From Halocatena marina (GTDB taxonomy: Archaea; Halobacteriota; Halobacteria; Halobacteriales; Haloarculaceae), in contig NZ_JALLPK010000001.1 in NCBI RefSeq assembly GCF_023276375.1, forward strand, positions 2,604,001 to 2,668,000: DNA of 64,000 bases, read 5' to 3'. The notes below the pieces were generated by a model. The model saw nothing but the letters and a program-made list of their open reading frames with translations. It was not told the DNA's origin and searched no databases. Below are positions 1 to 64,000 of this stretch, piece after piece. Both the position numbers and the translations under genes were made by a program. Each line of letters opens with the position of its first letter. The stretch's first letter is position 1.

Positions 1-52
1 CAGGGATCCGTCGAGTAAAATCGTTCGACAACGGTTGATGAGCGCGATTGAA

Positions 53-643
53 TCAGTTTCCTTCGATCGCATCGATGACCATCGCGGCCGCAACGATAGC
101 TTCCTTCGGTATGTCGGATGCATCGTCTATCGTAACCGTGTACTGATCTTTGAGCGAGAACTCTCCCTCAACAGAGCCAACGTGAGTATCGTCCGCATCG
201 GTGATTTCGTACTCGTGTGGAATGAGTTGGAAGATGATACCGATGTACGGGATGTGTCGTAGCACGTCCACGAGCTTACTGGTCGAACTAATGGTGGCGA
301 TAAGCGCCTCCGAGTTCGGATCACGAATTTTCCACTTGTGCATGAACAGCTTCCAGTTTTTATCGAGGACGACCACCGGCTCCTCGGTGACATCGTCAAC
401 GAGCATGTAGTTCCCGGCAACGTCAAGGATCCCTCCAGCCTTCACAGTGAACGCCGGATTGCCGTCACCGTCTAGGAACGGAAACTCCTCCTTGAGCTTG
501 AACATTTTCTGCTTGCCCTGAAGGACGAGCTCACCGTTCGCGTCGTATGCCTTGTACTTGTTCCGGATCAACGACTGCACGACCGTGTACTCATCACCGT
601 CCAACTCGACACCTTTCAGAACATCCTCGGTATTAACCGCCAC
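53..643 (-). CDS. LURP-one-related (LOR) family protein
   Basis: The 196-residue product has the layout of the LURP-one-related/tubby-C-terminal-like family: successive short beta strands (FTVKAGG near residue 65, WKIRDP near 102) and a closing hydrophobic helix in the last 25 residues (region DIPKEAIVAAAMVIDAIE). In bacteria and archaea these proteins are thought to act as phospholipid-binding or scramblase-like barrels, but their biochemical role is not established. The start is GTG at 641-643 because the conserved part begins at once and no better start lies close by. It is divergent from the DUF4013 gene at 867. The family assignment rests on overall pattern, not on an active site. Confidence 0.75.
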   Translation of the reverse strand: MAVNTEDVLKGVELDGDEYTVVQSLIRNKYKAYDANGELVLQGKQKMFKLKEEFPFLDGDGNPAFTVKAGGILDVAGNYMLVDDVTEEPVVVLDKNWKLFMHKWKIRDPNSEALIATISSTSKLVDVLRHIPYIGIIFQLIPHEYEITDADDTHVGSVEGEFSLKDQYTVTIDDASDIPKEAIVAAAMVIDAIEGN

Positions 644-866
644 AGTCAGTCACAGGATAGTCACTCGATTGCTGATAGATTAATGTTGTCTATTCCAACT
701 GATATCGTGTCCACAATTCATGTATGGTTCTATAGAGAACGTACAATAACAATAATTTTGTACGTCAGTAATAGCGGTCCTCCGTAGAACATTCGTCGAA
801 TCAGTATTTTTAGCGCGCTACTACCATACGATAGACATAAATAAAGCCACACATGACCCATACGAA
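644..866. promoter_or_regulatory. Divergent promoter region
   Basis: This AT-rich spacer lies between the GTG start at 643 (minus strand) and the ATG at 867 (plus strand). An AT-rich stretch (gacataaataaag) around 833-846 sits about 25-30 bases before the ATG at 867 and could be its TATA element. On the minus strand, a TTAATCTAT-like stretch near 676-684 could serve the other gene. No conserved operator was recognised. Confidence 0.35.
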
Positions 867-1658
867 ATGTTAGAGAATGCACTGTTGTATCCACGGCGTG
901 ATGGCGGGTGGCGAACGATACTGATTGGAGGGATATTGTCATTTTTTGGATTTCTCATCCTTCCGATTTTTCTATTGCACGGGTATACCGTCCGGTTGCT
1001 CCGATCGGCTGCGCTGGACGTAGATGAGCCACCTCAGTTCAACGATTGGGGTGAACTGTTCGTTGACGGGCTCAAGGCTTTTGCTATCAACATCGTATAC
1101 ATCTTCGTCCCGTATGTGCTCGTGCTCATCTCCGTGGGACTCACTGTGTTGGTTGGTGAAGCAGTGTTTGGGGGCGGAGCCGCTGTGGCTGGTCTCTCGA
1201 TCTTGGTCGGTCTCGTCGCAATGGTGTTTCTGCTTGTCGTAGCTTGCACACTTCCAGTCGCGTTGACCAACTTCGCGGTCGAGGACCGCCTTGGCGCAGC
1301 ATTCGAGGTTAAAAAAATCATCAGCGCAGTGTTTACTCGTGAGTACGGTATCGCTGTGCTCCTCTCAATCGGTGTCGGGGTTATTGTCGTCGTTGCGTTC
1401 ACCATCGTCGGACTTATCATTCAACTCATCTTCATCGCTGCTATATTAGGCGCAACCGGGGGAGCAGGCGGCGACCCGACGATGGGTCTCGGTGCGTCGT
1501 TCATCGGCATCATTGGTTTCATGGTTATGATCGGTGCCATTCTTATCGGGATATTTGTCGGATTTTATATACATATGGTCGTATACTATCTCCTCGGTCA
1601 GGGATGTGGACCTTCGCTCGTGAGTACTCCTCAAATTGAGAGTTCGACTTCTGAGTAG
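867..1658 (+). CDS. DUF4013 family multi-pass membrane protein
   Basis: This 263-residue integral membrane protein has about five to six hydrophobic segments (roughly residues 19-40, 70-95, 103-127, 160-190 and 215-245). The N-terminal MLENALLYPRRDGGW followed by a first helix and an LRSAA..DEPPQFNDWGELFVDG stretch is typical of the DUF4013 family, common in haloarchaea and methanogens. Its function is unknown; transport or membrane-stress roles are only guesses. The tail is Ser/Glu-rich and cytoplasmic in style. It stands alone, 224 bases before uvrA on the same strand. Confidence 0.8.
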   Translation: MLENALLYPRRDGGWRTILIGGILSFFGFLILPIFLLHGYTVRLLRSAALDVDEPPQFNDWGELFVDGLKAFAINIVYIFVPYVLVLISVGLTVLVGEAVFGGGAAVAGLSILVGLVAMVFLLVVACTLPVALTNFAVEDRLGAAFEVKKIISAVFTREYGIAVLLSIGVGVIVVVAFTIVGLIIQLIFIAAILGATGGAGGDPTMGLGASFIGIIGFMVMIGAILIGIFVGFYIHMVVYYLLGQGCGPSLVSTPQIESSTSE

Positions 1659-1882
1659 TTCGCCGTTCGAGAAAGCAGGACAACAACCACTTCCGCACCG
1701 AATCAGTCGAATTGAGAGCACGAATCTGGAGACTGCGTTGATAAAAAGCGAAGCCAATCACGTTCACTTTCACTCCGGTAGCCGATCGTTCATGCCCGCG
1801 GAGAGTGCCGGTTTTTGTATGAGAGTAAATCAATGGAATCGAGACCGACAGTGTTTCACAGCACCAGATCGTTCCGAACACA

Positions 1883-4800
1883 ATGAGTGAGTTCATCGAG
1901 GTCCGGGGTGCTGAGGAGCACAATCTTAAGGACATCGACGTGTCCATCCCACGCGAGGAGTTCACCGTCGTCACAGGACTATCGGGATCGGGTAAGTCAT
2001 CACTCGCGTTCGAGACTGTTTACGCGGAGGGTCAACGTCGGTATATCGAGAGCCTCTCAGCGTATGCTCGGAACTTCCTCGGACAGATGGACAAGCCGCA
2101 AGTCGAGACGGTTGAAGGGCTTTCACCAGCGATCTCGATCGATCAGAAAAACGCTGCCAACAATCCGCGATCGACCGTCGGAACGGTCACCGAACTCCAC
2201 GACTATCTTCGCTTGCTCTACGCTCGCATTGGAACACCACACTGCCCTGAGTGCGGTCGTGAGGTGGGCGAACAGAGTGCCCAGAATATGGTTCGTCGTC
2301 TCTTCGAACTCCCAGAAGGAACGCGAGCAAAGATCGCCGCCCCTGTGGTCCGCGATCAGAAAGGAGCATTCGCCGATCTGTTCGATGAACTCGTCTCCGA
2401 GGGATACGCACGCGTCGAAGTGGATGGAGATGAGTACGACCTGACGCTCGAAAAGCCAGAGCTGGACGACAACTTCGATCATACGGTGGATGTCATCGTC
2501 GACCGTATCACGGTCACAGAGAGTGCTCGCTCGCGCATTACCGACAGCGTCGAGACAGCACTTACCGAAGCAGATGGAATTCTGAAAGTGATTCTCCCGA
2601 ATCCACCGGAACAGGTCGAATTGGGGGCCAAAACACGCTCGACAGGCGACCTTTCAGGGACGAATACGAGCTCGAGAGCAGAAACAGAAACGAAAACGAA
2701 AACGAAAACGGAAACGAATTCAGCGGCTGATACTGACCGTCTTGTCGTGGAATTCTCGGAGGAGCTCGCCTGTACACACTGTGGTATTGATCTTCCCGAG
2801 ATCGAGACCCGGAGCTTTTCGTTCAACAGCCCGCACGGTGCGTGTCCTGACTGTGAAGGAATCGGTGAGACCAAAGAAATCGACGAGTCGTTTGTGATCA
2901 CGGACTCCTCAAAGCCACTTCGAGACGTTTTCGAGCCATGGAGCTATCACCGGTCGTACTACCAGACGCGGCTCGATGCGGTTGCTGCTCACTTCGATGT
3001 GAGTCTCGGGACACCATTTGAAGACATCAACAAAGAGGTACGTCGAGCGTTTCTCTACGGTACGAGCGAGGATGTCGTGTTCAAGCGACAGACGAAAAAC
3101 GGCATTCGGCGCAAAGAGAAACCATTCGAGGGTATTATTCCGAATCTCGAACGGCGGTACGTCGAAACCGACTCGCAGGGCACGCGAGATCACATCGAGG
3201 AGTACATGGCAACGACCACGTGCCCATCGTGTAACGGGACGCGGCTCAAACCCGCAAGCCGGTCAGTGCTAGTCAATCAAACAGCTATCACCGAGGTGAA
3301 TCAGATGAGTATCGGTGATGCGCTTGCCCATTTCGAGGGATGGGAAGCGCAGTTGACCGAGCGCGAGCGAATCATTGCGGCAGAGATTCTCAAGGAGATC
3401 CGCTCTCGCCTCGGATTCATGTGCGAGGTTGGTCTTGATTACCTGACGCTCGACCGTGAGGCATCGACGCTGTCCGGTGGTGAAAGCCAGCGCATTCGGC
3501 TGGCAACGCAGATTGGCTCCGGTCTTGTCGGCGTCCTCTACGTCCTCGATGAGCCGTCAATCGGTCTTCATCAGCGCGACAACGACCGACTCCTCAATAC
3601 ACTCGAAGAGCTGCGTGATCTCGGTAACACGCTCCTCGTCGTCGAGCACGACACCGAGACCATGTACCGGGCGGATACGATCATCGACATGGGACCGGGT
3701 CCCGGAAAACGCGGCGGGGAAGTCGTCGTCAACGGCGACGTTGATGAAGTCATGGCCACAGAGGAAAGCATTACTGGCGAGTATCTCGCTGGGCAGCGGG
3801 AAATCCCTGTGCCATCAGAACGCCGAGAGCACTCTGGACATCTGGCTATTCGAGGAGCCCGACAGCACAACCTCCGTGATCTCGACATCCAGATCCCGCT
3901 TGGAAACTTCACGGCAATCACCGGTGTTTCCGGCTCCGGAAAGTCCACACTGTTGCATGAGGTGCTGTACAAAGGACTCGTCCGACGAATGAACGATACG
4001 GATGTCAATCCCGGCGAACACGACGACATCAAGAATATCGATCTGATCGAAACGGTGCGGCTCATCGACCAGAGTCCGATCGGACGCACCCCGCGATCGA
4101 ATCCAGCGACATACACCGGTGTCTTCGATTACATTAGGGAGCTGTTCGCCGAGACGAAGCTCGCAAAACAGCGCGGGTACAAGAAAGGGCGGTTCTCGTT
4201 CAACGTCAAGGGTGGACGATGTGAAGCCTGCGGTGGTCAGGGGACGGTGAAAATCGAGATGAACTTCCTCTCAGACGTGTACGTGCCTTGTGAGGAGTGC
4301 GATGGTGCGCGGTACAACGACGAGACACTCGACGTTACATACCGAGGAAAAACCATTTCAGAGGTCCTTGAGTTGAGCGTCGAGGAGGCATACGACTTTT
4401 TCGAGCACGACACGCGCATCGAACGTCGCCTGAAACTGCTTCGAGACGTCGGGCTCGACTACATGAAGCTCGGCCAGCCCTCGACGACGCTTTCGGGCGG
4501 TGAAGCACAGCGAATCAAGCTCGCAGAGGAACTCGGAAAGCGTGACACCGGTGACACGCTCTATCTGCTCGATGAGCCGACAACGGGCTTGCATTCTGAA
4601 GACGAACGCAAACTCATTGATGTGCTCCAACGCCTCGTCGACAACGGCAACACGGTGGTCGTCGTCGAACACGAACTCGATCTCGTGAAGAACGCAGACC
4701 ACATCATCGACCTCGGACCGGAAGGCGGTGAGGAAGGTGGTGACCTCGTTGTGGCAGGGACGCCCGAAGTGGTTGCGCGAGACGATGACTCCTACACCGG

Positions 4801-4885
4801 ACACTACTTACGCGATCTGTTGCCGAGCGTCGATCTCGACGGCCCACGAAAGAAACGCGTACGGGCGGCTGTGAGCGATGACTGA
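1883..4885 (+). CDS. uvrA: UvrA, excinuclease ABC subunit A
   Basis: UvrA is the damage-recognition ATPase of nucleotide excision repair and works as a dimer with UvrB. The 1000-residue product has two ABC modules: Walker A GLSGSGKSS near residue 34 with signature LSGGESQR near 530, and Walker A GVSGSGKST near 680 with signature LSGGEAQR near 870. CxxC zinc-module pairs are present (CPECG, CTHCG, CPDC, CPSC, CEACGG, CEEC). Haloarchaea carry this bacterial-type UvrABC system beside archaeal repair proteins. The oddity is a low-complexity Glu/Thr/Lys insertion at residues 267-279, coded by a hexanucleotide repeat, between the UvrB-binding part and a zinc module. Length is slightly above the usual 940-980. 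uvrB and uvrC are not in this window. Confidence 0.98.
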   Translation: MSEFIEVRGAEEHNLKDIDVSIPREEFTVVTGLSGSGKSSLAFETVYAEGQRRYIESLSAYARNFLGQMDKPQVETVEGLSPAISIDQKNAANNPRSTVGTVTELHDYLRLLYARIGTPHCPECGREVGEQSAQNMVRRLFELPEGTRAKIAAPVVRDQKGAFADLFDELVSEGYARVEVDGDEYDLTLEKPELDDNFDHTVDVIVDRITVTESARSRITDSVETALTEADGILKVILPNPPEQVELGAKTRSTGDLSGTNTSSRAETETKTKTKTETNSAADTDRLVVEFSEELACTHCGIDLPEIETRSFSFNSPHGACPDCEGIGETKEIDESFVITDSSKPLRDVFEPWSYHRSYYQTRLDAVAAHFDVSLGTPFEDINKEVRRAFLYGTSEDVVFKRQTKNGIRRKEKPFEGIIPNLERRYVETDSQGTRDHIEEYMATTTCPSCNGTRLKPASRSVLVNQTAITEVNQMSIGDALAHFEGWEAQLTERERIIAAEILKEIRSRLGFMCEVGLDYLTLDREASTLSGGESQRIRLATQIGSGLVGVLYVLDEPSIGLHQRDNDRLLNTLEELRDLGNTLLVVEHDTETMYRADTIIDMGPGPGKRGGEVVVNGDVDEVMATEESITGEYLAGQREIPVPSERREHSGHLAIRGARQHNLRDLDIQIPLGNFTAITGVSGSGKSTLLHEVLYKGLVRRMNDTDVNPGEHDDIKNIDLIETVRLIDQSPIGRTPRSNPATYTGVFDYIRELFAETKLAKQRGYKKGRFSFNVKGGRCEACGGQGTVKIEMNFLSDVYVPCEECDGARYNDETLDVTYRGKTISEVLELSVEEAYDFFEHDTRIERRLKLLRDVGLDYMKLGQPSTTLSGGEAQRIKLAEELGKRDTGDTLYLLDEPTTGLHSEDERKLIDVLQRLVDNGNTVVVVEHELDLVKNADHIIDLGPEGGEEGGDLVVAGTPEVVARDDDSYTGHYLRDLLPSVDLDGPRKKRVRAAVSDD
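2681..2716 (+). repeat. In-frame hexanucleotide repeat in uvrA
   Basis: About six copies of a GAAACR/GAAAAC-type 6-mer run through this stretch and encode an alternating Glu/Lys-Thr chain (ETETKTKTKTETN). It is in frame and lies in an insertion that other UvrA proteins lack, so it probably forms a flexible loop. Perfect units in the middle suggest slippage expansion. Confidence 0.85.
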
Positions 4886-4920
4886 ACGATAACAGTCCCG
4901 ACTTCGCGTGATTGACGCCT

Positions 4921-4939
4921 GTCGAGATGATGGCTCGAC
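4921..4939 (+). terminator. Possible uvrA 3' hairpin
   Basis: GTCGAG (4921-4926) and CTCGAC (4934-4939) form a perfect 6-bp stem with a 7-base loop, 36 bases after the uvrA stop. There is no T-run directly behind it, so a role in termination or mRNA stability is only possible. Confidence 0.3.
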
Positions 4940-4966
4940 GATCACCTCACATATCACAGGCATTAC

Positions 4967-4974
4967 TATAAATA
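4967..4974 (+). promoter_or_regulatory. TATA box of the Asp-box protein gene
   Basis: TATAAATA lies 44 bases before the ATG at 5018. With the usual archaeal spacing of about 25-27 bases the transcript would start near 5000, leaving a leader of about 20 bases. This is a good match to an archaeal TATA element in an otherwise mixed spacer. Confidence 0.55.
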
Positions 4975-5017
4975 GATTCACGAACAGTATATTATCCTAG
5001 CTAACGTTTAATCAGAC

Positions 5018-5986
5018 ATGTACGCGGCCTTCGAAAACGCATTTTTGACCGACAATGGCGGGTGGAAACGACGAGATCCACCGACAGATGCACAGATCCA
5101 GTGTCTCGACGCTTCAAACGAAGTGCCAGAGCGCATCTTCTGTGGAACGTTCGGTGACGGTCTCTACCGATCCGTGGATTCGGGCGAGACGTGGGAACAC
5201 GTGGATGTGGCCACGAACGTGATGTCGCTCACAGTCGATCCACACGACCCCGATGAGGTTTGGCTCGGAACCGAACCGAGCGCAGTTTATCACTCGACAG
5301 ACGGTGGCGAGACGTGGGCCGAGAAGCCGGGACTGACGGACCTCCCGTCAGCTTCGGAGTGGTATTTCCCACCACGACCGGACACCCACCACACTCGGTG
5401 GATTGCCGTCGATCCAGGGGATCCAGAGCATCTGTACGTCGGCATCGAAGCAGGTGCACTCGTTCAGACACACGATAAGGGCGAGACGTGGGAGGACCGC
5501 GTCTCTACTGCACGGCTGGATAATCACACGCTCGCCACCCACCCCGACGCTCCCGACCGAGCGTATTCCGCCGCTGGCGACGGATACGCCGAAACACACG
5601 ACAAAGGTGAAACGTGGACATATCCACAGGACGGGCTGAAACACCGCTACGTATGGAGTATTGCCGTCGATTCTGCAGATCCAGACACGGTGCTCGTCTC
5701 GTCGGCGAGTGGCGCACGGCGTGCGCACGCTTCTAGTAATCCAGAATCGTACGTCTACCGACGAGACAATGGTGGGACGTGGCAGCAGTGCCTCGAGGGC
5801 CTTCCAGGACCCGATGGAATGATACGGCCGGTTCTGGCAGCGGGTGCTGCACACGAGTTCTATGCACTGACCAACCGGGGGCTCTATCGGTCTTCGGATT
5901 CGGGCGAACACTGGCACGATCTCGGAATCGAGTGGGATGAATCGCTCACAACACAGCGACCCCGAGGACTCGCCTGTATCAAGTAA
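5018..5986 (+). CDS. Asp-box (BNR/sialidase-like) beta-propeller protein
   Basis: The 322-residue protein contains six Asp-box motifs of the type S-x-D-x-G-x-T-W (VDSGETW, TDGGETW, HDKGETW twice, DNGGTW, SDSGEHW) spaced about 40-60 residues apart, alternating with VDP.DP...V.VG strand motifs. This is the pattern of a Vps10/sortilin/photosystem-II-stability-like propeller found widely in archaea and bacteria, usually annotated as a 'glycosyl hydrolase' or 'exo-alpha-sialidase' without proof. No signal peptide is visible, so it is probably cytoplasmic. No sialidase catalytic Arg triad was recognised, so a binding or scaffold role is more likely than hydrolysis. It ends 3 bases before the convergent DM13 gene. 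Confidence 0.8.
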   Translation: MYAAFENAFLTDNGGWKRRDPPTDAQIQCLDASNEVPERIFCGTFGDGLYRSVDSGETWEHVDVATNVMSLTVDPHDPDEVWLGTEPSAVYHSTDGGETWAEKPGLTDLPSASEWYFPPRPDTHHTRWIAVDPGDPEHLYVGIEAGALVQTHDKGETWEDRVSTARLDNHTLATHPDAPDRAYSAAGDGYAETHDKGETWTYPQDGLKHRYVWSIAVDSADPDTVLVSSASGARRAHASSNPESYVYRRDNGGTWQQCLEGLPGPDGMIRPVLAAGAAHEFYALTNRGLYRSSDSGEHWHDLGIEWDESLTTQRPRGLACIK

Positions 5987-5989
5987 TGG

Positions 5990-6466
5990 CTACACCCGTG
6001 ACAACGTCGCCGCACCGAAGGGAACCGAGAAGTTCTCACACCAAATCCCGACACCACTCAAATCAGCTATCTTCAACCCGTTTGGAAGTCGTTGTGAGAA
6101 CGTCCCAACCGTCGTTATTTCGCCCCCGTCTGCACCATCATCAATGAGAATTTTCGTCCCAGCGTCGATCTCCTCGCTCGTGTCTGGGTCCTCTGCTGGT
6201 GTGAGATAACAGAACACGTCGGGCCCTTGTGTCTGCTGATACTCGCGGAACTGGAGGAACAATCCATCAGCGTCTTCGACGAGTTCAACCGTCCCAGAAC
6301 ATTCGTGATCGGCCCTACCGGCGAACGGTCCGGATTTGAGCACTGTTCCGCCACTCGGTTCCTCGTTCCCCCGTGTTGCCGGTTCCGGAGCGAACAGTTC
6401 GTATCCGAGATATCCACCGCCGAGCGCAATCGTACCAACTGCGCCAATGAACGTTCGACGGTTCAT
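5990..6466 (-). CDS. Tat-exported DM13 domain protein
   Basis: The ATG at 6464-6466 was chosen because it begins MNRRTFIGAVGTIALGGGYLG, a twin-arginine signal with RR at residues 3-4 and a hydrophobic core. The longer open frame adds 26 residues that would bury the signal. The remainder (about residues 50-158) looks like a DM13 domain: G-x-F-x-G at the start (SGPFAGRADHECSGTVEL), GPDVFCYLTPA in the middle and a C-terminal GVGIWCENFSVPFGAA. DM13 domains are proposed to carry a cytochrome-like redox function through a conserved Cys, but this is a prediction. The protein should sit outside the membrane, perhaps anchored by its signal. It is convergent with the Asp-box gene. Confidence 0.8.
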   Translation of the reverse strand: MNRRTFIGAVGTIALGGGYLGYELFAPEPATRGNEEPSGGTVLKSGPFAGRADHECSGTVELVEDADGLFLQFREYQQTQGPDVFCYLTPAEDPDTSEEIDAGTKILIDDGADGGEITTVGTFSQRLPNGLKIADLSGVGIWCENFSVPFGAATLSRV

Positions 6467-6671
6467 ACGTGTAGTTGTACAGCAGACTGCAAAGCAATTT
6501 CTCAAATAATATATCGAATCCAATTGCGCACCGATTTGATACACGTGTTGTTATTGTATATTGATCGAAGATGTCCAATATGTTAAAAAATAATCACATA
6601 TTCGATGACGGAGGGCGCCTATCTCCATCGAGTGAGAAGGTATTTCTCTGCCGCCGTGTATTCGCCCGATA

Positions 6672-7763
6672 ATGTATGACTTCATCGTGGTGGGGGCTGG
6701 GCCGGCTGGTTCGCGCTTCGCTCGCGGTGCTGCGGAGCGCGATCGTGACGTACTCGTCTTCGAGCAAGGGGAAATCGGTCGGCCGCTCGCCTGCTCAGGT
6801 CACGTCAGCACGGATATCTGGGACTACGTTCCCGACAGCGCCCACGATGAGCTATTTCAGAACGAAATCTATGGAGCACGGTTTCACGTGGGCGGACCGG
6901 AAACGGACGGAGAAGCATTCTACAAGCACGAGAGCGTCTCAAATGCCATCGACCGCGTTGGGCTGGATAAGACGCTCGCGCGCACAGCGGTTGAGGCGGG
7001 TGCAGACGTACGCGACCACCACACAGTCACAGCGGTGCGCGAGCGCCACGATCACGTTGCAGTCGTTGTGAAAGGGCCAAGTGGCACAGAGACCCACAAG
7101 GCTCGGATGGTCGTGGGCTGTGATGGACCACGTTCGCGCGTTCGTTCCGAGTGTGATCTTCCCCAGCCTGGTGAGTTTCTCCACGGAGTCCTCGGATTCG
7201 ATTCGACACCAGACCACCAGGACTTCGTTGATGTCCACCTCAGCGTTCCAAAGTTCTTTGCGTGGCGGATTCCGCGTGGTGATGCTGGCGTCGAATACGG
7301 TCTCGCAGTCGCCCCCAGCGCAAGCGTTCCGGACCGATTCTCTGCGTTCTGTGATGCATACGGCGTCGACGTATCGCACCGCTGCTCGGGGGCGATTCCC
7401 ATCGGACCGCCGCGCCGAGTGACAGGTCGACGGAGCCTCCTCATCGGTGATGCTGCAGCGCAGACGAAGCCGTTCACCGGTGGTGGGATTCTCTATGGAA
7501 TGCGAGCAGCCGACCACGCTGCCCGTGAGATTGACCCAGAGCAACCGGGAACGCTCGGTGACTACGAACGCGCGTGGCGGGACGACCTCAGTAACGAGAT
7601 CCGTCTCGGTCACTGGGTGCGTCGCGCGTATTCGCTCCCAACACCGATTCAGTCGCTCGGGCTCCAAGCTCTCTCTGGGGAAATCGGTGTCCACATGGAT
7701 CGTCCATCGACGTTGTTCTCGCGAGAACAGATGCGGACGCTGCTCTCACAATCGAACCGCTAA
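6672..7763 (+). CDS. Geranylgeranyl reductase family FAD-dependent oxidoreductase
   Basis: The 363-residue flavoprotein opens with the FAD dinucleotide motif VGAGPAGSRFAR (residues 7-18), has the substrate-loop motif LACSGHVS near residue 38 that marks geranylgeranyl/digeranylgeranyl reductases, a second FAD motif VGCDGPRSRVR near 158 and GDAAAQTKPFTGGGI near 255. Family members saturate isoprenoid double bonds of archaeal lipids or of menaquinone side chains, at the membrane surface with a reduced electron carrier. Haloarchaea hold several paralogues, and I cannot tell which substrate this one uses. The length is slightly short for the digeranylgeranyl-glycerophospholipid reductase (about 400-450), so a paralogue is more likely than the main lipid enzyme. 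Confidence 0.88.
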   Translation: MYDFIVVGAGPAGSRFARGAAERDRDVLVFEQGEIGRPLACSGHVSTDIWDYVPDSAHDELFQNEIYGARFHVGGPETDGEAFYKHESVSNAIDRVGLDKTLARTAVEAGADVRDHHTVTAVRERHDHVAVVVKGPSGTETHKARMVVGCDGPRSRVRSECDLPQPGEFLHGVLGFDSTPDHQDFVDVHLSVPKFFAWRIPRGDAGVEYGLAVAPSASVPDRFSAFCDAYGVDVSHRCSGAIPIGPPRRVTGRRSLLIGDAAAQTKPFTGGGILYGMRAADHAAREIDPEQPGTLGDYERAWRDDLSNEIRLGHWVRRAYSLPTPIQSLGLQALSGEIGVHMDRPSTLFSREQMRTLLSQSNR

Positions 7764-7803
7764 CACGCCGAATCAGGCTGCACTTTGCTATGCGAGATCA
7801 CGC

Positions 7804-8181
7804 TTATTGTGCACCGATCGTCGGGAGTCTCGCAACGCAGTTCCGACAGTACGTGTAGTAGCGGTCGTTTTCAGCACCACAGTGTGGGCAGGTAATTGTC
7901 GACGAATCCGTTTGCCCAAACGATTCGTCATCGAACGACTGGACTGGTTCGTGACCCCCTACCTCGGGCCAGTAGTGCCACGTCGGTGGAGTGTGTGGCC
8001 TACCTGTATCGATAGTAGCAGTAGCATCAACGTCGGGGTCAGCGTTGGTATCGGTATTTGCGTCGGCGGCTTGGTTGGTGTCGCTCTCGACCTCCAGATG
8101 CCGAGCGATATAGACAATAACCGGTATCTGAAGGAGCGGGCAAATCACGATCACGAGGATTCCCCACACGATCGCACCCAT
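7804..8181 (-). CDS. Membrane-anchored zinc-ribbon protein
   Basis: The 125-residue protein has one N-terminal membrane helix (residues 4-25, ILVIVICPLLQIPVIVYIA), a low-complexity Asp/Thr/Ala linker (about 30-58) and a C-terminal zinc ribbon CPHCG...CRNC at about residues 98-116. This 'helix plus C-terminal ribbon' design is frequent among small haloarchaeal proteins of unknown role. The ribbon should face the cytoplasm. The linker carries tandem DTNAD-like units consistent with simple-sequence expansion. It is convergent with the reductase gene. Confidence 0.75.
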   Translation of the reverse strand: MGAIVWGILVIVICPLLQIPVIVYIARHLEVESDTNQAADANTDTNADPDVDATATIDTGRPHTPPTWHYWPEVGGHEPVQSFDDESFGQTDSSTITCPHCGAENDRYYTYCRNCVARLPTIGAQ

Positions 8182-8368
8182 GGATGCCCTACGTTAGCTC
8201 ATAACTTACTTATTACGGGCATCAAATGGAATGTTCACTACTCAATACGATACACCGACCGACAAAAAGACGGTTTGTGACCCTCTATCGCCGTTTTCCA
8301 CGTTTTTATCTGTTTTGTGTCCAATAGATGGAATAGTATTATAGTCGTGGAATCGAATAACATACCGC

Positions 8369-8554
8369 ATGGCTACCGAATCACATTTGCCACTCATTTC
8401 GATCGGTGGCGTCACGATCGGACTGCCCATTCTCCTCGTCGGAGTCGGGATTCACGGTATGGAGATACTCCAATCCATCGGAGGAGCGATTGCATTACTC
8501 AGCATCGGACTGTTGGCGCTGCATCTGTCGCGGTTGGAAGCGCAAGCAGAATGA
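8369..8554 (+). CDS. Small two-helix membrane protein
   Basis: The 61-residue product has two hydrophobic stretches (about residues 9-30 and 34-53), a short charged tail and no recognised domain. A TATA-like element (TATTATAG near 8336-8343) sits about 26 bases upstream of the ATG, which would give a nearly leaderless transcript and supports the reading frame. The function is unknown. Confidence 0.55.
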   Translation: MATESHLPLISIGGVTIGLPILLVGVGIHGMEILQSIGGAIALLSIGLLALHLSRLEAQAE

Positions 8555-8681
8555 CTGAGCGCTGAGTCAACAGAATAGTGCAGATACCGAGAGCGAAGAG
8601 CTGCATCTGATTCCAAACGCTCACAAGATCACTACTTGCTGGTATCCAAGATGCTGTCGACCGAACCACGGAGATAAGAAG

Positions 8682-8765
8682 TGCGTGGGACCGGATTTGA
8701 ACCGGCGGACTCCTACGAGACAGCGTCCTAAGCGCTGCGCCGTTTCCTGGCTTGGCTACCCACGC
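8682..8765 (-). tRNA. tRNA-Leu (anticodon UAG)
   Basis: Read on the minus strand, the 84-base gene folds with acceptor GCGTGGG/CCCACGC and discriminator A, anticodon stem CAGCG/CGCTG enclosing CU-UAG-GA, a long class II variable arm (around TCTCGTAGGAGT) and a T loop in GGTTCAAATCC. UAG reads CUA and, with wobble, CUN Leu codons. CCA is not encoded and no intron is seen. Confidence 0.96.
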
Positions 8766-8891
8766 GCATTCATCTCTACAACAAACAAGGAAAAGAACCT
8801 GTCGTTACGGCTCTATCGTGTACTTATCTTGCTAACAGATCTCACGAAAGTGTTTAATCTGATGCGTGATAGAAACAAATAAGAAATAGGA

Positions 8892-9200
8892 ATGTATAGC
8901 GCGAGAGATCACGTCGAAAATGAGCAATGGCTTTCAGAAATTGAGCGTGCCGCAGACAGCCTCGATCTTGAACCGTCGGCACGCTCACGGGCTGCCGACC
9001 TCTTTCTGTCGACCGTCCCTGAATCAGACCGCTCAAAACAGGCCACCCTTGCGGCGAGTTTGTACGTCGGCGCACTCATTGAAGGCGATCGTCGATCACA
9101 GAAAGCCGTTGCCGATGCGGTGGGTGTCGCTCGGCCGACAGTACAACAACGATGGAAAGAACTCATCGAAGAAGCCGGACTCAAACGCCCGAATTGGTAG
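8892..9200 (+). CDS. Short TFB/cyclin-like helical protein
   Basis: The 102-residue protein resembles a single cyclin repeat of archaeal transcription factor B: five amphipathic helices, with ATLAASLYVGALIEGDRRSQKAVADAVGVARPTVQQRWKEL at the C-terminal side matching the helix-turn-helix of a TFB repeat (A-A-A-x-Y-x-A...T.....A...V....R...L). It lacks the zinc ribbon and the second repeat of TFB (normally about 310-330 residues). Haloarchaea encode such half-size TFB-like proteins; whether they bind BRE/TBP or act as modulators is not known. It follows tRNA-Leu on the opposite strand. Confidence 0.7.
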   Translation: MYSARDHVENEQWLSEIERAADSLDLEPSARSRAADLFLSTVPESDRSKQATLAASLYVGALIEGDRRSQKAVADAVGVARPTVQQRWKELIEEAGLKRPNW

Positions 9201-9346
9201 CGACAGCATTCTTATTCGTTCCGTATCCTATTCTGGGTCTGTACCAACCAGACAACGGCTAACGCTCGCGATTGCGGTCTTAATTAACGCCGATCCACTA
9301 ATTATCAATCAACAATTATGTATAGTTCGCAGCTCAGTATTCAATC

Positions 9347-9853
9347 CTACTGTTCCCGGATCGGTGGTCGGCCTTGTCGGTTTGGGGTGATATTACCGTG
9401 TTCATCGATTTCGCCGTTGACGATTCGTGTGCTAGAGATGCGTTCGCCGTCAGCCGCTTCGACGTGATCGACGACGACGATTTCGAGTGGATCGAGATCA
9501 CGCTCTTTGCGGATGCTGTTGATCTCTTTTGCGCCCTGCGTTGTTTCTGGAGAAACGACGATAGAATCGAAGCCTGATTCGGTCGCAATACCGGTCGGTT
9601 CATCAAGTGATCGGATCTCGAACTCGTGGTCGTGGCGGTCGGCAAACCGTTTGAGTTCGTGTTCGAGATCGCGCTTTCGCGCGTCGAACGGGCGCACATA
9701 GCGCTCTTCGTTGCGGGTCTGGGGAGCCAGCTCATCGCTCGTGAGTCCGACTGTAACGTCGCCGAGTTGAAATGCCCGGTCGAACAGGTCTCGGTGCCCG
9801 TCATGAACCGGATCGAACGTGCCCCCTAGCGCGACTTGCATATCATCGGACAT
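9347..9853 (-). CDS. coaD: Phosphopantetheine adenylyltransferase, archaeal type
   Basis: This enzyme transfers AMP to 4'-phosphopantetheine, the penultimate step of coenzyme A synthesis. The nucleotidyltransferase signature GGTFDPVHDGHRDL lies at residues 9-22 of the form starting at the ATG 9851-9853, and ISSTRIV near the C-terminus matches the second ATP motif (ISSTxI). The length of about 168 residues fits the archaeal COG1019 family. The upstream extension to 9907 (18 residues) has no conserved sequence and was rejected. It stands in a run of minus-strand genes with the winged-helix regulator and gshA. Confidence 0.92.
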   Translation of the reverse strand: MSDDMQVALGGTFDPVHDGHRDLFDRAFQLGDVTVGLTSDELAPQTRNEERYVRPFDARKRDLEHELKRFADRHDHEFEIRSLDEPTGIATESGFDSIVVSPETTQGAKEINSIRKERDLDPLEIVVVDHVEAADGERISSTRIVNGEIDEHGNITPNRQGRPPIREQ

Positions 9854-9942
9854 GGTCGCATGCGGCTTATTGGCTTCGGCTCGGAGGCCAGCTTCGGCAG
9901 TACGCACAGCACATACGCTGAGTGCTGGACAGGATGACTGTA

Positions 9943-10434
9943 TTAGTCATCGTTTGCACGCACATTTTCATCGACCGTGATGGAAACGGGAGTGTCGTCA
10001 CACTCACGATCTTCGAGTCGTTCATCGAGCGTGAACACCATGTTCAACGTCTCTTGTACCTGTTCGACAACGTCGAGGACAAGTTCTCTCGGTGAAATAG
10101 ATTCGTACTCGTAGGGGTTGTTGCCGGCACCATTCAATTCGCGCTTTTGCCGGAGGACGTTCCCCTCATCGTGGAGTGCAGCTAATGCCTCTCGAACCGT
10201 GCTCGGATACAGTCCTGTTCCCGTTGCGATTTCGTCGCTCGTCGAACTTGGTTGCTTTCGGAGATACAGATAGATGCGAGCACGGGTATCGGTGTCGAGC
10301 ACCCACGTAAGCAAGTCGATGATTCCTTCATCGAGTTCCCCGGTGGCTGCACTCTGCTCGATCCGCTCGCGGACGGAACGCTCTCCTCGTTCTGCATCTG
10401 TACTGGAATCATCGTGCGTGTCGTCCGTGGACAT
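9943..10434 (-). CDS. Winged helix-turn-helix transcriptional regulator
   Basis: The 163-residue protein has a clear winged HTH at about residues 45-105: LDTDTRARIYLYLRKQPSSTSDEIA, then the recognition helix region YPSTVREALAALHDEG and a basic wing LRQKRELNGAG. It is flanked by an acidic N-terminus and a C-terminal helical part that may dimerise. This is the halo-type ArsR/TrmB-like family that controls gene sets on chromosomes and plasmids. No ligand-binding domain is visible. It is 99 bases downstream of gshA and could be cotranscribed with it, so thiol metabolism is a possible but unproven target. Confidence 0.8.
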   Translation of the reverse strand: MSTDDTHDDSSTDAERGERSVRERIEQSAATGELDEGIIDLLTWVLDTDTRARIYLYLRKQPSSTSDEIATGTGLYPSTVREALAALHDEGNVLRQKRELNGAGNNPYEYESISPRELVLDVVEQVQETLNMVFTLDERLEDRECDDTPVSITVDENVRANDD

Positions 10435-10533
10435 GGCTCAATCGATGTCCATGAGGTCGGAGTTCTCGGATTAAAAGCCTTGCCTACACCGGTCAACGGA
10501 GCGGCATTGTATTGTCAATAGATAGTAATTCAA

Positions 10534-11664
10534 TCATATTCGTAGCAGCTCACACACCCCATCGAGACCAGTTTCTCGACGAACCCGCCGCTGTTGCTCT
10601 GCGCCGCTTTCCTCGTCGTACAATCTGCGAAGACTGGAGATGCCGAGTCTGTCGCACTCGCGTTCGACAACCTCTCCGAGATCGACAACGGACGCACCGT
10701 CGCGGTCGATAAACGACGCGTCGTGACCGTGACGCATTGCTCGCCACTTGTTCTCATCGAGTGTTTCACGACGGTGGGGGCTACCCATAGTTGCACTTGG
10801 CATCGAACGTGCGCTCGTGTTCGTCTTCGTGTTGCTCACAGAACGGTCCTCGTAGCGCTCTGCGTAGTCCATGACGAGCGCGTGGGTGTACTCAACGAAC
10901 GCGAGCGTACGATCGATGTCGGCTTGTGCGTCTGGGGTGCGCACCTCAACAGTCCCGTGTTCAGAATGGGGGCGAACCTCATACCACAGTTCGCCCCGGT
11001 CGCGGATCGAGCCAGACTCGATCATCAGCCGTTCGAGTTGTATGTACTCCTCAAACGACTCGAATGCGGTTGGCATCCCCGTGTTCGGGAGTGCTTCGAA
11101 TATCTTTGCTCGTGCAGATGCGAGACCGGTGTCGTATCCGTTCCAGTACGGTGAATTCGCCGAGAGTGCGAGCATCACCGGAAGATGCCAGCGAAGCTCG
11201 TTTGCGATCCACGTCGCCTTATCCGCGTCGTCGACACCGACGTGAACGTGTAAACCCGTAGTGGTATTTCGGTGCTGGGGATACTGTATACGGTCGAGTT
11301 GGGATCGGTACCGCGGCTTTTGTGCGTGCTCAAGTTCACGCCACTTCGCGGCCGGATGGAGTCCTGCCGAAGCGATGCCGTATCCGTGTTGTTCGGCGTG
11401 CTCAAGGAGCGCTTCACGGACCGCAGAAAGCGTCCGAGCGGCTTTGCCCGGATGCTCGATGAGTGGCGTTTGTGTCTCGATAACGCACTTGAACAACTCG
11501 TGATCGAGTCGGTCTTCGAGAAGCGTTGGCGGTTCGCTCTCGTAAACGAGTTCGTCTGTCCCGGATGTGGGACGACCGTATTCATCAACAACGAAAAACT
11601 CTTCTTCGATGCCAAGCGTCCCCATCCTCTCGAACGCCTCAGCAGACCCAACGTCGGTCGTCAT
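10534..11664 (-). CDS. gshA: Glutamate-cysteine ligase, haloarchaeal GshA
   Basis: GshA joins glutamate and cysteine to gamma-glutamylcysteine, the main low-mass thiol of haloarchaea. The protein has the GCS2/YbdK-type core: [12 protein letters not shown] after the start, ETQTPLIE, the metal/ATP segment [12 protein letters not shown] and [22 protein letters not shown] chose the ATG at 11662-11664 (376 residues, [18 protein letters not shown]). The open frame continues to 11850, but the added residues are Asn/Asp/Gly-rich low-complexity sequence with no resemblance to the family, and an ATG at 11676 is an equal alternative. A low-complexity piece near residues 280-300 ([20 protein letters not shown]) looks inserted. 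It shares redox work with msrA at 47.3 kb. Confidence 0.9.
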
Positions 11665-12031
11665 GTTCGTCCCCATCTCGATTTCGTCTTCGTCTCCACT
11701 ACCATCGTCATTTCCATTTTTGTTCCCCGCTTTTTCTCTATCTCGGTCTGTGTTCCAAGTTCGATGTTTGTCCTGGCTCCCATCCCTGTCGTTCGTGCGC
11801 TGTTCCGCTTCGAAGTCATACCTGAACTCCCTTCTCCTGTGGATAAACACTTACTCTCCTGATTCGTCGGATGCGAACGGCGACGCTAAACTAAAGATGG
11901 TCGCCTCAGTTCGACCATGCCGCGCGAAGTACCCCACAAGCATCGAGTCACTCTAATCAACCGTAAGAAACCGTATTCAGTCGATCGTACGGTACCTCGA
12001 TCCTTCTTGTGTCACAGACGTTGTGCGTACA
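11665..12031. other. Non-coding stretch with the gshA upstream region
   Basis: This stretch lies between the gshA start and the stop of the DUF5804-like gene. About half of it is still open in the gshA frame but is Asn/Asp/Gly/Arg-rich with degenerate GGAAAT/GAAGAC-type 6-mers, which looks like simple-sequence DNA rather than coding sequence. The rest should hold the gshA promoter. I see no strong TATA match and no RNA gene. Confidence 0.4.
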
Positions 12032-12493
12032 TTACGCCCCGAACTCAGACTCAGTGACACGAACAGCGAGCGTTTCCTCTACATCACGCAAGTCGTATTC
12101 TGGAATCGTCTCTCCGGCCCTCGTGACGAACATCGGTTCGACGAGGCGTGGTTCATCGCCAGTTTCGACACCATAGATCATAAGATAGCGGCTGCTCTCG
12201 TGAGGATCGATCGCACCAGTGCGGACCGCAGTCGCAAGCTCCCGGGAGAGCCATTCTGTGTCACTGATCGAAGGTTCGAGAACAAACGAGGCATCGGTGT
12301 AACGAATGAGATACCAGTTCAGGTCATTGAGAAGTGAAACGGCTGCACCGAGGCTGATTGTCTCGACCGCGATAGTGTTCGCGTAGGGTTGATCGAGATG
12401 GTACGTCGCCAGCGCGTCGCGGGCGGTCTCCCGGGAAAGCAACGCTGAACGGAGATCACAATCCGCCGTCCCAACGAGATGAACCCTGGTCAT
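12032..12493 (-). CDS. Conserved haloarchaeal protein, DUF5804-like
   Basis: The 153-residue soluble protein has the layout I remember for DUF5804 of haloarchaea: MTRVHLVGTADCDLRSALLSRET at the N-terminus, TISLGAAVSLLNDLNWYL in the middle and SDTEWLSRELATAVR further on. No catalytic motif, membrane segment or metal site is evident. The function is unknown. The two-part alpha/beta look with short hydrophobic strands suggests a small-molecule or protein-binding fold, which is inference only. Confidence 0.65.
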   Translation of the reverse strand: MTRVHLVGTADCDLRSALLSRETARDALATYHLDQPYANTIAVETISLGAAVSLLNDLNWYLIRYTDASFVLEPSISDTEWLSRELATAVRTGAIDPHESSRYLMIYGVETGDEPRLVEPMFVTRAGETIPEYDLRDVEETLAVRVTESEFGA

Positions 12494-13151
12494 AGCAAGA
12501 ATTCACAGAGAGTCGTCAAAGCGGTTTCGTCAAGCGAATCGTATGATATTCAGCTGAATCAACGTCGAATACAGCGCATCACACCCGATCACAATGATCG
12601 TACTGTGTGTCGACTGTTAGACATTCCTGACAGAAGAACTGGCAGAGCGATAGGGTGGTGTACAATACGCTCGGAGGGAGCAAGAGAACGATGGAACGGA
12701 CGATACGTTCTTAGCCAAGGGCACGGCTGCCGTCTCGTCCCCACCGTTCGTTCCAGATGTTCGTTCCGGTATATAATGAATGTTGCGCAGTGAATTATTG
12801 TTACTACTATCTCATATTTGTCGCCACTTATCCTATCAGAGAAGGCTGCCTCAAACCGAGCAACATCCACACAAAATGACATATGGGCGATTATGGTGGG
12901 AGTGTTTCAGTACGTAAAGCGCGCTGGCTGTAACGTTCGAATGAACCAGGAGTAGTAAATAATACCGATATCTACCATTTCTAAATATGATTCAGTCACG
13001 AGATGAGTAACGTGGATTTGGTAGTTATAGCCGGTGAGGCGCGGATAATAAACCGATCCTAACGAAGGAATTGATCCACAACATGTATAGTACGGGTGTA
13101 CATATCGCGTACTGATGTATTCGATTGCAATCAGAATGGGGGGTGAATTGG
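12494..13151. other. Non-coding or decayed stretch
   Basis: There is no convincing gene here. The longest frames (12479-12793 plus, 12589-12882 minus, 12907-13161 minus) lack the acidic composition and codon bias of the neighbours. The DNA is clearly AT-richer from about 12770 on. A 19-base element at 12795-12813 recurs with one mismatch at 13970-13988. The end of the stretch supplies the promoter and ribosome-binding region of the small zinc-ribbon gene. Confidence 0.5.
12795..12813 (+). repeat. Copy 1 of a 19-bp direct repeat
   Basis: TTATTGTTACTACTATCTC here and TTATTGTTACTACTACCTC at 13970-13988 differ by one base and have the same orientation. They bracket about 1.2 kb that contains two orphan genes. 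It could be a target-site duplication, a recombination scar or chance in AT-rich DNA. Confidence 0.45.
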
Positions 13152-13280
13152 ATGGGGGCAACTAAAGAATGTCCTTCGTGTGGTGGTACGATGAAAATCG
13201 TACAGGAGGGCATTGGACATCCATTTTGGAGATGCTCTGAGGATGGGTGTACGTACGAAGAGCACCGGACCTCTTTCTGA
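13152..13280 (+). CDS. Small zinc-ribbon protein (42 residues)
   Basis: ATG at 13152 to TGA at 13280 encodes MGATKECPSCGGTM..., with CPSCG at residues 7-11 and a second pair CSEDGC further on (CxxC...CxxxxC), the spacing of a single zinc ribbon such as topoisomerase C-terminal ribbons or small phage/halovirus ribbon proteins. A purine-rich GGGGGGTGAATT lies just before the start and can pair with the 16S 3' end. It lies in the AT-richer accessory block. Such tiny ribbon proteins of haloarchaea have been linked to regulation of motility and biofilm, but the role of this one is unknown. Confidence 0.6.
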   Translation: MGATKECPSCGGTMKIVQEGIGHPFWRCSEDGCTYEEHRTSF

Positions 13281-13288
13281 CTGGTATA

Positions 13289-13792
13289 TTACTCAAATCC
13301 AATGAATTCCAAGTCACAAGTGACGTTGTTTTTGAAATCTTGATGGTGTCGCCCCCCCTTCTCGACAAATTCGCTCCATTTTCCGTTTTCAAAACGGTCT
13401 ATTGCAACTCGAAGACACGTTACGTCGGTGCTATTTCCTGAGTACGATTCCCACATCTCCACTCCGAACAGTTTGATCCGATATTCGGTGTCGTTTACTG
13501 AGAATGTTGCCCATCCGCCAGGTTCTATGACGGTTTCGGTTTCGAACTCCCACTCGGAGATGTTTCTTCCAGTCGTAGCCTTTATACATATTTTGGCAGA
13601 TTTGTCGTCGTGGAATGTGTGGCCTTCACGACGATTTATCTCTTTAATCATATTATCTCTTCTCGAGAGGAACCCATCATTTATCTCTCCTTTTTTAGAT
13701 GTTTTCCCAGTATCATCATTAAAATAATCTGAGTTTTTCGTCGATTCAGTCATTGTGTGTTCCATAGTAGCCGTGTGGGTAAGTGTTTCCAT
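13289..13792 (-). CDS. Hypothetical protein, accessory
   Basis: I do not recognise this 167-residue protein. The first 45 residues are Thr/Ser/Asn/Lys-rich and probably disordered; the rest (about 50-167) alternates beta strands and turns (ETETVIEPGGWATFSVNDTEYRIKLFG, DVTCLRVAIDRF), a beta-sandwich impression. It has more Lys and Asn and AT-richer codons than its neighbours, which together with the surrounding non-coding DNA suggests recent transfer. It is convergent with the zinc-ribbon gene, with only 8 bases between the stops. Confidence 0.55.
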   Translation of the reverse strand: METLTHTATMEHTMTESTKNSDYFNDDTGKTSKKGEINDGFLSRRDNMIKEINRREGHTFHDDKSAKICIKATTGRNISEWEFETETVIEPGGWATFSVNDTEYRIKLFGVEMWESYSGNSTDVTCLRVAIDRFENGKWSEFVEKGGRHHQDFKNNVTCDLEFIGFE

Positions 13793-14246
13793 TACCGTCG
13801 TCCATTTGTCAGATAAGCACCCATATATTTCAAATTGTTAAACCTATAGCGTATTAGTGCTTCTGAATCAACTCGAATCTATTTTGGACATCTTCTCGTC
13901 AACCGACAGCATTAGAGTATTCGGCCCGTGTCGTCTCTCATCCATTTCTACCCGCCAGATAATGAAATTTTATTGTTACTACTACCTCCTATCTTGCGTT
14001 GAAACAGCCAGAGAAGTGATGTTGTAAGAAACCAGCCAAATTTAGAACAATTGCACTCATTTTCACAGTATTATGAAAGGAAGACGACTCTCGGCAAGCT
14101 ACCGAAACCCAGAGATGTGATCCAATGTACTAGCGATAAGTGATAATTGTATTATTTTCTACGTCGTCTTGGAAGCCATTCACGTTCATAACCGCCGTCT
14201 CAGAGTGAGAATGGTGAAGTTTAGGCAGGACATCCGACACGATCAT
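13793..14246. other. Non-coding AT-rich stretch
   Basis: No gene or RNA is recognised here. The right half contains the second copy of the 19-base repeat (13970-13988). Frames on both strands are short or lack haloarchaeal codon bias. The minus-strand promoter of the hypothetical gene should lie just right of 13792, where ATATATTTC/GTTTAAC-type AT stretches occur near 13825-13850. Confidence 0.45.
13970..13988 (+). repeat. Copy 2 of a 19-bp direct repeat
   Basis: This is the near-identical partner of 12795-12813 (18 of 19 bases), in direct orientation. It lies to the right of the two accessory genes, so the pair encloses them. Confidence 0.45.
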
Positions 14247-14876
14247 TCATTCTGTGGAGAAATAACCAGCACGCTTCGCGTCACGATCGTCTGTGCCCCA
14301 CGGCGGATCGAACTCCTCGATCGAGAGTTTTGGGACATGCTTTGCACAGTGGATATAGGCCTCCTCAACATGGAGTTCGACCCAAACTTTCCGGTGGTCA
14401 ACGCCAGCGGGATCAGTGAGCCCATCGATACTGTCGCGGAGTTCGACTCGACCATTGACGTGACAGCCGACAGTTGTCTCCCACCAATCAATGAACAGAA
14501 ACGACGCGTGCGGGTTTTCAATCATATTTCCGAGCGAGGCCTGTACGCCGTTACCTCGATATTCAGGGTAACAGAGGCGATTGTCGTCGAGAACACTGAC
14601 GAATCCTTCTGGACCAAATCGGGGCGAACAGTCTGTCTCTCCGTTCGCGTCGGCGGTTGAGAGAAAGAACATGATCCGCTCACGGATGAACCGCTGCATC
14701 CGATCTGTGAGAGAATCATTCATCGCCTCCTCGTAAAATCGCTTGGCCCGCTCGCGTGTCTCGAATAGCTCCTGAAGGTCGTGCTCGCCCGCACTGCCGG
14801 GCAAATCGTCGGTCATGTGTCTATTAAATTCGAACGGGCCCTCATTTGTGTCGTACTCGAACGGGTCCTCGGCCAT
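14247..14876 (-). CDS. Pyridoxamine 5'-phosphate oxidase family flavoprotein
   Basis: The 209-residue protein belongs to the FMN-binding split-barrel (PNPOx-like) family: FIRERIMFFLSTADANGETDCSPRFG (FMN-binding strand and loop), LCYPEYRGNG, then ASFLFIDWWETTVGCHVNGRV. Members include F420- and FMN-dependent reductases and heme-degrading proteins, and the substrate cannot be told from sequence. The ATG at 14874-14876 (MAEDPFEY) was preferred to a TTG four codons upstream. It is divergent from the H-NOX genes, so a redox or NO-linked partnership is thinkable but not shown. Confidence 0.82.
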   Translation of the reverse strand: MAEDPFEYDTNEGPFEFNRHMTDDLPGSAGEHDLQELFETRERAKRFYEEAMNDSLTDRMQRFIRERIMFFLSTADANGETDCSPRFGPEGFVSVLDDNRLCYPEYRGNGVQASLGNMIENPHASFLFIDWWETTVGCHVNGRVELRDSIDGLTDPAGVDHRKVWVELHVEEAYIHCAKHVPKLSIEEFDPPWGTDDRDAKRAGYFSTE

Positions 14877-15198
14877 GGTCGTTAACAATCGAATTTAGGG
14901 TATTATAGATTTAACGATGAATCTGAATTATAATAATATTGGTATTTACTGGTCCGTTTCCTATCCGACATTATGAACGCCAGTGATGATCGGATTTTTG
15001 AATCAACCCAATCCTGATTTCGTTTGTAGTTCAATTGAATCGTTCAGAACTCTTTTATCGATTGATTACGCTATGTGCAGCCATGCTAACCCACAGAGGA
15101 TCGAGAGAAGCAGGCTCCGTACACAATTCCGGGGTGGGCAACGGCGGTACGTCCAGAGGTTCCGCACCGTACCGGGCGTCCGAATCAGAGAAAGCCTA
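14877..15198. promoter_or_regulatory. Divergent region upstream of the H-NOX genes
   Basis: An AT-rich core at 14895-14945 (TATTATAG, ATTATAATAATATT) can supply the promoter of the minus-strand flavoprotein. TTTTATC at 15053-15059 is the best TATA candidate for the H-NOX genes and would leave a leader of about 115 bases. The reading frame of the first H-NOX stays open back to 14983, but its translation there is not protein-like. Confidence 0.35.
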
Positions 15199-15750
15199 AT
15201 GCATGGAATTGTACTGAAAGGTCTCAAGGATTTCGTCGTCACCCACCATGGCCACGAGGCGTGGCAAGCGATCCAGACTGAGGCAGGACTCAAAGGAAAG
15301 ATCTATGTCCCCGTGACAGAGTACCCGGACGAGGAAGTCATGACGCTCGTCGGAGCTGCATCGTCGATCACCGACACCGATGTGCCGGATCTCCTCGAGG
15401 AATTCGGGCAGTTTTTAGTGACACCACTGTTGGAGACGTACGGTGTGCACGTGAACAAGGACTGGACAGGACTCGAGTTGGTCGCTAACGTCGAGAAGTA
15501 TATTCACACCTCCCTCCGAGCAAAGGAAATTTCAGCGTACACTCCGCCTGAGCTACAGTCGGGCTGGATCGAAAGCGACCGCGTTGGAATCATCTACGAC
15601 TCGGATCGTAAGCTGTGTCACTTCGCGAGAGGTCTGATGGTTGGCATCGGTCAGTACTTCAACGATCCACTCAGGATAGAGGAACCGTCTTGCATGCACA
15701 ACGGCGACAATCAGTGTAGATTCGTCGTGAGTCGGGCGGGGACAATATGA
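15199..15750 (+). CDS. Stand-alone H-NOX (heme NO-binding, HNOB) protein 1
   Basis: The 183-residue protein is a complete H-NOX domain, the heme gas sensor fold of soluble guanylate cyclase. It starts MHGIVLKGLKDFVV, has the proximal heme ligand His103 in KYIHTSLR followed by YTPPELQ, and the propionate-binding YxSxR motif as Tyr133-Ser135-Arg137 (YDSDR). Five residues after that Arg, where O2-binding homologues have a distal Tyr, it has Phe142, which predicts NO/CO binding with O2 excluded. It ends with C165-x-H167-x-G-D-x-x-C173, a cluster reminiscent of V4R domains. The ATG at 15199 is chosen because family similarity begins at its second residue. A paralogue follows after 28 bases, then a chemotaxis operon. 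Confidence 0.9.
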   Translation: MHGIVLKGLKDFVVTHHGHEAWQAIQTEAGLKGKIYVPVTEYPDEEVMTLVGAASSITDTDVPDLLEEFGQFLVTPLLETYGVHVNKDWTGLELVANVEKYIHTSLRAKEISAYTPPELQSGWIESDRVGIIYDSDRKLCHFARGLMVGIGQYFNDPLRIEEPSCMHNGDNQCRFVVSRAGTI

Positions 15751-15765
15751 ATCACCAGATCGTGT

Positions 15766-15773
15766 GGAGGCGA
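15766..15773 (+). promoter_or_regulatory. Shine-Dalgarno that sets the start of H-NOX 2
   Basis: GGAGGCGA lies 5 bases before the GTG at 15779 and is close to a perfect complement of the 16S 3' end. It overlaps and rules out the alternative upstream GTG at 15764, and the chosen start aligns exactly with the MHGI start of the first H-NOX. Confidence 0.7.
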
Positions 15774-15778
15774 TAACC

Positions 15779-16315
15779 GTGCATGGAATTCTCTACAAGT
15801 CGCTGAAGGAGTTCGTCGTTGATCAGTACGGGCGTGATACGTGGAATGAGATCCGAGCAGAGGCGAGCGTCGGGTCGAAGCTTTACCTCCCGGTAAGCAC
15901 GTACGAGGACGAAGAACTCTTCGAACTCGTTAGAGCAGCAGCCGCAGTCATCGACCAAAAGGCTGAGGACCTCCTTGAACCGTTCGGTGAGATCATCGCC
16001 GCGCAGCTTTTAGACGCGTATGGGAACCTCGTGAGCCCCGACTGGACGGCCATCGATCTCGTCGAGCACACTGAAGAACACATTCACACCGTACTCCGTA
16101 CACACAACCCAGAACTGACGCCGCCGGAACTGGAGTGCCAGCGTCAGAGTGACGATCGGGTAATTGTCCGTTACCAATCGGAACGAGAACTGTGTGGCGT
16201 TGCAATTGGTATTGTTCGCGGTGTCGCCGCTCACTATGGGGAAACGATCTCCGTCTCCGAACACCGGTGTATGCACAGCGGAGATCCGTACTGTGAGTTC
16301 ATTGTGAGTGCCTGA
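15779..16315 (+). CDS. Stand-alone H-NOX (heme NO-binding, HNOB) protein 2
   Basis: The 178-residue paralogue of the preceding gene is clearly similar along the whole length (MHGILYKSLKEFVV start, YLPVSTYEDEELFEL). Key residues are kept: His103 in HIHTVLR followed by LTPPELEC, and Tyr132-Ser134-Arg136 (YQSER). The distal position is Val141, again non-polar, which predicts NO rather than O2 sensing. The C-terminus repeats the C164-x-H166-x-G-D-x-x-C172 motif. The start is GTG at 15779, set by a strong Shine-Dalgarno. The spacing to gene 1 (28 bases) indicates one transcript. In bacteria H-NOX partners are histidine kinases, cyclases or MCPs; here the next gene is an MCP. Confidence 0.9.
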   Translation: MHGILYKSLKEFVVDQYGRDTWNEIRAEASVGSKLYLPVSTYEDEELFELVRAAAAVIDQKAEDLLEPFGEIIAAQLLDAYGNLVSPDWTAIDLVEHTEEHIHTVLRTHNPELTPPELECQRQSDDRVIVRYQSERELCGVAIGIVRGVAAHYGETISVSEHRCMHSGDPYCEFIVSA

Positions 16316-16934
16316 CGTGTAGATCTGACGGAACCCACACCTCAGGAAGTTGATACTTCGTGGCGACGGTGTAGCGCAAACATCAAAATCCCACTGTGGA
16401 CGGCAACGGTTTGAATTCACAGCAGTACGCAGCTGTTTTCACGACAGGACTCAGTTTGGAGACCGGGGGCACTGAAATGACTCGAACAGTCACCACTGTA
16501 TCCACCGATGCTCACTAACAGTCTCTTCACGTTCGGTGTTGGATAAGATCCTCTGGAAGCGGTACGAGCGCACTGCTCCCTCGTGCTCTAAACTGAGACA
16601 CCGATGATTTCACGCACACTATGGAGAATTTGATCAGTAATCGATGAGACGGTACATAACATGCAGAACTCACCTATAGATAAATGAAAGTTACATAATT
16701 TGGCCTTTTTACTCATGTAGCAACTATGTCACACACAGTGTGTAAGATATGTTCAGAGATATATGAGAAAAGCACAGCATGAAAGAGATATCCACAGATC
16801 GGCAACCTCATGCGTCATATGGAGATTTACTCAGGTAGATCTGGGAGTCATCACCTATCCACTAATCCACACAACGCTTAATATAATCGTGTGAGAATCT
16901 TTATAACAGCTCATCCGAAATTCTATTCCCAACG
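16316..16934. other. Long spacer between H-NOX 2 and the MCP gene
   Basis: These 619 bases have no supported gene; all frames are short. The first half is mixed, the second half AT-rich with many short ATA/TATA stretches. The far end holds the probable promoter of the chemotaxis operon (TTATAA at 16901-16906). I see no RNA gene. The length suggests either a decayed gene or a regulatory region, and it means the H-NOX pair and the che genes probably have separate promoters. Confidence 0.5.
16899..16906 (+). promoter_or_regulatory. TATA element of the chemotaxis operon
   Basis: CTTTATAA lies about 31 bases upstream of the MCP ATG at 16935, which would place the transcript start within a few bases of the start codon, as is usual for haloarchaeal leaderless mRNAs. 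A second AT element (AATATAAT, 16880-16887) is a weaker alternative. Confidence 0.45.
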
Positions 16935-18455
16935 ATGGGAGAGCCCGGTTCAGCGCGGATGCGATATCCATTTAAATTCGGGATAATGGTGCTCGGTATT
17001 GGTGTGCCGATAGGGATCGGTACAATCGTCGTGACTGGACGATCTGAGAGTGAGATCTTCATCGCGATGGTAGGAGGAGTCATGTTCGGCGCCTTGCTCG
17101 GGATGATCATTGTCTCCCGAACGATGGGAGCGATCGAAGAGCTGATGGACAAGGTCGAGACAGACATGGACCCTGAGGCATTCGCGTCGACAGCAGAGCA
17201 ATCCGGACTAGTCGGCCGGTTAGCATCGATGCTCAAGGGCACCCAGTCCTTGCGGCGGAGAACCACCAATGCCGAGCGAACAGTTCTGGAGTACCAAGTG
17301 GCGGTTCAGGAGTGCGCAGATGGCGACTTGACCCGCCGACTCAACACAGACGTCCAGAGCGAGGAACTCTCTGCTCTGGCAACCGGTATCAACGAGATGC
17401 TCGCTGATCTTGAAGATACGATCGGGAGTCTGACTAATTTCGCAAACGAGGTCGCCACCTACAGTCAGGAGGTGCGGATGAGTACCGAGGAAGTGCGTGA
17501 CGGAAGTGAGCAGGTGACAGCATCTATCCGTGACATCTCCGAAAACGCAGAACGCCAGCTTCAGGGACTCACGGTCGCCTCGTCCGAGATGGACGAATTC
17601 TCAACAACAGTTGAAGGGATTGCTGCCTCATCGAACGAGGTCGCGGAGCTCTCAGAGCGGACGGTCGAAACAGGCCGACAAGGCCGTGAAGCCGCCCAAA
17701 CGGCAATCGAGAGCATGAATCAGATAGAAAATGAGTCAGTAGAGACAGTCGAAGAGATCGAGCGCCTCGAAGCAGAGGTCGAGCACATCGATGAGCTCAT
17801 CGACTTCATTACCGAAATTGCAGAGCAGACGAACATGCTGGCGCTCAACGCGAATATTGAGGCCTCACGTGCAGGTGAGTACGGCGACGGATTCGCGGCC
17901 GTCGCAAACGAGATCAAGGCGCTTGCCGAGCGGACCAAGGATGCAGCCGCGGACATTGAGGGGCGACTGGCAGAGATACAAGAGCAGACAGATCGGACGG
18001 TAACAGAGGTTCAAGAAACAAGCGAACAGATCGCGGACAACGCTGACTCCGTCGAAAACGCGGTCAATGCACTGGACGAAATTGCTACCCTTGCACAGGA
18101 GACGAACTCGGGCGTTCAGGCGATCAGTCAGACGACCGAACGAGAGGTCGAGACCACACAGGAAGTCGCCAAGATGGTCGAAGGAGCCGCAGAGACGGCC
18201 ACAACGATCAGTGATGAGACCACCGCCGAGTCCGAAACTGTCGCTGCTGCTGCTGAGGCACAGACGACTGCGCTCGAACAGATCGCACTGAGCGCAGCCG
18301 ATCTGGCCGACCGAGCAACCCACCTCAGCACGACATTGGGTGATTTCGACGCAGCCGTCGCCGGAGACTTCGGATTCGAGACCGAGGGGCCTCCGGAGAG
18401 CACCGACGCCAGACACGATGGCGACGTGAACACATTTCTAAAGAATGCTGACTAA
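16935..18455 (+). CDS. Methyl-accepting chemotaxis protein without a sensor domain
   Basis: The 506-residue transducer has two membrane helices (about residues 13-34 and 41-60) joined by only about six residues, so it has no extracellular sensor domain. A HAMP-like segment follows (about 118-165, [11 protein letters not shown]...), then a long coiled coil with the highly conserved CheA/CheW-binding hairpin tip [21 protein letters not shown] near residues 296-316. Several Glu/Gln pairs in the flanking coiled coil are candidate methylation sites. The two-helix design recalls sensory-rhodopsin transducers, which borrow a separate receptor subunit. The two H-NOX proteins just upstream are the obvious candidates for that role (inference). 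Its stop overlaps the cheW start (TAATG). Confidence 0.93.
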
Positions 18456-18997
18456 TGAGCGTGAGTAAACCCGAACCCAATTCAGACGCCGAAGCCGAAT
18501 CCAGCTCCAATTCCAATTCCGCTGCTGCCGTTACCGGCGCTTCCGGGAACGTTGAGTTCGTCCGCGTTCACATCGGCAGCGAGGCGTACGTCTTCGAGCT
18601 GGGGTGTGTGAATAAACTTGTCCGCAGCCCCTCACTCGCACGTGTTCCCCGGACACCACCGACAATCGCCGGTGTGGCGGAGATTCAGGGGAACGTTACA
18701 GCAGCGATCGACGGGCGAACACTCCTCGAGACAGACAATCGTGAAGGAGTCACACAGCGAATTCTGGTGGTATTCGCCAGAATGACGCACGATCAGACGG
18801 CAGGCATACTCGTCGACGGTATCGAAGGTATTGAGACGCATCCCGTTGACATGATTGCGCCGTTGAATTCGACTGACGAGCCTGAGGAACCAGACGGTGA
18901 CTGGTTCAAGGCCGTCGTTGACGAGAAAACGTGGGTGTTTGATCCAGAGCAACTGACCGAGGCAGCGCGCAGGGATAGTGACCAACAGGTGAACTGA
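18455..18997 (+). CDS. cheW: CheW chemotaxis coupling protein
   Basis: CheW links MCP signalling tips to CheA. After a 30-residue Ser/Asn/Ala-rich N-terminal tail (SSSNSNSAAA..., simple-sequence DNA), the 180-residue protein shows the CheW double-barrel pattern: VRVHIGSEAYVFELGCVNKLVRSP, PPTIAGVAEIQGNVTAAIDGRTLL and GILVDGIEGIETHPVDMI. The disordered tail is unusual, since most CheW proteins begin directly with the first strand. The start overlaps the MCP stop by one base and cheY follows after 3 bases, so translation is probably coupled. Confidence 0.93.
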   Translation: MSVSKPEPNSDAEAESSSNSNSAAAVTGASGNVEFVRVHIGSEAYVFELGCVNKLVRSPSLARVPRTPPTIAGVAEIQGNVTAAIDGRTLLETDNREGVTQRILVVFARMTHDQTAGILVDGIEGIETHPVDMIAPLNSTDEPEEPDGDWFKAVVDEKTWVFDPEQLTEAARRDSDQQVN

Positions 18998-19000
18998 AGA

Positions 19001-19366
19001 ATGTCATTACGAATCCTACTGGTGGACGACTCAGAATACATGCGGAGGCGGATTGCGGCCGCGCTGGACGATGAGTACGAGATCGTAGCCGAAGCTCCGA
19101 ACGGAGCACAGGCCGTGAAGGAATACAAGATCAACGCTGGCAAGATCGACATTGTCCTCATGGACATCGTCATGGCGCAGGCGAACGGCATCAAGGCGAC
19201 CGCAGCGATCAAGCAGATTGATCCAGATGCTCGGATTGTCATGTGCACGAGTGTCGGCCAGCGAAAGAAAATGAAATTGGCGGCCCGCGCCGGAGCGGAC
19301 GGCTATCTCGTGAAGCCGTTCGCCGACGCGGATATCGTCGACGCGATCAATCTCGTCCTCGCATGA
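19001..19366 (+). CDS. cheY: CheY response regulator
   Basis: CheY is the phospho-carrier that leaves CheA and acts on the archaellum motor through adaptor proteins (CheF/ArlCDE in haloarchaea). The 121-residue single receiver domain has all key residues: acidic pair Asp9-Asp10, phosphorylation site Asp55 (VLMDIVM), switch Thr83 (CTSVGQ) and Lys105 (YLVKPF). No output domain is attached. It lies between cheW and cheA in the operon. Confidence 0.96.
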   Translation: MSLRILLVDDSEYMRRRIAAALDDEYEIVAEAPNGAQAVKEYKINAGKIDIVLMDIVMAQANGIKATAAIKQIDPDARIVMCTSVGQRKKMKLAARAGADGYLVKPFADADIVDAINLVLA

Positions 19367-19415
19367 TGTCCGTCGCCGACAGGCACTGCCATTCGTGGAA
19401 TGGAGGAATCCGCGG

Positions 19416-22304
19416 ATGAGTACCGATGACGAGGTGCTCCGCGAGGTGACTTCCATCGTCAGAGATCTGGGCAACGGCCTCGTCACTCTTGAGCAATCCT
19501 CGGACGACGAGACGATTGCAGAACTCTTTCGCGCTTCCCACACCCTCAAGAGCAACTGCGCCATGGAAGGGATTGATGGGGCCGCCACCCTTGCCCACGC
19601 GGTCGAGGATTTCCTCGCAGCCGTCCGCTCTGATGATGTGATTCCATCGTGGACGCTCGTGGACGGTGCCCTCGATGCTGTAGACGATACGGAGGCAATT
19701 CTGAACGCAGTCGAACGGGGCGAGGAACCAACGGTCGATCCCGATGCGACGGCCGCCGCACTACGCGATCTGATCGAAGAACAACACGAAACTGAGAATG
19801 GGACTACGTCGACAGAGGGTGACGGGACTGAAAAATCTGAGTCCGATATTGATCTCATACTACCGGAGCCCGACGAAGACCTGTCAGCTGAAGAGGCACT
19901 CGAACGAGTGAGTATCTTCGACGACCTCGATAAATTAGCGGCCAATATCGACGATGATGACGAAGCATTCGGCGAGCTAGAGGGAGCAGGGAGGTTCGAT
20001 ACGATCGGAGAGAGCAAAGCACCATCTTCGCGGTTGGATGAACCAGACACCCCAAGCACAGTCGAGACATCGACACCGGATGCATCCGAAAAGACACCCA
20101 CGGATAGCAGGGCAGCGTCAACAGACGACAGTGTTGATCCGGGCGATCGTCCCTTCGAATGGGTGAAAGCTGAAACGAGCGAAGAGACGGATATCGAGGC
20201 TCTCGAAGCCGATCTTGAGGACGTTACCTTCGGCGAATTCGACGACGAGGACGAGATGAGTATTCAAGAGCTCATCGAACTCGATCCCGAAGAAGAGTTC
20301 GACACACCAGCGACGACCGAAAACGACGCGGCCCAGACACCGACGTCGGATGCATCTCGGGACAGACAACCAGATGGTGAAACACACCCAGGAAACGACA
20401 CCACTGATTCGACAGACGATACAGATTCAGCAGCGTACATCGAAGAACCCGAAGACGACCCCTTCATATGGGTGAAAGACGAGACGAGCGAGGAAACGGA
20501 TATCGACGCCCTCGAAACAGATCTTGAGGACGTTACCTTCGGCGAATTCGACGACGAGGACGAGATGAGTATCCAAGAACTCATCGAGCTCACTCCCGAG
20601 ACACCAGAAACAGCCGAAGAGTCGACTACTCTCGACGAACCGACGTCGGATGTATCTCGGGACAGACAACCAGATGGTGAAACACGTCCGGTAAACGACA
20701 CCACTGATTCGACAGACGATACAGATTCAGCAGCGTACATCGAAGAACCCGAAGACGACCCTTTCATATGGGTGAAAGACGAGACGAGCGAAGAAACGGA
20801 TATCGACGCCCTCGAAACAGACCTTGAGGACGTTACCTTCGGCGAATTCGACGATGACATCCTCGACGCGATTGAGGCAATTGATCTGGAACAGTCCGAA
20901 TCCCCAACGGAAATCGAGGATGTCGAGTTCGAGAGCGAAACGGGAACCAAGGAGTTTACCGAGCGATTCGGAGGGCTGTTCGATGTCGAGTCCGACGGCG
21001 AGGGACCCATCAGATCTGTTGGGACGATCGAGGACAGCACACTCGACACCGAGCAGTTCCGTCGGGACCCATCGATGGAGACCGACCCGGCTGAGACACC
21101 ACTGCATTCTATCAGTGTCGACGTAGAGACGGCTGACGATCTGTTGAACCTCGTCGAAGAGCTCTCGATGGCTCGGCTCTCGTTCGAGGATGCGATCGGC
21201 GATACAATCAGCGAGGAAACCAGCGATGTGCTCGGTGCGCTGCAGTCGATCGAAGCTGCGTTCCGTCGATCCGTGATAGATCTTCGACTGATGCCACTCT
21301 CGTCATCTGTCGATGGACTGCCTCGCGTCGCCCGAGATATTGCGCGTGATCAGGGCAAGCGTATCTCCTTTGATATTGAGGGCGAGGACGTGAAGTTGGA
21401 TCGGAGTGTCGCTGAGCGGATTGGTGAACCGTTGGTCCACCTCGTACGGAACGCAGCTGATCACGGAATCGAATCTCCCGACGAACGCAAATCGGCTGGA
21501 AAGCCCGCCGAAGGCCAAATAGAGCTCCGAGCAGAGCGAGTCCGCGACGGAGCCGTTATCGAAGTCACAGACGATGGTCGCGGCATTGACCCCGACGCAG
21601 TACTCACGAAAGGAGTAGAGGACGGAGTAATAACGCAAGCCGAGGCTGAAACGCTCGACGAAGAGGACGCTTACGATCTCCTATTCCACCACGGGCTGTC
21701 AACATCCGAGGAGATTACCAGTGTGAGCGGTCGGGGGGTCGGCATGGACATCGTCTCGCGGGTCTGTTCCGACCTCGATGGCACAGTCGAAGTGGAGAGC
21801 GAACCGGGCGAAGGAACTACTGTTCGGCTACGGCTTCCAGTCACCGTCGCAATGGCGAAGTTGCTGTTCGTGGAGGCGAGCGATGAGAAGTATGCAATTC
21901 CTATGTCAGATGTGAGATACATAGGAGAGCCAGAAGAGCAGAATACGATCGACGACAGAACGTTCGTCTCGGAGCCAGCACTCGATTGGGATGAGACCAA
22001 CGACGAGGACGAGAGCACAAACGGAGACAAAGACAATGACGAACAGGAACAGGAACAGTATCGACTCGTACGGCTACACGAAGCATTCGACGTGCCCGCA
22101 CGGTCGACTGGCGATGGGACCGTCATTTGGCTCCGGCCCGAGATAGGGCGTGTTGCGATCCACTGCGATGGTGTCTTAGAGTCTCGTGAAGCGGTTGTAA
22201 AGCCGTACGGACCACCCCTTGATCACGTTCCAGGAATCAGCGGAGCGACGATGGGAGAGAGTGGAGACGTCATCAACATTATCGACGTGACAACGATAGC
22301 ATGA
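19416..22304 (+). CDS. cheA: CheA histidine kinase with tandem-repeat linker
   Basis: CheA phosphorylates CheY in response to MCP signals. The start is ATG 19416, behind a GGAGGA box at 19401-19406. The 962-residue protein has an Hpt domain with phospho-acceptor His42 (FRASHTLKS), then an acidic region (about 245-490) with three long repeats that share DETSEETDI...DLEDVTFGEFDD. Next come a dimerisation helix pair (about 565-630), the ATPase with HLVRNAADHG near 675, DDGRGIDPD near 720 and GRGVGMDIV near 772, and a CheW-like domain from about 815. A second acidic insertion lies within the CheW-like domain (about 865-885). Haloarchaeal CheA proteins are usually nearer 650-700 residues; the repeats explain the excess. 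Confidence 0.96.
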   Translation: MSTDDEVLREVTSIVRDLGNGLVTLEQSSDDETIAELFRASHTLKSNCAMEGIDGAATLAHAVEDFLAAVRSDDVIPSWTLVDGALDAVDDTEAILNAVERGEEPTVDPDATAAALRDLIEEQHETENGTTSTEGDGTEKSESDIDLILPEPDEDLSAEEALERVSIFDDLDKLAANIDDDDEAFGELEGAGRFDTIGESKAPSSRLDEPDTPSTVETSTPDASEKTPTDSRAASTDDSVDPGDRPFEWVKAETSEETDIEALEADLEDVTFGEFDDEDEMSIQELIELDPEEEFDTPATTENDAAQTPTSDASRDRQPDGETHPGNDTTDSTDDTDSAAYIEEPEDDPFIWVKDETSEETDIDALETDLEDVTFGEFDDEDEMSIQELIELTPETPETAEESTTLDEPTSDVSRDRQPDGETRPVNDTTDSTDDTDSAAYIEEPEDDPFIWVKDETSEETDIDALETDLEDVTFGEFDDDILDAIEAIDLEQSESPTEIEDVEFESETGTKEFTERFGGLFDVESDGEGPIRSVGTIEDSTLDTEQFRRDPSMETDPAETPLHSISVDVETADDLLNLVEELSMARLSFEDAIGDTISEETSDVLGALQSIEAAFRRSVIDLRLMPLSSSVDGLPRVARDIARDQGKRISFDIEGEDVKLDRSVAERIGEPLVHLVRNAADHGIESPDERKSAGKPAEGQIELRAERVRDGAVIEVTDDGRGIDPDAVLTKGVEDGVITQAEAETLDEEDAYDLLFHHGLSTSEEITSVSGRGVGMDIVSRVCSDLDGTVEVESEPGEGTTVRLRLPVTVAMAKLLFVEASDEKYAIPMSDVRYIGEPEEQNTIDDRTFVSEPALDWDETNDEDESTNGDKDNDEQEQEQYRLVRLHEAFDVPARSTGDGTVIWLRPEIGRVAIHCDGVLESREAVVKPYGPPLDHVPGISGATMGESGDVINIIDVTTIA
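20151..20865 (+). repeat. Three tandem coding repeats in cheA
   Basis: Three copies of a unit starting PF-x-WVK-x-ETSEETDI begin near 20151, 20460 and 20760. The second and third copies, including their upstream Ser/Thr/Asp-rich linkers (from about 20340 and 20640), are nearly identical at DNA level with a 300-base period; the first is more diverged. Each unit ends in EFDDEDEMSIQELIEL (the third is cut short). High DNA identity points to a recent duplication. Confidence 0.9.
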
Positions 22305-22483
22305 ACTGGAAAGACCAACTGACCAGAAACGACTCCTGCTCTGATCCGACCGGCGGCGGATCGTCGGACGGCTCGACAACTGGATCCAGCAGTGAGATCA
22401 CGAGCAAGAACAGAAATAAGAACGGAAACGGGTCGTTTGTCGAGTTTTTCTATTGTCTATCAATCGATCACGGAGTAGTATGA
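22301..22483 (+). CDS. Possible small ORF between cheA and cheC
   Basis: A 60-codon frame starts at ATG 22301, overlapping the cheA stop as ATGA, and ends overlapping the cheC start codon. Both overlaps are the hallmark of coupled operon genes. The product (MNWKDQLTRND, then Gly/Ser/Thr/Asn-rich sequence, then FVEFFYCLSIDHGVV) is low-complexity in the middle and matches nothing I know. It may be a real micro-protein, a remnant of a deleted gene, or chance. Confidence 0.3.
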   Translation: MNWKDQLTRNDSCSDPTGGGSSDGSTTGSSSEITSKNRNKNGNGSFVEFFYCLSIDHGVV

Positions 22484-23745
22484 AACTGGATGTCAACACG
22501 ATGGAGACGTTCTACGAGATGGCGCGCGAGGGTGCGGGTCTCGCGGCTGACCGCCTCGCACCGATGATTGACCTCCAGACACGCGTGAGCGTTACCCGTC
22601 TGCACTTTACGAGTCAGGCTGCAATTGCCGATGAGCTCGACAACAGCCGGAATAAGATTGGCATCAGTGTCAGTCTCGTTGGCGACGTCGAGGGGCGTTC
22701 ACTGATTCTCTTTGATGAGGAGAGTGCAAACGACGTCGCACGGATGCTCGTCTCAGACGTTCCCGGTGACGAGCGCGAATGGTTAGCCAGAAGCGCGATC
22801 GCCGAAGTTGGCGCGATCATGAACAACGGCTTCGTGGACGGCTGGGCAGACGTGCTTGGGACGGAGATCGATGTCTCACCGCCAGAGTTCATCACCGGGG
22901 TCTCCGCTGATGCCTTCGTCGATGACCCGACTGACGATGATCTCGCGGTGGCGTTCCGGAGCCGGATCGAGGCCGTCGATGAGGAGATCCGGTTCCAGCA
23001 CTACCTCGTCCCAGAGCACGACACAGTTGTTCGGCTGCTTGAAGGAGAGGATAACGACCGAGTCATCGACTCCGAGAAACTTTCTGGGTTCGATCAGATG
23101 GCCGGTAACGGCGCAGCGAAGATTTCCGAGAATCTCGAGCAAATGACCGGCATCGACGCCGAGATCGAGGTCTGGCGGATTGAATTCATCTCGCTCGACG
23201 CCATTCCAGAAGGCATTGCGACCGAGCGTCTCATTAGCGTCGCATTCACGTTCGACGGGATGCTGAGTGGCTATCTGCTCTTCCTTTTTGATCGTGATTC
23301 AGCGGTCAATCTCGTCGAGTCGACGCTCGGTTCCACACCGATCGGCGACCTCGGTGCGCTTGAGCGCGACGCGATTCAGGAGCTCTCAAACGTTATGGCG
23401 AGTGGTTTTCTCGACGGTTGGGCGAACGTGCTCGAGACAACCATCGACCACTCGACGCCCGCCTACACTTACGACATGGGGGCTGCCGTGGTTGACCCAC
23501 TGGTTGTCGGACTGAGCGAGCGTCAAGAGTTCGCTTTCGTCTTCGACGTGCGCATTCAGGCCGCTGGAACAACGTTTCATCTCGACATCTACGCAATTCC
23601 AGACGAGGACGACCTCATCAACGCGCTCGAGACGCTGGATACTGGACGCGTTGATGAATCGTCGATCACGCCGGAGTTTGCGCCCGCCGAAGCCGTCCCG
23701 TCGTCGTTTGAGGTCGAAGGCCTCACCAAACTCGATCATTCATGA
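22480..23745 (+). CDS. cheC: CheC phosphatase family protein, two fused CheC domains
   Basis: CheC-type proteins dephosphorylate CheY-P and regulate CheD. The 421-residue product is a tandem of two CheC domains of about 200 residues, each with an active-site helix: EVGAIMNNGFVDGWADVLG near residue 110 and IQELSNVMASGFLDGWANVLE near 300. Each helix keeps the E-x3-N pattern of the phosphatase site (E..IMNN, E..NVM). Double-length CheC proteins are known among haloarchaeal che clusters. The start ATG 22480 has a GGAG box 5 bases upstream; the 9 extra codons of the open frame were rejected. It overlaps cheD by 4 bases (ATGA). Confidence 0.9.
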   Translation: MKLDVNTMETFYEMAREGAGLAADRLAPMIDLQTRVSVTRLHFTSQAAIADELDNSRNKIGISVSLVGDVEGRSLILFDEESANDVARMLVSDVPGDEREWLARSAIAEVGAIMNNGFVDGWADVLGTEIDVSPPEFITGVSADAFVDDPTDDDLAVAFRSRIEAVDEEIRFQHYLVPEHDTVVRLLEGEDNDRVIDSEKLSGFDQMAGNGAAKISENLEQMTGIDAEIEVWRIEFISLDAIPEGIATERLISVAFTFDGMLSGYLLFLFDRDSAVNLVESTLGSTPIGDLGALERDAIQELSNVMASGFLDGWANVLETTIDHSTPAYTYDMGAAVVDPLVVGLSERQEFAFVFDVRIQAAGTTFHLDIYAIPDEDDLINALETLDTGRVDESSITPEFAPAEAVPSSFEVEGLTKLDHS

Positions 23746-24248
23746 AAACATACAAGAAACTCCCCGATTCAGAAGAGAGCGACCGGCAGCTCGTCCGTGT
23801 CTCTGAGTACGGTGTTGCGGACAGCAGCGAGACGCTCATTGCCTACGGACTCGGTGCCAGCGTGGCAATCGCGCTCTACGCCCCAACAGGTGTCGGTGGG
23901 CTGGCTCATGCTATGCTCCCACGGAAAGACGATGGCGTTGGGAGTGCTGATGGAAAGTTTGTCGATACTGCGATTCACGCCATGCTCCGTGAGATGATCG
24001 GGGCGGGTGCCGGTTACGGAACGGTCGAGGCTCAGATCGCTGGCGGTGCGGACATCTTTCAACTCGATGGCCTTGCCACTGATGCGGGGCGACGCAACAT
24101 CGAAGCCGCCCGTAACGAGCTTGCGGCACTCGACGTGCCTATCGTTGCCGAAGATATCGGAGGTGGACGCGGCCGTCGTGTCGAGTTCGATACAGCCTCG
24201 GGCGATCTCGTGGTACACACCATCGACAGCGACGCGATCCGCTTGTGA
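23742..24248 (+). CDS. cheD: CheD-family protein with Ser in place of the catalytic Cys
   Basis: CheD deamidates Gln residues of MCPs with a Cys-His pair and binds CheC. This 168-residue protein has the family scaffold: GLGASVAIALY (residues 37-46), LAHAMLP with His56, AQIAGGADIF and VAEDIGGGRGRRVEF. Where active CheD proteins have GLGSC, this one reads GLGAS, so the nucleophile Cys is Ser40 (codon AGC). It is therefore probably inactive as a deamidase, or works with a weak Ser nucleophile, and may act as a CheC-binding regulator. It is the last gene of the operon; no cheB or cheR follows. Confidence 0.9.
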   Translation: MKTYKKLPDSEESDRQLVRVSEYGVADSSETLIAYGLGASVAIALYAPTGVGGLAHAMLPRKDDGVGSADGKFVDTAIHAMLREMIGAGAGYGTVEAQIAGGADIFQLDGLATDAGRRNIEAARNELAALDVPIVAEDIGGGRGRRVEFDTASGDLVVHTIDSDAIRL

Positions 24249-24376
24249 AGGCTTCTGTGTAAGCTCACCGCAGAGCCATCAGTACAGCGCTGTTGTCCTG
24301 TTCGAGATGGGATGGCTGTCGAAACAATCGATATGGTGGTTCATTCAGATTCGAGAGATTCGTGTGTGTTTCTCCG

Positions 24377-25621
24377 TCAGCCGAGTTCGCCCTGAAGCCA
24401 TGCAGCACTCGCAATGAGTCCGACACCGACGAGTCCAACGATGCCAGTCGTCGAAAAGACCGGTGCATAGGTTCCGAATCGGTCGAAGCCGAAGCCGGCT
24501 GCAAATGGTCCGAGTAGTCCGGGCACCGCGAACGAGAACGAGACAAGACCGAACAGTGTGTTGAGATTGCGGCCACCGAAGAGATCTGCAGGCACAGAAG
24601 ACAAGAGCGCACCTGTGCCGCCGTAGCCGACGCTAAAGAACACCGCAATAGTGAGCAGCAGTAGCGGCGCACGTGCCAACGGGAGTACGAACAGCGCGAG
24701 CGCCATCGCGGCCCCGCAGACGACGAAGACGATCTGACGACCGAGACGGTCGGCGACACCACCCACGGCGAGACGGGTGACGGCCGTCGTGCCACCGATC
24801 AGGCTGAGCGCGAACACACCCGTTTCCCGTATTCCTTGCTCTGCAGCGTAGTTGACGAGGTGGTTGAGCAGGACATAAAGCGTCCCGTACATCAGTATGT
24901 AGCCACCGAAGAGGAGGAGGAACGCACGACTCCTGACGGCTTCGCGGATGACTCGCAGCTGCTCGCGCCAACCGTTGTCCGACTCCGGACGACCATCAGG
25001 AAATTCGGCGTTGACACCGTTGACGTGTTCGGGATCGTCAACGATCAGGAGCGCCGCGAGGAGCAACGTGATCCCAAGACCAGCACCGAGCAGCGGGAGC
25101 GTCCCGCGCCAACCGAGTTGAGTCACGAGCATGGAAGCTGTTGGGGCGATGACGAGCATGCCGACTCCGAGACCAGCGCTTGCCAGTGCAGTTGCCATTC
25201 CGCGTCTGCGCTGGAACCACTGGGGAGGTGTCGCGTAGCCGATGACGAATGCGAGGCTCATCCCGGCTCCAGTCACGATGCTGTAGGTCAGGATGAGTAG
25301 CGGGAGGCTATCGGCCAAACCTCCGGCGATCATGCCGCCACTGACGAGTGTTGCGGCGAGCACTAGTCCCCGGCGGGGACCGAGCCACTCAACGAGTCCG
25401 CCCATCGGTGCCGCGGCGGCGTAGAGGACGAACAGTTGAACCCCGAAGACGAGTGAGGTGCGCGCTGTCGAGGTGTCGAATGTCACGGCGAGCGGGTCGA
25501 GAAAAACACCGAACGAGTACGTCATCCCGAAAACGACGCCTGTGGCGAGGAAACACGCCGCGACGACAACCCATCCGTAGTAGAACGTTCCGTCGGCAAG
25601 CCAAGCACGAATGAAACGCAT
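24377..25621 (-). CDS. MFS transporter, oxalate/formate or monocarboxylate type
   Basis: The 414-residue carrier shows about 12 membrane helices and the N-terminal signature of the oxalate:formate antiporter/monocarboxylate group (FYYGWVVVAACFLATGV...YSFGVFLDPL in the first helices) with an A-x3-G-R-x2-DR-like loop (GGVADRLGRQIVF near residue 285). The substrate is probably a small organic anion but cannot be named. The ATG at 25619-25621 is preferred to a GTG two codons upstream. It is convergent with cheD. Confidence 0.85.
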   Translation of the reverse strand: MRFIRAWLADGTFYYGWVVVAACFLATGVVFGMTYSFGVFLDPLAVTFDTSTARTSLVFGVQLFVLYAAAAPMGGLVEWLGPRRGLVLAATLVSGGMIAGGLADSLPLLILTYSIVTGAGMSLAFVIGYATPPQWFQRRRGMATALASAGLGVGMLVIAPTASMLVTQLGWRGTLPLLGAGLGITLLLAALLIVDDPEHVNGVNAEFPDGRPESDNGWREQLRVIREAVRSRAFLLLFGGYILMYGTLYVLLNHLVNYAAEQGIRETGVFALSLIGGTTAVTRLAVGGVADRLGRQIVFVVCGAAMALALFVLPLARAPLLLLTIAVFFSVGYGGTGALLSSVPADLFGGRNLNTLFGLVSFSFAVPGLLGPFAAGFGFDRFGTYAPVFSTTGIVGLVGVGLIASAAWLQGELG

Positions 25622-25787
25622 GAGCACACCAGACCGGGCGATGATACAAATGACTGTCGAATTATTGTTTGTTATTTGTTACTAGTCAGATCAACAGGCG
25701 TGATTGCGATCTGATCAGAATCACAATACACTCAGCAAGATCTGGTTGCTTTGTCTCTGGCTTTGACCACTTGAACTGAGAAAGGGA

Positions 25788-25862
25788 TGCTCGGTACGGG
25801 ATTTGAACCCGTGTCGCAGGCTCGAAAGGCCCGCATGATTGGCCGGGCTACACCAACCGAGC
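25788..25862 (-). tRNA. tRNA-Glu (anticodon UUC)
   Basis: On the minus strand the 75-base gene folds with acceptor GCTCGGT/ACCGAGC and discriminator A, anticodon arm CGGGC-CU-UUC-GA-GCCTG, and T arm CGGGTTCAAATCCCG. CCA is not encoded and no intron is seen. Confidence 0.95.
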
Positions 25863-26015
25863 GCAAATGTATGTCTGTACTGACCCTTAATAAGCGCTGC
25901 CTTTCGGTACGGGTTATTGGCCCCCCTGGTGCGCTACTGTGTCGCATTTTCACACAATCGATATCCTGTCGTCCGTTCCAACGGAGCAAAGCTACCAACC
26001 TACCACAAGATACGA

Positions 26016-26420
26016 TTAGGCAACTCTCGTATCGCGGAGTAAATCACAGAGGAGGTGCGCGTACAGCACGACAGCGGTGTAGACTGCGAGAAACGGCGTG
26101 ATTACGAACGTAACGAGCGTGAGTACACCCCCAATGATCGTGTGGCTCAGGAGTCGCTCTGTTCGCATGGTTAATCCCTCAAAGAGCCACGCTGGTGCAG
26201 TGAACGCCCGTTTCGGATCGGAGAGTGCCTCAAACAGCAGTTCCCAATCCCCTGTGAGATAGCGAGCAAGCAGGAAATGATCGAGATCGATGAAGACGCT
26301 CAAAAAAACACCGTAGCACCAGAGCACTACTTTTGCCGGACGCGAAAGACGCTCACCCAATGCGAGCGCTCCTACTGCGCCGACGATTGCGCCAACAACC
26401 GCATGCTCGGTCGATTTCAT
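26016..26420 (-). CDS. YdjM-like membrane protein (putative metal-dependent hydrolase)
   Basis: The 134-residue membrane protein starts MKSTEHAVVGAIVGAVGALALG and has SVFIDLDHFLLARYL near residue 43 and LLSHTIIGGVLTL near 90, the pattern of metal-binding His/Asp residues (H..VGA, D-x-D-H, H-x2-G) of the YdjM/DUF457 family. Members are predicted membrane-bound hydrolases induced by DNA damage in bacteria, without a proven reaction. It has about four helices and lies between two tRNA genes, 153 bases right of tRNA-Glu. Confidence 0.75.
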   Translation of the reverse strand: MKSTEHAVVGAIVGAVGALALGERLSRPAKVVLWCYGVFLSVFIDLDHFLLARYLTGDWELLFEALSDPKRAFTAPAWLFEGLTMRTERLLSHTIIGGVLTLVTFVITPFLAVYTAVVLYAHLLCDLLRDTRVA

Positions 26421-26585
26421 CGTAAGGCCATTTGCCGGGATCGGTCATTAGCCTACCGACGGCGACGCGTACAACCCAGTATCTGTCACCGACGTTGTCT
26501 ACAGACAGTAGTTACTCACCGACCGTATCGTCGTATTGCAGAAGGGAGGTCACACATCCCCAGTCGAATAAACGAGAACGCAGAA

Positions 26586-26661
26586 CGAGCACGGTGGGAT
26601 TCGAACCCACGGCCGTCGGATTAGAAGTCCGACGCTCTAGTCCTAGCTGAGCTACGTGCCC
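26586..26661 (-). tRNA. tRNA-Arg (anticodon UCU)
   Basis: On the minus strand the 76-base gene folds with acceptor GGGCACG/CGTGCTC (one G-U pair), discriminator G, anticodon arm TCGGA-CU-UCU-AA-TCCGA and T arm GTGGGTTCGAATCCCAC. CCA is not encoded and no intron is seen. Confidence 0.95.
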
Positions 26662-26951
26662 TATGCGCATCAACCGTCCCAATCCTCAAAAACGATCTGA
26701 TTCTCCTCCCACGTTCGCGGTCACAACAGAAAGAATTGACACTGTTGGGTCCGCGTTGCAGTTCCATACAAGTCCAATCTACGATTTGTACAGAGAGGTG
26801 CGATCGACGGCAGTGAATTTCGATCAGAACGGATCAATTGTGATCACGAACGGAACCGTCGAGCCGGTGCCCCAATCGGAATAGTTGTTCACCATACGAA
26901 CTGACCGAGCAAACACAGCCGTTAAGACCGAATCGGCCCGAACTGAGACCG

Positions 26952-27509
26952 ATGCGAATCATCGGAACCGTCGGGCTACCGGGGAGTGGCAAGGGCGAGG
27001 CCGCCAGCGTCGCGCGCGAACTCGACATCCCGGTCGTGACGATGGGCGACGTTATCCGCGAGGCGTGTCGTGCGCGAGGACTCGATCCCACAGATCATCA
27101 CGGTGAGGTTGCAGTCGCGCTCCGTCAAGAAGAAGGTGAAGCTGCCATCGCAGAGCGTTCGCTGTCGATGATCCGTGAGAAACTCACCGAACACGATGTC
27201 GTTCTCGTCGACGGGATCCGATCCGACACTGAAGTCGAACGCTTCGAAGAGGCGTTCGGATCGGACTTTGTGCTCATCGCCATCGATGCCCCATTCGAAG
27301 TCCGGAAGAAACGAATCGAGCGCCGAAAGCGGGACGATCCGAACGTCGAAAGTCTCAAAGATCGAGATGAGCGAGAGCTCAACTTCGGAATGGGCGAAGC
27401 GATCGCCGACGCCGATATGACGATCGAAAACACGAAAACCATCGAGGCGTATCACAAACAGATTAGGAAAGTGCTCGAAGAAGGCGAATACAATGATCTA
27501 CAGCGTTGA
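26952..27509 (+). CDS. UPF0200-type P-loop nucleotide kinase
   Basis: The 185-residue ATPase begins MRIIGTVGLPGSGKGEAASVA with a Walker A loop at about residues 8-15 and has VVLVDGIRSDTEVERF (Walker B region) and a lid-like stretch EVRKKRIERRKRDD. This is the archaeal UPF0200/dephospho-CoA-kinase-like family. Its substrate is not certain; a role in coenzyme A synthesis has been discussed for relatives. It overlaps the next gene by 17 bases, so the two form a tight pair. Confidence 0.85.
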   Translation: MRIIGTVGLPGSGKGEAASVARELDIPVVTMGDVIREACRARGLDPTDHHGEVAVALRQEEGEAAIAERSLSMIREKLTEHDVVLVDGIRSDTEVERFEEAFGSDFVLIAIDAPFEVRKKRIERRKRDDPNVESLKDRDERELNFGMGEAIADADMTIENTKTIEAYHKQIRKVLEEGEYNDLQR

Positions 27510-27966
27510 TGTGACGGTCCGCGTGCCGGTTCGGCCGACAGAAGTCACAGAGCGGGTCGTCGACTGTGTCGAACATCTCTTTCCCGGAGCCACCATCGAA
27601 GAACGACCGAGGCAACCGGAAGAGAAAGAACCAGACAGAAACAGAACGTCAGGTGGTGAAATCGTCGCTGAAACGCACTCGCTCGAACATCTCTCGGAAC
27701 TGTTCCACGAACAGACGATTCTCGATACTGCGCGTGCCGCGCTCCTCAATGGTCTCGACGGTGAACAGGACGATTCCTTCGAATTCCGGCTGAAAAAACA
27801 GGCAGCGTTCGAAAGAGTTGTCAACTTCTCAGTTGGGAAACCGAGCGAACTCGGTGACATCCACGTCTCAGTGACGGTCAACGATCCCGATCCCGAATCC
27901 TACATTCAGTATATCGCGCCACCAACCGAAGACGGCGTGCCGGTTGAAACCGATAACGAACGGTAA
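27493..27966 (+). CDS. UPF0201/RNA-binding-domain archaeal protein
   Basis: The 157-residue protein belongs to the archaeal UPF0201 (DUF54) group: an initial strand MIYSVDVTVRVPVRPTEV with a helix and second strand, and a C-terminal half with FSVGKPSELGDIHVSVTVND, a fold related to ribosomal L5-like RNA-binding domains. The partner on this operon is the P-loop kinase, an arrangement I recall as common in haloarchaea. An internal Glu/Pro/Asn-rich segment (about residues 37-58) looks inserted. The function is unproven. Confidence 0.8.
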   Translation: MIYSVDVTVRVPVRPTEVTERVVDCVEHLFPGATIEERPRQPEEKEPDRNRTSGGEIVAETHSLEHLSELFHEQTILDTARAALLNGLDGEQDDSFEFRLKKQAAFERVVNFSVGKPSELGDIHVSVTVNDPDPESYIQYIAPPTEDGVPVETDNER

Positions 27967-28098
27967 CACGCCTCAGGAATTGATACTGGATACCGACACC
28001 GTGCTGGTATCGGCAACCACCGATCCGTAGGTGGCGACGATTACGACGGCACTATCGTCGGTACACACGAATCAGGCTTCGACGATAGAGTACACAAC

Positions 28099-28650
28099 TC
28101 ACACGAGCAGTTGTGTGACGGCGAATAGCACGAGAACGCCGAGCACATCACAGGTATTTGTAACGATTGGGATCACCACATCGTCAGGATCGAGTCGGAG
28201 ACGATAGGCAGCGTACGTCACAAGAACGGTCACAAGAACTGAAATCACGGCTAGCACAACACCGCTTGTTATCGAGACGAGCAGGACAGTCACGAATGGG
28301 AGGCGTGACCCACCCGTGAACGCCGCGAGCGCCCACGCACCGATACCGATGGCCGGAAACATTGTGAGTGCGAGCGCCACTGTTGCGAGTGCGTTGCCAA
28401 GGAGCGTCTCATCGACGAACGACAGCGTACCGAGGTGGAGTGCTGTCGAGAGCCGCGCTGCCAACACGCTCCCGAGATTGCCTGCCGTTCCAATGACGAC
28501 AGGAACGAGGATCAACAGCGACGGATATTGGAGCAACGTCGCCTCGAAACCAAGGAGGACGAGACCACTTCCGAGTTCGACAAGCGTCAATACGAGGAGT
28601 ATGGGCAGCGTTGCGCGCGTGATGGCTCGAATGGTCCACGCGGTTGTCAC
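28099..28650 (-). CDS. MgtE-type divalent cation transporter half, second subunit
   Basis: The 183-residue protein has about five membrane helices and the MgtE/SLC41 membrane-domain pattern: LLILVPVVIGTAGNLGSVLAARLSTALHLG near residues 45-75 and LDPDDVVIPIVTNTCDVLGVL near 155-175, the two halves of the metal path (conserved Asp in the last helix). It overlaps the next gene by 4 bases, so the two halves probably assemble as a heterodimer. Magnesium is the usual ion. The N-terminal CBS/regulatory domains of bacterial MgtE are absent. Confidence 0.82.
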   Translation of the reverse strand: MTTAWTIRAITRATLPILLVLTLVELGSGLVLLGFEATLLQYPSLLILVPVVIGTAGNLGSVLAARLSTALHLGTLSFVDETLLGNALATVALALTMFPAIGIGAWALAAFTGGSRLPFVTVLLVSITSGVVLAVISVLVTVLVTYAAYRLRLDPDDVVIPIVTNTCDVLGVLVLFAVTQLLV

Positions 28651-29222
28651 AGTGCGAGCACCACCTTCGCTGCGAGAAACAGAAATGACATGCCGAACAC
28701 GTCGCCGGTGGTCGTCACGATCGGCCCAACCAACGTATCAGGGTTGTAGCCTCGACGGTACCCAGCAAACACGACACCGACGACGATGATAGATAAGGTA
28801 AGTCCTGAGAGGATCCCTGCCAGAATTGCAACAGCGAGAAGGGTCACGACGGGCGCAGTCTGCTGGGAGAGCACCGTGAGAAACGCGAATGTGGCGACCG
28901 CGGCAAATGCGCTTGCAATCAGCCCGTTGGCGATCGCCGCGGCAATCGCCGATACGAGTCGCTCATCACGCTGTCGCAGAGAGGGAACAATAAGTCCCTG
29001 GTGGAGAGCGGTAGCCACGCGAGCACCGAGCGATCCATAGACGTTTCCACGGGTCGCAAGCAGCGCTGGCACGAGAACGAGCAAACCAGGAATTTCCCGG
29101 AACTCCGCGCGCATTCCTCCGAGAACGACTCCAGCGATCAATCCACCGACCATACTCGCAGCGAGAGCCGACACTCCCTCGCGGTAGGCAACGATGGCAA
29201 CCGCACGGACGCTCATACTCAT
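28647..29222 (-). CDS. MgtE-type divalent cation transporter half, first subunit
   Basis: This first gene of the pair encodes about 191 residues from the ATG at 29222 (MSMSVRAVAIVAYREG; an ATG two codons later is equally possible). It repeats the same five-helix design: LLVLVPALLATRGNVYGSLGARVATALHQG and NPDTLVGPIVTTTGDVFGMS. The pair is therefore a split version of the MgtE/SLC41 transporter, in which the human protein has two such units in one chain. No regulatory RNA or cytoplasmic Mg-sensor domain was recognised. Confidence 0.82.
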   Translation of the reverse strand: MSMSVRAVAIVAYREGVSALAASMVGGLIAGVVLGGMRAEFREIPGLLVLVPALLATRGNVYGSLGARVATALHQGLIVPSLRQRDERLVSAIAAAIANGLIASAFAAVATFAFLTVLSQQTAPVVTLLAVAILAGILSGLTLSIIVVGVVFAGYRRGYNPDTLVGPIVTTTGDVFGMSFLFLAAKVVLAL

Positions 29223-29282
29223 TCGGCGTCCGCTGACCACAAAAAGGAGTCTGGTTACGAATAGTTGTTATATTTTGAACGT

Positions 29283-30392
29283 TCAGAAATCAGATAGCAT
29301 ATCGATTTTGGCTCGCTGGAGGCTCTCGTCTATATCGGCCGAAGATGATGTGACCGGCTCGTGAGAAACCACGTATTCGTCACCACCATCGTTGATGGTA
29401 ACATCGGACACCGAGTAGAACTGAATATCTTTCTCTTGTTTTGTCATTACAGAGAAATCGTAGTTGTTTGCCTCATACTGCACTGGGTCTCCCTCTACGA
29501 AGCGCTTCCCAGTGAACTCCCGATGGGAATCAAGTCGTTCGTTCACAACCTCGTGGGATGTCTTTGCAATGTCAGCAATCCGTTCGTCGAAGACGTCTGC
29601 AAACGCCGTTTCGATCTCGTATCCAGCCGAATTCCGACCCGCGATCATCGCACCGATGGTCGTCGTTCCGGTCCCCCAGAATGGGTCCAGAACAGTATCA
29701 CCGTAGACAGAGTACATGTTTATGAGTCGGTACGGAATTTCGAACGGGAAGGCAGCAGATCGATCGCGTAACGCATCGTGTTCGAGCGGTTGGACCTCGC
29801 CGTTGACGTCCGTCCAAACATCAGTGAACCACTTGTTTCGTTCCTCCCAGAAGTACGCAGCACCGTATCGGCGATCCGAGCCGGCCTCGAACTGCCGTCG
29901 CTTCGGACCGTTTCGGAACACGAGGATATACTCGTGTTCGAGTGTGACGTAGGCGTTTGGCGGGAGCATTCCACTCCCCATGAATTTCGCGCCCGAGTTT
30001 ACCGGTTTGCGCCATAGCAGATCTGGAAGTGGCTCGAAACCGAGCTCCTCGAATGCGGTGCTGACCCGAGCGTGATTCTGGTACACTCGGAAGCTCTCAC
30101 CCACTTTTCGGGTTGCATCCCCAATGTTGATACACGCAATTCCACCATCGACGAGGACACGACTGAGTTCCTCCCACGTCGCGGTGAGTTCTTCGTGCAT
30201 CAGATCGAACGCTGCCGATCCGTTCTCGGCCTCGAGTTCTCGTCGGATCTTCGGAGAAATCTCGGAGAATAGATCATCCCACATCTCGATCATCGGATAG
30301 GGCGGTGACGTTACGACAAGTTCTACGGAATCATCTTCGAGGTGCTCCATATCACGAGAATCCCCGATATGGACGCGGTGTGACGTTTCCAT
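29283..30392 (-). CDS. Solitary m4C-type DNA methyltransferase, possible CTAG methylase Zim
   Basis: The 369-residue enzyme has the amino-methyltransferase catalytic motif TSPPYP at residues 28-33 and the AdoMet-binding motif DPFWGTGTT near residue 240. That order (catalytic motif before the AdoMet motif) is the beta class, and the S-P-P-Y form is typical of N4-cytosine methylation. No restriction endonuclease or specificity gene is nearby, so it is an orphan. Haloarchaea conserve an orphan CTAG m4C methylase called Zim, and this gene could be its local copy, but the target is not readable from sequence. Confidence 0.85.
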   Translation of the reverse strand: METSHRVHIGDSRDMEHLEDDSVELVVTSPPYPMIEMWDDLFSEISPKIRRELEAENGSAAFDLMHEELTATWEELSRVLVDGGIACINIGDATRKVGESFRVYQNHARVSTAFEELGFEPLPDLLWRKPVNSGAKFMGSGMLPPNAYVTLEHEYILVFRNGPKRRQFEAGSDRRYGAAYFWEERNKWFTDVWTDVNGEVQPLEHDALRDRSAAFPFEIPYRLINMYSVYGDTVLDPFWGTGTTTIGAMIAGRNSAGYEIETAFADVFDERIADIAKTSHEVVNERLDSHREFTGKRFVEGDPVQYEANNYDFSVMTKQEKDIQFYSVSDVTINDGGDEYVVSHEPVTSSSADIDESLQRAKIDMLSDF

Positions 30393-30551
30393 CGGGTGGC
30401 TCTAGTGGGTGCTAGACTTATATTCTTCGTCACAGAATTCAAACAGATAATATAATCAACCGATCGTAATCAATGCATCTTCGCAACCTGAAATGTAGAG
30501 ACGTCGATCAGAATGGGTGAAAAGACGGAAATGTTCGAGATTACGCTGGTT

Positions 30552-31397
30552 TCAACAGAACCCAGCGTCTTTACAGAGCTGCCAATGTTTGTGGGTCGTA
30601 TCAGATGTGCAGTTATCGGGAATCGGCGTGTGACTGCAGATGAGATCGGCCGCAACACCACAGGCGATGCCACCGATTCCGCCTGTCGAAACGGTGCAGA
30701 TGAGACTTGATGGTGCAGCACAGCCCACCTGACAGATTGATCGCATCAGATCTTTGCAGTCGCCACATCCGATGCCGAGTAACGACTGCGTCGAAACACG
30801 CTGCGCTTGTACCGCCTTGATTGTCTTTCCCGAGCGAGTCATTGTGAGTGACTCCTGTTCGAGTTCGCCGTCTTCAATCCAGAATTTCGTTCCCGTGGTG
30901 GTGTTTCGATCGAGCCGTTCGAGAATGAGCGCAGTTGATTCCTGAACCGTCGACCCCTCAACCCGGAACGTAACGTCTGCAGACACGCGACGGTTGTCAG
31001 TCGTTGCATCGGTATCAGACGTGCCACTGGCATTTATTCCAGTATCTACGACGCCGAGGACAGCCGGCGATCGATCGACAAGGTCGAACGTGATACCGTA
31101 CGTGGTGGGCTTACTCTGAGTCTTGATTTCGTAGACAGCAGGGTTCTCGGTACGGAATACAAGATTTTCTCGTTCCTCGAAATACGCTTCGTACAGCTCG
31201 TAGGTCGCTGACGACTTCACAGTCGAGATCAGTGCATCAGTCGTCAGTTCGTTCGTGACATCCGTGTTTTGTTCAGATGTCGTCCCAGTTGCTCGGCTGT
31301 CCCCGGATATCTGTTGCACCCCAATAACGGACGTCGACCCAACCACGGCATGTCTCAGCAGAGCCCGTCGCGTGGTCGATGAGGGATCATCTGTCAT
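30552..31397 (-). CDS. Halocin-C8-type antimicrobial precursor (Tat-exported)
   Basis: The 281-residue precursor has a twin-arginine signal (TTRRALLRHAVVG, residues 8-20), a hydrophilic beta-rich middle (about 45-200) and a C-terminal Cys-rich peptide. The ten cysteines at 211, 214, 222, 226, 234, 246, 254, 263, 275 and 281 have almost the spacing I recall for halocin C8 (3-8-4-8-14-8-9-9-6; here 3-8-4-8-12-8-9-12-6), with a GCxxC opening and a terminal AG(F/L)C. The known halocin C8 precursor has 283 residues, a roughly 76-residue mature peptide, and an N-terminal part (HalI) that is the immunity protein. The same processing is inferred here, with the cut near residue 205. No dedicated protease or regulator gene is adjacent. 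Confidence 0.85.
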   Translation of the reverse strand: MTDDPSSTTRRALLRHAVVGSTSVIGVQQISGDSRATGTTSEQNTDVTNELTTDALISTVKSSATYELYEAYFEERENLVFRTENPAVYEIKTQSKPTTYGITFDLVDRSPAVLGVVDTGINASGTSDTDATTDNRRVSADVTFRVEGSTVQESTALILERLDRNTTTGTKFWIEDGELEQESLTMTRSGKTIKAVQAQRVSTQSLLGIGCGDCKDLMRSICQVGCAAPSSLICTVSTGGIGGIACGVAADLICSHTPIPDNCTSDTTHKHWQLCKDAGFC

Positions 31398-31422
31398 CAG
31401 TTTCTATTTTTCTTTTCTACAC

Positions 31423-31428
31423 TATAAC
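31423..31428 (-). promoter_or_regulatory. TATA element of the halocin-like gene
   Basis: On the minus strand TTATAG lies about 29 bases before the ATG at 31397, so transcription should start at or within 2-3 bases of the start codon: a leaderless mRNA. No Shine-Dalgarno is present, in agreement. Confidence 0.5.
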
Positions 31429-31536
31429 ATACGTGCTTACTCCTCAACGAGATACTTGTCAAATGTATATATTTTAGAAATGGCTCATTTATGCGGCTCG
31501 CTTTGCTACCAGACGCTGACGAAAGCTCCAGATAAC

Positions 31537-32913
31537 TCAGAACGGTCCCATTCCGCCGAGTCCGCCACCTTGATTCTCCATCTTCTTCATCATACGCTGC
31601 ATGTCACTGTCGCCCATCCCTTGGAACTGTTTGAGCATACGTTCCATCATCTGATGTTGTTCGAGCAGTTCGCGGACGCGATCTTCTGACTTACCCGACC
31701 CGCGTGCGATGCGCTGGACGCGTTCAGCCCCGACCGATCGTGGATTTTCGAGTTCATCATCGGTCATCGAATCCATTACGACTTCGAAGTCTCGGAGTCG
31801 ATCTTGAGTGACATCCATCGCATCATCGGGGAGCTGATCACGAATACTGCCACCGAATCCCGGAATCATATCGATCACTTGATCGAGCGGGCCCATCCGG
31901 TTCATTGCCTGCATCTGCTTTCGCATGTCGTTTAGGGTAAATTGGCCCTTCATCACGTCTTCGGGCTCCCAGTCGTCGTCCTCAGCCTGCGTTTCCCGCA
32001 TCGCGCGCTCGACCCGTTCGGAGAGCTGCTTCAGATCACCCATTCCGAGCAGCCGCGAGATGAATCCGCTTGGCTCGAAGCGTTCGATGTCTTGTACGGT
32101 TTCTCCCGTTCCGAGGAATGCGATCGTCGAATCGGTTTCGTTCACCGCCGCGAGAGCACCACCACCTTTGGCTGTCCCGTCGAGCTTCGTAATGACGACA
32201 CCGTTGATGCCGATCGAGTTCTCGAATTCTCGGGCTTGGTCTTTCGCACCTTGACCGATAGCCGCGTCGAGAACGAGCAGGCTCGTATCGGGATCGACGA
32301 CGGTGTTGATCTCTTCGATCTCGCTGATGAGATCCTCTTCGAGCGCGTGGCGCCCCGCCGTATCGACGATGTGGACGTCTCGTTCACTCGTCTGTTCCAA
32401 CCCCTCTCGGGCGATTTCGACAGGATCGTCCGCATCTGGATCGCCGTAGAACTCGACCTCTGCGCGCTCGCACATCTGTTTGGCCTGATCGTACGCGCCA
32501 GGACGGAATGTATCCGTCTGGATGACTGCCGGTCGAAGTCCCTTCTTCGAGAACCACCACGCCATCTTCGCGGCAGATGTCGTCTTCCCTGAACCCTGTA
32601 ACCCCGCGAGAAGAATGGTTTGTGGTTCGAGCGGTAGCTTAGTGCTCTCGCCGATGAGATCGGTCATCTCCTCGTAGACGATACGGAGGACGTGATCGCG
32701 GGCGCTTGTCCCGGCTGGTGGATCCTCGTCCAGCGCCCGCTGTTTGATCGAGTCCGAGAGATCCATCACGAGAGCCACGTCGACGTCAGCTTGCAGAAGT
32801 GAACGCTGGATCTCTTTGACGACTTCTTGAACATCTTCCTCGCTCAGTCGGGACTTCCCTTGAAGTTTAGAGAGCGTCCCTCGGAGCGAGCTTCCGAGAT
32901 TATCGAGTACCAT
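31537..32913 (-). CDS. srp54: Signal recognition particle subunit SRP54
   Basis: SRP54 binds signal sequences of nascent membrane proteins and, with 7S RNA and FtsY, targets ribosomes to the membrane. The 458-residue GTPase has an N domain (1-95), a G domain with GLQGSGKTT near residue 105, DTAGR near 187 and [10 protein letters not shown] near 245, and a Met-rich M domain from about 300 that ends in the usual [18 protein letters not shown] tail. FtsY is encoded 2.5 kb away on the same strand, separated by the oppositely oriented S9 peptidase. The 7S RNA gene is not in this window. Confidence 0.97.
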
Positions 32914-33325
32914 TGTCTGATACGCCCTAGCTCATCCGTCAGTAAAGGCTTTGCTCGTCGGGAGGGCCAGATATCCAGACGCTGTACGCATTGGTTTGAA
33001 CAGTATGTAAATATAGTTATACATGTGGAGTATTTCACAGAGTTGATACCGCCGTCTGTTTTTTCTCAGTCACGCTTCCGGCTACGAGTTGTGTCGAACG
33101 CTGTGGATCGTCGAGACCGAACCATCAATCAGGCAATATGTTCTAAGTATACGCAGAACAGCTCTCATAAGCATACACCGGCCATAATTGCCAGAACATT
33201 TCGTTGTTTGTGTCTAGATATCATAACCCATACAGAACTGTACAGAGAATTTAACACCCGGATTAAACCGGTTGTTAACCGATCAAAACCCACAACGTTA
33301 CACTTGCCCCCTGTGAGCGTCCAGC
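32914..33325. promoter_or_regulatory. Divergent promoter region of srp54 and the S9 peptidase
   Basis: These 412 bases hold no gene. The right half is AT-rich and contains a perfect inverted repeat CGGTT-gtt-AACCG at 33269-33281, about 45 bases before the peptidase ATG, inside the stretch TTAAACCGGTTGTTAACC. It could be an operator or part of the TATA/BRE region of the peptidase. The srp54 promoter should lie near 32915-32960. Confidence 0.4.
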
Positions 33326-35374
33326 ATGCAGACTGTCAAAGCAAAGGAGTACCACGAAATCGTACAGGTGAGCGATCCACAACTCTCACCTGACGGAGAA
33401 ACCGTTGCGTTCGTCCGCAAAGAACCAGTCGAAGATGAGTACGAAACGACGGTGTACGTCGTCTCGGTTGATGGCGATCGGATGCGACAATTCACCGCAA
33501 AAGAGGGAATCGACGCGAATCCACGCTGGAGTCCGAATGGTGATCACCTCGCGTTCACGAGCATCCGTGGGGATTCAGATACCTCGCAGTTATGGGTACT
33601 GCCGGTCGATGGCGGAGAAGCTCGACAACTGACTGACGTAGTCGGTGGGGTCGAAACGTTCGTTTGGTCTCCCGATGGTAATCGTATTGCATTCACACAG
33701 AATTCGATTGATGATGAACGCGAAGTGGGCCTCGACCGTGATACGAGCGTCAACAAGGAGTACAATCGAGAGCCACCGGATCCGAAGGTTATCGATCGGA
33801 TGGTCTACCGCGCACAGGAGCAGTATTTCGATGGGACGCGAAGCCATGTGTACACAGTTGAGCTGGAAAACGAGCTTGTGATGCGTCACACTGCTGGTAA
33901 CTATGATTTCGTAGCGCCGGAGTTCGGAGATGCAACGACGCTCTATTACGCCGTCTGCCGAGACACACCGACTGATGATAGCACCCGGTATGATATTGAT
34001 TCAGTTGATCTCGAATCGGGCGAGGTCGAGACGATCACGCAGACGACGAGCTGGGCACCCTCGATCGCCGCGACCGAAGATGGTTATCTCGCGTATCCAC
34101 GCACACCCGAGCCGAGGGCCTCAATGCAACAGACGGACGTAGAGGTGTGTGATCCGACTGGTGAACAGACAGTAATTACGGCGGATCTCGACCGAACCGT
34201 CGAGCCACAGAGCATTCAGTGGGCAGGTGATGACCTCTACTTCCTCACACCTGATACGGGAAACGTCGTCCTTCGGCGGGCAGTACTCGAAGCTACAAAC
34301 GATCCGGAGCGAGATCTTGAGACCGATAGTTCGATCGTCGTGAAGGATGGTGAACTCACCGGTGTGTCTGTCGAAGGTGATACGATTGCGTTCATCAAAA
34401 GCGAGTGGGATCATCCGGGAGACGTGTTCGCGCTCGTCGACGGTGACGTTCGGCGTCTCACAACCGTCAACGCAGACTATCTCGACAGTCACCACATCGG
34501 GCAGCCAGAAGCGATATGGTTCGAAAACGATGGACGCGAGATTCAGGGATGGCTGCTCACACCGCCCGAAGCCGACATCGATCGATCAGAACAGTATCCA
34601 CTAGTGGTCGAGATACACGGCGGCCCGCACGGGATGTGGTCGACAAGTGGAACGATGTGGCATGAGTTCCAGACGCTCGCCGCGCGAGGGTATGCTGTCT
34701 TCTGGTGCAATCCGCGCGGGTCGGTCGGTTACGGCGATTCATTTGCGACAGCAATCGAGCGAGACTGGGGACAGGTGACCATGAACGACGTGCTAGCTGG
34801 CACAGACAGAGTAGCCGAGAGAGAATACATCGATACAGACAATCAGTTCGTCACCGGCGGGAGCTTCGGCGGCTACATGACGGCGTGGATCGTCGCTCAT
34901 ACGGACCGCTTCTCGGGAGCCGTCGCCCAGCGCGGCGTCTACGATCTCGCATCTTTTTACGGGTCAACAGATGCGTTCAAGCTCATTGAAGGAGATTTCG
35001 ATGCACTGCCTTGGGAGGACAGCGAATTCCTCTGGAAGCATTCACCCGCCGCGCACGCGACACACGTTGAGACACCAACGCTCATTATCCACAGTGACAA
35101 CGACTTTCGCGTCCCAGTCAACAACGCCGAACTACTTCATCTGTTCTACCGAAAATTGGGCGTCGAAACGCGCCTTGTTCGGTACCCACGCGAGGGACAC
35201 GAGCTGTCTCGGAGCGGTGAGCCGAATCACATCGTCGACCGTCTCGAACGCATTGTTCGCTGGTTTGATGGCTACTCGGACTATCACGACGTGCCGAAAG
35301 CACTAGAACGAGGAAGCGACGGACTCTCGAACGATAACAGAGGAGAAAGGCGGGGTAACGAGCGGCCGGTGTGA
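33326..35374 (+). CDS. S9 family serine peptidase (acylaminoacyl-peptidase type)
   Basis: This prolyl-oligopeptidase-family enzyme cleaves short peptides in the cytoplasm. The 682-residue protein has an N-terminal seven-blade TolB/DPP-like propeller (about residues 10-380, repeated SPDGE/SPNGD/SPDGN motifs) and a C-terminal alpha/beta hydrolase with the nucleophile elbow GGSFGGYM (Ser near 513), the acid Asp in HSDNDFRVP near 591 and the His in REGHELS near 627. The oxyanion HGGPHG motif lies near 431. The C-terminal tail beyond 650 is charged and variable. It sits alone, opposite to srp54 and ftsY, with 14 bases between its stop and that of ftsY. Confidence 0.92.
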   Translation: MQTVKAKEYHEIVQVSDPQLSPDGETVAFVRKEPVEDEYETTVYVVSVDGDRMRQFTAKEGIDANPRWSPNGDHLAFTSIRGDSDTSQLWVLPVDGGEARQLTDVVGGVETFVWSPDGNRIAFTQNSIDDEREVGLDRDTSVNKEYNREPPDPKVIDRMVYRAQEQYFDGTRSHVYTVELENELVMRHTAGNYDFVAPEFGDATTLYYAVCRDTPTDDSTRYDIDSVDLESGEVETITQTTSWAPSIAATEDGYLAYPRTPEPRASMQQTDVEVCDPTGEQTVITADLDRTVEPQSIQWAGDDLYFLTPDTGNVVLRRAVLEATNDPERDLETDSSIVVKDGELTGVSVEGDTIAFIKSEWDHPGDVFALVDGDVRRLTTVNADYLDSHHIGQPEAIWFENDGREIQGWLLTPPEADIDRSEQYPLVVEIHGGPHGMWSTSGTMWHEFQTLAARGYAVFWCNPRGSVGYGDSFATAIERDWGQVTMNDVLAGTDRVAEREYIDTDNQFVTGGSFGGYMTAWIVAHTDRFSGAVAQRGVYDLASFYGSTDAFKLIEGDFDALPWEDSEFLWKHSPAAHATHVETPTLIIHSDNDFRVPVNNAELLHLFYRKLGVETRLVRYPREGHELSRSGEPNHIVDRLERIVRWFDGYSDYHDVPKALERGSDGLSNDNRGERRGNERPV

Positions 35375-35388
35375 TTCGATCGCTTGTT

Positions 35389-36531
35389 TCAGGATTCGGC
35401 TTCTTCTCCGAGCAGGTGGCTGACGATGACTTCCGGATCAAACGGTTCGATGTCGTCGTATCCCTGCCCGACACCGAGAAAGAGGATCGGCTTCCCGGTG
35501 ACGTGTGCGATCGAAATAGCCGCACCGCCTTGTTGGTCGGCGTCTGCTTTTGTGAGTATCGCGCCGTCGATCTCTGCGGCCGCGTTGAATTCGCTTGCGC
35601 GTTGCACCGCATCCTGCCCCGCAACAGCCTCGTCCACAAAGAGCGTCATATCGGGTTCGACAACCCGATCGATCTTTTCGAGTTGTGCCATCAAGTCGTT
35701 ACTCGTGTGTAATCGACCGGCAGTATCACCGAGCACGATATCCACGTTGTTCGCCTCGGCGTACTCAACCGCGTCGTAAATGACTGCTGTCGGGTCGCCG
35801 CCTTGCTCGTGGCTAATGAGCCGTTTATCGAGTGCCTCAGCGTGCTCGCGGAGCTGCTCGTTCGCTCCTGCGCGGTACGTATCGCCGTTGGCAAGCACGG
35901 TCGAATGACCTTGTGCTTCAAAATAACGGGCAAGCTTCGCTATGCTCGTCGTCTTACCGACACCGTTGACGCCAGTAAAAACGATAACAAGCGGCTTCTC
36001 GGCTGCCGCGACGTACTCATCGAAGTCAAACTGTCCGACGCTGATGACATCGACCAACGCCTCTTTGAGCGCTTCCTCGACGACCATTCCAGTCGATTGC
36101 ACCTGCGCTCGAATCGTCCCTTCGAGGTTTTCACGGATGCCAGACAAAATCTCCTCTGCAACACCCATCTCCACGTCGCTCGAAAGCAGCGCGAGTTCGA
36201 GATTTTCGAGTGGTCCATCGAGATGTTCTGGCTGAATGATGATTCCACCGGTGGCAAACGCTTTAGCGCGCTTTCCGAAACCGACCTCGATCTCACGCTC
36301 TTCCCCCTCGCCCGATTGCCCTGACTCAGTCTCCACGACAGATTCATCGCTGTCTGTCTGGGCATCGACGTCAGTTTCCCCGTCCGATCCGACAGGGCCC
36401 TCGGCGGCGAGGTCATCGGCATCAAGCTGATCGACCTCTTCGGCGTCGACCTCTTCGGCGTCGACCTCCTCAGCTTGTTCCTCGACGTCGTCTTTGAATC
36501 GCCCGAGGGTTTTTTTCAATCCGTCGAACAT
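35389..36531 (-). CDS. ftsY: Signal recognition particle receptor FtsY
   Basis: FtsY is the membrane-associated GTPase that receives SRP-ribosome complexes. The 380-residue protein has an acidic N-terminal A domain (residues 10-75; a 15-base repeat coding EEVDA three times), an N domain with helical LENLELALLSSDVEMGVAEEI and a G domain: GVNGVGKTT near 195, DTAGR near 270 and TKADADQQGG near 330. It is the last gene of the L39e-L31e-aIF6-L18a-pfdA-ftsY run, with 3 bases between pfdA and ftsY. Confidence 0.97.
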   Translation of the reverse strand: MFDGLKKTLGRFKDDVEEQAEEVDAEEVDAEEVDQLDADDLAAEGPVGSDGETDVDAQTDSDESVVETESGQSGEGEEREIEVGFGKRAKAFATGGIIIQPEHLDGPLENLELALLSSDVEMGVAEEILSGIRENLEGTIRAQVQSTGMVVEEALKEALVDVISVGQFDFDEYVAAAEKPLVIVFTGVNGVGKTTSIAKLARYFEAQGHSTVLANGDTYRAGANEQLREHAEALDKRLISHEQGGDPTAVIYDAVEYAEANNVDIVLGDTAGRLHTSNDLMAQLEKIDRVVEPDMTLFVDEAVAGQDAVQRASEFNAAAEIDGAILTKADADQQGGAAISIAHVTGKPILFLGVGQGYDDIEPFDPEVIVSHLLGEEAES

Positions 36532-36534
36532 CGG

Positions 36535-36999
36535 CTACTCGTCGTCTGTCCCGCCTTGCTGCTGTTGCATCTGCTGTTGGAGCTGTTGGAGCTGTTGTTG
36601 TTGCATCTGCTGTGCACGCTGTTCGATCTCTGCTTGCTCCTCTTCGAGTTCACTGATCTCTTCTTGTAGCGTCGAAATCTGGTCATCGAGCGTCTCCTTT
36701 TTGTGTTTGAGACTCTCGACGGCTCCATCCTTGTCGCGTTCGGCTGCGTATCCGCCACCAAGTGCGACGATAATTTCGTCGACGTCCTGTATCTCAGCAC
36801 GGACGTACGCGTCGCCACCGAGTGGTACTTGCACGATATCGTCGCTTTCGAGCCGATCAATCGCGTTGATCGCTTCGTCTGCCTCGCCTTTCTCGCTTCG
36901 CAGCCCTTCGACCTCTTGCTGTAAGGATGATACTTCAGACTCGATGGCGTCAAGCTGTTCTTGCAACTGGCGCATACCGTTGTCGCCGGAGACACTCAT
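36535..36999 (-). CDS. pfdA: Prefoldin subunit alpha
   Basis: Prefoldin captures unfolded proteins and hands them to the thermosome; the archaeal hexamer has two alpha and four beta subunits. The 154-residue protein has two long coiled-coil helices (about 8-50 and 95-145) with a beta hairpin region VPLGGDAYVRAEIQDVDEIIVALGGGYAAE between them. The C-terminal tail is extremely Gln-rich (QQMQQQQLQQLQQQMQ), encoded by CAG/CAA runs, longer than usual for the family. Its start overlaps the L18a stop (ATGA). Confidence 0.95.
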   Translation of the reverse strand: MSVSGDNGMRQLQEQLDAIESEVSSLQQEVEGLRSEKGEADEAINAIDRLESDDIVQVPLGGDAYVRAEIQDVDEIIVALGGGYAAERDKDGAVESLKHKKETLDDQISTLQEEISELEEEQAEIEQRAQQMQQQQLQQLQQQMQQQQGGTDDE

Positions 37000-37169
37000 T
37001 GGTCGACCCCCTCAACGTCTACCTGCGTACGTTTGAGACCGTGTCGAGAACCGAATTCGGCGTACGTGTGCTCGATTGCAACTGATTCGTTCGCAGCGGT
37101 AACGGTTCGCTCGAACGGTTGCCATCCCCCTCGTGTCTGGAAGCGGCCACTAACAGTAAATTCGCTCAT
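36996..37169 (-). CDS. rpl18a: 50S ribosomal protein L18a (LX, eL20)
   Basis: The 57-residue protein, from the ATG at 37167-37169, reads MSEFTVSGRFQTRGGWQPFERTV..., then EHTYAEFGSRHGLKRTQVDVEGV, the compact archaeal LX/L20e signature. It is a large-subunit protein at the interface with 5S-side rRNA. Its position between aIF6 and prefoldin alpha is the conserved archaeal order, and its stop overlaps pfdA by ATGA. Confidence 0.93.
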   Translation of the reverse strand: MSEFTVSGRFQTRGGWQPFERTVTAANESVAIEHTYAEFGSRHGLKRTQVDVEGVDQ

Positions 37170-37204
37170 ATACAACCGTGCGGCTGCAAGCGGGAAGAAT
37201 GTTG

Positions 37205-37870
37205 CTAGTCGATATAGCCAAGCGCATCTTCGATGCGTCCGAGCTCGGGGCCGGTCGAGTCTTGCCCAGCGACGTATCCGTTGGCGTTCGCTATCAGTCC
37301 CGAGCCGACCAATGGTGCACCGTAGTTGATTGTGCCGATATCGGCGCGCACGTCAAGTAGCTCTTCTAAGAAGTCGAGTTCGCCATCAGCCGCCTTTGGG
37401 TGACAGAGTACACCCACGTTCGTCGCTACGGCTGCCGTGCCGACAGTCCGAACGCCAGCGAGTTCGCCCCGTTCGACAGGGACATCGAGCGCTTCAGTCA
37501 CCGCTCGAACGGCAGTACGGGACAGGTCAGCGTGGACATACGCCCCGTAGTCGTTGGCGAGAACAACATTACCTGCGGCGTTGATGTTTCCGGGGAGTTC
37601 GGTCACCGGCCGATCTGCGACTTCGCGGATGTGCTCTAGTTCGTTGTCGCGGATGCGGTTGCTCACGAGAAGACCGTTCTCGTTGCCCGTAGCGAGCGCA
37701 CCGACGGTGCCCGATCCGCCGACAGTCGTCGTGATTGCCGGCACCTGAAGCTCCGAGGCGAACGACGAACGGAGATCTTCGTCGACACCGGGACGAATGA
37801 GTAGACAGTCATCGGTGGCAACTGCGAAAACGCCGACGTACGAAGAACCCGAGAGGCTCGCTCGAAGCAC
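37205..37870 (-). CDS. eif6: Translation initiation factor aIF6
   Basis: aIF6 binds the 50S subunit at its inter-subunit face and blocks premature joining with 30S. The 221-residue protein has the pentein fold of five similar repeats: [80 protein letters not shown]. The start is GTG at 37868-37870, 3 bases after the L31e stop. Confidence 0.97.
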
Positions 37871-37873
37871 GTC

Positions 37874-38149
37874 TCAGGCGGTTTCAGCCTCGACAATTCG
37901 CTCGCCCTCCTCCTCGAAGCGGGCGGCGCGAACACGAAGCTTCCGGGGTGGTTTCTTGCGTCCACGGGACCACACCTCCTCGTTGATCGACGGATCGAGT
38001 CGGACTTCGCTCTCGTCGACCGAGAACTGTTTCGCGAGGTGAGCACGGACAATACTCATCGCTTTATCGGCTCGCTTGTGCTTTGCCTCAGCAAGCACGT
38101 CACGGAGCGGAACTGTGATGACTCGTTCTTCGAAATCACTCGCACTCAT
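37874..38149 (-). CDS. rpl31e: 50S ribosomal protein L31e
   Basis: The 91-residue basic protein has the L31e motif ERVITVPLRD near the N-terminus, a helix KHKRADKAMSIVRAHLAKQF and EVRLDPSINEEVWSRGRKKPPRKLRVRA. It lies near the exit tunnel of the large subunit, where it contacts SRP and nascent chains. The spacing to the L39e stop is 3 bases. Confidence 0.97.
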   Translation of the reverse strand: MSASDFEERVITVPLRDVLAEAKHKRADKAMSIVRAHLAKQFSVDESEVRLDPSINEEVWSRGRKKPPRKLRVRAARFEEEGERIVEAETA

Positions 38150-38152
38150 GGC

Positions 38153-38305
38153 TTACTCGTCCGTGTCTCCTCGCCGCCAGTTGCGACGCTTCGGATTCTG
38201 CATGACATCACGGTCGGTTTTCATCATGACCCATGATGGGACGCGCGTGTTCTGGCGCTCTAACTTCGCCAGCCGCTTCTTCTTGGACTTCGACTTCTTA
38301 CCCAT
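38153..38305 (-). CDS. rpl39e: 50S ribosomal protein L39e
   Basis: The 50-residue, very basic protein starts [20 protein letters not shown] and continues [25 protein letters not shown], the classic L39e sequence in the exit tunnel wall. It is the first gene of the L39e-L31e-aIF6-L18a-pfdA-ftsY run, so the promoter of the operon should lie between 38306 and 38525. Confidence 0.97.
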
Positions 38306-38525
38306 AGTGTCGGTGTTTCCGCCGCTGTGGTTAAATGGTTGTTCCTTTTGCTCTCTGTTGAGCAGTCAGTCATCGCGCAAGATCTTCCGGAATGAGTGGG
38401 ACGGAACGCCCTCTGGCTACAGTTCCGAGCCCGGAGCTGGCGTTCGTTCGCCCCCAACGTACCTACTTCCAAACAAAAGTTGAGTTCAGGGAGTACTTTT
38501 GCGATCAGGAATTGAGAGGGTGGGC

Positions 38526-39839
38526 ATGTTCGGCGCTCCATCCGATAGCGCATTGATTCGCCGGTACTATCTCTATCGTGCTACACTGTCGGTCGGGTTC
38601 ATCACTCCCATCTTTACTTTGTTTCTCCTGCGTTCGCTGACGTTTACGCAAGTCGGGATGTTATCTGCGCTGTATTCGGTGCTATCAGTCGTCGGTGAGA
38701 TACCGACAGGGTACGTCGGTGACCGACTCGGCCGACGGGCGAGTCTCCTGCTCAGTGTGGCGTTCACTGTCGGATCGCTAACGGGATTTGTCGTCAGCGA
38801 GGGATTCCTCCCGTACGCCGTCCTGTACGTGCTGTGGGCGCTTGCCCTGACGTTTCGCTCGGGAAGCATGGACGCGTGGTTGTACGATATGCTCGATCAA
38901 CGGCTCAACACCGAACGATTCAGTCACGTCCGAGGGAAAGGTGACGCAGTACAAAACTGGACGGCAGCGATATCGATGGTAGCAGGTGGTCTCCTGTACG
39001 GAATAGAACCAACGTACCCGTTCATTGGGGCTGTCGTGTTCAACAGTCTCGGCTTTGTCTCTCTGCTTTCACTGCCGAAGAATCGTCAGTATGACGGCCG
39101 TAGCGAGGACGAACCCGATCGAATTGATCCACGAGAAGCCAGCAGAGTCATCCGCGATCAACTGATGCGACCGCCATTGCGGTCGCTGGTGCTGTACTGT
39201 GGACTCTTCTACGCCATCATGGGCGTTGGCCACACCTACGTACAACCGATGGCGATCGAGACGCTTACCCCCTACGCCACTTCGGTCGGTGTTCAACTCC
39301 CCGCTGACACCACGAGTGCGACTGCCACAGCGCGTTCAGGCGAGGCGGGCGCTGCAGTGGCGCTCGGGTTGGGCCTCCTGTACGCCGTCCTGACCGCGAT
39401 TTCGTCAGCCGGTGGCTACTATGCCGGTGCAGTCGAGGACCGGATCGGTGTCCGTCGAACCGTGCTGCTCGTACCAACCGTGACAGCCGTCATACTCGTA
39501 GTTCCAACCCAGCTTGCAGTACTGGCACTCCCGATGTTTGCAGTGATGCGGACCTCGGTACCGCTCGTCCAGCCCATCGCAAACGGCTATATTAACGACC
39601 ACGTCGAGGAAGTCGGACGAGCGACGTTACTCTCTGCCGTGTCAATGTTTTACATGACGCTCCGGACTCCGCTAGCGCTGGGAGCCGGACTGGTGGCCGA
39701 TGCGAGCACAGCAACCACGGCAATTGCGATGCTCGGAGGCGTGTTCCTCGTCATCGGTGGCGCTGTGTGGCTGCTCGGTGAGGTCGCACCCGAAAGCAGA
39801 GCGACCATCGGGGAGCAATCCGGCCCTCCAGTGTCGTAG
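38526..39839 (+). CDS. MFS transporter
   Basis: The 437-residue carrier has 11-12 membrane helices and the MFS loop motif GEIPTGYVGDRLGRRASLL near residues 62-80. It resembles drug/solute exporters of the DHA type found in haloarchaea. An Ala/Thr/Ser-rich, low-complexity loop (about residues 260-275, TTSATATARSGEAGAA) interrupts the second half. The ATG at 38526 is preferred to the TTG at 38499. The next genes form an ABC exporter, so a shared export theme is possible but not linked by overlap. Confidence 0.82.
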   Translation: MFGAPSDSALIRRYYLYRATLSVGFITPIFTLFLLRSLTFTQVGMLSALYSVLSVVGEIPTGYVGDRLGRRASLLLSVAFTVGSLTGFVVSEGFLPYAVLYVLWALALTFRSGSMDAWLYDMLDQRLNTERFSHVRGKGDAVQNWTAAISMVAGGLLYGIEPTYPFIGAVVFNSLGFVSLLSLPKNRQYDGRSEDEPDRIDPREASRVIRDQLMRPPLRSLVLYCGLFYAIMGVGHTYVQPMAIETLTPYATSVGVQLPADTTSATATARSGEAGAAVALGLGLLYAVLTAISSAGGYYAGAVEDRIGVRRTVLLVPTVTAVILVVPTQLAVLALPMFAVMRTSVPLVQPIANGYINDHVEEVGRATLLSAVSMFYMTLRTPLALGAGLVADASTATTAIAMLGGVFLVIGGAVWLLGEVAPESRATIGEQSGPPVS

Positions 39840-40099
39840 TTGGGTGTTGTGCGCCCGCCGATGATTGGCCTCGGATGAGCGTGCGCGTCGCGGAAATTTG
39901 AGGCACTTTCTCTGTCTGTGATAGTACTGTCCTCTCAGGCGCTGTATCCGGGGAGCGTTGAGACGGTGTGAAAGTGGTATGACAAACCGTAAACCACCAC
40001 AAATCTGGGCGTACAGACAGCAATAGATCACTTACACTCTGCACATGGCTCAGGTTCATGACTTCGAGTGTCGTCTGGATCGTGAGGAGAGATAAACAG

Positions 40100-41152
40100 A
40101 TGAATGAACAACATCAGAGAGATCAATCTTCGATTACAATCGAAGCACAAAATGTTGGGTTCACGTATCCGGACGGCACCGAAGCAGTACAGAACGTGAG
40201 CTTTACAGTTCCACAGGGTGAGTTCTTTGGCTTTCTTGGGCCGAACGGCGCGGGAAAAACCACGACAATCAAGACGCTCGTGACCCTGCTCCGACCGACC
40301 GACGGACAGATTTTGGTGAACGGGATCGATGTCACCGAACATCCACGTGCGGTGCGTGCGTCAATCGGGTATACAGCCCAGGACACGAGTATCGATCCAC
40401 AGCTTACTGCACGCGAGAACATGACGCTCGCCTGCGAAGCCTACCACGTCCCAAAGCCACAGCGAACAGAGCGAATCGACGAGCTGCTCGAACTCGTCGA
40501 TCTCGCTGACGTGGCCGATAAGCGTGCAGATACGTTTTCTGGCGGGATGAAAAAGCGTCTCGACGTCGCCACCAGTCTCGTCCACGAGCCACCACTCGTG
40601 TTCCTCGATGAGCCGACCACGGGTCTCGATCCAAGAGCTCGCCTGCGTCTGTGGGAGTATTTCCGGCGCATCAACGAACGAGGGACGACGATTTTCCTCA
40701 CGACCCAGTACCTAGAGGAGGCCGACCATCTCTGTTCGCGCCTCGCAGTGATCGCTGACGGTGAATTCGTCGCCAGCGGCTCTCCCGACGACCTCAAAGC
40801 GCAGATCGGTGGTGACAGCCTCGATATTACCCTTGAAGAGACACCCGCGATGACCGCCGATCAGGCGTGCGCCGTTATCGAGTCGTCAGGACTCCTCATC
40901 GGTGGTGAGTCGGTCGGAACCACTGCGGATGGAATCGTCGTCACCTCTCCGCGTGCCAGAGCGATCGGGACTGACGTACTCGTTGCGCTGCGTGAGGCCG
41001 GTGCCACCGTCACGGGATTCACAGTTCGATCACCGTCGCTCGATGATGTGTTTCTTCACTACACCGGTGGGACGCTCACAGACACCACCGAGCGGCCTCC
41101 AGCCACGGTCGGAAAGCAGTCGAACACCGAGAAGACGGAGGTCGTTCAATGA
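40100..41152 (+). CDS. ABC transporter ATP-binding protein (DrrA type)
   Basis: The 350-residue ATPase drives the permease that follows. Visible motifs are Walker A GPNGAGKTTT near residue 49, Q-loop TAQDTSIDP near 93, signature FSGGMKKRLDVA near 147 and Walker B PLVFLDEPTTGLDP. The C-terminal extension (about 240-330) is the DrrA-type regulatory domain of daunorubicin/multidrug or polysaccharide exporters. The start ATG at 40100 follows a GAGGAGA box; the 14 upstream codons were rejected. It overlaps the permease by ATGA. Confidence 0.92.
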   Translation: MNEQHQRDQSSITIEAQNVGFTYPDGTEAVQNVSFTVPQGEFFGFLGPNGAGKTTTIKTLVTLLRPTDGQILVNGIDVTEHPRAVRASIGYTAQDTSIDPQLTARENMTLACEAYHVPKPQRTERIDELLELVDLADVADKRADTFSGGMKKRLDVATSLVHEPPLVFLDEPTTGLDPRARLRLWEYFRRINERGTTIFLTTQYLEEADHLCSRLAVIADGEFVASGSPDDLKAQIGGDSLDITLEETPAMTADQACAVIESSGLLIGGESVGTTADGIVVTSPRARAIGTDVLVALREAGATVTGFTVRSPSLDDVFLHYTGGTLTDTTERPPATVGKQSNTEKTEVVQ

Positions 41153-41970
41153 GCACAGTCACTCGGACCGATGCGGACGTATCGGTTCGTGGAGGAGCAA
41201 TCGCTGACACGTGGTCGTCGTTCAAACGATGGATGCTCAAAAACCTCCGGAACCCGTATATCGTGTTCTTCACGCTGGTGCAACCGATCGTCTGGCTCGT
41301 GTTGTTCACACAGGTGTTCGAGTCGATTGCGCGACTCCCTGGCTTCGAGAGCGGTAGTTATCTCGCGTTTTTTGCGCCAGCGGTCGTTATCCAGATTGCG
41401 CTGTTCGCCGCTACCAGTTCGGGGATCAATCTCGTGTACGATATGCGCGAAGGCGTCTTCAATAAGCTTCTCGCGTCGCCGATCCACCGCACGGCGATGT
41501 TCGTCGGGAAAGCCCTCGCTGAGGCCGTCGTGACGACAGCACAGGTCGTGATCGTCCTCGTACTCGCGTTGGTGTTGGGAACGACCATCGCGACCGGCTT
41601 CCTCGGTGCTCTCAGTATCATCGTGATTGCGCTCCTGTTCAGTCTCGGATTCGCTGCGTTATCGAACATCGTTGCGCTAATAACCCAAGACGAGGACGCG
41701 ACGATCCTCGTGACAAACTTCCTCTCGCTACCGCTGTTGTTCGTCAGCACAGCGTTTCTCCCGAAAACTCTACTACCGAAGTGGGTACAGACCGTGAGTA
41801 CGGTCAACCCGGTGACCTATGGGGTCGATGCGATTCGGGTACTCATGCTCGATGGCTGGGTCTGGAGCGTACTCGGACCGTCACTTGCCGGACTCGTTGT
41901 CTTCGATCTAGTATTTGGCGCGATTGCGGTGGTGTTGATGAGGCGAGCAACAGACGCCACACCCCGCTGA
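41149..41970 (+). CDS. ABC-2 type transporter permease
   Basis: This 273-residue membrane partner of the preceding ATPase has six membrane segments and the ABC-2 layout: MLKNLRNPYIVFFTLVQPIVWLVLFTQVF in the first helix, LVYDMREGVFNKLLASPIHRTAMFVGKALA (conserved loop) and a LFVSTAFLPKTLLPKWVQTVSTVNPVTYGVDAIR motif near the end. It probably exports a hydrophobic compound or drug. It overlaps the ATPase gene by 4 bases, so the two are one complex. Confidence 0.92.
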   Translation: MSTVTRTDADVSVRGGAIADTWSSFKRWMLKNLRNPYIVFFTLVQPIVWLVLFTQVFESIARLPGFESGSYLAFFAPAVVIQIALFAATSSGINLVYDMREGVFNKLLASPIHRTAMFVGKALAEAVVTTAQVVIVLVLALVLGTTIATGFLGALSIIVIALLFSLGFAALSNIVALITQDEDATILVTNFLSLPLLFVSTAFLPKTLLPKWVQTVSTVNPVTYGVDAIRVLMLDGWVWSVLGPSLAGLVVFDLVFGAIAVVLMRRATDATPR

Positions 41971-42039
41971 GAGCTCCCTCAGAGCTTCTGTAGTCGAAAA
42001 GAATCACGTCGTATGTTTCGCATCATCCAATTGCCACGT

Positions 42040-42588
42040 TCACAACTCGAAGGCAGTCACGGATTCGTACGCTGGTCCATCAGAGGTGAGCGTACTTTCG
42101 GTGAGGTGAATTTCTGAGATTTCGAACCGACCGAGATCTGGACCACGCTCGCTGAGAATCTTCTGAACGTGTGCTTTTCCACCCGCGTGGTCCATCCGTG
42201 CGATGGTGGCGTGGGGGGTAAAAGCGTGATCAGCTGGTTCGAAGCCGATTTCGATCATTCGTTCTTCGATCGCCTCGTGGAGCAGACGGAGCCGTCCGCC
42301 GTCGTTTCGGATGCCAACCCAGATAACGCTGATATAATCGTGGCTCGGAAACACCCCGTATTCTCTCGCGTGTGCATTGAACGAGGACACATCAGCGGCG
42401 GCGATGGATTCAGCGAGCGTGGTCTCGACGGTACCAAGACGGTTTGGATCGACGCTACCGAGGAACTTGAGAGTGATATGGACCTGTTCCGGGTCGACGA
42501 GACGAACGCCATCGAGTGTCTCGAACGGAACTTGCGCAGTTCGGAGTTCGTCATTCGCATCGAGGTCGACGCTAACGAACAGTCGCAT
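42040..42588 (-). CDS. thpR: RNA 2',3'-cyclic phosphodiesterase ThpR (LigT)
   Basis: ThpR opens 2',3'-cyclic phosphates at RNA ends and was first seen as a 2'-5' ligase. The 182-residue protein has the two HxTx motifs of the 2H superfamily: HITL at residues 37-40 and HATI near 127, each providing a catalytic His. The N-terminal MRLFVSVDLD strand is typical. It is divergent from the TPR gene, with 51 bases between the two starts. Confidence 0.93.
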   Translation of the reverse strand: MRLFVSVDLDANDELRTAQVPFETLDGVRLVDPEQVHITLKFLGSVDPNRLGTVETTLAESIAAADVSSFNAHAREYGVFPSHDYISVIWVGIRNDGGRLRLLHEAIEERMIEIGFEPADHAFTPHATIARMDHAGGKAHVQKILSERGPDLGRFEISEIHLTESTLTSDGPAYESVTAFEL

Positions 42589-42639
42589 GCATAGTGATAG
42601 TGGCGCAGCCCTTAACCGTATTAGCTGCTAACCGCAAGT

Positions 42640-43368
42640 ATGACTGAAGACGGCGATCCATCGCACCACTTCTCCGAAGGGGAGGGGTTTGGTGATCCAT
42701 ACGAAGGGTTCGACCTGGATCCAGAGTTCGACATCGATCCGAGCCGGGTCGATCCAGTCGATTCGCGGGTGCTTACAGACAATCTCGACGTAAGCCAACT
42801 ACCGCAGGATCAGATCGACGTAGATCGACTTCTTGAGGTTGGCATCGAGTACACACAGATCAATCGCTACGAACAAGCAACCGAGACGTTCGAGCGGGTT
42901 GCCCGCCTCGCAGAAGACGACCATATCGAACAGGAAGCGTGGGTGAACAAAGGGGCCGCTCACGCGCAACTCGAAGAGTACGACGCGGCGATCGGTGCGT
43001 ACAGAGACGCACTCCACATCGACGACGAAAGCGAACACGCTGCGACTGCCGAAACGAACCTCGCGTACGCGTTGTGGGAAGCGGGACGAACTGAGCAAGC
43101 ACTCTCGCATGCAGAACGAGCGGTCGAGCTCGATCCTCGATTTGCGCAAGCGTGGTACAACCGTGGCTTCTTCCTCTCAGAGCGCGGGCTCGCCGAAGAA
43201 TCCTTGAACTGCTTTAACAACGCCATCCGACTCGGCTTCCGTACTGCAGACATCCTCGAAGAGAAAGCGCGGGTACTCGAAGAGCTCGGCGAAGACGAAG
43301 AAGCAGAAGAAGTCGCAGCCGAAGCAGAAGAGATGCGACAGCGGGCCGAGAGCCGCATGATGGAATGA
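42640..43368 (+). CDS. TPR repeat protein
   Basis: The 242-residue soluble protein has an acidic N-terminus and four to five tetratricopeptide repeats from about residue 65 to 215 (YTQINRYEQATETFERVARL, AQLEEYDAAIGAYRDALHID, ALWEAGRTEQALSHAERAVELDPRFAQAWYNRG). TPRs are protein-binding scaffolds and the partner is unknown. It ends with an Ala/Glu-rich coiled tail. The next gene (DUF424) starts 5 bases later, so they form an operon. Confidence 0.85.
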   Translation: MTEDGDPSHHFSEGEGFGDPYEGFDLDPEFDIDPSRVDPVDSRVLTDNLDVSQLPQDQIDVDRLLEVGIEYTQINRYEQATETFERVARLAEDDHIEQEAWVNKGAAHAQLEEYDAAIGAYRDALHIDDESEHAATAETNLAYALWEAGRTEQALSHAERAVELDPRFAQAWYNRGFFLSERGLAEESLNCFNNAIRLGFRTADILEEKARVLEELGEDEEAEEVAAEAEEMRQRAESRMME

Positions 43369-43372
43369 CGTA

Positions 43373-43669
43373 ATGTTACTCACAGAACGCGATACCGATC
43401 AAGGTCTGCTCGTCGCTGTCTGCGATACCGATATTGTCGGCGACACATTCGAGAGCGGATCCGTGAGCCTCACAGTCGAGGAGGAATTCTACGCCGACGA
43501 AGCCACTACAGTCGATGAAGCCACCGTGGTCGATGCGCTTTCCCGAGCAACGATTGCTAACATTGTCGGTACGAGAGCCGTCGAAGTCGCAATCGAACAC
43601 GGTATTATCGATGAGAACGCGGTGCTCGATCTCGGTGAAACACAGCACGCACAGATGCTCCGTTTTTGA
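43373..43669 (+). CDS. DUF424 family archaeal protein
   Basis: The 98-residue protein has the DUF424 layout: MLLTERDTDQGLLVAVCDTDIVGDTFE, an SVSLTVEEEFYADE middle and TIANIVGTRAVEVAIEHGIIDENAVLDL near the end. It is conserved across archaea next to or near translation genes, and the fold is a small alpha/beta domain. Its function is not established. A T-rich stretch follows the stop. Confidence 0.85.
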   Translation: MLLTERDTDQGLLVAVCDTDIVGDTFESGSVSLTVEEEFYADEATTVDEATVVDALSRATIANIVGTRAVEVAIEHGIIDENAVLDLGETQHAQMLRF

Positions 43670-43797
43670 TTTTCTATTATAACAAGTTTTGAAATAGTAG
43701 ACTGAGGTCTGCCCGCTCGTAACTTCAAAGCGGAAGCTCCGGCTTGTCGTGAGGACCTGACGAAACCCGTTTATCCGGTTCTCGGTTACCTCCTCAC

Positions 43798-44436
43798 ATG
43801 TCCGAATCGTATCACACGCTTTCCAAGCGTGGTGAGTCCTCGTTCTCAGTGCAGGGATCAGAATTCATCGGCTACGCATCACCGAAATCGCAGGTTTCTG
43901 CCGCCGAGGCGTTCATCGAAACGGTCCAAGAGCAACACACTGACGCCACTCACAATGTCCCAGCGTACCGCGTCCGGACAGGAGACAACACGCTGGGATC
44001 TCATATGCTCCGTGAGTATTCGAACGACGACGGAGAGCCATCAGGATCTGCAGGAAAGCCGATGCTAAACGTCCTACAGGGGAAAGAACTGGAGAACGTG
44101 GTCGTCGTCGTGACGCGCTACTTTGGCGGAACGGAACTCGGCGTCGGAGGGCTCGTTCGTGCCTACTCGCGCGCTGTAAAGGAAGCAGTCGCCGACGCTG
44201 GTGTCATCGAAACAGTCCCGCACGAACGATTCACTGTGACCGTCGAGTACAGCGACTCAGGAACAGTCAGAGGAGTCCTCGAAAGCACTGGCGTCGAATT
44301 CGATGCACACTACGAAACTGACGTCTCATTCGACGTTCGAGTCCCCATCGAAAACGCCGAAAGCCTGCGTGACCGACTCCAGAGCGCAACGAGCGGACGT
44401 GCCAGAATAAACGGAGACGAATCAACCAGATCGTGA
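43798..44436 (+). CDS. YigZ/IMPACT family protein (UPF0029)
   Basis: The 212-residue protein has the UPF0029 signature RYFGGTELGVGGLVRAYSRAVKEAV near residues 102-127 and THNVPAYRVR...NDDGEPSGSAGKPML upstream, characteristic of the YigZ/IMPACT family. A second small domain follows (about 137-200). Relatives bind translation-related or nucleotide ligands (IMPACT inhibits GCN2), while the archaeal role is unknown. The last 15 bases overlap the 3' end of the convergent lipoprotein gene. Confidence 0.88.
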   Translation: MSESYHTLSKRGESSFSVQGSEFIGYASPKSQVSAAEAFIETVQEQHTDATHNVPAYRVRTGDNTLGSHMLREYSNDDGEPSGSAGKPMLNVLQGKELENVVVVVTRYFGGTELGVGGLVRAYSRAVKEAVADAGVIETVPHERFTVTVEYSDSGTVRGVLESTGVEFDAHYETDVSFDVRVPIENAESLRDRLQSATSGRARINGDESTRS

Positions 44437-44706
44437 AAGCGCGTAGCCATCCGCAATGTCCTCACCCTCTCCGCCTTCTTCACCTTCATCTTCCTCACCG
44501 CCGCCTTCGCCCTCTCCTCCTTCTTCTCCGCCAACCTCGCCATCGTCTCCCTCTCCGCCTTCTTCTCCGCCACCGTCTTCTCCGCCGCCTTCTTCTCCGC
44601 CACCGTCTTCATCTTCGCCCTCTTCGCCTGGGCCAATACAACCAGCGAGAGCGAGGAGTCCCGTGACACTCGCCAGTCCCATCTTGATGTAGTCTCGTCG
44701 ATGCAT
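44422..44706 (-). CDS. Lipoprotein with Glu/Gly-rich low-complexity body
   Basis: The 94-residue product begins MHRRDYIKMGLASVTGLLALAGC, a Tat-style 'RR' signal with a lipobox (LAGC, Cys at residue 23). Everything from residue 28 to 83 is Glu, Gly and Asp in tandem GGGEE/GEEGGE blocks, so the mature part would be a strongly acidic, disordered tether on the cell surface. The short end (DIADGYALSRSG) is normal. It is either a real secreted acidic peptide or the remnant of a longer lipoprotein after simple-sequence expansion. Confidence 0.6.
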   Translation of the reverse strand: MHRRDYIKMGLASVTGLLALAGCIGPGEEGEDEDGGGEEGGGEDGGGEEGGEGDDGEVGGEEGGEGEGGGEEDEGEEGGEGEDIADGYALSRSG

Positions 44707-44823
44707 GCTCGGTCAGAGATCTGCAACTGTTATAGTGCTATTCCCTGTGACGTGGCTCAGTCACAAAGATTCAGTCAGCTACCCGATCCCGCTCTGGAGC
44801 ACCACAGATCATCACCGCTCGTC

Positions 44824-45501
44824 TCAGTCGGTACCGAACGCACGATCGCCCGCATCACCGAGACCGGGAACGATGTAGCCGTTTTCGTCGAGACGATCAT
44901 CGAGAGAGACGGTGAGGAGCGTTGCTTCGGGGAAGGCATCGCCGACGCGCAGGAGTCCATCTGGTGCGCTCACAGCCGAGAGAACGAACAGATTAGCCGG
45001 TTCGGGTTGGTCGTTGAGAACGGCTTCGAGGACAGTGCACATCGTGCTTCCAGTAGCGAGCATCGGATCGGCGACAATGACCGTATCCTCGGGTGTGATC
45101 GTCGGTAGCTTCACGTAATCAACCGAGATTGGGAACGCTCCAGCGTCATCCATGCCGGATTCTTCGTCTCGACCGGCGCTGATGACGCCCTGTCGTGCCT
45201 TCGGAAACGCTTTTAGTAATCCTTCAACGAACGGGGTTGCCGCTCTGAGAACGTTGATAATAACGACGTTTTCGATTCCTTTGATACGTTCGCCAGTCAT
45301 TTCCGTGAGCGGTGTCGTCACCGGAACGTATTCGGTCTCCAGTGCTCCGTCGATGATTTCATAGCCACAGATGCGTCCGAGTTTCACCAGCCCTTTTCGG
45401 AATGGGACCTGCGCTGTTCCAGTATCGCGTATTTTTGAGAGTGTGTCACGTGCGAGTGCGTGCGTGATGAGTTGTACGTCGTCTCGATCTTCAATGGTCA
45501 T
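44824..45501 (-). CDS. upp: Uracil phosphoribosyltransferase
   Basis: Upp makes UMP from uracil and PRPP (pyrimidine salvage). The 225-residue protein from ATG 45499-45501 ([18 protein letters not shown]) has the PRPP loop [12 protein letters not shown] near residue 131 and [14 protein letters not shown] region upstream, plus the uracil-binding C-terminus [16 protein letters not shown]. The 9 residues of the longer frame are not conserved. Archaeal Upp proteins are often GTP-activated and CTP-inhibited. Confidence 0.96.
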
Positions 45502-45689
45502 ACCTGTACGCCGGACAGCAGGGATCATAAATCACATTATACCGTTTTCTCGGTCGATCAGCCCTGAATCACCAGACTGCGGCGGTGTGAGCCAGTAGAG
45601 TGTGCGAGAGAAACGCAGTGTAGACGCTTGCCGAAGGGGATACAGGAATGGCGACACGCTTTTGCCGCCCGATCGGCGACTGTGAGCAC

Positions 45690-45986
45690 ATGACAGTAGC
45701 AGATAGGATTGAACGATACCGCCAAATCGTAGAGGAATGGGTACACGGACTCTACCATGGTATGATAGAACATCCTGCGTTCGAGCTCATTGAGAAAGAA
45801 GCCGAAGATATCGACGACGTGTTCATGCTCGCGTGCTTTCCGGATGCGTTTGGTGTTCCGAGTCCTATCTCCTACTACACTGCTGAGCTCCTCCCCCACC
45901 TCGCAACCGAATTCGAGCAGTGGGAACGGCGGCTGTGGGATCGGGAATCGATGATCGAACGGAAAGGCCAGCAGTATCACTTCTGA
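45690..45986 (+). CDS. Conserved haloarchaeal protein of unknown function
   Basis: From ATG 45690 (MTVADRIERYRQIVEEWVHG) the product is 98 residues, largely helical, soluble, with many aromatic residues (Tyr/Trp/Phe) and no known domain. An ATG at 45648 would add 14 residues including two Cys. I do not recognise the family. The stop overlaps the start of the ArsA-type gene (TGATG), so both are translated together and a link to membrane-protein insertion or metal resistance is possible. Confidence 0.6.
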   Translation: MTVADRIERYRQIVEEWVHGLYHGMIEHPAFELIEKEAEDIDDVFMLACFPDAFGVPSPISYYTAELLPHLATEFEQWERRLWDRESMIERKGQQYHF

Positions 45987-46954
45987 TGGCATCATTTGTC
46001 TTCTTCGGCGGTAAGGGTGGAGTTGGTAAGACGACGGTCGCCTCTGCGTACGCTCTCCGCTGTACTGAAGCGGGACTGCGCACGATCGTTGTCTCGACAG
46101 ATCCGGCTCACAGCACGAGCGACGTGTTCGAACAGGACTTCGACGATGAACCGACACCGGTTGACGGCTACGATGGTCTCTTTGCGATGGAAATCGACCC
46201 GAGTGAAGAGATCGACCAGCATCTCCAAGAGACGAAGCGAGCACTGAATGATCACGTTAGCCCATCGATGGTCAACGCAATCGACCAACAGATCGAGATG
46301 GCCCACCAAACGCCCGGCGCATACGAATCCGCCCTGTTTGATCGGTTCATCGAGGTGATGCGCACGACAGACGACTACGACCGAGTTGTCTTCGACACTG
46401 CCCCAACAGGCGGGACGCTGCGCTTGCTCTCGCTGCCGGAGTATCTCGAAGGATGGATCGATCGTCTCATGGACAAGCGTGCACGGAGCATCGACCTGTT
46501 CGAGAAGGCAGCGATCGGAGAGCGAGAGGCCCGACGGAAAGCCGAAAACGATCCGATTATCGCTCGACTGCGCGAACGGAAAGAGCGATTCGAGTTCGCC
46601 GGACGAATCCTCAGCGAGGAGGCGAGCTTCTACCTCGTTCTCAACCCCGACGAACTCTCGATCCGGGAAACGAGTCGAGCGATCGATGACCTCACTGGCC
46701 ACGATCTATCTGTCTCCGGAGTAGTCGTTAACCGACTGACGCCCCAACCCGACGACGATGAGCAGGGAACGGGTGGACAGTTCCTCCGAGAACGACGCGA
46801 GAGAGAACTCGAACGACTCGAAACCATCCGTGCGTTCGATGAACCACTCCTCGCAACGATCGAAACGCGCGTCGGTGAAGTGAAAGGCAGCCTCCTTGAT
46901 GATGTCGCCGACGAACTAACGATCGAAATCACACCTCAGACAGGCGCTCACTGA
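45986..46954 (+). CDS. ArsA/GET3-family P-loop ATPase
   Basis: The 322-residue ATPase starts MASFVFFGGKGGVGKTTVAS with the deviant Walker A loop of the ArsA/MinD/Get3 class (residues 8-17) and has VVSTDPAHSTSDVF (switch) near 38 and VVFDTAPTGGTLRLLSLPEYL near 135. Relatives pump arsenite with ArsB or insert tail-anchored proteins. No ars operon genes are near and the CxxC of Get3 was not seen, so the cargo is open. A start further upstream (45920) overlaps the previous gene deeply and was rejected. Confidence 0.88.
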   Translation: MASFVFFGGKGGVGKTTVASAYALRCTEAGLRTIVVSTDPAHSTSDVFEQDFDDEPTPVDGYDGLFAMEIDPSEEIDQHLQETKRALNDHVSPSMVNAIDQQIEMAHQTPGAYESALFDRFIEVMRTTDDYDRVVFDTAPTGGTLRLLSLPEYLEGWIDRLMDKRARSIDLFEKAAIGEREARRKAENDPIIARLRERKERFEFAGRILSEEASFYLVLNPDELSIRETSRAIDDLTGHDLSVSGVVVNRLTPQPDDDEQGTGGQFLRERRERELERLETIRAFDEPLLATIETRVGEVKGSLLDDVADELTIEITPQTGAH

Positions 46955-46996
46955 GATAAGAGATAAGATTATTACTACTGTCTACCGAGGAATAGT

Positions 46997-47176
46997 ATGG
47001 ACTGGACGATAGCACGTGGAGGAGGGCTAAACGTGGGTATAATTGGGATTCTCTTGCTGGCTTCGGTTCTATACGCTGAGTCTACACCGCTAGTTTTGGT
47101 TCTCGCGCTACTTGGTCTCAGCTTCGTGTATCATGGCGTTTCGATAATACGTACTGGATCGTACAATCCAGTGTGA
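46997..47176 (+). CDS. Small two-helix membrane protein (59 residues)
   Basis: ATG 46997 to TGA 47176 encodes a hydrophobic peptide with two membrane segments (about residues 12-26 and 29-50: NVGIIGILLLASVLYAES, then PLVLVLALLGLSFVYHG). It begins 42 bases after the ArsA-type gene in the same direction, so cotranscription is likely. There is no known domain. Such small membrane proteins are common in haloarchaea. Confidence 0.5.
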   Translation: MDWTIARGGGLNVGIIGILLLASVLYAESTPLVLVLALLGLSFVYHGVSIIRTGSYNPV

Positions 47177-47308
47177 CGAACGTATACAAACGATAACGAA
47201 GCGAATTCCGACTCGAACGGAGCGTTTGCGTGCTACAATTCCCAGTACGCTGTAGCTGTAAATCCCCGCGAGGGTTTTTCTTTCGCGGAACCGTACTGTC
47301 TATCGATC

Positions 47309-47917
47309 ATGGTGTTCGACTACGACAAAACGGTATCTGAGCGTGCCGACACCGCAACTGCGACGTTTGCGCTTGGATGTTTCTGGGGACCGGACGCACG
47401 ATTTGGCGCAATGGATGGGGTCATTCGGACCCGCGTCGGCTACGCTGGCGGAACGACGGAGAGCCCTTCGTATCACAGCCTCGGCGATCACACGGAAGTG
47501 TTTCAGGTCGATTACGATCCGAATGAACGCTCGTATCGAGAGCTGCTTGAGCTCGTCTTCGCTGCGCACGACCCACACCAACAGCCGACGAAGACGCAGT
47601 ATCAGAACGTCGTGTTTTACACATCAGACGACGAGCGAAGAGTGATCGAATCGGTCCTCGAAGAACGCGGGCAATCCATCGACGATATCGCAACGAGGAT
47701 CGAACCACTCGATGTGTTCTACGCGGCCGAACCGTACCATCAGAAGTATCGACTTCGGAATCACCGACTTGCAGAGCAGTTCGCGGACTATGATGATGAA
47801 GCGTTTCGAGAATCACCAGCCGCGGCGACACTCAACGGATTTGTTGCGGATCACATCGACAGTGACGATCTTGGCAGTAATCTGAGGGCACTGCTCACTG
47901 ACGTTGAGGCAGCCTGA
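47309..47917 (+). CDS. msrA: Peptide-methionine (S)-S-oxide reductase MsrA
   Basis: MsrA repairs oxidised methionine in proteins. The catalytic motif GCFWG (Cys24) stands at residues 23-27, followed by GAMDGVIRTRVGYAGGTTESPSYHSLGDHTEVFQVDYDP, the family core, and the HDP region near 90. The 202-residue length fits. The usual reducing partner is thioredoxin or, in haloarchaea, a thiol system fed by gamma-glutamylcysteine (gshA in this window). A possible hairpin CCGCGA...TCGCGG with a T-rich loop lies at about 47266-47287, just upstream of the start. Confidence 0.95.
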   Translation: MVFDYDKTVSERADTATATFALGCFWGPDARFGAMDGVIRTRVGYAGGTTESPSYHSLGDHTEVFQVDYDPNERSYRELLELVFAAHDPHQQPTKTQYQNVVFYTSDDERRVIESVLEERGQSIDDIATRIEPLDVFYAAEPYHQKYRLRNHRLAEQFADYDDEAFRESPAAATLNGFVADHIDSDDLGSNLRALLTDVEAA

Positions 47918-48006
47918 ACACCGGAGCAGTTCGAACGCCTACCGAAACCGTTCCACCGACGAGATTACCCGTTCCGATTTTTGTCCGTATATGGGGACAA
48001 GCGTTC

Positions 48007-48046
48007 GATATATGGATAGTATACGCATCATTCAGTCTCATATATC
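48007..48046 (+). promoter_or_regulatory. Inverted repeat upstream of cstA
   Basis: GATATATG (48007-48014) and CATATATC (48039-48046) are perfect inverted arms separated by 24 bases, about 100 bases before the cstA ATG. The palindrome GAACGTTC lies at 48074-48081. Either could be an operator, or AT-rich coincidence. Confidence 0.3.
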
Positions 48047-48143
48047 CGCCAGAGGATAGAATAAGTTATTTTCGAACGTTCACCGCATATGACAATCAAC
48101 ACGAAGGCTTATGTGTTCCAAATCAGGATAGATATTCGAAACC

Positions 48144-49970
48144 ATGGTACAGATAGTCTGGCTCGTGCTCACGGTGTTGGTGCTGTTCAGTATCGGTTAT
48201 TTGGGATATTCGAAATATCTCGCTCAGTTCGTCGAATTGGACGACAGCGAAGATACACCGGCACACAAATACGATGATGGACAGGAGTACGTACCGGCGA
48301 AGAAGCCGGTGTTACTCGGACACCATTACTCAAGTATTGCCGGTGGTGCTCCCATCGTTGGCCCGATCACAGCGGGCGCTGTCTGGGGATGGGTGCCAGC
48401 GCTGCTGTGGATCGCTATCGGGAATCCTTTGATGGGTGCTGTCCATGACTTCCTTTCTTTGTCGGGCAGCTTGCGACACGAAGGGAAGTCGATCGGGTAC
48501 ATCATCGGTGAGTACGTCGGTGAGCGCGGTAAGAACATGTTGCTGTGGTTTGCGTTCTTGACGATCATTCTCGTCGTTGGGGTGTTCGGACTGGTCGTTG
48601 CCGTCGTGTTCAATGCGTATCCGAGTGCAGCGACCGCGAGCATCCTCTATATTCTCCTCGCGGGGGTGTTTGGGATCTACCTCTACCAGCTCGATTTGCC
48701 GTTTATTGCTGGAACGGTGGTGTTCGTCACGGGCGTGTTTATGAGTGTGTTGGTCGGCATCCAAAACCCCCTCGCACTGTTCCCGGCCGCAGAGGCAGGC
48801 ACGTATCCCGCGAACACGATCGTTCTCTTTTCTGGTAGTGGCTCGTGGATACCAGGAGCAGAAGCACTCGGAGCGAACACCGCAGCGTGGGTTCCAATCG
48901 TGCTCATCTACGCGTTCTTTGCAAGTGTTCTCCCTGTGTGGATGCTGCTGCAACCGCGTGATTACTTGTCTTCGTTCCTGCTCTATGCGGGTGTCGGCGG
49001 TGCCCTTCTCGCAATCATCGTTGGGACGCTTCTCAGCAACACCAGCGAGCCGCTCACCATCGGCCTCGATCCGTTTTACGGGTTCATGGGAACAGTGGGA
49101 CTGCCGCTGTTTCCGCTGTTGTTCGTCACAATCGCGTGTGGTACCATTAGCGGCTTCCACTCGCTGGTCTCTTCGGGGACGACGGCAAAACAGCTCAACA
49201 AAGAATCCGACGCGCGCGTCATCGGCTACGGCGGTATGCTCGGTGAAGGTCTTCTAGCCACAGTCGCTCTGGCGACGCTCGCGGTCGTCGGCGTCACGGA
49301 AGGATCGGGAATTGCTCTGGCGTTGCCAAACTTCGCAACCGGTGGCGGTATCATCTTCACGAGTCTCAATATTCCACCTCGCTACGGCGCACCGTTCATG
49401 GCACTTGTGTTGGTGAGTTTCCTGCTCACAAGCACCGACACGGCTGTGCGTCTCGGTCGCTACATGTTAGAAGAGATCGTCGGAACGCCCGAAACCGCGA
49501 CAGAGAAGATGGCAGTGAATCGCTACGCCGCTGCTGGCGTACAGGTCGGTCTCGGTTACCTGCTCGTAACGAGCGGGAGCTGGGAGAGCCTGTGGCCGCT
49601 GTTCGGCGGTGCAAACCAGCTGCTCGCGGCGCTTGCGCTCTTGACCGCAACCATCTGGCTCGCCAACTGGGATGAGAGCAAGCAGCTCCTGAGCACGGGC
49701 GTTCCGATGGCGCTCATGACCGTAATCACCATCATCGCGCTGTTGTATCTCGCATTCTGGCAGAACCTCGCTGGAAAGTTGCTCAACCCATCGTGGATGG
49801 CAGAAAACGGCGCGATCACTCAGCTCTCAGTCGCGTTGCAGATCATCATCGCGCTCATCCTCGTCGTTCTCGCAGTATCACTCGTCCGAATGGGGATCTC
49901 GAATATCAAAGCTGTACGGAGCGAAGCCAGCGCGGCAGTCACCGACGGTGGTGAACCAGACGGAGACTAA
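48144..49970 (+). CDS. cstA: Carbon starvation protein CstA family transporter
   Basis: The 608-residue membrane protein has about 16 helices and the CstA/BtsT motif pattern: LGHHYSSIAGGAPIVGPI near residue 55, GVWGWVPALLWIAIGNPLMGAVHDFLSL near 75, and SGTTAKQLNKESDARVIGYGGMLGEG near 345. Bacterial CstA and BtsT take up peptides or pyruvate during carbon limitation; haloarchaeal copies probably import pyruvate or peptides. The N-terminal helix is unusually close to the start. No two-component pair lies beside it. The C-terminus is short and acidic. Confidence 0.92.
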   Translation: MVQIVWLVLTVLVLFSIGYLGYSKYLAQFVELDDSEDTPAHKYDDGQEYVPAKKPVLLGHHYSSIAGGAPIVGPITAGAVWGWVPALLWIAIGNPLMGAVHDFLSLSGSLRHEGKSIGYIIGEYVGERGKNMLLWFAFLTIILVVGVFGLVVAVVFNAYPSAATASILYILLAGVFGIYLYQLDLPFIAGTVVFVTGVFMSVLVGIQNPLALFPAAEAGTYPANTIVLFSGSGSWIPGAEALGANTAAWVPIVLIYAFFASVLPVWMLLQPRDYLSSFLLYAGVGGALLAIIVGTLLSNTSEPLTIGLDPFYGFMGTVGLPLFPLLFVTIACGTISGFHSLVSSGTTAKQLNKESDARVIGYGGMLGEGLLATVALATLAVVGVTEGSGIALALPNFATGGGIIFTSLNIPPRYGAPFMALVLVSFLLTSTDTAVRLGRYMLEEIVGTPETATEKMAVNRYAAAGVQVGLGYLLVTSGSWESLWPLFGGANQLLAALALLTATIWLANWDESKQLLSTGVPMALMTVITIIALLYLAFWQNLAGKLLNPSWMAENGAITQLSVALQIIIALILVVLAVSLVRMGISNIKAVRSEASAAVTDGGEPDGD

Positions 49971-50048
49971 AAAGTCGATACATCACTGAAAATTCCTGTT
50001 ACTGACGATACCCGATGAGAGAAGACAAATCAAGAAGACGAAGTGTTC

Positions 50049-50687
50049 TCACTGTTTGAGACGGCGCACGAGTCGATCGAATAGTCCTGCAGGCTCAGGA
50101 TCTCGCCAGGGAGCGAATAGTCCAATATCAGCGTTCTTGCTTTTCACACTGTCCTGAGCTTCGGGTGCGACGACGACGAGATGAATCTCGTAATGACCGT
50201 AGTATCCGAATTTGAGGAGCGTTCGATCACGAAAACCGGAAGCGAACGTACGGACCGCATCGGTAATCTCGGGAACGATGAGTACGAACGTAAAATCGGT
50301 GCTGTAGTGCGTTTCGTCGCCTTCGATCCACTCGTCCGCGAGCTCGTGTCCGAGATCGACGAGCGAAGTGAGATCGTCACGCGTAACGCTGCGTTGACGA
50401 CGAGCAAACAGATATTCCTCAGAACCGTGATTAGCGTAGTTGATCGACGAGTGAAGGAAGTGTTTCTGATGCTCGATACGCAGTTGTCCGGAGAGAGTGA
50501 ACGATTCCCCTCGAACGTTCGTTTCCTGTTCGAGATCGTAGCTGTGCATCAGCCCATCCGCGATACGGTCTAGGTACTCATCATCCCAATCGGGAACATC
50601 TTCGCGGGGGCGAGCGCGTGACGGAGTGGAATCTGACGGAGATGGACGGACGTCTGAATCGTTCACGGTATCGGAATCGTCACTCAT
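50049..50687 (-). CDS. Conserved haloarchaeal protein of unknown function
   Basis: The 212-residue form starting at ATG 50685-50687 (MSDDSDTVNDSD) has a 35-residue acidic/Ser-rich tail and then a globular alpha/beta part: DEYLDRIADGLMHSYDLEQETNVRGESFTLSGQLRIEHQKHF, TDFTFVLIVPEITDAVRTFASGF and YYGHYEIHLVVVAPEAQDSV. I do not recognise a named domain. It is widespread in haloarchaea in my recollection but uncharacterised. The longer open frame to 50849 was rejected as non-acidic. It is divergent from the small zinc-binding gene at 50835. Confidence 0.65.
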   Translation of the reverse strand: MSDDSDTVNDSDVRPSPSDSTPSRARPREDVPDWDDEYLDRIADGLMHSYDLEQETNVRGESFTLSGQLRIEHQKHFLHSSINYANHGSEEYLFARRQRSVTRDDLTSLVDLGHELADEWIEGDETHYSTDFTFVLIVPEITDAVRTFASGFRDRTLLKFGYYGHYEIHLVVVAPEAQDSVKSKNADIGLFAPWRDPEPAGLFDRLVRRLKQ

Positions 50688-50834
50688 CGTATCAGAGATC
50701 GGCAGTAGGCGATGTTCGTCGCACGATCTGAGTGTCCATGACCGATCATTGGTATCGGTATACAAAAGAACACGGACCCCACGCGAACCTTTAAATTCAA
50801 TCACCAGATATCCTGAAGTACGAGGATCGATAGC

Positions 50835-51047
50835 ATGGATGATGAACAAACCGAGGCATGCGGTCGTTGTGGAATGACGAGTGTCGTCGACGCAGTTGGG
50901 GACGAGGACAGGCGCTGTGGGTTTGATAGTGAACGAATCGAACTTGACGACGAGGAACTTCGTCTGGCGTCGACACCGGCGGTCGTTGCTGGACGAGTGA
51001 AGCGGCGATTGGATGAGCTAGCAACGAAGTTTATCCACGGTCGGTAA
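50835..51047 (+). CDS. Small Cys-motif protein
   Basis: The 70-residue protein has a CxxC motif at residues 9-12 (ACGRCGMT), a further Cys at residue 28 and an acidic middle followed by a basic helix VAGRVKRRLDELATKF. Only three Cys are present, so a complete zinc ribbon is not obvious. It starts 148 bases from the start of the divergent gene and 130 bases before the next gene. The function is unknown. Confidence 0.6.
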   Translation: MDDEQTEACGRCGMTSVVDAVGDEDRRCGFDSERIELDDEELRLASTPAVVAGRVKRRLDELATKFIHGR

Positions 51048-51176
51048 CACCGTCGTTGTGCGACGCTTGCTCGTACTCATCGCCTGCAGTTTCGTTACTA
51101 CATAAAGAGCCAATCCTGTCGATAGTTGTGTCGGTCGGAGGGGTTTTTATACTCGCAGACGTAGCCGAAATAGGAG

Positions 51177-51854
51177 ATGGAAGAAAGCGTTACCGGATTC
51201 ATCGACCGGGGGTCGTGGGGAGATGTCGTCGAGCTCGGTGAACGAATCACACGAGCGCTCGGGGATTGCGGTGTCGATGGCGCAGCTTTCGAAGAATGGG
51301 ACGAGTGGCGGCCAAAAAGCCACGAGCGGTTGGACAAAGATGTCAACGAAAAGACCGCACAGCAAGCCAGCGTTGACGAAAGCACGGGAGAAAAGGCCGG
51401 AAAGGATCCTGATGACGATCTCAAAACAGCAGGAGAGAAGCTTTCAGAGTCCTATGAGAAGCTCGATGAAGACACCGAGGAAGCCGTCGATAAGTGGAAC
51501 GAGTCGATAGATTACGTCGCGCGTGCGGCCGATTCAGCGAGCCGGAAGGCGATTCGTGCGGTTGAGGGTGCGGTCTACAAGAACGTCATGACGCAGCTTG
51601 CACCCTATTATTTCGACAACGACGTTATCAGCGCGAATCTCCAGCGTATCGACGATGACGATCCCACGTACCGCCTCGAAGTGAACATCAACGACGACGA
51701 TCTGCGAATACACGTCTCGAACATTTTAGCCGACTACGAGCAGTCAGTCGATCGGTGGCACATCGACTGTGAGAAAGACACTGAAATTCTGGAGGCCATC
51801 GAAGGGGCCGACGTTCCCGAAAACGGCACAGACTCGGACCCAACAACCAATTGA
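51177..51854 (+). CDS. Conserved haloarchaeal protein, DUF5828-like
   Basis: The 225-residue protein begins MEESVTGFIDRGSWGDVVELGERITRAL, which I associate with the haloarchaeal DUF5828 group. The middle (about 50-125) is a highly charged coiled-coil-like region (KLSESYEKLDEDTEEAVDKWNES), and the C-terminal part (about 140-210) has alternating strands (YRLEVNINDDDLRIHVS). There is no catalytic motif and no signal. The 12 residues at the end are Asp/Thr/Asn-rich. The function is unknown. Confidence 0.6.
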   Translation: MEESVTGFIDRGSWGDVVELGERITRALGDCGVDGAAFEEWDEWRPKSHERLDKDVNEKTAQQASVDESTGEKAGKDPDDDLKTAGEKLSESYEKLDEDTEEAVDKWNESIDYVARAADSASRKAIRAVEGAVYKNVMTQLAPYYFDNDVISANLQRIDDDDPTYRLEVNINDDDLRIHVSNILADYEQSVDRWHIDCEKDTEILEAIEGADVPENGTDSDPTTN

Positions 51855-51861
51855 ACCAGCC

Positions 51862-51898
51862 GCGCGCTGGCGCGCGCAATCGGGCGTGATATCCCGAT
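51862..51898 (+). terminator. Paired hairpins after the DUF5828-like gene
   Basis: A GC palindrome stretch (GCGCGC at 51862-51867 and 51870-51875) is followed by ATCGGG (51879-51884) and CCCGAT (51893-51898), a second perfect inverted repeat with an 8-base loop. The pair begins 8 bases after the stop codon and could stabilise the mRNA end or support termination. No T-run follows. Confidence 0.35.
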
Positions 51899-52090
51899 AC
51901 TGTAGGATCGAAATGCAGATATAGTAACAGAAGTGAAGATCGTGAGTGCACGAGTGAGATGTCGATCTTGGTTATATTCCTCCTATCGTTGGTTAGGTAC
52001 CGCTTTAGAAAGATATGTTATGCAAATGTGTATGATAATTCCGATTTCCGAGCCAGAACATTCACAATACTGGCCGTTGTGAAGTAGTTT

Positions 52091-53278
52091 ATGCCAACCG
52101 ACACGGCTGTGGTTCTCGCGGCGGGAGAAGGGACTCGTTTGCGTCCACTTACCCGTAACCGTCCGAAGCCGATGTTACCGGCCGGGAATCGTCCGATCGT
52201 CGAGTATGTTTTGGATGCTCTGATTGAGGCCGGGATCAAGCGCATCTGCCTCGTCGTGGGTTACAAGCGCAGCCGGGTACAGGAACACTTCGGAGCGAAG
52301 TACCGGGATGTTCCAATTCAGTACGTCGTTCAGTCGAAACAGCTTGGCAGCGGGCACGCGCTCCAACAGGCCAAAAATAAACTCAGTGGGTCGTTCGTCG
52401 TTGTCAACGGCGACCGCGTCATCGAACCGTCGATCGTTACTGACGTTCTCGAAGCGTCCGAAGAAGATGACGCGGCGACACTCGCGGTTCTCGAACGGCC
52501 AGTTGAAAGCCGCTACGGTGCAGTCGTTATGCGCGGGTCGACCATCGTTGAGTTGATCGAAAAGCCCGATGATGAGTATCGGCTCGTCAACGGGGGCGTA
52601 TACGTGTTCGATGAACGGATCTTCGATGCACTCGCAGAAACGCCGCGCCAGAACGGGAGCCTTCTGTTGACCGATGCAGTCGATCTACTAATTTACGAGG
52701 CGACAGTTCGAGGTGTCCGAACCGAAGGACTGTGGTCTGATGCAACATACCCGTGGGATCTGCTCTCTGTTTCGCGTGCACTACTTGAACACGAACTCGT
52801 TGACGGTCCACAGCACGAATCAGGCGTGTGGGTCGCAGACAGCGCAATCGTACACGACGACGCGACACTCCAGTCGCCGGTCGTTATTGGACCAGACTGC
52901 GAACTGGGACCAGGAGCGGTGATCGGACCCAACGTCGCGCTGGGTCGAAATGTAACGGTTGGGGCGAACTCGACTGTCGAGTCGAGCGTCATCGACACCG
53001 ACACACGGATTGGTGCGGGTAGTACACTGCTCGATTGTGTGACCGGACAGGATGTCGATCTCGGAGCCGGGACAGTCGTTCCTGGTGGCCCAGCCGACGT
53101 CCAAATCAACGAGAGCCTCTTCCGTGATGAGCGGCTTGGAGCAGTGTTCGCCGACAGAGTTCGTTCTGGCGGCGGGGTCCGCTGTAAACCAGGGGCACTC
53201 GTCGGTACGAACGCCCGACTCGGAACTGGAGTCGTCGTCGATGGTCACGTTCCCGAACGCGCGGAGGTAGTACGATAA
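52091..53278 (+). CDS. glmU: GlmU-like bifunctional sugar-1-phosphate nucleotidyl-/acetyltransferase
   Basis: The enzyme should acetylate glucosamine-1-phosphate and make UDP-GlcNAc. The 395-residue protein has the nucleotidyltransferase signature LAAGEGTRLRPLTRNRPKPMLP at residues 9-30 and, from about residue 245, a left-handed beta helix of hexapeptide repeats (VIGPDCELGPGAVIGPNVALGRN). Archaeal GlmU proteins are often of this sugar-nucleotidyltransferase type. Its stop overlaps the glmS start by one base (TAATG), and the two make the UDP-GlcNAc pathway needed for protein glycosylation. A relative using glucose-1-phosphate and dTTP is the main alternative. Confidence 0.9.
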   Translation: MPTDTAVVLAAGEGTRLRPLTRNRPKPMLPAGNRPIVEYVLDALIEAGIKRICLVVGYKRSRVQEHFGAKYRDVPIQYVVQSKQLGSGHALQQAKNKLSGSFVVVNGDRVIEPSIVTDVLEASEEDDAATLAVLERPVESRYGAVVMRGSTIVELIEKPDDEYRLVNGGVYVFDERIFDALAETPRQNGSLLLTDAVDLLIYEATVRGVRTEGLWSDATYPWDLLSVSRALLEHELVDGPQHESGVWVADSAIVHDDATLQSPVVIGPDCELGPGAVIGPNVALGRNVTVGANSTVESSVIDTDTRIGAGSTLLDCVTGQDVDLGAGTVVPGGPADVQINESLFRDERLGAVFADRVRSGGGVRCKPGALVGTNARLGTGVVVDGHVPERAEVVR

Positions 53279-55149
53279 TGTGTGGAATTATTGGATGTGC
53301 TGGCTGTGATGGAGAGACACTCGATACGCTGATGCACGGGCTTTCGAAGCTCGAATACCGAGGCTACGATTCAGCTGGCGTTGCGCTCTCGAATCACTCA
53401 CTCAGCGTTGAACGAAAGGCGGGCAAACTCGATGCACTGAGAGATGCACTCTCGAATTCGAGTTTGAACGGAAACGGAAACGGAAATGAGAGCGTGATCG
53501 GTGACGGGTCTGGCGTGACGACTGCGGGCGACCCCGGAAACGATGCCCACGCGCCAGTCGGGATCGGCCACACTCGCTGGAGTACACACGGTCCGCCGAC
53601 GGACGACAACGCCCACCCGCACCGAGATTGTACGGGTCGCGTTGCAGTCGTTCACAACGGAATCATCGAGAACTACCAGGAACTGCGTGATGATCTCTCC
53701 GAGGCAGGACACGAGTTCAAAAGCGACACGGACACAGAGGTCGTCCCGCACCTGATCGAATCGGCTCTCGACTCGGGAATACCGCCGGAATCAGCTGTTC
53801 TCTCTGCTGTCTCGAAGCTCGAAGGGAGTTATGCGATTGCAGCTGTCATCGCTGGCGTTGATCAGGTGTTCGCCGCACGGAACGACTCGCCGCTCGTGCT
53901 TGGTGTTGGAGACGACGAATACTTCCTCGCGAGCGACGTTCCTGCGTTCCGCGAGTTCACTGATAAGGTCGTCTACCTCGACGACGGCGAGTTCGCAATC
54001 ATCAACGATGACGGATGGCGAGTGACCGACATCGATGGTGAGCCAGTAGAGAAGTCGGTGAGCACTGTCGAGTGGGATCCCGAAGAAACTGGAAAAAGTG
54101 GGTACGACCACTACATGCTCAAGGAGATCCACGAGCAACCGCGTGCGCTGCGTCAGTGTCTCCAGAGTCGTGTTGATGAACTCGGTGGACAGGTGACGCT
54201 CGAAGAGCTCGGCGATATAAACCCATCTTCGGTCCAGTTCGTCGCCTGTGGAACCTCATATCACGCTGCCCTCTACGGCGCGCAGTTGCTCCAGTCGGTT
54301 GGCATTCCTGCGCAGGCGTTCATCGCAAGCGAGTACGCGACGAGCGTTCCTCCGATCGGCGACAACCTCGTTATCGGTGTCACGCAGAGTGGTGAAACCG
54401 CAGACACATTGAGCGCGCTGCGGGAAGCCCGCCGCCGCGGTGCACGTACGCTCGCCGTCACGAACGTCGTCGGATCGACAGCAGCCCGTGAATGTGACGA
54501 CGTGCTTTATATCCGCGCTGGACCGGAGATCGGTGTCGCCGCAACCAAAACGTTCGCCTCACAGCTGGTCACACTCTCGCTGTTGACGCTCCAGTTGGAC
54601 GGAGAGGAGGACAACCGTGAGGCGATCGCCGGACTTCGGGATCTTCCGAGCAACGTTCAGGCCATCCTCGACGACACGAAAGCAAAAGAAATCGCAGAGG
54701 AGTACCACGACTCTGATGCGTACTTCTTCATCGGACGAGGGTTACACTACCCTGTCGCACTCGAAGGGGCACTGAAGTTCAAAGAGATCAGCTACGAGCA
54801 CGCAGAAGGCTTCCCAGCGGGTGAACTCAAACACGGTCCGCTGGCGCTCGTGACCGACAACACGCCGGTGTTTGCTGTCGTCACTGGAGACGGTGAGCAG
54901 GCCCGAAAGACGATCGGCAACGTCAAAGAAGTCGAAGCACGTGATGCGCCCGTCATCGCCGTCACGGACGGCGTCTCAGATGTTGAACGCTACGCCGACC
55001 ACGTTCTGCGCATCCCTGAATGCACACCCCGGACTGCGGCAGTGCTTGCAAACGTCCAGCTCCAACTCGTCTCCTACCACGCCGCAGCACAACTCGGGCG
55101 ACCGATCGACAAACCACGGAACCTCGCAAAGAGCGTGACAGTCGAGTAA
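53278..55149 (+). CDS. glmS: Glutamine-fructose-6-phosphate aminotransferase GlmS
   Basis: GlmS makes glucosamine-6-phosphate from fructose-6-phosphate and glutamine. The 623-residue protein starts MCGIIGCAGC, with the glutaminase nucleophile Cys2 (after Met removal). GHTRWSTHGPP near residue 96 is the glutaminase loop, and two SIS isomerase domains occupy about 300-470 and 470-623 (CGTSYHAALYGAQLL, SGETADTLSALREARR; C-terminal NLAKSVTVE). An Asn/Gly-rich low-complexity insertion (residues 60-85, SLNGNGNGNESV...) interrupts the glutaminase domain and accounts for the slight extra length (usual about 600). It is coupled to glmU. Confidence 0.97.
   Translation: MCGIIGCAGCDGETLDTLMHGLSKLEYRGYDSAGVALSNHSLSVERKAGKLDALRDALSNSSLNGNGNGNESVIGDGSGVTTAGDPGNDAHAPVGIGHTRWSTHGPPTDDNAHPHRDCTGRVAVVHNGIIENYQELRDDLSEAGHEFKSDTDTEVVPHLIESALDSGIPPESAVLSAVSKLEGSYAIAAVIAGVDQVFAARNDSPLVLGVGDDEYFLASDVPAFREFTDKVVYLDDGEFAIINDDGWRVTDIDGEPVEKSVSTVEWDPEETGKSGYDHYMLKEIHEQPRALRQCLQSRVDELGGQVTLEELGDINPSSVQFVACGTSYHAALYGAQLLQSVGIPAQAFIASEYATSVPPIGDNLVIGVTQSGETADTLSALREARRRGARTLAVTNVVGSTAARECDDVLYIRAGPEIGVAATKTFASQLVTLSLLTLQLDGEEDNREAIAGLRDLPSNVQAILDDTKAKEIAEEYHDSDAYFFIGRGLHYPVALEGALKFKEISYEHAEGFPAGELKHGPLALVTDNTPVFAVVTGDGEQARKTIGNVKEVEARDAPVIAVTDGVSDVERYADHVLRIPECTPRTAAVLANVQLQLVSYHAAAQLGRPIDKPRNLAKSVTVE
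53467..53490 (+). repeat. In-frame hexanucleotide repeat in glmS
   Basis: Four copies of a GGAAAC-type 6-mer (last one GGAAAT) encode NGNGNGN inside an insertion absent from most GlmS proteins. Its likeness to the uvrA insertion suggests the same expansion process. Confidence 0.75.
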
Positions 55150-55233
55150 GAAGATATCAGTCTCCCGCGTTCGCTCGTACTAATCACGTTTTCACTACTG
55201 TGTCGGCTGAGAGAGGAGGATCTGACTGCGCTG

Positions 55234-56394
55234 CTATAATCTACGGAGTGTTTTGGCTACCGTGGCTATCATATCAAGAATTCCACCGGCATCGAGAGCA
55301 GAATTCGAAGTTGCACTACGGTCAGACTTAGACTCAGACGTAGACGTAGAATCTGTCTTCTCGACGTTCGGTCCTTCTGTTCGAGGGCAGCCAACAGTTG
55401 GGTCGTCTGGTATGGTCGGCCCGTACTGATTGTTCGGTCCCACGTCCACTCGTTGGAATGGATCATCGATTCCTTGCCGGACAGCCTCTCCGCGAGCGCC
55501 TGTCGGTTCTCGTTCGTGTGCAAACCAGTTCCAGTCGATGACGGACCGTTCCTCGGGAATCCCCCGAATATCGACTGCTTCTTGGGGTCGATCGAGCGTG
55601 TCTTCAGTGTACGCGAACGTGTTGTGGTGGATAGACAGCGCTTTCCCCGCAAGGAGCGGGTCATCACAGGAGATATTCTCGGAGAGACGGTGCATATCGA
55701 AGGCGTGTGAGATAGGATTCGGGCCAATGAGATTGTACTGCGCCTCATAGCCGTTCGTCGCGTAGCCGAATCCAGTGACAGCGTGCCGATTCGCATCGAA
55801 ATACGTGTGTTCAATCCGGCTGTAGCCGTCGTAGAGTTCGATCCCGTATCCGAGCGTCTCCATTCGGTTGTGGTGAATCGCATTGTGATGGGCGTACCCT
55901 TCCGTCGCGTACTCCCGTGCTCCGAAGGCGATGGCAGCGTGCGGCCACCCGAATAGTTCACAGTTGTCGACCTCCGCTGTGTCGCCAAAGAGGTGAAGTC
56001 CGCAGCTGTAAGCCTCCTCTTTCTCGTCGAACTCCTCGCGCGGATCGAAGTAGTCCGTTCGCGGTCCGCGGAGCCGCAAGCCCGTAACACGGACACTGTC
56101 GGCCCGCGAGCGAATGAACCAGCGAGGACTGGCGTCGGTGTACACCAACCCGCCATCAGAACCATCGCGTCCCCGTCCCGAAGCGAGCGTGACTCCCTCT
56201 TGTAATGGTATGTTCGCTTCACCCGTGAGATCGATCTCCGCGTCGTCAGCGATGTAGACGATCGTGTTCGCGGATGCCGTATCGAGTGCCGCGAGCAACG
56301 CGGCCCGCGAATCGACGATCGTATCGGCTCGTTCCGGCTCGATATACCGATCGTACCCGTCGCCACCACCAACAACTGGACTGGCGTTCGTCAT
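55234..56394 (-). CDS. Right-handed parallel beta-helix protein
   Basis: The 386-residue protein from ATG 56392-56394 has repeated strand motifs of the pectate-lyase-like right-handed helix (TIVYIADDAEIDL, SVRVTGLRLRGP, AEVDNCELFGWPHAAI, HHNAIHHNRMETLGYGIELYDGYSRIEHTYFDANRHAVTGFG). Its HHN/IHHNxM blocks are typical of parallel beta-helix repeat (PbH1) proteins and some polysaccharide lyases. No signal peptide is visible at any start. The C-terminal 50 residues are Ser/Thr/Asp-rich low complexity (STSTSESKSDRSATSNS). A catalytic role in polysaccharide metabolism is plausible but not proven. It follows glmS convergently. Confidence 0.78.
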   Translation of the reverse strand: MTNASPVVGGGDGYDRYIEPERADTIVDSRAALLAALDTASANTIVYIADDAEIDLTGEANIPLQEGVTLASGRGRDGSDGGLVYTDASPRWFIRSRADSVRVTGLRLRGPRTDYFDPREEFDEKEEAYSCGLHLFGDTAEVDNCELFGWPHAAIAFGAREYATEGYAHHNAIHHNRMETLGYGIELYDGYSRIEHTYFDANRHAVTGFGYATNGYEAQYNLIGPNPISHAFDMHRLSENISCDDPLLAGKALSIHHNTFAYTEDTLDRPQEAVDIRGIPEERSVIDWNWFAHEREPTGARGEAVRQGIDDPFQRVDVGPNNQYGPTIPDDPTVGCPRTEGPNVEKTDSTSTSESKSDRSATSNSALDAGGILDMIATVAKTLRRL

Positions 56395-56558
56395 CGCGTT
56401 CGAAGTGTTCCCGGCCACTCGATTACGTTCGTCGTAACCGACCGTAAACGTGTGTACACAGACGTGCTGTTCTTGGTCGCCGGAAGACGGGCAAGCGATG
56501 AGATCGACGGATTGTGAGGTGAGATGAAACGCCCTAAAGTGACGTCAATACATGAAGA

Positions 56559-57242
56559 TTATCGAAGCCAATAGACAAGGATGAGGCTGATGCCAACCAC
56601 AAGCGAGACAGCGACGAGAGTGGAATCATCCGTCACGGGCAACTGCCTCTTTTCGTCCGATACGTCGCTTTTCGCGTGAATTCGGGTTTGGGATGCTTCA
56701 GCGTCGGTCATCTCCCACGTGGCCGTATCTCCCTCCACGCGATCGGCAGACGAGTTCAGAATTTCGCCCGGCATTGTCAGCGTGTATCGAACGGGAACCG
56801 TAAGGGAATCTGGCCCAGATGCGGCGTCGGATGCTTCGAATGTCCGATCCGTATAGATCACTCTCCCGTTTCGTTTTGTGACCGAGATCAAACTGTTGTT
56901 GGCTGGTGTATAGTCCTCAAGACGAATCGTTACGGTCACATTCCTGCCATTGACTGACTCCGAGTACTCGATATTCCCCACGCGAGTTCGGTTTATTTCC
57001 GACATCGATTTATTCATTATATATTCTTCCGTCGAAGAGTAGCCCTCACTCCGCGCTCCACGCTGAATATATGAGTACGCGTTCGTACTGATGTTCAGTC
57101 GCATCTCGTACGACGAGATCGTTCCATCTTCATCAACGGACGAATCAACTGAGATTGGAATCGTGAGACAGCCACTCAGAGAAACCAACGAAACAAGAAG
57201 GACACAAATCCCGATCCACCGACCAGTAGGTCCCCGTACCAT
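56559..57242 (-). CDS. Surface lipoprotein with C-terminal membrane helix
   Basis: The 227-residue product has a signal with lipobox (VSLVSLSGC, lipid Cys at about residue 25), an exposed Ser/Thr/Asn-rich beta domain with many N-glycosylation-like NxS/T sites (NISTN, NKS, NRT, NVT, NNS, NSS) and a C-terminal membrane helix (about 208-226, LVAVSLVVGISLILVYWL). I do not recognise the family. Such two-anchor proteins occur on haloarchaeal surfaces. It lies divergent from mutS. Confidence 0.7.
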   Translation of the reverse strand: MVRGPTGRWIGICVLLVSLVSLSGCLTIPISVDSSVDEDGTISSYEMRLNISTNAYSYIQRGARSEGYSSTEEYIMNKSMSEINRTRVGNIEYSESVNGRNVTVTIRLEDYTPANNSLISVTKRNGRVIYTDRTFEASDAASGPDSLTVPVRYTLTMPGEILNSSADRVEGDTATWEMTDAEASQTRIHAKSDVSDEKRQLPVTDDSTLVAVSLVVGISLILVYWLR

Positions 57243-57426
57243 CAGCCATCTGTTGAGAGATGAATTATAAATATCTAATCGTTTTTAGAGACGGTGACTG
57301 TTCTAGTATACCAGCCGGGGGTAACGGTCTTGATAGATTTCAGTGTAGCCGCGATCGATCGCCGAGTCGTGTCTGTTTCGATGAGAAGTCAAGGGGGCTA
57401 AGTGGTTCCGTCGCCCGGTGTGAGAT

Positions 57427-60126
57427 ATGCAGGGAACGGGGCCGCCAGCGAAGATGGCCGCGAATCGGGACGACCTCACCCCGATGATGAGTCAGTACTT
57501 CGAGCTCTGTACCGAGTTCGACGACTCACTCGTGTTGTTTCAAGTCGGAGATTTCTACGAGACGTTCTGTGAAGCTGCAGAGATCTCCTCGCGCACGCTC
57601 GAAATCACGCTCACCAAACGCGAGGATTCCTCAGGAACGTATCCGATGGCGGGGATTCCGATCGATAATGCGGCCTCGTACATCGAAACGCTGCTCGATG
57701 CTGGCTACCGGGTTGCTATCGCTGATCAGGTACAAGATCCATCAGAGGCATCCGGTGTGGTCGACCGGGCGGTTACACGCGTCGTGACACCGGGGACGGT
57801 GCTTGAAGATGAACTGCTCGCCGCCGGAACGAACAACTACCTCGCGTGTCTGATCACTGCGGACGAGAAAAGAGCGGGCAAAAAGGGTAATACGAGTGGA
57901 AACGCCACTGCCGTCGCATTTCTCGATATCTCGACTGGCGAGTTCCGCGTTACGAGCGGTGACAGCGTGGTCATACAGGACGAACTCGATCGGCTCGCAC
58001 CATCAGAGGTGATCACTGCCGACGGATCGACAGTCGGAGCTGAGTTCACCGTCGATGGGATGCAGACGTCGTTCCGAACGGAGGCGTTCGATCCTGATGT
58101 GGCCCGTGAACGCGTTGCATCGTACGTCTCCAATCCCGAAGCGGTGCTCGAATCAGAGATCGAAATCCGCGCTTGTGGTGCCCTGCTCGCGTACGCAGAG
58201 TACACCCAAGGAGTCGATGCGGGTGGGATCGACTACATCGCCCGGATCACACGCTACTCTCCTCGGGAGTCGATGCGTCTCGATGCGACTGCGCTTCGAT
58301 CGCTCGAGATTTTCGAGAACCGAGACGGCGGCGATGAGCACACGCTACTGGGCGTTCTCGATCAAACATCGTGTGCGCTCGGACGGCGGACGCTCACTCA
58401 CTGGCTGCGCCGACCGCTCGTCAATCAGGCGGAGATCGAGCGACGACACGACGCTGTCGAGGAGTTCGTCTCACGGTCACTCGTTCGAGAGGAGGCGCGC
58501 GATCTCCTCCGTGATGTGTACGACATCGAGCGGCTCATCACTCGTGTTTCGCGTGGTCGGGCGAACGCCCGTGATCTCCGCTCGCTCAAAGAGACACTCG
58601 ATGTCGTTCCCGAACTGAAAGCGGCGCTTGCGAGCATCGAGTGTGCCCCACTCACAGAACGACGCGAGATGCTAGACGAACTCGCCGACATCCGCGGACT
58701 CATCGGTCGGGCTATCCAGGCCGAGCCTCCCATCGAAGTGACCGAAGGAGGTGTCATTCAGGAGGGATACGACGACGATCTCGACGCGTTACGTGCGACC
58801 GAACGCGACGGACGCGAGTGGGTGGCCGATCTCGAAGCGCACGAGCGCGAACGTACCGGAATCGGTTCGCTGAACGTCGGCTACAACGAGGTCCACGGCT
58901 ACTACATTGAGGTCACAAATCCCAATCTCGACCGGGTTCCCGACGACTACACGCGCAGGCAGACCCTAAAGAACTCAGAGCGCTTCTACACGCCAGATCT
59001 CAAACGACGCGAGGACGAAATCCTTGGGGCAGCCGAGCGTGCTGACGAACGAGAGTACCAGCTCTTCACCGAGGTTCGTGATGAGGTCGCTGCTGCAGCA
59101 GAGCGCGTCCAGCAGGTCGCGTCGGTGCTCGCAGATCTCGATGTGCTCGCAACGCTTGCACATATCGCTGCAGAGCGCGATTACACGCGACCGACACTGG
59201 GCGGGACAGGAATACACATTGACGCCGGTCGTCACCCTGTCGTCGAAACGACCGAGGAGATGTTCGTTCCCAACGACACCGATCTCACCGACGAGCGTCT
59301 CGCCGTCATTACCGGCCCGAACATGAGCGGAAAATCAACGTACATGCGTCAGGCCGCTCTCATCGTTCTTCTCGCACAGATCGGGAGCTTTGTCCCTGCC
59401 GACGCGGCCACCCTTCCAGTCGTTGACCGTGTCTTCACCCGCGTCGGTGCGAGCGATGACATCGCGGGGGGACGCTCGACGTTCATGCGCGAAATGGCAG
59501 AGCTATCCGAGATACTCCACAATGCGACCGATCGATCACTTGTCTTGCTCGACGAGGTCGGTCGGGGAACGAGCACAGCCGACGGGCGCGCCATCGCGTG
59601 GGCAGTCACGGAGTTCATCCACGACGAGATCGGTGCAACGACGCTGTTTGCAACCCACTATCACGAGCTGACGGCTATCGCAGACAGTCGATCGGACATA
59701 CTGAACCTCCATTTCACCGTCGATCGGAGCAACGGAGAAATGACGTTTCTCCACACCGTCGTTGGAGGGGCGTCCTCGGCCTCCTACGGCGTCGACGTTG
59801 CACAACTCGCGGGCGTTCCTGTCCCGGTCATCGAGCGATCGCGTGCGCTGCTTGAGGACGGGCTCCCGAGCACAACAAAGCCAGACGAGCAGACGAACGG
59901 CCACTCAACGGCTGACAGCGATTCGTCGATGACTTCTGCGTCGGTCGCTCACTCTCCGCCGTCATCTACTCACGAGAATGGCCGCGGTAGTGATTTCTTG
60001 CTCGATCTCGAAGAGACTATTCGAGATCTCTCGATCGCAGATATGACACCACTCGAAGCCCTCACGACGCTCAACGACATCCAGCAACGGATTGATGACC
60101 GCGAGCGACGGAGCGATGACCGTTAG
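57427..60126 (+). CDS. mutS: DNA mismatch repair protein MutS
   Basis: MutS recognises mismatches and activates MutL. The 899-residue protein has the mismatch-wedge motif Phe-x-Glu (QVGDFYETF, near residues 39-47), core and clamp domains, and the C-terminal ATPase with Walker [10 protein letters not shown] near 631, [10 protein letters not shown] near 680, [12 protein letters not shown] near 710 and a [10 protein letters not shown] motif near 740. Two low-complexity segments (KKGNTSGN near 155 and the Ser/Asn-rich 830-870 tail) are lineage-specific. ATG 57427 is retained, but [10 protein letters not shown] at 57454 is an equally good start. It overlaps mutL by 11 bases. Bacterial-type MutS/MutL pairs are characteristic of haloarchaea. 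Confidence 0.97.
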
Positions 60127-61762
60127 AACGCTCGATACCGAAACAATCGAACGCATTGCCGCGGGCGAAGTCGTTACTCGTCCGGCGAGTGCTGTGGCCG
60201 AACTCATCGAGAATGCGCTCGATGCGGGTGCAACTCGGATCGAGATCACTGCAGAGAACGGTGGACTCGACCGAATCCGTGTCGAGGACGACGGACACGG
60301 TATGAACGAAGCAGACGCTACGCTCGCCGTCCAGCACCACACGACGAGCAAGATCGAGGACGCAACGGATGTCGAACACGTCGAAACGCTCGGGTTTCGC
60401 GGTGAAGCCCTCCCGAGCATCGCAGCGGTTGCTCGCCTCGAACTGACGACGAAAACAGCTGATACGATCGCTGGAACACGTGTTACTGTCGAAGATGGTG
60501 AAACGTCGGTCGAGACTGCTGGCCGCGGTGTCGGAACGACCGTCGAGGCGAGCGATCTTTTTTCGAGTCTTCCAGTGCGACGAGAGTCGCTCGGATCGCC
60601 ATCACAGGAGTTCGCGCGAATGAGCCAGCTGGTCTCACACTATGCCCTTACGCGGCCAACGGTGCGCTTTCGCCTCACGCACAACGACCGCACCGTCGTC
60701 TCAACACCCGGAACCGGGCGTACTGATGCCGTTCTCGCAGTCTACGACCGATCGACCGCCGGACAGAGCACCGAATTCGAGTTCGCGTTCGAAGCTGAGA
60801 GCGAGGCGACAGTCCACGTTCGGGGATTGCTCGTCTACCCCGCTGTGACGCGATCGAAGCCAACACACGTCTACACAGCTGTCAATGGTCGTCCGGTTGG
60901 GAACACGATGATGCGGAACGCAGCACTCGCGGGCTACGGAAGCCTCCTTCCCTCGGATCGGTATCCGATCGCCATCGTTTCGGTTTCACTCGCTCCCGAG
61001 GCCGTGGACGTGAACGTCCACCCTGCCAAGGAGACGGTTCGATTCGTTGACGACGAGTGGGTGGCGACAGCTGTCGAGCGAGGCGTCTCTGATGCGCTCT
61101 CTGGGACCGACCTCTCCCGACAGGCTGAGTTCGACTTCGATGCTCCGATCACAGAAAAAAGCAGCACGTCAGCGTTCGATGACGTATCCGTCATCGGGCA
61201 GTTTCGGGGACTGTACCTGCTCTGTGACGCTGGTGACGAGTTGCTCGTTGTCGATCAGCACGCAGCTCACGAACGTGTTAACTACGAGCGTCTTCAGGAA
61301 CTCGCGGCCGATGAGATCAGTTCGGTTTCACTCGATCCGTCGCCGACGCTCTCGCTCACAGCAGCCGAAGCGGCAACGATCGAGGCACACCGCGATGCCA
61401 TCGAGTCATTGGGATTCCAACTCGAAGCATTCGGAACCAATACGTACAGAGCGACAGCGATGCCGGCGCCACTCGGCCGTGTGGCCGACAGCGAAGCGGT
61501 CCACGACGTGCTCGATACGTTTCTCGCAGACGATACCCCATCCCCAACCGACCCGCGCGATGCGCTGCTCGCTGATCTCGCGTGCCATCCGTCGTTTCGA
61601 GCCGGTGATGAACTTTCGCGCTCTGAAGCGACCGCTCTCGTCGAACAGTTGGGTGCCTGTGAACAGTCGTTCTCCTGCCCGCACGGGCGTCCAACAGTAC
61701 TCTCAATCGGAGAGTCGATGCTCGCGCGGAGTTTCGACCGACAGAATACACGCTTTGGATAA
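60116..61762 (+). CDS. mutL: DNA mismatch repair protein MutL (endonuclease type)
   Basis: The 548-residue protein from ATG 60116 ([20 protein letters not shown]) has the GHKL ATPase: [11 protein letters not shown] near 32, DDGHGMN near 60, TSKI near 85 and [10 protein letters not shown] near 100. In its C-terminal domain it carries [12 protein letters not shown] from Asp380, matching DQHA-x2-E-x4-E, the metal-binding site of MutL endonucleases, and [16 protein letters not shown] near 510 as further metal motif. This fits an organism without MutH. The start overlaps mutS by 11 bases, so both are made together. Confidence 0.96.
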
Positions 61763-62021
61763 CCGTCGTTTCCACAGGAGTGAGAGCACACGAATCCCCG
61801 TGAGTCTCTTCGTTGCAGTCGCTCTGTATGGTTTAGATATCCGATCGATTGACCCGCTGGATCGTGAGACTCGCGCTTGATTGGAGCGTCGTGTGGTCGG
61901 AAAACGCGACGGATTGGTTCTCTTCGAGTGTGCTATATCGTTCTGTTGCGCCGTCAAATCATGGCGTTGACTCCGCAATGGAGATCATCTGACCGTACTC
62001 CGAATCCCCCGAACAAACGCA

Positions 62022-62249
62022 TTAGCCATCGAGTTTTACAGCACTGCCGGTCAGCGCCATGTGTAAGAAGACGATACCGAAGCCAATCGGAGCGAGTACA
62101 GCGATAAAAAGTCCACCCAACCCTCTTCCAACATTCAGGACACCGATGTTGTACAGTTGCCAGCCCATGAATCCGCTGAGGAGCAGACACGAAAGGGCAA
62201 TGATTCCCGAAAATAGCCGCACAGAGGGAGTAAGATCGCTCACGGCCAC
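62022..62249 (-). CDS. Small two-helix membrane protein
   Basis: The 75-residue protein, GTG start at 62247-62249, has two membrane segments (about 9-30, SVRLFSGIIALSCLLLSGFMGW, and 43-66, GGLFIAVLAPIGFGIVFLHMAL) and a short polar end. It resembles small hypothetical haloarchaeal membrane proteins; the function is unknown. It lies between mutL and the cyclophilin gene. Confidence 0.6.
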   Translation of the reverse strand: MAVSDLTPSVRLFSGIIALSCLLLSGFMGWQLYNIGVLNVGRGLGGLFIAVLAPIGFGIVFLHMALTGSAVKLDG

Positions 62250-62454
62250 TCGATTATGGTGTTCCTCGGAAGATCAGTTCCGTTTTCGATGTCGAGATGC
62301 CGTCCCACGATCCCAACGGATCCGAAATCGATACCAAGGACAGTGGCGGGAGTCGTTGTGAGCGACAGGTGGACGAACAGTTGAAAGACAGAGAGCGGAC
62401 GCTCCAACGACCGAGAGCACCGAGTAATCGTGTACCGATGCGCTCTCGCATTCC

Positions 62455-62973
62455 TTATCGGTGGATCGTTACAGATTCGATCAGTACGTCGTCCACTGGT
62501 CGGTCCTGTGCAGCCGTTTCGACCGATCCAATCTCGTTGACGACATCCATTCCGTCCACGACTTCACCGAACACCGAATGCCGGCCATCAAGATGGGGCT
62601 GTGCGTCGAGTGTGATGAAAAACTGCGATCCGTTGGTGTTCGGACCGGAGTTGGCCATCGACAGTGTTCCTGGACCATCGTGAGACAGATCGTCGTGGAA
62701 CTCATCGTCGAACTGATACCCGGGACCACCGCGTCCGGTGCCGGTCGGGTCCCCGCCCTGAATCATGAATCCATCAATGACGCGATGAACGAGAACGTCG
62801 TCGTACAGCGGCTCGTTCTGCTTTGTTTCGTCCGTCTCGGGATCGGTCCACTCCTTGCTCCCAGTGGCAAGTCCAATGAAGTTCTCGACGGTGCGCGGTA
62901 CACGCTCTTCGAACAGTTCGACCTCGATATCACCGTGGTTCGTGTGGATCCGCGCGTTTGGATTGTCGCTCAT
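62455..62973 (-). CDS. Cyclophilin-type peptidyl-prolyl isomerase
   Basis: The 172-residue enzyme catalyses cis-trans isomerisation at proline. It has the cyclophilin pattern: HTNHGDIEVELFEERVPRTVENFIGLATG at the start, HRVIDGFMIQGGDPTGTGRGGPGYQFDDE (active-site Arg/Phe/Met region) near 60, and MANSGPNTNGSQFFITLDAQPHLDGRHSVFGEVVDGMDVV near 105. The length matches short bacterial and archaeal cyclophilins. No signal is visible, so it acts in the cytoplasm. Confidence 0.96.
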   Translation of the reverse strand: MSDNPNARIHTNHGDIEVELFEERVPRTVENFIGLATGSKEWTDPETDETKQNEPLYDDVLVHRVIDGFMIQGGDPTGTGRGGPGYQFDDEFHDDLSHDGPGTLSMANSGPNTNGSQFFITLDAQPHLDGRHSVFGEVVDGMDVVNEIGSVETAAQDRPVDDVLIESVTIHR

Positions 62974-63059
62974 ACATTTAAATCGTCTCCTGGTAGGCTG
63001 AAAAGGGTGCCGATCAGCGGTCTGTGGTTCGATTGATGGGTTACACGGTTGATGAGCAC

Positions 63060-63305
63060 TCAGCTCCCCGTGAGTGCTTCTTCGTATCCGTATCGCACGT
63101 TGTTGTAGAGAATGACTACGATAGCGACGAGAATTCGAATCATGATGAGCAGACTGCCGAGCTCGACGAGATTGACGACAAGATCCAGTTCGGCGATTCT
63201 GATCAGAACAATCTCAGAAGTGAGAGTGCCAGCGAACCACAACGCGAATGCGATCCAGAACGCTTCATCGCGCAAAAGGAGGGTAGTGAGTGTCGAGAGG
63301 ACCAT
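63060..63305 (-). CDS. Small membrane protein
   Basis: This 81-residue product has two to three hydrophobic segments (about 14-32 and 42-70: FWIAFALWFAGTLTSEIVLIRIA, then LVELGSLLIMIRILVAIVVILY). It has no known domain. The ATG at 63303-63305 is retained. It is 63 bases downstream of the TrpD-like gene and could be cotranscribed. Confidence 0.5.
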   Translation of the reverse strand: MVLSTLTTLLLRDEAFWIAFALWFAGTLTSEIVLIRIAELDLVVNLVELGSLLIMIRILVAIVVILYNNVRYGYEEALTGS

Positions 63306-63368
63306 ATATTTTCAATACGTGCTTTCGAATATATTTTTTCTGGGTCCGCGTGAGGTTCGTTGCGCAGT

Positions 63369-64000
63369 TCAGAATGCTTCGAGTGCTTCGAGCGTCTCGG
63401 CTGCGCGTCCGTCGTCGATAGCATCACGCGCCAGTGCTAACCCGTCCTCAATCGTTGCTGCGTCTTCGCGGGCGTAGATGCGGAGTGCAGCATTGAGCGC
63501 GATCGCATCAGCAAAGCTGTCCTCACGGTCACCAGTCAGAACCTCTCGGGTGATCTGTGCCGAGGCTGTGGGAACGTCCTCGACAGCGAGATCATCGCTC
63601 GTCATGTCCATCCCGTACTCTGCGGTTTCGATCTCGAAGTCATCGAGGTCGCCGTCGGTCGAAACGGCCACCTTCGTCGATCCGGGTCGGACGTCGTCGT
63701 AGCCCTCCATTCCTTGGAACATGACGACTCGTCGGATGTCATAACGTTCGCTCTCCGCGAACGTATCGATGATGCGCTTGGCGTAGGGGAGGTGATAGAA
63801 GCTCCCGAGGTGAACGGTTGCGTCTGCGGGGTTCGCGAGCGTCTCGATCGTGTTAACGAACGTCCGGACGCCCATCTGATCACGACGGTCGAAGAGATCG
63901 TGGACAGCCGGGTTGACGTTCGGTTGGTAGTAGAACCCGAATCCAATCTCGTCGGTCATAGCTGCGCTCTCCTCTGGAGCGAGATCAGTCCGAACGCCGA
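63369..64000 (-). CDS. TrpD/TrpD2-like anthranilate phosphoribosyltransferase family, C-terminal part
   Basis: The frame is open to the window edge: before the ATG at 63959 the translation continues upstream as GVRTDLAPEESAAM, which fits the family (compare DLSPEE... in TrpD), so the gene runs on beyond 64000. About 210 residues are visible: FGFYYQPNVNPAVHDLFDRRDQMGVRTFVNTIETLANPA (the conserved ALGVRT...NxLGPL..P region), then VVMFQGMEGYDDVRPG. The glycosyltransferase family 3 fold transfers phosphoribose from PRPP. The modified N-(T/I)-ETLANP loop suggests a paralogue of the YbiB/TrpD2 type rather than the tryptophan enzyme. Confidence 0.8.
   Translation of the reverse strand, partial: GVRTDLAPEESAAMTDEIGFGFYYQPNVNPAVHDLFDRRDQMGVRTFVNTIETLANPADATVHLGSFYHLPYAKRIIDTFAESERYDIRRVVMFQGMEGYDDVRPGSTKVAVSTDGDLDDFEIETAEYGMDMTSDDLAVEDVPTASAQITREVLTGDREDSFADAIALNAALRIYAREDAATIEDGLALARDAIDDGRAAETLEALEAF

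What the first reader, a model, noticed from the sequence alone, without database searches (positions are those of the whole stretch)
15199..24248. Candidate nitric-oxide chemotaxis module: twin H-NOX plus sensor-less MCP plus che operon
Two adjacent stand-alone H-NOX proteins (both with proximal His103 and a YxSxR heme motif) lie directly before an MCP that has two membrane helices, almost no extracellular loop and no sensor domain, followed by CheW-CheY-CheA-CheC-CheD in overlapping order. In bacteria H-NOX proteins work as gas-sensing subunits or domains for kinases, cyclases or MCPs. The inference is that the archaeal H-NOX proteins are separate sensor subunits of this MCP, in the way sensory rhodopsins serve Htr transducers. 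A gas-sensing taxis system with split sensor and transducer would be new for archaea as far as I know.
Basis: partly seen in the sequence, partly recalled or inferred. Interest (0 to 1): 0.88.

Follow-up and report, generated by a model that had tools for sequence, protein, structure and literature searches.

The report
Archaeal H-NOX gas-sensor chemosensory module
A salt-loving archaeon carries two nitric-oxide-type heme sensors beside a sensor-less receptor and its signalling genes; the pairing recurs in many relatives, but this organism appears to lack a swimming motor, so the pathway probably controls something other than swimming.

Summary
The genes are as described: two H-NOX proteins, a 2-TM MCP without sensor domain, CheW, CheY, CheA, CheC, CheD. 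One correction: H-NOX2 and the MCP are 619 nt apart. The H-NOX/MCP partnership is well supported. At 32 of 41 haloarchaeal loci of this H-NOX group a same-strand MCP follows within 1.5 kb, against 0 of 71 of a sister clade. All 44 distinct group members keep the heme histidine and YxSxR; 0 of 71 sisters keep the histidine. Linked MCPs tested form one clade (21, against 36 rows of other MCPs); linked CheAs likewise (9 against 6). Outside Halobacteria H-NOX lies among che genes in 7 of 9 fetched loci, all seven in one family. 'Chemotaxis' is not supported for this organism: its genome has one MCP and no archaellin, CheF, CheR or CheB match, and CheD has Ser at the catalytic Cys. A congener belongs to hypha-forming haloarchaea reported to have lost the archaellum; between two such strains the seven genes show purifying selection. 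Best reading: a heme-gated, probably NO-selective, weakly adapting switch from H-NOX through MCP-CheW-CheA to CheY with an unknown non-swimming output. Heme, NO binding, H-NOX/MCP contact and output are untested.

The parts
15199..15750 (+). H-NOX1, 183 aa, heme-NO-binding sensor protein; His103, Y133-S135-R137, Phe at the distal Tyr140-equivalent position
   Evidence: Pfam HNOB E 9.8e-33; model pLDDT 86, TM-score 0.89 to S. oneidensis H-NOX 4u9b; residues
15779..16315 (+). H-NOX2, 178 aa from GTG 15779; second H-NOX paralogue, 42% identical to H-NOX1; Val at the distal position
   Evidence: Pfam HNOB E 1.4e-36 (longer ORF start); alignment; start placed by homology
16316..16934 (+). 619-nt gap between H-NOX2 and MCP with TATA-like TTTATAA at 16900, possible separate promoter of the MCP
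   Evidence: sequence read by eye; gap in other loci is 120-194 nt or an overlap
16935..18455 (+). Sensor-less MCP, 506 aa: TM 15-33 and 41-59, then helical region and signalling domain; the only MCPsignal match of the genome
   Evidence: Pfam MCPsignal E 2.6e-35; TM; all-helical low-confidence model; genome count
18455..18997 (+). CheW
   Evidence: Pfam CheW E 2.9e-15
19001..19366 (+). CheY, single receiver domain, acidic pocket and phospho-acceptor Asp intact
   Evidence: Pfam Response_reg; alignment
19416..22304 (+). CheA, 962 aa (ATG 19416; ORF from GTG 19395); long linker with a 300-bp repeat (2.3 copies, 20151-20854)
   Evidence: Pfam Hpt, HATPase_c, CheW; repeats; own CheA clade
22480..23745 (+). 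CheC-type CheY-P phosphatase, two CheC/CheX halves
   Evidence: Pfam CheC and CheX; start by homology to the relative in L150 (one search prints its start)
23742..24248 (+). CheD homologue with Ser in place of the catalytic Cys (GLGAS)
   Evidence: Pfam CheD; alignment; that this Cys is catalytic is recalled

Best explanation
The two H-NOX proteins are soluble heme sensors, probably NO-selective, that act as sensor subunits of the adjacent sensor-less MCP. Ligand binding at the heme changes the H-NOX fold; H-NOX touches the cytosolic membrane-proximal or HAMP-like helices of the MCP and so sets the activity of the MCP-CheW-CheA array; CheA phosphorylates CheY, and CheC removes the phosphate. 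In motile haloarchaea the same pair probably feeds taxis, or a second dedicated array. In this genome it is the only chemosensory pathway found, without archaellin, CheF, CheR, CheB or an active-looking CheD, so it most likely works as a weakly adapting gas switch on a non-swimming output that is not identified. Shown by computation: domains, fold, heme-ligand residues, linkage, shared clades, gene absences, purifying selection between two relatives. Inferred: heme, NO selectivity, direct contact, kinase control, output.
For: Domains and fold. Linkage at 32 of 41 against 0 of 71 loci, in five families with varied gaps. Of 31 linked MCPs scanned (all but the contig-cut L057) 30 have MCPsignal and none a sensor-domain family; 27 of 32 show two close TMs, L065 three, L038 one, L069, L071 and the fragment L073 none, so a membrane signal cannot be general. 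21 linked MCPs given to a tree are one clade, SH-aLRT 99, apart from 36 rows of other MCPs. 9 linked CheAs are one clade, 100/100, apart from 6 canonical ones. His and YxSxR in 44 of 44 group sequences, no Tyr at the O2-type distal position in 44 of 44, His in 0 of 71 sister sequences. Recurrence outside Halobacteria in one family, 7 of 9 fetched loci. Truncated globin gene divergent from related clusters. Gene absences; loss of the archaellum in the hypha-forming clade (PMC10067837, section 7 read). dN/dS 0.06-0.32, YIM 93972 against YIM A00013.
Against: No biochemistry. 9 of 41 group loci have no MCP next to H-NOX (1 is cut by the contig end). The gap in the window is 619 nt with a possible own promoter. 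nirK is absent here and does not track the pair (21 of 32 against 188 of the other 358 genomes, p 0.20). MCPs with close TMs also occur away from any H-NOX (L209, L212, L215, L232). Two congeners (G338, G361) have no H-NOX, MCP or CheW/CheA match at all. The two loci fetched from other non-halobacterial families (L253, L258) show no che gene, one at a contig end. The group is one side of a branch with SH-aLRT 80 only and has open forks inside. No output gene was found.
Confidence: 0.7

Rival explanations
1. It is a true taxis system: NO or O2 sensed by H-NOX steers movement, by an undetected motor or by type IV pili.
For: Full CheA/CheW/CheY set. In the six other-genus genomes tested that carry group-A H-NOX (G301, G078, G305, G245, G374, G384) archaellin, CheF and CheR are present. 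PilB-like ATPases occur in the window's genus, and a PilB/PilC operon lies upstream in two loci of the Haloferax genus.
Against: No match for archaellin, CheF, CheR or CheB and one MCP in this genome. PilB-like genes are equally present in congeners with no MCP or CheW/CheA match. Clade reported non-motile (PMC10067837, section 7). No adaptation enzymes, which gradient sensing usually needs (recalled).
Confidence: 0.15
2. The MCP senses something itself through its membrane helices, like the membrane-potential transducer MpcT, and H-NOX acts elsewhere.
For: MpcT has 2 TM and senses membrane potential (PMC3579733 table, passage seen). Other MCPs with close TM helices exist in G078, G301 and G384.
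Against: L069 and L071, without TM above threshold, keep the H-NOX partner. H-NOX-linked MCPs tested are one clade. MCP linkage goes with the heme ligand.
Confidence: 0.12
3. The H-NOX proteins sense O2, CO or heme redox state rather than NO.
For: H-NOX fused to MCPs in obligate anaerobes bind O2 (PMC8738867 and PMC9814294, passages seen). The organism has no nirK match.
Against: All 44 lack the distal Tyr needed for stable O2 binding (papers as above). Closest solved relatives are S. oneidensis and Nostoc H-NOX; S. oneidensis H-NOX is NO-specific (PMC9814294 passage).
Confidence: 0.15
4. The cluster is a decaying relic of a former chemotaxis system in a lineage that lost its motor.
For: No CheR, CheB, CheF or archaellin match; loss of the CheD Cys; no MCP or CheW/CheA match in G338 and G361.
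Against: Open frames in the window and in the two relatives L150 and L151. dN/dS 0.06-0.32 over seven genes, YIM 93972 against YIM A00013. CheY phosphorylation residues intact.
Confidence: 0.06

Closest known systems
Bacterial H-NOX with partner histidine kinase or diguanylate cyclase (Shewanella, Vibrio)
   Same: Stand-alone NO-type H-NOX gene beside its signalling partner; same fold (TM 0.89) and heme motif
   Different: Partner here is an MCP with CheW/CheA, in an archaeon
H-NOX-MCP fusion (Caldanaerobacter/Thermoanaerobacter tengcongensis Tt/Ct H-NOX)
   Same: H-NOX drives an MCP
   Different: Separate proteins here; no distal Tyr; the fused version is O2-binding (PMC9814294, passages)
Haloarchaeal split sensor/transducer pairs (sensory rhodopsin-HtrI/HtrII, BasT, CosT)
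   Same: Separate sensor with a 2-TM transducer
   Different: Sensor here is a cytosolic heme protein, not a rhodopsin or binding protein (partner proteins recalled)
HemAT and HtrVIII of Halobacterium
   Same: Archaeal transducers for a gas (O2; PMC3579733 table passage)
   Different: Sensor part of the same polypeptide and of another fold (recalled)
Che-like cascades of alternative function, e.g. R. centenum Che3 for cysts (PMC3868531, abstract seen)
   Same: Che cascade with a non-motility output, developmental in that case
   Different: Here no CheR/CheB match, a single MCP, H-NOX input, output unknown

Membership tests
H-NOX (HNOB) | HNOB profile and fold | tested here: met
   (fold modelled for H-NOX1 only)
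H-NOX (HNOB) | proximal His and YxSxR | tested here: met
   both window proteins; 44 of 44 in the group
H-NOX (HNOB) | binds heme and a diatomic gas | not testable with these tools
   needs spectra
H-NOX, NO-selective type | no distal Tyr (Tt Tyr140 equivalent) | tested here: met
   Phe and Val in the window; 0 of 44 Tyr; position set by offset from YxSxR, Tt numbering of that motif recalled; role of Tyr140 in a PMC9814294 passage
MCP / transducer | MCP signalling domain with conserved tip | tested here: met
MCP / transducer | own sensor domain | tested here: not met
   none in the window MCP or in 31 linked MCPs by Pfam; low-confidence model all helical
Archaeal archaellum chemotaxis system | archaellin and CheF in the genome | tested here: not met
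   0 matches in G000, G183, G338, G361; present in the other 6 of 10
Archaeal archaellum chemotaxis system | CheR and CheB adaptation enzymes | tested here: not met
   CheR 0 in the four genomes of the genus; CheB 0, own genome only
Archaeal archaellum chemotaxis system | CheA groups with CheA that lies near CheR, CheF or archaellin | tested here: not met
   separate clade 100/100
Chemosensory pathway of alternative function | non-motility output | tested here: inconclusive
   motor genes not found, output not identified
Chemosensory pathway of alternative function | CheR as core enzyme (PMC3447774, abstract in search listing) | tested here: not met
Split sensor/transducer pair | conserved gene pairing | tested here: met
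Split sensor/transducer pair | direct protein contact | not testable with these tools
   no complex prediction offered

The most novel reading that the evidence does not exclude
In non-motile, hypha-forming haloarchaea a whole chemosensory system has been reduced to one receptor, has lost its motor and its covalent adaptation enzymes, and survives as an H-NOX-gated, non-adapting gas switch that controls a non-motility process such as differentiation. Heme-type H-NOX would then be a chemosensory protein in at least two archaeal lineages.
Probability: 0.4. Interest if true: 0.9.

Novelty: new variant of a known kind. Interest (0 to 1): 0.74.

Why it matters
H-NOX signalling is described for bacteria and, as sGC, for animals; my searches listed no report of it working in archaea. 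A conserved split H-NOX/MCP pair would add archaea and a new partner arrangement with separate subunits, and gives a simple system (one receptor, one CheA, one CheY) in which gas input to a chemosensory array can be tested. If the output is not swimming, it would be an archaeal case of a che system reused for something else, in the genus that includes hypha- and spore-forming archaea.

Tried and rejected
Link with NO production: nirK (TIGR02376, E up to 1e-60) in 21 of 32 pair genomes against 188 of the other 358, p 0.20; not supported. Type IV pili as output: a PilB/PilC operon lies upstream in L059 and L062 (Pfam on L059 only; L062 by blast), and PilB-like genes occur equally in congeners without MCP or CheW/CheA; not supported. 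A conserved output gene beside the cluster: by blast none is shared by the window, YIM 93972, Haloferax-genus, Salinigranum and f6 loci beyond the che and H-NOX genes; outside the window's genus the truncated globin is shared. MCP model: all helical, mean pLDDT 58.8, used only for the lack of a globular domain. H-NOX-MCP co-folding was not possible (one chain per job; a joined chain would not be a window sequence). Papers: 13 listed; 0; 0; 20 of 23 listed; 15 of 58 listed; 10 of 818 listed, none with H-NOX; 15 listed; 2 listed; passages seen in PMC8646023, PMC12889525, PMC9311577, PMC9814294, PMC8738867 and PMC3579733; Iyer 2003 is not held.

Of the 32 pairs L057 is cut by a contig end and L073 has a 272-aa piece without a signalling domain. 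MCPs were found by phmmer with the window MCP (E 1e-3), so very remote ones could be missed. Overlap starts were set to the first start codon from 40 nt before the H-NOX stop, which favours overlaps. The MCP tree held 21 of the 32 linked MCPs; two of its 36 other rows (L226, L235) are the same gene. Outside Halobacteria 9 of 14 genomes with a match were fetched; the other 5 had partial or sub-threshold matches.
Full report
OBSERVATION. H-NOX1 is 15199-15750 and H-NOX2 is best read from GTG 15779 to 16315, since relatives begin with MHGI. The MCP (16935-18455) follows 619 nt later, not directly; a TATA-like TTTATAA at 16900 suggests its own promoter in this genome (by eye). CheW, CheY, CheA, CheC and CheD follow. 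The genome has two HNOB matches in all.

THE H-NOX PROTEINS. HNOB E 1e-32 and 1e-36. The H-NOX1 model (23 sequences, pLDDT 86) matches S. oneidensis H-NOX 4u9b at TM 0.89, then Nostoc and Tt H-NOX and sGC beta. Among PDB sequences the best hit is the S. oneidensis protein 2kii (E 9e-21; named). H103, Y133, S135 and R137 are present.

SURVEY. Of 391 genomes drawn from the class, 86 have HNOB matches. I fetched the neighbourhood of every listed place apart from the window's own, 115 stretches. A tree of 118 rows (quick method) sets off a clade B of 71 rows (SH-aLRT 80). On the other side lie both window proteins and, L146 left aside, what I call group A; several of its forks are open, so it is not shown to be one clade. 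After dropping the duplicate of the window genome, group A has 44 sequences at 41 loci. At 32 of 41 a same-strand MCP follows within 1.5 kb, in clade B at 0 of 71; three clade B loci (L070, L085, L097) have an MCP 1.5-3.5 kb downstream, in L070 next to a Bmp-type binding protein. The 32 genomes fall in five families (f3 20, f4 4, f1 3, f7 3, f6 2). Gaps run from 619 nt in the window through 120-194 nt to overlapping frames. The nine group-A loci without an MCP include one at a contig end (L054); L055 has a PPOX-type flavoprotein overlapping the H-NOX end instead.

HEME LIGAND. His103, Tyr133, Ser135 and Arg137 are kept in 44 of 44 group-A sequences; in clade B the His column holds Tyr 40, Ala 10, Thr 8, Val 8 and others, never His (0 of 71). 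So MCP linkage is found only among the H-NOX proteins that keep the heme ligand. At the position of the O2-stabilising Tyr140 of Tt H-NOX (offset taken from the YxSxR motif; its Tt numbering recalled) none of 44 has Tyr (V 26, L 10, F 3, W 3, I 2). PMC8738867 and PMC9814294 (passages seen) tie that Tyr to O2 binding and describe H-NOX that exclude O2 as NO-specific.

THE MCP. By Pfam 30 of 31 linked MCPs have the signalling domain (L073 does not) and none matches a sensor-domain family (L057 is cut by a contig end and was not scanned). 27 of 32 have two close TM helices, L065 three, L038 one, and L069, L071 and L073 none above threshold. In a quick tree of 21 linked MCPs, 3 Bmp-type MCPs and 36 rows of other MCPs of G078, G301, G374 and G384 (35 genes, one twice) the linked ones form one clade (SH-aLRT 99) with the Bmp-type ones as sister. 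The latter have a large part between TM1 and TM2, which suggests, as inference, loss of an outside sensor and gain of a cytosolic one. Close-TM MCPs also exist elsewhere in these genomes (L209, L212, L215, L232), so topology alone proves nothing.

THE CHE SET. Seven fetched loci (L032 = the window's own cluster, L034, L051, L059, L060, L062, L072) carry CheW/CheY/CheA/CheC/CheD with the pair, in two gene orders; named further cases are Salinigranum salinum (L148) and Halobacteriales archaeon YIM A00013 (L151). The 9 CheAs of these clusters form a clade (100/100) apart from 6 CheAs that lie near CheR, CheF or archaellin genes, five of the 6 from genomes that hold both. So it is a second, distinct che system in those carriers.

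NO MOTOR FOUND HERE. The window genome (completeness 99.9, contamination 9) and G183 each have one MCP and two CheW-domain proteins (CheW and CheA); G338 and G361, of the same genus, have none. Archaellin, CheF and CheR are 0 in all four and present in the other six genomes tested; CheB was tested in the own genome only: 0. The controls ring in Haloferax volcanii. CheD reads GLGAS in the window, YIM 93972 and YIM A00013 but GLGAC in six other carriers and GLGSC in a CheD of the canonical cluster of G384; that this Cys is the catalytic one is recalled. That paper reports hyphae and spores and loss of the archaellum and of motility in the clade. The phenotype of the window's own strain is not known to me.

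STILL IN USE. Between YIM 93972 and YIM A00013 dN/dS is 0.10 (H-NOX), 0.08 (MCP), 0.32 (CheW), 0.06 (CheY), 0.18 (CheA), 0.23 (CheC) and 0.10 (CheD). A relic is unlikely.

OUTSIDE HALOBACTERIA. Of 392 genomes of the phylum, 31 have HNOB matches, 14 of them outside the class (the rest overlap the first sample). I fetched the 9 with a full-length match. Seven (L250-L252, L254-L257), all of one family f16 (three genera), have che genes next to or within a few genes of H-NOX: a CheB (Pfam in L255; by size and a CheY-type hit in L250, L252, L256, L257) directly before it and a CheA after it in L250, L251, L252 and L255. L253 (f37) ends at the contig edge and L258 (f38) has no che gene. This is independent support from a second lineage, with different gene order.

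MECHANISM. H-NOX, heme and NO, contact with the MCP, CheA control and CheY output form a chain of which only the genes and residues are shown. Without CheR, CheB and a CheD Cys, slow adaptation by receptor modification is not expected; CheC remains as CheY-P phosphatase. Output is unknown. Pili and denitrification as links were tested and not supported.

KNOWN OR NEW. H-NOX next to kinases and cyclases, and H-NOX fused to MCPs, are known in bacteria (PMC9814294, PMC8738867, passages). Split sensor/transducer pairs and O2 transducers are known in haloarchaea (PMC3579733, passages; partners of BasT and CosT recalled). Che cascades with non-motility output are known (PMC3868531, abstract). Searches of an open-licence library listed no paper on H-NOX in archaeal chemosensing; several lists were cut and most subscription papers are not held, so this is not proof. 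I rate it a new variant of a known kind.

Noticed in passing
clade B, e.g. L068, L080, L101, L134: A second haloarchaeal HNOB clade (71 sequences) never has the proximal His. In L068 it follows a PRPP-synthetase-like gene, an HVO_0234 beta-propeller and a PGM/PMM gene and precedes an opposite-strand CARDB protein and a class I tRNA synthetase; blast relatives of these genes occur in 59-67 other loci. A probably heme-less H-NOX-like family of unknown function.
   Followed up: partly
L250-L252, L254-L257: In a non-halobacterial archaeal family of the same phylum H-NOX sits inside a che cluster, in four loci with CheA after it.
   Followed up: partly
L059:8859-9221, L034:3291-3647, L148:8391-8759, L051:8885-9247: A truncated globin (PF01152) gene is divergent from H-NOX in Haloferax-genus loci and Salinigranum and from the cheY-led cluster in f6; a possible NO-detoxifying partner.
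   Followed up: partly
window 14247-14888 (-); L055:9919-10980: A PPOX-type FMN flavoprotein lies beside H-NOX in the window (opposite strand) and overlaps the H-NOX end in L055.
   Followed up: no
window 20151-20854: CheA linker holds a 300-bp tandem repeat, 2.3 copies, 88% matches; the relative YIM 93972 has a shorter CheA (754 aa).
   Followed up: partly
L073:9980-10795: G301 has a group-A H-NOX followed by a 272-aa MCP-like piece without the signalling domain.
   Followed up: no
L059:226-7392 and L062: A PilB/PilC operon with DUF7261-7289 genes lies a few kb upstream of H-NOX in two loci of the Haloferax genus.
   Followed up: partly
L164: A deltaproteobacterial MAG has an H-NOX 38% identical to H-NOX1; no MCP relative was found in its 18.5-kb locus.
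   Followed up: no
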